Notes under the pieces: model-generated | The model's database searches: none | Told to the model about the DNA's origin: nothing | Seen by the model: the letters and a program-made list of their open reading frames with translations, nothing else | Shown: in pieces, positions 1 to 64,000 of the stretch | Layout: the number at the start of each line of letters is the position of its first letter | Position numbering within the stretch: the first letter of the stretch is position 1 | NCBI RefSeq assembly: GCF_030463535.1 | Contig: NC_132899.1 | Location: 12,610,990-12,674,989, forward strand | DNA: 64,000 nt | Source: Salminus brasiliensis | Taxonomy: Eukaryota; Chordata; Actinopteri; Characiformes; Bryconidae | Direction of reading: 5' to 3' | Position numbers and translations under genes: made by a program

Positions 1-662
1 TTATAATGAAGTGATGTTTAGCTTCAACAGGTCTGACAGTAATCATGCTTGGATTGGCTAGTGAAATCGAACCCAATTGTCAGTTGAAACTGGTTGATTT
101 AGTAGCTAAGGGGGGCATTACTTTACTATTGTTCATGGGTGATATAGGCTTTGAATAAATCTTTATCTTCAATAAATGGAATGATCTTTTTAAAGCTGCA
201 TTGTGTATTTAGTTGTGTTGTCTTATTATCTTATATTCAAATAAATTGGATCATCTGAACCATTTAAATGTGACAAATATGCAAAAATTATTTATATATT
301 TTTTTCTTATTATCTTTTTCTCCCTCATTCTCACTTTTCAGAACGTTATACCTGTGACTATGGCTAGGAATTAGAACCCAGAATCAGATTCACTTTAGCA
401 ACTAATGTTGATTTGTTTATGCCACTGGTGAATAATTATACAGTTTGATAATAAGAAAATGTAATTTGGTCATTTATGAATTTTTTGTAAACTAAACTTC
501 CGCCCCATTTAGCACAATAGTAATGAAGGCGTATAGGTCAGTTTTGGTCATAGCCAGTGTCACAGTCAGTCTAAATCAGTGTAAAACAACTTATGAAAGT
601 GTTGAGATGTGGATCAATGTTAAGTTTGTTGAGTCACTATTTGTTACTTTAAACTGTTACAG
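1..662 (+). other. Intron of myo15b (left edge)
   Basis: The sequence is AT-rich and I see no supported exon or recognisable repeat. It ends in the acceptor TTACAG before exon 663-758. Confidence 0.5.
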
Positions 663-19686
<19,024 letters not shown>

Positions 19687-20111
19687 CACAACACCCACAT
19701 GTACAAGACCCATTCTCTGCTTTACCACACTGCCTAATCTAATATTCACTAACTAACAGATCAGTACCTGAATGAATAGCATGGTGCTTGTTGTACGAAG
19801 TTAAGAGTAGAGATTTCTAAAAGTTGACTTTAGACAAACAAAAAATATGTTTTATGAAGATAATCATTCATTTAGTAATTAAGTAATCATTCATGTTCTT
19901 AATTACTTTCTTTTATCGTAAGAAATAATCAATAATGAAAATGATTATTTTTGCTAAATGCTGAGATTGTACTTATAAATATGTGTTTATGCTTCATTAT
20001 TTGTCTCTGTTATAATGATAGATAATCAGTCATTTATGTACAGTCTAAGACAAACGTCAGAAATTATAGTAAACTATATTATGTCTGTGAAAACTATCAA
20101 TATATCTTTTC

Positions 20112-20117
20112 AATAAA
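20112..20117 (+). other. Polyadenylation signal AATAAA for myo15b
   Basis: A canonical AATAAA lies about 430 bases after the myo15b stop codon and is the first such hexamer downstream. It predicts a short 3' UTR of about 450 bases. Confidence 0.6.
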
Positions 20118-20618
20118 AAAAACAACCTGAGTGCTGTCTGAGTGCTGTAGAGGTCATATTTTACATATAATATTAAACAGACTACTATTCACCAAGAAAG
20201 TTTCATCTAAATCACTGTGCCTGAATGAATAGTAATAACACTATAAAGCAATGCTATACATTTGAGTTACCTGTATTCTAAAGCCTAGGCTGCAGCTGAT
20301 GTAGGGTGGGTCATCAGTAGGACTGTCCTATGAAGACTCCTAAGTAGCCTATGGGGCCTTTAATACACAGATGGACTAGTAATGAGGCAGTGTGGTGACA
20401 TCACTAAAAAGGTTGCGCCTCTTGCAATTGCAGAGTAAAACATGCATTTTCATTTATACATGGAAATGATAAAATGATAAAATCATTTAAATATCTTATA
20501 ACAACTCTTCTGTGGAGCAGCTGCCAAAGAAATTTAACCTAGGCTTTGGAATGCAGCAACTGAGAGTCCACAACCACATACTCTCCACATACTGTACCAT
20601 TTATACTACATTTACCAT

Positions 20619-20935
20619 CCTATGGAAACATTTGCATAACCTTGGGTAAATTACATATTTTATTATTTTTAAGTGAAAATTATTTAAAAATCCTCTGCAA
20701 AGAACAATCATGACACACCGAGCACAAGTTATATCCATATTAAGAAAAATAAAACATTACATTAAACTATAACCTTTGTGTAGGTCATATATTATGTTTA
20801 TTGTTTAATTAAGCAAATAAACTAGTAATTGTACATTAAATGCAAATGTGCAGAAGCACACTCTCTGTTCTCTCTGAGTAACTCCTCAATATATTGTAAT
20901 TTGACCCAGGGGTGTGCAAACCTTTGCCTATGACT
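20619..20935. mobile_element. MITE with CATAGGCAAAGGTTTGC-type ends
   Basis: The left end CCTATGGAAACATTTGCATAACC and the reverse complement of the right end (TCATAGGCAAAGGTTTGCACACC) match over about 35 bases, and both continue into AAATTACA. The core is AT-rich and noncoding. It lies in the myo15b-tmem94 intergenic region. Confidence 0.5.
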
Positions 20936-21749
20936 GTTTGATTACACTACTAATAGTGATGGTGTACTAGTCCGACCAACAGGTTTGTGTGGAGGTAAAG
21001 CCCGTAACATCCTGTCCAGTATGCTTGCCATGATTGTGCCAGATCTGTAGTTCATATGGACCCTTACGGCTCTGTTTACTGAGGCTCTGTGCAACAGACA
21101 GGGAACATCAAACTAAGCAAATAGGAAAGCAAGTTGCATTCAGCTGTTGTGAACATGGCCCGTGCATCAGTGACCCTCAACTGCACCTGTGATCAGCCGA
21201 ATAACCGCCGCCCTTATGTGGACCAATCAGGTGAGAGAAGACTCTTCAACACCCACCCCTTTAAAGATCCTGACCTATAGCGTTACTGCTACAGCGCCCA
21301 CGCAAACCAGCCTCTCCCTTTACGACTCTACAAGAAAGCGACAAGTACTTGGATTCACTTTGCCGAAGCGATTCTTTCAAACGATTCTAAGATTCATTTT
21401 CGTAAAGTAAGCTCTCGTACACGGGGCAGCCAGCTTCATTATCCTAAAATATACCAATGAAGAGATGAAGAAAACTTTTCTACGGTCATTAAAATATACA
21501 GATACATTCAACGACCAAATGTCCAGCAAGTTAGTTAGCTAGTTTTATGGCGTAGAATCGAAATACATATTCATGCGAGGCTAACTATATATATTGTTGG
21601 ATAATTAGCATACAAATAAATTGTATTGCATAAATTATAAAGATTACTTCCATTATATATATAAAAAACAAACAGTGAGATCAATTCTGCTATAATATGG
21701 TAAAGACATTATTATGTTATTTATTTAATCAAATTTGAAATGAATATTC

Positions 21750-21957
21750 TCTCGTGAATCGGTTCGACCAATTTACATGAAAGATTCGGTTCAAACGAAC
21801 CGATTCGCTCGAGAGAGTTGGTCACAGCTACTAACATGGCCGTCATCAGGGAGTGAAACCAGAGGTTGTAGAGACAGACACCTAGCGTTAGTTCAACGGG
21901 GACGCTGCTGCTGACAGTCGACGAGACCATCCATACGTGATGAGACGAGTGTTTTCG
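21750..21957 (+). promoter_or_regulatory. tmem94: tmem94 promoter region and noncoding exon 1
   Basis: CpG content rises sharply here and a good donor (TTTTCG/GTAAGT) ends a probable noncoding exon 1 at 21957. The segment just before it carries ACATGGCCG, a YY1-like core. An exact 11-bp inverted repeat, GAATCGGTTCG (21756-21766) and CGAACCGATTC (21796-21806), lies upstream. I cannot place the transcription start; the exon probably begins between about 21820 and 21900. Confidence 0.5.
21756..21806. repeat. 11-bp inverted repeat GAATCGGTTCG upstream of tmem94 exon 1
   Basis: The two arms are exact reverse complements with a 29-base spacer, and the spacer holds a third related copy, GATTCGGTTC at 21783. 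Related CGATTC motifs occur at 21369 and 21382. Confidence 0.7.
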
Positions 21958-24309
21958 GTAAGTTAAACTGGGCATTATTTGGATTTGATGATTTGGCTGT
22001 TTGTTTTCACTAATTGTGTGCAGCCAACGCGTAAGTCAGTTAAGCCCTCTAGCTGGGAAGTAGCTAGCTAGCTAGCTAGCACTAATAGCTAGCCTGGCAC
22101 AGCGGAGGCTGCTAGCGATACCACCCAACAACAAGTGACCAAATTCTCGTACGTTTCCCGTTCCCGACTTGGAAAGCGTTTTTGGAGACTGTTTATGTAG
22201 CACTAGCTGTCTTTGCAGGGACTCCCTGACTCGTACAAAATCTTCAGTATGGTATTATATTCCGGGTTATGAGGACGTTAGCCCCGGTCATCCAGTTCTG
22301 GGGAAATACATGGCAGGTTGTAGTTGACAGATGTTCTGGTGCGTGTGTTTCTCTAGATCGGTAGCTCTAACAAAGGCACATTTGCTTATAAGATGTTTGT
22401 CAACCACTTTTCCAGTCTAGCAGGAGCATTATATGGACGGGATGTTGTAGCTTTGCCGGCTAGCTGTTGTTGTAGACATGCTGTAACTTGCAGCCCTGTT
22501 GGCGATAGACCGTCTGAGCCACCTGGACGCCCGTCAAGTCATGACAGGTTAATCGGGAGAGAGTGAGAGATTAAACTTTCTCCAGCTATGCGAGGCAGGT
22601 GAATCTTAAGGGTTAGTCTGTGATTAGTCACAGTAATGATGATGATGATAATAATAACAACCTCCTTTAAAGAGGAAATCAGAGATTTGTGAGTTGTCCT
22701 GCAGCTCAGTGAATCCCAGCAGTGCTTGATTGTCAGTGACTGGTGTTGTAGCTACTATAATGAACACAACGTTATCCCCTTATCCCCATAGCCTTGCTCA
22801 CCCAATCTTACTATTTTACTAGGTTTTCTTTTGCTGTAATGAGGTGTACTAACCTGGTCAGTAATTCATGGCCAGGTATAGCTCACTTGCAGGAATGCCC
22901 ATAGTTACAGGCCCACATGACTAATTCAGTCCTTGAAATGTTAAAATTACAGTGTAGGGAAATTTACCATGATGGGTACCAGCAGTTTTGATGTCTTGAT
23001 GATGATAAGAGGTGAAGTTTTATCATTTTCTATTTATATTTTATTAAATATTGTAGAACAAAGTTTCAGGGGTCAGCCAACGTGTTCATAAGCATTACGT
23101 GTAATAACTTTCTGTGGCCAGACGTCTGATTTCTATTACCACCTCCAAAAAAAAAAAAACTCCAAAAGCACAATTCTTAATGTAGTTAAGACACAGGTCA
23201 CATCAGAGCACTCTGACTAACTTTATTGAATGGTTTAATTAAACTTCGCCTCTCTGTTTTATGTTGTTTATGGTGAATGTCAGCAAACATGATCTAAACC
23301 TGAGAAAAGCACATGTAGACATGGGTCATTTTACTGTGTTTCTGGGTATTGTAGGTTAGATTGACTGCAGAGCTGTGACCCTAATGTACACTCTTAAAAA
23401 AAAAAAAAACACACACACACACACACACAATGTCACTAAAGGTTATTTGAGTGATACCACTGAAGAACCACACTTGGTTCCCTAAAGAACCATATTTGAA
23501 AAAGAGGTTTGTGAATGTGAGACTTTTTAAATGCTTAAAAACCTTCACATAATGCAGATGTGCCAACGTAGGAGTTCTTCCTACAATCCTTTCACTCCCT
23601 TCATCCCTTCATGTCGCTGCCGTTTTCAGAAATGAGCTTGACTTTAGGACACAACCAACGTAAATAGTGGAGGCAGTGTGCCACAGTGTGACGTGATGTC
23701 TGCTGCAGACTGAACAAACATGACAGCAGCCACTTCTGCTGTCTGATCATGCAGTTTTCTCATGATGCAGTTTTCTCATGATACAGTAATGTTGTCTGCT
23801 CAGCTGTTGTCATGTTCAGTCTTGGCATTAGGAATTGTGAAGTATTAGGGTAGACTTGGCTATTAAGCTCACCAAAATCTATGTGAAGGCATTTTTTGCA
23901 TACAAGACACTGACCCCAGCAGCATAAGTGATATTTAAATAAAATGTCAATTTGCTATCTAATAATATTTAATCCAACTATATTATTTATTAAAAATGTT
24001 TATTTCAATTTATTTATTTATTTATTTCAGCCTTGACCTGCCTCTTACAAGATATAGTTTTTAAATCTTGGAAAAAAGATACACAGATGAGAGCGGTGTT
24101 GCTTTCATAGCTGCTATGTGTGCAGACATTAGCTGTGGTTAAAATCAAGTGTACCACAACCCTTCTATGATTTGATATAGCCTCTAGTACTGTAAATTGG
24201 CTCTGGCCTTTGTTCAGTAACCTAACTGTCAATATGAGCTGTAAAGTTCTAGACTTGTGTTGGCTGCAACTGCGATGTTAAACAGATTCTGTTTGTTGTT
24301 GTTCTTCAG
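21958..24309 (+). other. tmem94: tmem94 first intron
   Basis: The 5' end is CpG-rich with a TAGC array (about 22060-22080), consistent with the promoter shoulder. Further in lie a repeat with CTCTTAAAAA ends (about 23386-23560), a poly-A/(CA) tract at 23396-23429, and unrecognised sequence. No exon is supported. Confidence 0.5.
23386..23565. mobile_element. MITE-like repeat with CACTCTTAAAAA end, copy 1
   Basis: It begins ACACTCTTAAAAA and contains CTGAAGAACCAC and CTAAAGAACCAT. A similar arrangement in inverse orientation is seen at 45600-45793 (TTTTTAAGAGTG end, AAGGTTCTTC and CAAAGAACCATTTTT). A CA microsatellite has expanded inside this copy. Confidence 0.4.
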
Positions 24310-24401
24310 GTTAGTGGCATTTTCCCATAAGGTGATCCAGCGGAAGCAGAAGTGGAATCCGCCTGTTTGCATTGACTGCAGCTGTGAGTGGCCCTTGCTA
24401 C

Positions 24402-24570
24402 ATGCAAACTATCGCTCTGGGTGTTGAGGCTCCTCTCACACTGGCAGTACTCACAGGATTAGCGTCTGGGGGCCGGGGGACGCGCTTGCTATCCTCTGCC
24501 ACCAGGGCCCTCGCCAGTGACAACCAGTGCTGCGCCTCTGCTCGGAGCATGGTGAGGGGCAGGTGCTGCC

Positions 24571-24587
<17 letters not shown>
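24402..24587 (+). promoter_or_regulatory. tmem94: Upstream ORF overlapping the tmem94 start codon
   Basis: In the exon carrying the tmem94 start, an upstream ATG (24402, weak context TACATGC) opens a 61-codon ORF in another frame that stops at 24587, 17 bases past the main ATG. A second in-frame upstream ATG is at 24549. The main ATG has a strong context (GCC ATG G). An overlapping uORF would lower tmem94 translation unless scanned through. Confidence 0.5.
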
Positions 24588-43595
<19,008 letters not shown>

Positions 43596-43897
43596 GCTGC
43601 TAAAACACAGGACTATCATGAAGCAAGCTCATAGTTTCCAATGATGACCAGCAGTACAGCGAGGATTCCCTCTCCTCCACAGTCTTCAGAGGAGTGCTCA
43701 GTGCCTGACTCAAACACTGACCCCCCTCTCCAAAGCCACCAAAATACGGAGGACAGTATCTGTTCTCATTGATGTCCCTCAATAGCTTTCAGTTTAAGTT
43801 AAATTTTTTAATGTTTTCTTTATTTTTATAGCTTCACTCTGTTTAAGCTGAATTTTAAGTTAGACTTTATTTATTTTTTAATTTTAAGTTTTACTTT

Positions 43898-43903
43898 AAT
43901 AAA
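43898..43903 (+). other. Polyadenylation signal AATAAA (proximal, tmem94)
   Basis: First AATAAA after the stop codon, followed by a GT-rich stretch (AGGTCTGTGTGTGG), the usual downstream element. This is the better-supported 3' end. Confidence 0.65.
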
Positions 43904-44519
43904 GCAAGGTCTGTGTGTGGGGAAAGGTAAGGATTTTACAGTTTACATGAGGAAAAACTCCTGAAAACTACAAAATGATTAAGATGGTTCCCTGACCCCC
44001 ATCATACATTCTTCTAGTTTCATTACCTGCTAATGACACAGTAGGTCAGACTGAAATCTAAATAATGCGTATTGGTTTTTAGAAAGTACATGGAATGATT
44101 TTACAGCATGTTACGGTCATATATGATCATATTTACATGCTGGATCGCTTCAGGGCTAATGCTCCTCAAAATCGAAAGCCTGAACACCTGGTCAGTCAAG
44201 AGATTTCATTTTACATTTGATTTTCTCCTATCTTGCAGCACAAAACACTGAGGAGCCTTTTGCATCTTGCATCTAACAGATTTGAATGTGAAGATCTCTT
44301 GTATGTCCTTCAGAATACCTCACATCAAGTGTTTGCAGGGGAAACAATTTTTGCACTTAGAGAAAGAAATGATGCTCCATTACAGACGTCCTGGTCCTGG
44401 AGCGAGGCATTTGGGAAATTAGGTTAATTTTGAGCATTGCCTAATATGCTCAGGCCAACTAAGTTGCGTTTTTTAATGGTGAGAACTGTGTGTTTTGAAG
44501 TCTATGGAGAGCTATGGAG

Positions 44520-44803
44520 CAGTGGAACTTAGTTCTCTGGACTGACGGTTGGTGTTCCATCCAATACTTTTGGGATCAGTTGGGTAATTGGGGATGAGGT
44601 GGGGTGGTAATCATCCAACATCCTGACCTTACTAATGCTGCTGTCACTGAATACAATCAAATCCTCACAGCAGTGCTCCAAAATCTAACAGAAAGCCTTC
44701 TCTGGACAGTTACTCCAACAAAAGCAGTTTAAACTTTAATACCCTTGATTTCTGAAGAAACAATGAGCAGGTGTTTCATTACTTTTGTCCATATAGTGTA
44801 TTT
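44520..44803 (+). mobile_element. MITE of the GATGAGGTGGGGTGGT family (5'-truncated)
   Basis: It shares the core with 28130, 51055 and 57361 and keeps the right end TTACTTTTGTCCATATAGTGTA, which is the reverse complement of the AGACAAAAGTATTGGGACACC end at 57361. Confidence 0.6.
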
Positions 44804-45599
44804 ATTCCAGCAGCATGTGACGTACGAGTCAACAGCCCTTGATGGCTGAAGTTGACTACCTGGTCTCTAAACAGATGTCAGCTAGAAAGTGGCCTAAAAC
44901 ATTTCATTATTGCTTCTTCGTAGACCAGGAAATTTGGTCAGATCTCTGGTTGGAAATTCAGCTGTGAAAGTAGCGTATGAGTAATAATTAGAAGACACAG
45001 GAAACAGGTTTATTTTTCTACTCTGTGAACAGGTGGAGCAGCAGCTCTAACTAGTTTGATTAAACTAAAGAGGGCTTGTTCAAATAGAACACATCTTCCT
45101 CTAGCTCCATCTAACTGCTTTTCTAAATTTGACTTATGTTGTTTACATATGTGAATGTCAGCCAGAACGGACTGAATAATTTGCATACACATGCATGCGT
45201 TGATAAGAAGCAATGCTTGCCTGCATTCTCATCACACAGCTGGGGCTGGATCACTTAATATCTGCAATTCTGAACTGCAAACATAACTTTTAATTTAGGC
45301 TTTTTAGATGATGTTTGTGCTCCCCTTTTCCAAACCAAGACTTCAGTCTTTACTGGGAAAGAGAGCAGACAAGCTTATTGCTATTCTACCTCGTGTTGTT
45401 TGCCTCAGTTGTATTTCATCGTTGTTTTAATCTTAATACATGGGGCTTTTACTGGTTTGTTTGACCATTATCTATCTGCTTCCCAAGAACACGGAGATAT
45501 CATTTTGAAAGCCAGCCGGGCCTTTGCGTAGACTGAAGCTCATTGCAGTCATGTTAGAGTAGCCAGTGGTACAGAGAGCAGTGCGAACTGTAAACATAG

Positions 45600-45793
45600 A
45601 GGTGCTTTAAATGGTTCTTCCAGCGATGCCATGAGCGTAAAGAACCTTTTTAAAGGTCTAAATAACCTTCACTTGATAAAAGGTTCTTCACACACACAGC
45701 ACGGCACAGCCTGTTCTTTTGAAAACCAAAAGTGGTTCTTTTGTTTAATCGCTCAAAGAACCATTTTTCAACATCCTTTGTTTTTAAGAGTGC
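45600..45793. mobile_element. MITE-like repeat with TTTTTAAGAGTG end, copy 2
   Basis: Repeated AAGAACC and GGTTCTT pieces end in TTTTTAAGAGTG, the inverse of the 23386 copy. Confidence 0.4.
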
Positions 45794-47065
45794 CCTTCTG
45801 CTTTAATGCAGCGAGCCCTGCATTTAATCCTTCCTTTAGTTTGCCCTTGTTTAACCCTTTTAGCCTTCTAATGATCCCCTGCTCCTGTCTCTGGACCCTT
45901 ATAAAGGGAGTTACTGCAGAAGATTCTGGAGGAGATTGCTTCATGATCTTCAGATCTTATCCTTTTCATGTCCGATAAGCAACCTTTACTGTAGATATTG
46001 TATTGTAAGTTCTTATTCCTGTTGATTATACCTGAGTCAATCCTACCAGTCTTAACCAGAGGCTCAAACTAGTCTTTGCATTTGATTATTTATTTATTTC
46101 ATGCCATCTTTGTATGAATCATATTTAAATAGGCCTTCACACCAAATGCAGTGTGTTCTGCCTGAGGAGAATGTCATATGTGCAAAATATCATAGCTTTA
46201 CATAGTTGTGCATATTCTATATTTCATGCATTGATTACTTACTTATTTTGATTACTTTTTCAACCTGTAGTTTCTGTAGTCTCCTTTTCAGGCACTTCAT
46301 ATAGTGCTTACTGTTCTGAAGCCCTTGTGCCACAGTGCTTTTAGCATAGTGTTAAATGTCCACCTCAGGACCTCATGGCGGTTTGGGCCGTATGTTGTGC
46401 GCGCACGCTCCCATCCACCCATAAATCCAGCATGGCAGGGCGACCCAGTGGGCATTGGCAGTGTAAAGTTTTTAACTGGTGCTTTAGTGCTGGCATAACT
46501 TTTGCAAAAGGTGACACATCAGAGTAAAAAGGGGAGGCGTTTGTTAAAAAGCACTGATCGGTTCTGTGTGTACAGTACTATATTATCACCTTAAAACATG
46601 TAACAATTCTGTTCCCTTTTTTTGTACAGATATGGAGGATTATATTATCCCAGTTATTTTTGAGATTTTATTGAAAACGTTTTATTTTTTCGCTGAAATA
46701 TGTGCATGATCAAGACATTACGAATGCAAAGACATTGCAACTGAAGAGTTCTGTCTTCTTTTTTTTAAGTATGTTAACTCAATCTTGCATGGACTGCAGG
46801 GGTTGCTGGTGCTTCCACCATTCATATCAGCCTCACCCTGCCCTAACAGCCAGGCTCAGCCTCTCTACTCTACACATGTGTGTGCAAATAAATGATCAGA
46901 ACAAAACCTGTACTGGTTTACGCCAATTACTATTAATAATTTTGCTATTTATGAATGTTCACCAAATGTATAAATGTTGTACATTTTGTATTTTTTTAAG
47001 ATGTCTTTAATTTGTTTTTGTTTTTTTTCCAAAATTATTTGTGAGCCAGTTTGTTAATAAATATA

Positions 47066-48233
47066 AAAATTTAAAAACCTATGAATTCTTTGTATTTACA
47101 TAATCATACTTGGATTTTATCTTGGCTCTAAATCCAGCCGGCTGAACTTGTAGCGTTGAAGATGTTTTGCATCTGAGGGTTGGTCAGGGTGAAATCAGCT
47201 GATCAAGGGCGAAATGTCTACCTTACTGTTACTGAACGACTGCCCTGAATGGTCTTCTCTTCCCTACTTTTAAAGAGCCCATATTAGGGAAAGCAGGTTA
47301 CAAAACATGCTGTTCTTTTACCAGTCCACCTCTCCCGGTATGGAAACCGAGCTGCAAAAATAACTGTAGCTGTGGATGTATATTCTGTGAATGCCCAATC
47401 AATGGCATTACATTTAGTTTGTGGTATACTGGCATTTTTTTATTTTTTTTATTATTTTAAATTCGTTACATTTGTTACGTTTGTTTAGATCTTATTTTCC
47501 TAGGGATTTAAGGTCATTCTTCACGCCAACTACTATCTTTAATTTAGTTGGAAAATGTAATATAATTGTCATGTAAAAGAAATATTGAGTTGGTTGATAA
47601 AACCATACAAACCTTTTGAGCTTTGAGATTATTATAATCCCCCAGTAGGGGGCGCTCCCGAGCTGTTGGTTTTCAGCAGTTGCGGTCGTGATTGGCTGTA
47701 GAGGGCGACTGACCCGCCACACCACAGCCAATTGAATGTGTTGATTGCAGGAGGAGTCACAGAGCCTACAGTCGTGATGACACGTTCGAATCAGTTTACA
47801 GAACCGGTTCTTTCGAACTAGCGTCTGAGTCAACGAATCGTTGATTCAGGGTAAGCGGTTTGTCGCTAAGTGAGATTTTTTATTTTTTATTTTTATTTTT
47901 TATTAGGTTAAGTGAGTCTGATTCACATTGAGTCCGACTCGAAAAGCACAGAGAGGAAATTAAATTGAAGTGTGTTATTTAACATATGCATGTCCAACAA
48001 CTACATTTTACCACAGTGAGGAAAAATTTGGCTGGTCTAAAAATGTAGCCCATTAAATTAATCAGGTCTTAGACTCAAGTCTAATATGACGCTCCGATAT
48101 TTGGATTTTCTGTTGTTTTAAGCTGCCCTTTTATAAATATATATAACAGTAAGGCGAATAAAATGGTGTAATAGATTTGGAAAATGTCTAAAGTCATCAT
48201 TGCGGTTTTTCTTTTAAGTGAGGTTCAATTATA

Positions 48234-48267
<34 letters not shown>

Positions 48268-48400
48268 GGGTTTTATTAGTCAGAAGTCAACAATTCGGCC
48301 ATGATCATGCCAAGGATGCTACACAACGATTCAGTTAACATGTGAGTCAGCTCAACCGAATCACTGAAAAGAATCGGTTTAATGAACGATTCACTTAGCC
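47066..48400 (+). other. Intergenic region tmem94-tdrkh with GATTC/AACCG motif cluster
   Basis: No gene is visible. Between 47784 and 48394 the palindrome GAACCGGTTC (47801-47810) and related CGATTC, AACCGAATC and GAATCGGTT motifs recur, and an (ATT) microsatellite sits at 48235-48268. The cluster lies just upstream of the tdrkh promoter. Confidence 0.5.
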
Positions 48401-48960
48401 GGACATCGCCACTGCACACATAGCGGGCACGTTGGTTTGACTCCTGATTAGATGGTGTACCGTGTCCGTGTTTGCTGAAGCTTGGAGGACTCGTATCGCA
48501 TCTTCAGTCGCGTTTAGGAGGTAATCGGTGGTGGTGAGGGTTTGGGAGGAGTTCTGGTGGTTAATGGTGTCTTTAATCGAGCTTCATTCTTTAAATGGGT
48601 ACCCTGTGGTGTGGCTGCAGCTGCAGCTGGGGCTGGACTCTAACATGACCTTCCTGAGGCGATAACACACTGGTGTGTTTCTGTCTCCGGTCGCTCCGCA
48701 CTGGGGCTCAGCAAGCTCTCTCTGCTCTGCCTAGTGAACGAGGAGCTAGCTCGCTGGCCAGCCTCATTTCTACCGAGTCATCTGTCAGGTGTTCTCTGCT
48801 AACGTTAGCTAGAGATAGCTGTTTACTTTTTGCTTTCGTTTTAGAAGACCACCGCTATTACACGGTGCATTTAGACGTGGTTTAGAGAAAGCAGCTAACG
48901 TTCACTTAACCCTTTGCAGTCAGCAAGGGACATGTGACCCTTGTAGGAAGGGGCCATGGG
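48400..48960 (+). promoter_or_regulatory. tdrkh: tdrkh promoter region and probable noncoding exon 1
   Basis: CpG density rises and the stretch ends with CTAACGTTAGCTAG-type motifs typical of fish promoter shoulders. A possible exon 1 donor is TTAGGAG/GTAATC at 48520. The true start is unresolved. The sequence from 48960 to 50654 is then an intron in which I see no repeat or exon. Confidence 0.4.
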
Positions 48961-50685
48961 GGTGGTGAAGTTAAAGGGGAATTTCACTAATGTTTCAAGT
49001 TGTGTGTGTAATTTAATGGTTGAGATGTAAAGTCAATCAGCTGTGAAATAGACCACTGTAGAGAAAAGAAAAGACCCCCAGACTAATTCTGGACTGTGGT
49101 GTTGATAGGGACCAGGATTTCTGATGCCTATAATGCAAAACTTAACCATTTTCTCTTTCGACACTAAATATAATCACTTTTTTTTTAATGACTTTTATTT
49201 AATACGTGAAATAACCTAAGCGATGACGATGCCAATGATATGCTTAGAAAAGTAAATTGTAATATATTGTGATGACCGTCACAATGAAGAGTGTCCCACT
49301 GTCCTGCCATTAACCAGCCCTGTTATTGTGCTGATGTGTTCTTTCTTTTGGGACTATTTTGCCTTACAACTGCACATACCTCTCCTTCAAGTATGAATTA
49401 GAAATGTTTTAATATGACAAACGCTGTATGCCTTTTTTATGAAAAGGTTTTTCAGACATCAGGAATCCTGTTCATAATAATTATATATAATACCTTTTAG
49501 TAAAGGAGCTTTCAGAAGCCTACAACTCTACAACCCTACAACTTCAGTTTCTCTAGAACAAGACATTTCACATAAAATCACTCTGAATGACTTTCTTTAC
49601 ATCATAACCATCTAATCTTGTTCTTTCCCATTGGCCAGCTATTCACTGAGTTAATGGTAAGGATTCATTACACCACATATCGCTGCTGTCCAATGACCAT
49701 GTAGCTCCATTTTTGTTAGTTTATTGTTCCGTGGTTTGAACCCTGTAGCTGCTTCTGTACACTGTGTCAACAATTCTGTATGGACAGACCAATAGAAATG
49801 CTTTAAATGAATTGGAATAAACTCTTATTTTACATTTCTGCCTTCTCCTGTAAATTCACCATTTTGGAGATGCAGGTTTTTCATTGGCCAGCGACGATAA
49901 ACACTGCATACTTATGTATTAACGCTTTTACATGTTCTTGCTGCTTAAGGGAGGGAGATCAGTTTAAGAGTGAAGATGAACGGTGGTGTTTCTAGGTCTT
50001 CTGTGATTCTCAGCTACAGTCCTACAGCCCTCCTCTCACAGTGAGAACCATTTTTGCATGGTGTGAGTCTTTAAGTGCTTAAAGTGTGTGAGAGCGCCAT
50101 AACTCCCATATCATTATGCTATGGGGAGTAGGACAGCAAAGCCCATTAAAGCACTTTGCTGTGTGCTTGTCATTTTAAGTAGCTAATCATGTATCACAAA
50201 GTCTCTTGTTTAGTGAATGTTCTATGTGTGTGCTTTAAGAGAAGGCTGATGTTTGAGCTTGTGCAGTATTAAGGTATGAGCCCATGTGATTTCCCAAAGA
50301 ACTTGATCCGCATGAATTGAAGCCTAAGCCAAAAACAACCAAGCTGTTGTTTGTGCTATGGTTGTTTTTCTAATGTTAAACAATGTTGTTTTACATTTCT
50401 TTCACTCTTGGCTCAAAATAAAAGATAATTGTCTCTTGCAACATTTTTTCACCCTTGACTCCAATTAAAATGGACCACTGCCATTTAGGCTTAAAGAAAA
50501 TTCAGTCGAAATGGCAGTTATCAAACAAGCAAAAAGATTTTTATACATTCATTTTTGCTGCATGGCACAGTTTAGCAGGCCAGTGCACAGACCGAAAAGA
50601 ATGGTTCACTGTGGACAGACTAGTAACACTGTCTGCAATCCTCCCTTTTTCCAGGTGGGGTCAAGCCCTTGGCTCAGCACAGCTG

Positions 50686-53600
50686 ATGGCAGCAGTACGG
50701 GATGGTCCGTGGAAGGGCCTAAGCTCTGGAAAGAAGGTGGCCCTGGCTGCAGGCCTTTCTGTGGGAGCTACAGTGGGCTACATGGTTTACCGCCACATTA
50801 GGAGCTGCAGTGGTGAGAAACCTTTACAGCACACAGTAACCTATGTGAGACTATGCGAGAGTCTATATCTGACAAAGTGTTCAACACGAAGGACATGTCT
50901 TTAAGAAAAAGTATTGAGAAAAAGGTACATGAAGATGAGACAGAGAGCCTGTGGTAAGGATTTCCATAGTTTGGGCCATGAGACTGGAAGATCTGCCCCC
51001 TGCAGAAATGAGACTGAACTTAGGCTTAGAGAAGCCCAGCAGCAGAAGACCTACAATATGTACAAATGTTTGTGGGCACCTCTTCTAATAAATGCATTTA
51101 GCTATTTAGCTCATTTGCACCCATTGTATAGTTATTCAAATGCACACACACACAGCTTCTCTAGTCCCTGTAGAGACATACCTCCAATAGAATAGGACTC
51201 TCTGGAACAGTTAAACATGAACCTATTGGCACCATGCCTAATTGATGAGATCAGTTGGGGAGTTGAGGTGGAGTGGTGTACATCCAACATCCTGAACTCA
51301 CTTAAGCTCTAAATGCTGAATGTAATCAAATCCCCACAGCAATGGTAGTAGAAAGTCTTTGCTGAACAGTATATACAATATATACACTTTTTTGGATTTT
51401 GAAAGAAACAACGAGTGAGTGTAGTTTAGTTTAGCAGTAAACTAGTCAGACTAGCAGCCTTAGTTGAACTAACATCAAACCTTTTGGGGTCCATGTAAAT
51501 GCAATTATTGTGATTACAGTCTGGTGTGATGTCTACATATTGGCATAGTGGGAGTGACTATACCTCTTTGGACACTATAGCCATCCAGACAGGTTGTTTG
51601 GCTTGAGTTGTAGTAATATTGTGGATAATAACTTCATATTTCTTTTTGAACTCTGTAGCAGAGTGCCAAAAAACAGAGGAGTCCAGGCTTTCTGTGCCCC
51701 TTGATGTGTACAGATCTATTGCAAGGCACCAGAGCACCTTTCTGGATCTGGTGAGTGTCCATTTTCCTTTATTCTGGTCACTCTGCCTGCTTTTCATCCA
51801 ATTAGCTAGTCATCCTTACCAGATTAATGTTGTTTGTGGAGGGCCACGGATCTGCGGAGATTAGCATTTGCCCTCTTCTAACTTTGAATGCAGCTCATAA
51901 GGGCCTTGCTAATAAGCTAATGAGTTAAAGCAGGTGTGTCTAATGAGGTGGGAGTGAAACGCTGCGATTCTGTGGTCCCCCCTAGGACAATGGTTCCAAA
52001 GTCTGATCCTGGAGGACCCCCTGTCCTACACACCTCTTTTAGTGGTTTTCTATGTAACATGTTTTAGGAAGCGCTTGTTAATTAGCTAATTATCTGAATT
52101 AGGAGTGTTCAGAGGAGAGTAAACACTAAAATGTTCAGGGCAGGGGGTCCTCCAGGAGAAAGGTTGAGAAACATTGCTCTAGGACGTGTGTGACGTGTGT
52201 TTAATTGGTTACAGTACTCTTTTTGTGTAGGTGAATCAGAAGTCTGGGGCTCAGGTGAATGTGCTGCCGGATGGGGAGGAGCCGAGCTCCGTCTGCTTTC
52301 TGCTTCAGGGCACGGCTGAGCAGATTCTCTTGGCGAAGTGTGCTCTGGATAAACTTGCCACTGACTGTGAGGTTATCAGTGACGTGATTGAGGTGCCGCA
52401 GACGGCATTTGGGAGAATAATCGGTATCCCACTGGCTTCTGACTTATATCCGCATGCATTTTTTTTCTCAAGAATTACAGTGACCAGCCTGCAATTATCC
52501 ATTCCATTATTTCTAAAATTATTCTTTCCTTCGATGCAACAGGCCGTGGGGGTGAGACGCTGAAGTTAATTAGCCGGACGTCAGGCGCTCGGGTGAATTG
52601 TCCACGGGACCGTGGCAACAGAATGGAAGAGAAGGGCAAGGTCACAATTATGGGAACACGCCAAGAAGTACGCCGTGCTACAGTAAGTTGCTTTTGTCTA
52701 TTACAGTATGTCACTGCATAAATGTACATTATACTAGGGATGCACCGATCCGATATTAGGTTTGGGTATGAGACGAGTAGTAATGATTTGGCCATTCAGT
52801 TTACTGTCATCTACATTAGCTTTGAAGCTCCAGTGCAAGGCTAAAATAGAGAACTACAGACAACAAATGTGCCTGGTCTCGCCCTTAAGTGTATTTGTAA
52901 TTAAGTAAATCAGGTAGTCTGAATGATTGGCCCTGTTCTGGTTCACTTAGGAATTAATCATGGAGAAGGTGCTGGAGAATGAGACTGTACGGAAGCGGAT
53001 AAGTCAGTCCTCAGCTCTACGGCAGAAAAGGAAAACCCCAGAACTGGAGCTCATCCACAAAGTTCAGGGCCCAGACACAGACCTTACTCAGAACATCAAC
53101 GGCGAGGACCTGCTGTCCCCAGTGACTGACACAAGACTTCTTCATACCAGTGTCTCTAATGGGTTTGCCAGCAGTTGTGACCAAACAGCTGAAAATTCCC
53201 TTAAATCAGATGATGATGAGATTCTGTCCCCAGCTTCACCATTAGAGGTCTCAAAATTTGAAAGTAAGTTCAAATTGTCATGTAAATGATCTTCTTTATA
53301 ACTTCTATAATGATGGGACAATCTATCAAATCACCAAAAGAATTTTGGTCATTAAGAGTGGTAACACTCCGTTAAGTAATATGATAAAGAATTTAGCTTT
53401 CTCTTGCTAGTTCCCAGTCCAGACCTGAGCTTCCAACCTGGCGAGCATTTGGAAGTGTATGTGTCTGCATCAGAGAATCCCCAGCACTTTTGGATCCAGA
53501 TTGTAGGAGTTCGATCACTTCAGCTGGACAAACTGACAACTGAGATGAGTCGTTTCTACAATGGAGACACTTTACATGTGAGTTGAATTTATTTCTTTTT

Positions 53601-56600
53601 TTTAATGTTTGAGGGTATAGATCACCCTCTTGCTTAACAGGGAGAACACAGGTCATTAAGAAACTGTGTGCAGGAACACAGAGTGGAGGCCATAGTTGTG
53701 GGGGACATTGTGGCTGCTCCTTATCGGGACCATGGCACGTGGAACCGGGCGCGAGTGCTGGGGATTCTGGGCTCTGGTCTGGTTGACCTGTACTTTGTGG
53801 ACTTTGGGGACAATGGAGAGCTGCCACGAGATCAGCTGTGCAGCATGAGGTCAGAGAGTGAAGTTGGACCACCTAAATTACTGTACTGTTTTTACTCTGT
53901 TGTACTGAGACCCCAATGAGAGATTTTACTGTACTCTTTCAGGAGTGATTTCTTGAGCTTGCCCTTCCAAGCTATTGAGTGTAGTCTGGCTGGGGTGAAT
54001 CCTGTAGGTGAGCACTTGTATTTTAATGTTTGTGAAAGCAATATTGTATTAATTAAGCTAAATTAGTATTCTGATAAATATTCTGATTATTCTAAACCTT
54101 TGCTGCAGGAGAGGTGTGGACAGAAGAGGCTCTGGATGACTTTGATCGAGTGACATACTGTGCAGAGTGGAAGCCTTTACTGGCCAAACTGTGCAGTTAC
54201 TCTCACTCAGAGATGTCCTCCTGGCCCAGTGTGAAGCTGTATGATAACCGGCAGGGAAAGGTCAGAACACTTTGCTTTTTATAGCTCTGATGCTTTAAAG
54301 GTGCATTAGTCTACCTCTCTTTCCCTCCCATGGACTCAAAGCACAACTCTAAAATAGCTTATTTATTTATATTATACATTTTCAAACACATTTGGCTTGT
54401 AATGTTAAACTGCTGTGAGTACAGTTGAATGTATTTACTGTAATGCGCTCCCTTAAGTTTATCTGTCGCTTCCTGTGTCAGCCGTTGGCATCGTTAACTG
54501 CAGCTGACCGGTATTACTATTTCTCCGGCACTGTGGGAAGATTACTGGATTCTGCCATTTTTTTTCTACCCAAACAGATAGAGATGGGGGGCCCAATTAA
54601 TGGGGTGAAAGGTGGTCAGTATAAGCACAGATGTAGCTCTGGTTCTGAGAGCAGTTTTTCAGACCGGCTTTCTCAGGCGCCTTAAACACATGTGCCTTTG
54701 CTAAAGGGAGGCAAAATTAACTAATGCACCTTGACACTCTTGCTGATGTGAAATCTGTTTTTTTGTGTCTTGTTTTGTGTGTGTTAGATTGTAGACCTGG
54801 GTGAAGAGTTGATCAGCTTGGGCCATGCAGTGAGCTGTCAAGACGAGGGCAGTGGGCTGACAGGAGATGGAGATGAGCCCAGATCTCTGCAGAAGATGTT
54901 GGTAAGAGAGCAATTTTGTCCATGCTCACAACATCACTGTGCTTCTCTAGATTTATTAAACATACTTTTGTGTTTCCAAATTGTTCTACTGATATTTCAG
55001 ATACATGGAGTTATATTACAGAATGTCTGATGTTTGACCTGTTCAAATGAGATGAGGTGCGAGGTGTTTAATATGAATTGCGCATTGTGACTGCACCAAA
55101 AATGGACTCTGACAAGGACAGAACTTCCCAATTAGTTGTAGATTTTCTTATTCTAACCATCTGCCCAGCTAGTTGTGTTTAGTAAATGCAGTGTTTCTGT
55201 CATTAGCTAGGTGCATTTTCACAGCTATAGTTTTTCTCTGGTTTGAATCAGTAAATGAGTTTGTAAACTTATGGTATTTTTCGCACAGAAGCTTATAGAA
55301 CAAATTGCCGGGAGCTGTTATTACTGTACCTTCCCATGTCAAAGCAATCCTCTCTTAAGTAGTGTGCCTTTTTTAAGAGTGGAACTAACAGCATCTATTG
55401 TTGGATGTTTACAGGATGACATGACCGGGGCAACATCAGAGTTAAGTCTTTCCTGCATCAGCTTGTCAGGTAGGTTCAAGAAGGTGACTTCAGGACTGTA
55501 AAATATGAAGATGCATACATGCTACCTTGTCCCCTTTCTATGAAATTCTGCATTTTGAACGATGTTATGGTTATGTATGAATTGTGTAGATTTGTTGAGT
55601 TTTTAATTTTGGGAAGTTGGGGGGGGGGGGGGATTTGCTGATTACAGTACTTTTTTTGGTAATCATTATGAATGAGTTAACAACCATTTAGATGACCTGT
55701 GTTAAGGTTCTACACATACGTGGTCGAGACGGCTCCTGACATGGTCTTCTGCGACCTGTCCGAGCATTGTGGAAGTTGAGCGGGCCGATGTGGACCAGAT
55801 TCCTTCAGACCGATTCATGCCATCTTCCTCCTCCCTCATCCACTCCACACCATCTCAGTGCTTGAGTGACCTGGTCAGCCAGGTCATAGACTTGTCCAGC
55901 TCAGTGCTGAGTCCACTGGACCCTGATCCACCAGTCAGTGTCTGTGAGAATCCATTAAGCTACTCCGAAATCTCCTCATCCTCAACTTCCTTTTCATCCC
56001 CTGTAAATGTGGTGACGGCAGCACTAGGTTCTGTCAGCCTCATTGATGATGTGTTCCTTGGGACATGTGACAATGTAACAGCTTCTTCTTCCGAGGCAAT
56101 GGGCCTGGAGTCTTCACAGAGTACTTGCAATGAAAGTGTGCATAACAGCACCAACAGCGGCAGCAACACTAGTGATGGAATAAGAGGTGTGTGGTACTAC
56201 CTCACCTCCTCCACGGATTCCTCTGAGACCTCATTTAACACTACCATGCCTGCGTCGTCCATCACTTCTTCATCCTCCTATCCATCATTCTCAACCTCCT
56301 CTGTTACCGACTCTGAGGACACAACCTCTGTGACCTCCCCCTCCATAATCTGTCTGAGCTCTGACTTTTCAGAGAGTGCTGATGATGAAATGATGGCAGA
56401 AGATGCACCAGAAAAAACTAAGCCTGTCCAGACACACCAAAAGCAATATGGTGACAGTGTTGTCTGTTTGTCTGACTCCAGTGATTGTAATACTGGGAGT
56501 GACCTTATGTTTGTTGGTTCTTACAAGTCAGCATCTGACCCTTTTGCTAAGGGAACCAGTGATTCCCAGGCAGTTGATGAAAATGAATTGGGCCATGCTG

Positions 56601-57205
56601 AAAACATAAGGGAAGGGAAGACTGAGCTTGGTGAACAAGCTGTAGTGCAAGAGGGGAGGACGGAACCTGAAAGCAAGATGGACGAAAGGGGAGATGTACC
56701 AATAAGAGGTGCTGAATTAATGGTGATACTGCTGTTCACTGGAGCACTGGGGGAGTAAATGATTTTCATGGAAATTGACTTTGTGTGTCTGGGAGAGGTG
56801 GTTAAGTTGAGGTGTTTCTCACAAGAGCATGACAAAACTTTGAGAACTCTCAGATTTCACGTTCACAATATGGAAGTTTAACAAAGTGTATATAAGGCCT
56901 ATATAGAATGTCACAAATATATTGTCAGTTGATTATTTGATATGTTATGTATATTAAAGATTGCACAACACAGGGGATGCATGAGGGTGTATAACATTCA
57001 CTGGAAGATGCTGCTTGTGTGTGTATGTGTGTTATGAAATGTGGTCCTTTTTGACATCCCTTCACCATAATGTTTTTCAAAGGGTGACTAAGTGAGTAAG
57101 CACGATCTGTTGAACTGTTATTGATTTGCTTTTTCTTCATCTTTTGTAGAAGTTGCTTCAATATCTGGAAGTGTGGACGATGTTCTTGAAGAAGAATTTA
57201 ACTGA
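50686..57205 (+). CDS. tdrkh: Tudor and KH domain-containing protein (piRNA pathway)
   Basis: TDRKH (PAPI) is anchored in the outer mitochondrial membrane, where its Tudor domain binds methylarginine on PIWI proteins and supports piRNA 3' trimming in the germ line. Coding exons: 50686-50812, 51659-51750, 52231-52423, 52543-52682, 52951-53263, 53411-53577, 53674-53849, 53943-54007, 54109-54260, 54788-54901, 55415-55469 and 57150-57205; 549 aa against about 561 in human. Residues 18-35 (VALAAGLSVGATVGYMVY) form the membrane anchor. KH2 has an intact GRGG loop; KH1 does not. The extended Tudor domain spans about 290-475 with DLYFVDFGDNGEL. Exon 1 coding starts at ATG 50686, where the anchor follows directly. 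All phases agree. Confidence 0.93.
51055..51430 (+). mobile_element. MITE of the GATGAGGTGGGGTGGT family (sense copy)
   Basis: The left end GTACAAATGTTTGTGGGCACC TTC is the reverse complement of the right end at about 57790-57830, and the core has CATCCAACATCCTGAACTCA and CAAATCCCCACAGCAATGGTAGTAGAAAG. It lies in intron 50813-51658. Confidence 0.6.
51832..51984. mobile_element. Small MITE with GGAGGGCCACGGATC ends
   Basis: The left end TGGAGGGCCACGGATCTGCGG and the reverse complement of the right end (GGGGGGACCACAGAATCGCAG) form an inverted repeat about 150 bp apart. It directly abuts the next element. Confidence 0.45.
51988..52178. mobile_element. hAT-type MITE with TCCTGGAGGACCCCC ends
   Basis: The left CTGATCCTGGAGGACCCCCTGTCC and the right, reverse complement TTTCTCCTGGAGGACCCCCTGCCC, form a strong inverted repeat. 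The flanks CCTAGGAC (51981-51988) and TCTAGGAC (52178-52185) agree at 7 of 8 bases, the duplication length of hAT elements. It lies in the intron before KH exon 52231. Confidence 0.65.
53411..54901 (+). other. tdrkh: tdrkh extended Tudor domain
   Basis: Exons 53411-53577, 53674-53849, 53943-54007, 54109-54260 and 54788-54901. The N-terminal SN-like strand is LEVYVSASENPQHFWIQIVG. The Tudor barrel is VVGDIVAAPYRDHGTWNRARVLG to VDLYFVDFGDNGEL, with aromatic residues placed for methylarginine binding. The C-terminal half starts DFLSLPFQAIECSLAGV and ends VDLGEELISLGHAV. Confidence 0.9.
55619..55632 (+). repeat. G14 run in the last coding intron of tdrkh
   Basis: Fourteen consecutive G residues about 180 bases before the candidate cassette acceptor at 55808. 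Confidence 0.95.
55809..56708 (+). other. tdrkh: Possible cassette or alternative last exon of tdrkh, Ser-rich with SUMO-interacting-like motifs
   Basis: An ORF runs open from 55706 to the stop TAA at 56756-56758 inside the last coding intron. The acceptor TTCCTTCAG/ACC at 55808 enters it in the phase left by exon 55415-55469 (G/AC), and a weak donor AAGAG/GTGCTG at 56708 leaves it in the phase of exon 57150 (G/AA), so the 900-base segment would add 300 residues without shifting frame. Without that donor it could be a terminal exon, with ATTAAA at 56953-56958. It is Ser/Thr/Asp-rich and contains VIDLSSS (55883), IICLSSD (56345) and VVCLSDSSD (56459). Human TDRKH has no such segment that I know of. 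Expression is unproven. Confidence 0.5.
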
Positions 57206-57360
57206 CGAAAGACCAAAGACAAATATGCCTTCGTTTTAGGTAAGCAAATGTCTTGGTCTTGTATCATGTGTAATCAGTTATTTAAAGTCTGATATCCATC
57301 CGTTTTTGGAATTTCTTTATATTAGCTTTTACAAACGTTACTTACAAAAAAACAACAATG

Positions 57361-57830
57361 TAGACAAAAGTATTGGGACACCTGCTCTTTATAATCTATA
57401 TTTAGTTCATATAATTATAGATTATAAACTATAATCTAATTGTAGTTTATAATCTATAATTTGTTTATTCTGTAACTGTCTCTCCTGTCCAAGGAAGGCT
57501 TTCTACTAGATTCTGGAGCATTGCTGTAAGGATTTGATTGTATTTAGGCACAAGAGCATTTATGAGGTCAGGATGTTGTATGATCACCACTATGCCTCTT
57601 CCACAACTTATCCTAAAAGTGTTGTATGGAGTACAATCATTCCAGAGAACACCGTTCTACTGCTCCACATCTCTGTAGATGTAGCTGTAGTACAGAAGTA
57701 GATGTAGACTGTAGCTGCATGTGTGCATTTCCACATCTGTGTCGGCAATGGTTGCAACTTAAAGTAGCTGAATGCATTTATAAGAAGGGGTGTCTGCAAA
57801 CATTTGGATATATAGTGAACCTCATTCAGA
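57361..57830 (-). mobile_element. MITE of the GATGAGGTGGGGTGGT family (antisense, full length)
   Basis: The left end AGACAAAAGTATTGGGACACCTGCTC and right end CATTTGGATATATAGTGAACC bound the longest copy in the window, about 470 bp. Its reverse complement carries the shared core (TGATCATACAACATCCTGACCTCA). It includes a short internal ATAGATTATA repeat. Confidence 0.6.
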
Positions 57831-58387
57831 GACCAAGTTATGATATGCACCCCACTGCACCCCACATCACACAAATGCATTCATCAGAGTATTCGCAAAA
57901 GTCATGTATCACTTTTTGTGTTGTTTTTGAGCTCAGCTGGAAAGCCCCTGTGCAAGTGTGACTTATTTTGTTTTACTTTTGTCCTTTTCCCCCAGAGACC
58001 ACCATGCTGACGTGAAGTTGCTTCATGCTTCCCTCGCTGTAACTGGGAGCTTTACTGACTGTGCTATATGTTTATTTGGGTTTTTTTTTTCTCTGTTTAT
58101 CTCCAATATTTCAACATTTAGTTGTCGACAAAAGTTTATTCTTTGCTTTGCATCAAGCTGCTTGAGAACAGTTAACTGATGTCCAGTTGAGGAACAGTGC
58201 TCAGGGAATTTGGAATGTGTGAGCGACAGCAAGAAACCTCAGTATTTCCATAGTTTTGCACTTTTTTGTGAGTTAAAACATTCTGTTGTTCGGTACTGTC
58301 TGTACTTTTACTGTAATATTGTTATTATGTGTAATATGTAATATATGTTGTGCCTATTGAGGTTTATGTGCTCTCAAATATATTGCA

Positions 58388-58403
58388 AATAAAATTAAAT
58401 AAA
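58388..58403 (+). other. Polyadenylation signals for tdrkh (two AATAAA)
   Basis: Overlapping-range AATAAA hexamers at 58388 and 58398 follow the predicted terminal exon. Confidence 0.7.
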
Positions 58404-58471
58404 GATTGCTATTCTATTCAATATGTTTCATTGTTAGGTTTTCTTTCATACATTTTTCTCCTTCTTTTTCA

Positions 58472-58906
58472 GACTACAGTCATGTAAAAAAGTTAGGATA
58501 TGCCATTAAAACATTGGCATTTTATAAACATATTTAAACTTGAACATTTGATCTTCATTTGGAGAATCTTGTGAGATGGTAATAGAACAACCAAAAACCT
58601 ATATAAACCAATAAAACTGAAGAAATGTTTAAAAGTCATTTGTAAAGTTCCTATAATCTACCAATCTCTGATGGGAGAGAGTTTTTCCCACTCCTCCATG
58701 CATCAATCTGTATCTACAACCTCCTTTCTGAAGGCCTCTCTTTGGGTCTCACCAGAGATACTTGCTTCAACAACCAAGAGCAATACAAACTAAATGTCTG
58801 GGGTTTCAATAAAGTCGGATGTGGCGCGCCTGATTCTAATTTTAAGCATTTTGAAGAAGTAATAAATGTGGGGGTGTCCTAACTTTTATTTATACATCAT
58901 TGGGTG
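58472..58906. mobile_element. MITE with CATGTAAAAAAGTTAGGA ends
   Basis: The left end TACAGTCATGTAAAAAAGTTAGGATATG and the reverse complement of the right end (ATGATGTATAAATAAAAGTTAGGACACC) match with a small indel. This mariner-like MITE lies between tdrkh and mbtd1. The remainder of 58907-59750 is AT-rich with a (TA) run at about 59281-59313 and nothing else recognised. Confidence 0.5.
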
Positions 58907-59749
58907 CTTGTGATTGTAGCTTCTTACACAGATTGTCATTGTTTTTATTATTGTTATTACTATTATCTTCACATATGGGCAGTAAGTAGTTAGTTTTGAA
59001 TGCCAGGTGCCATTGTTATATTTTACTTGGGTTATTTTGGGAATCATTAATTAATCAATAATAAGCTAATAAAAGTTTTATTTGGATATGGGTTTAGTGT
59101 ACCCCACCCAACTGTGGTCATATTTATTACTGCATTAAAAATGTCCATATGGCTGGGATGTAAACTTGCCAAACCCTGAAAGCGACATGGATGTTGACCC
59201 TTTATTTAATACATATTTGATATATATTTATGAGACCTTTGCAACATCAGTGTGGTAATTAAATCGAATTATTATTATTGTAATATATATATATATATAT
59301 AATATATATATAACATTTATTTATCCTTCTGAAGAATTATTTGAAAAGTATAAAGTTGCATGTATTATTATTAGAATTTTATACATCCAGAATTTATTGT
59401 TCATAGCAGGGTTTTTAAATAAATAAAAAACACATAGAAGACAAAAAATTGGCTAAAGTTTCCTTTACAATTCCTTTACAAAGTAATTTAAACTTTAAAA
59501 TCTGTATGTATTTTTCTGGTGCATGCAGCGCACAAATAATCCACTAGGGAGCAGAAAACATGTATCTTAATTTATTAATAATGATTTATTTAATGCATTA
59601 TTGTAGTCATTATTTATACATCGTTTGATAATTATTATAAAAAATAATACTTATTTAATTGAATTGAATTTCACTGGTGTTAAATATGTATCAAAAATGG
59701 TGCACTTGGCTTTAAAGGGTAAAGGGGTTTTCTGGCAATTATTTGCTGG

Positions 59750-60065
59750 TTGAGGTTTTGAAGGGTTGAGCCGAGTCGAGGCTCCTCTGCTCAGATCGGC
59801 TGCTCTCGGCTCTAACTTACTCGCCCTATTTTTGTGTTATCCGATGATGACGACATCGCTTCCGCACCTATAGTAAACAGGCACGGAAGCGCATGCGCAC
59901 TTGTTCAATAACAATTGTTGCTAATCAGCTGGAGTTATATATTTTATTTTATTTTTATTTTCTTTGTGCTTTCCGTAAATATCCCACACAGAAGCCCTAC
60001 ATTCTGGGGCATTGGAATACAACGTAACCAACTAGCGTAAGGTGACGATCTTACATGAAGGGCTA
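59750..60065 (+). promoter_or_regulatory. mbtd1: mbtd1 promoter and 5' UTR
   Basis: A CpG-rich block with a perfect NRF1 site, GCGCATGCGC (59889-59898), an adjacent ETS-like CGGAAG (59885) and an inverse CTTCCG near 59859. NRF1 plus ETS sites mark TATA-less housekeeping promoters. Transcription probably starts between 59870 and 60000. Confidence 0.65.
59889..59898. promoter_or_regulatory. NRF1 binding site GCGCATGCGC
   Basis: An exact palindromic NRF1 consensus, about 170 bases upstream of the mbtd1 start codon. Confidence 0.75.

Positions 60066-64000
<3,935 letters not shown>

What the first reader, a model, noticed from the sequence alone, without database searches (positions are those of the whole stretch)
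55809..56708. Phase-compatible Ser-rich ORF with three SUMO-interacting-like motifs inside the last coding intron of tdrkh
Seen: an ORF of nearly 1 kb with strongly biased composition lies between tdrkh exons 55415-55469 and 57150-57205. A 900-base segment from acceptor 55808 to donor 56708 preserves frame on both sides. It contains VIDLSSS, IICLSSD and VVCLSDSSD, each fitting the hydrophobic core plus acidic/Ser pattern of SUMO-interacting motifs. Known: the conserved human-like isoform skips this segment, and SUMO ligases act in nuclear piRNA silencing. Inferred: a fish isoform of Tdrkh could bind SUMO-modified partners, or the segment could be an alternative terminal exon ending at 56758 with ATTAAA at 56953. 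The donor is weak, which leaves the cassette form uncertain.
Basis: partly seen in the sequence, partly recalled or inferred. Interest (0 to 1): 0.72.

Follow-up and report, generated by a model that had tools for sequence, protein, structure and literature searches.

The report
Orphan coding block in tdrkh intron
Inside the last coding intron of a fish germline gene, tdrkh, lies a real-looking, single-copy stretch of protein code that may give the protein an extra serine-rich, possibly SUMO-binding tail, but no transcript or relative was available to prove it.

Summary
The ORF is real: 350 codons open from stop to stop (55706-56755, stop 56756-56758), the longest of the window. None of 2000 random copies of like composition reaches its length. 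The host gene is tdrkh: the exons give 549 aa matching solved TDRKH structures. The downstream step is best at the stop codon on GC, but shallow. Donor 56708 ranks 16 of 119 GTs; a better in-phase donor lies inside the ORF at 56186. The ORF is found at one place only in its 1.07-Gb genome. I found no parent gene, Pfam family, PDB chain or viral relative, and it is not Topors. The three SIM-like cores are there and exceed chance on a pattern chosen after seeing them. One of the three fits the ELM definition. I favour an alternative last exon of tdrkh (0.4), closely followed by a captured or nested coding block not joined to tdrkh (0.37). SUMO binding is a hypothesis. RNA reads and related fish genomes, which I did not have, would decide.

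The parts
50686..57205 (+). tdrkh coding region (exons of my model 50655-50812, 51659-51750, 52231-52423, 52543-52682, 52951-53263, 53411-53577, 53674-53849, 53943-54007, 54109-54260, 54788-54901, 55415-55469, 57150-57239), 549 aa, ATG at 50686, stop TGA at 57203-57205
   Evidence: no second high-identity copy in the genome
55470..57149 (+). last coding intron of tdrkh that holds the block
55706..56758 (+). Ser-rich ORF, 350 codons plus TAA; the coding block
55706..55808 (+). CpG-rich first tenth of the ORF (7 CpG, o/e 0.87 against 0.20 in the rest); 55708-55776 is also open in the +2 frame with GC3 0.70
55707..55707 (+). in-phase acceptor at the composition edge, first exon base (poor score -0.4)
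55817..55819 (+). first in-frame ATG of the ORF (alternative start if it is a nested gene, 313 aa)
55883..55903 (+). SIM-like core VIDLSSS (fits ELM pattern)
56186..56186 (+). strongest donor-like site in the intron, last exon base, in phase, inside the ORF (score 8.6)
56345..56365 (+). SIM-like core IICLSSD (does not fit ELM pattern)
56459..56485 (+). SIM-like core VVCLSDSSD (does not fit ELM pattern)
56953..56958 (+). ATTAAA poly(A) hexamer, followed by a GT-rich stretch about 57010-57035

Best explanation
The block is a lineage-restricted, fast-evolving coding exon used as an alternative last exon of tdrkh. Pre-mRNA would be spliced from the donor at 55469 to an acceptor at 55809 (or 55707). 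It would be read in the ORF frame to the stop at 56756-56758 and cleaved after ATTAAA 56953, instead of splicing on to exon 57150. The product would keep the N-terminal, KH and Tudor parts of Tdrkh. It would exchange the last 18 residues for a Ser/Thr/acidic tail of about 316 (or 350) residues with up to three hydrophobic-core SIM-like motifs. Shown: the coding character of the block, its upstream edge, same strand, compatible phase, one copy found, a poly(A) hexamer behind it. Inferred: lineage restriction, splicing, use of the poly(A) site, expression, disorder, and any SUMO binding.
For: 350-codon ORF not reached in 2000 Markov copies. The codon score of the ORF frame is above zero in 17 of 17 overlapping windows from 55720 to 56799, is 0.7 in 56740-56859 and -14.7 from 56800. 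Composition step at 55710-55719; on GC alone the best downstream step is 56756, the first base of the stop codon. The frame fits exon 55415-55469 from either acceptor. The one AATAAA/ATTAAA on the + strand in 55470-58200 begins 195 bases behind the stop. One copy with no detected parent, so a recent neutral insertion that merely stays open is less likely.
Against: No transcript and no second species was available. The acceptor at the composition edge is poor (-0.4) and the better one (55809) lies about 100 bases inside the block; five AGs inside the ORF score higher than 55809, one of them (56373) in phase. The downstream edge is shallow, and with all four bases the best step is at 56447, inside the ORF. 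55708-55776 also reads FYTYVVETAPDMVFCDLSEHCGS in the +2 frame with GC3 0.70, which could be an older frame before a frameshift. A minus-strand frame outscores the ORF frame in 8 of the 17 windows and another plus frame in 2; that minus frame holds 5 stops over the ORF. A poly(A) hexamer by chance is not unlikely: 50813-55414 holds 2. The conserved tdrkh form (recalled as human-like) skips the block.
Confidence: 0.4

Rival explanations
1. A coding block of other origin sits in the intron and is not joined to tdrkh: a 5'-truncated copy of the 3' part of some gene, or a nested intronless gene starting at ATG 55817.
For: Abrupt 5' edge at 55710-55719; CpG-rich first 103 bases next to 55600-55699 with no CpG; a second open frame at the 5' end that looks coding and would need a frameshift to join the ORF; no good acceptor at the edge.
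Against: No parent sequence found in the genome by one DNA and three protein queries (only the tool's best candidates are scored); no exact flanking repeat above chance between 55600-55740 and 56940-57149; no A-run seen after 56953. An insertion old enough to have lost these marks should also have lost a 350-codon frame, unless selected.
Confidence: 0.37
2. The reader's in-frame cassette exon 55809-56708.
For: Both ends are AG/GT and preserve phase; acceptor 55809 is the best of the first 380 bases of the intron. The downstream composition edge does not exclude 56708.
Against: The upstream step lies about 100 bases before 55809; the ORF stays open and coding-like to 56756; donor 56708 is rank 16 of 119.
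Confidence: 0.07
3. A shorter in-frame cassette 55809-56186 (378 bases), holding only the first SIM-like core.
For: Donor 56186 is the best of 119 GTs in the intron and in phase.
Against: It leaves the open, coding-like 56187-56755 unexplained.
Confidence: 0.07
4. Chance ORF in pyrimidine-rich intron sequence, or a relic no longer expressed.
For: A 21-base unit repeated twice at 56258-56300 shows simple-sequence growth; a minus frame scores well too.
Against: 0 of 2000 Markov copies; apart from the Tc1 transposase frame the next longest frame of the window is 190 codons; the upstream composition edge coincides with the start of the open frame.
Confidence: 0.09

Closest known systems
TDRKH/Tdrd2 (Tudor and KH domain protein of piRNA trimming)
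   Same: Host gene; the 549-aa protein matches PDB TDRKH chains over the extended Tudor part and a KH domain.
   Different: The known proteins have, as far as recalled, no Ser-rich 300-residue tail; 0 papers of the held library have both 'tdrkh' and 'SUMO-interacting motif'.
SIM-bearing proteins such as GCNA, Topors, PML, RNF4
   Same: Hydrophobic four-residue cores followed by Ser/acidic runs in low-complexity sequence; a Topors locus of this genome has DSSVITVSEDE and ELVQLSSDSEDDEEEE.
   Different: No similarity to the two Topors loci of this genome: best 18.5 bits against a mean best of 20.4 for 30 shuffles. PML and RNF4 are named from recall; for GCNA passages of PMC5098910 were seen. GCNA, PML and RNF4 were not compared here.
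Alternative last exons by intronic polyadenylation (recalled class)
   Same: Open frame continuing from the upstream exon, stop, poly(A) hexamer, all inside one intron.
   Different: Here no transcript evidence; acceptors weak.

Membership tests
Tdrkh (host gene) | KH and extended Tudor domains in one protein | tested here: met
   PDB TDRKH chains 6pi7 (residues 300-526) and 1we8, KH (117-205)
Alternative last exon of tdrkh | Frame continuous from the upstream exon to a stop, with a poly(A) hexamer behind it | tested here: met
   the hexamer alone is weak evidence
Alternative last exon of tdrkh | Functional acceptor at the start of the block | tested here: inconclusive
   55707 scores -0.4, 55809 scores 4.0; 12 tdrkh acceptors of my model 1.8 to 12.8
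Alternative last exon of tdrkh | Junction reads | not testable with these tools
   no RNA data
[quoted passage not shown]
SUMO-interacting motif | Binds SUMO | not testable with these tools
   needs a binding assay
Processed retrocopy | Recognisable parent gene | tested here: not met
   no second place found in the genome
Processed retrocopy | Target-site duplication and A-tail | tested here: not met
   longest exact word shared by the flanks 8, reached or passed in 230 of 500 shuffles; no A-run seen after 56953
Topors | Sequence similarity to this genome's Topors loci | tested here: not met
   below the mean of shuffled controls
Transposable element | Repeated in the genome | tested here: not met
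   only 37-59 bases at about 55578-55634, outside the ORF, recur

The most novel reading that the evidence does not exclude
This fish makes a second Tdrkh whose C-terminal tail is a disordered, multi-SIM platform. It would tie the mitochondrial piRNA-trimming scaffold to SUMO-modified nuage proteins.
Probability: 0.2. Interest if true: 0.65.

Novelty: new variant of a known kind. Interest (0 to 1): 0.36.

Why it matters
If spliced into tdrkh, the block would be an isoform that gives a core piRNA-trimming scaffold a long Ser-rich tail. A review of which I saw passages (PMC12497819) reports SUMOylation of nuage proteins in flies and says that the role in male germ cells needs study; a SUMO-reading Tdrkh would make that testable in a fish. 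If it is not spliced in, it is still an orphan coding block kept open inside a germline gene.

Tried and rejected
Topors: suggested by the resemblance of SDLMFVGSYK to a recalled Topors motif. Two Topors loci of the genome were found, and the ORF scores below shuffled copies against them. Rejected.

Weak hits: the second tblastn hit of the ORF (C11, E 0.445, L002) covers query residues 43-102 at 37% with two stops and is taken as chance. DUF7498 (E 0.48 for the ORF, 0.072 for its C-terminal part) is below the Pfam cut-off; the family itself has one weak hit in the genome, on another contig. PI3K_1B_p101 (E 1.6) and the PDB hit 5tv7 (E 1) are taken as chance.

Virus: the viral-contig scan gave two pattern matches, neither confirmed. 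Retrocopy marks: flanking repeats no longer than in shuffles. Joining the +2-frame 5' peptide to the ORF frame for a search found only the block itself. PF26084, recalled for Topors, is not in the library.

One search shows it is shallow on GC and lies elsewhere (56447) with all four bases.

Paper searches (listings only unless said): tdrkh, retrogene and intron, at least two of the three terms, 808 papers, 10 listed; tdrkh with zebrafish, 52, 15 listed; tdrkh with SUMO-interacting motif, 0; topors with teleost, 16, 10 listed; GCNA with SUMO-interacting motif and zebrafish, 3, passages of PMC5098910 seen; tdrkh with sumoylation, 9, 8 listed, passages of PMC12497819 seen; tdrkh with alternative splicing and isoform, 25, 8 listed; tdrd2 with fish and exon, 18, 8 listed. 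Structure prediction was not run: for one Ser-rich sequence without relatives it would say little.
Full report
What is there. The window is G000:C26:12610990-12674989 of a 1.07-Gb genome. No call names the species; the finding calls it a fish. Twelve exons that I joined at AG/GT sites give a 549-aa protein with best PDB matches to TDRKH (6pi7, E 5.2e-74; KH domain 1we8, 1.2e-16). Matches of high identity lie only at this locus; the 12 others of the 22 listed are at 25-39% identity. In its last coding intron (55470-57149) an ORF is open from 55706 to a TAA at 56756-56758.

More than chance. The ORF is the longest frame of the window; the next is a Tc1 transposase frame (348 codons), then 190 codons. 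Of 2000 second-order Markov copies of 55692-56975, none has a 350-codon frame on either strand (mean 110, maximum 273); 60 Markov copies of the whole window reach at most 235. The other two + frames hold 19 and 35 stops, the three minus frames 15, 5 and 18.

Limits. The strongest composition step upstream is at 55710 with all bases and 55719 on GC (GC 0.40 in the 100 bases before 55707, 0.56 after); 55809 gains 2.78 against 9.24 on GC. The downstream side is less clear. On GC the best step is 56756, the first base of the stop codon (4.43), but 56834 has 4.33 and 56709 has 2.55. With all four bases the best step is 56447, inside the ORF, and 56756 (7.95) hardly differs from 56709 (7.15). With tdrkh codon usage against tdrkh introns, the ORF frame scores above zero in 17 of 17 windows of 120 bases from 55720 to 56799, 0.7 in the next and -14.7 from 56800. 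This score does not tell the strands apart. In 8 of the 17 a minus frame scores higher, most of all in 56140-56379, where Ser-rich pyrimidine runs read as Glu on the other strand (my reading); in 2 of 17 another plus frame does. That minus frame holds 5 stops over the ORF. I conclude that the coding unit is the whole ORF: firmly at the upstream end, less so at the downstream end.

Splicing signals. The 12 acceptors of my tdrkh model score 1.8 to 12.8 and the donors 0.6 to 10.7. Acceptor 55809 scores 4.0, the best AG of the first 380 bases of the intron, seventh of 104 over all. Five AGs inside the ORF score higher, one of them (56373, 6.5) in phase. Acceptor 55707, at the composition edge and in phase, scores -0.4. 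Donor 56708 scores 3.6 (16th of 119); donor 56186, in phase and inside the ORF, is first with 8.6. The one AATAAA/ATTAAA on the + strand between 55470 and 58200 is ATTAAA at 56953, with a GT-rich stretch at 57010-57035; 50813-55414 holds 2 such hexamers, so one by chance is not unlikely. 57991-61500 holds 14, the first at 58388. This leans to a terminal exon over a cassette, without proving either.

Origin. By DNA, 55500-57150 recurs only in pieces of 37-59 bases matching about 55578-55634, outside the ORF. The ORF, its N-terminal part and its C-terminal 138 residues find only the block itself, apart from one hit at E 0.445 that I take as chance. The genome tool warns that only the best candidates are scored. 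As a control, a TOPORS stretch found two Topors loci at 75 and 64% identity. Pfam, PDB and viral contigs gave no accepted relative. No exact flanking repeat beyond shuffles. So no parent is visible. A neutral insertion old enough to have lost its parent should not have kept 350 codons open; that is an argument for use, not a measurement of selection.

An awkward detail. The first 103 bases hold 7 CpG (o/e 0.87; rest of the ORF 0.20; tdrkh introns 0.24). Such density is rare but not unique: 40 of 3195 windows of 100 bases have 7 or more, and 56200-56299 has o/e 0.87 with 3 CpG. In the +2 frame 55708-55776 reads FYTYVVETAPDMVFCDLSEHCGS with GC3 0.70 (tdrkh 0.54). That could be an older frame cut by a frameshift, which would favour a captured, partly decayed block, or a small promoter patch of a nested gene starting at ATG 55817. 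This keeps the rival close.

The SIM claim. VIDLSSS, IICLSSD and VVCLSDSSD fit [VI][VI]xL followed by three of S/D/E. Shuffles of the protein have a mean of 0.014 and none of 20000 reaches three, but the pattern was written after seeing the motifs. A looser core with two of D/E/S in the next three gives 3 against 0.58, P 0.019; inverted cores 1 against 0.59. A core followed by at least three of D/E/S/T gives 3 against 0.27, P 0.0016. The ELM pattern, as quoted in PMC5098910 (passages seen), takes 1 of the three, VIDLSSS, and is not significant as a count (4 against 1.67, P 0.07). The last two cores look like copies of one unit (IICLSSDFSES, VVCLSDSSDCN) by eye. Binding is untested.

How it would work, if real. 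Spliced to exon 55415-55469, the tail would replace the last 18 residues (EVASISGSVDDVLEEEFN) of Tdrkh. A Ser/Thr/acidic tail with SIM cores would offer avidity for SUMO-modified partners. A review (PMC12497819, passages seen) reports SUMO on the nuage proteins Spindle-E and Maelstrom in flies, so partners are conceivable in the cytoplasm. Steps shown: coding block, strand, phase, one copy found. Steps inferred: splicing, polyadenylation, expression, binding.

Verdict. A real and odd orphan coding block, delimited too narrowly in the finding. Isoform status is about even with a rival; SUMO function is speculative. Interest is moderate.

Noticed in passing
6967-8612: A complete-looking Tc1/Sleeping Beauty-type transposon: 222-base inverted repeats 98% complementary round an uninterrupted 348-codon stop-to-stop transposase frame 7344-8387. 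It looks young.
   Followed up: partly
57206-57995: tdrkh seems to have an intron in its 3' UTR: strong donor after 57239 (score 9.3) and a pyrimidine-rich AG at about 57995 (by eye).
   Followed up: no
55706-55808: A 103-base CpG-rich patch with a second, coding-looking frame, next to 100 bases without CpG.
   Followed up: partly
55578-55634: 37-59 bases round a G-run recur on the other strand at three places of the genome at 81-95% identity, a repeat fragment just upstream of the block.
   Followed up: no
56447: Strong change of base composition inside the ORF (pyrimidine-rich, Ser-coding before; purine-rich after).
   Followed up: no
L011 and L012: The genome has at least two Topors loci (C4, C14); both carry an MIVGYVKP..RTPELVQLSSDS stretch.
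   Followed up: no
61464-61817: Exon-like frame that by recall resembles the N-terminus of MBTD1, just downstream of tdrkh; no call confirms it (Pfam gave only IMUP below cut-off).
   Followed up: no
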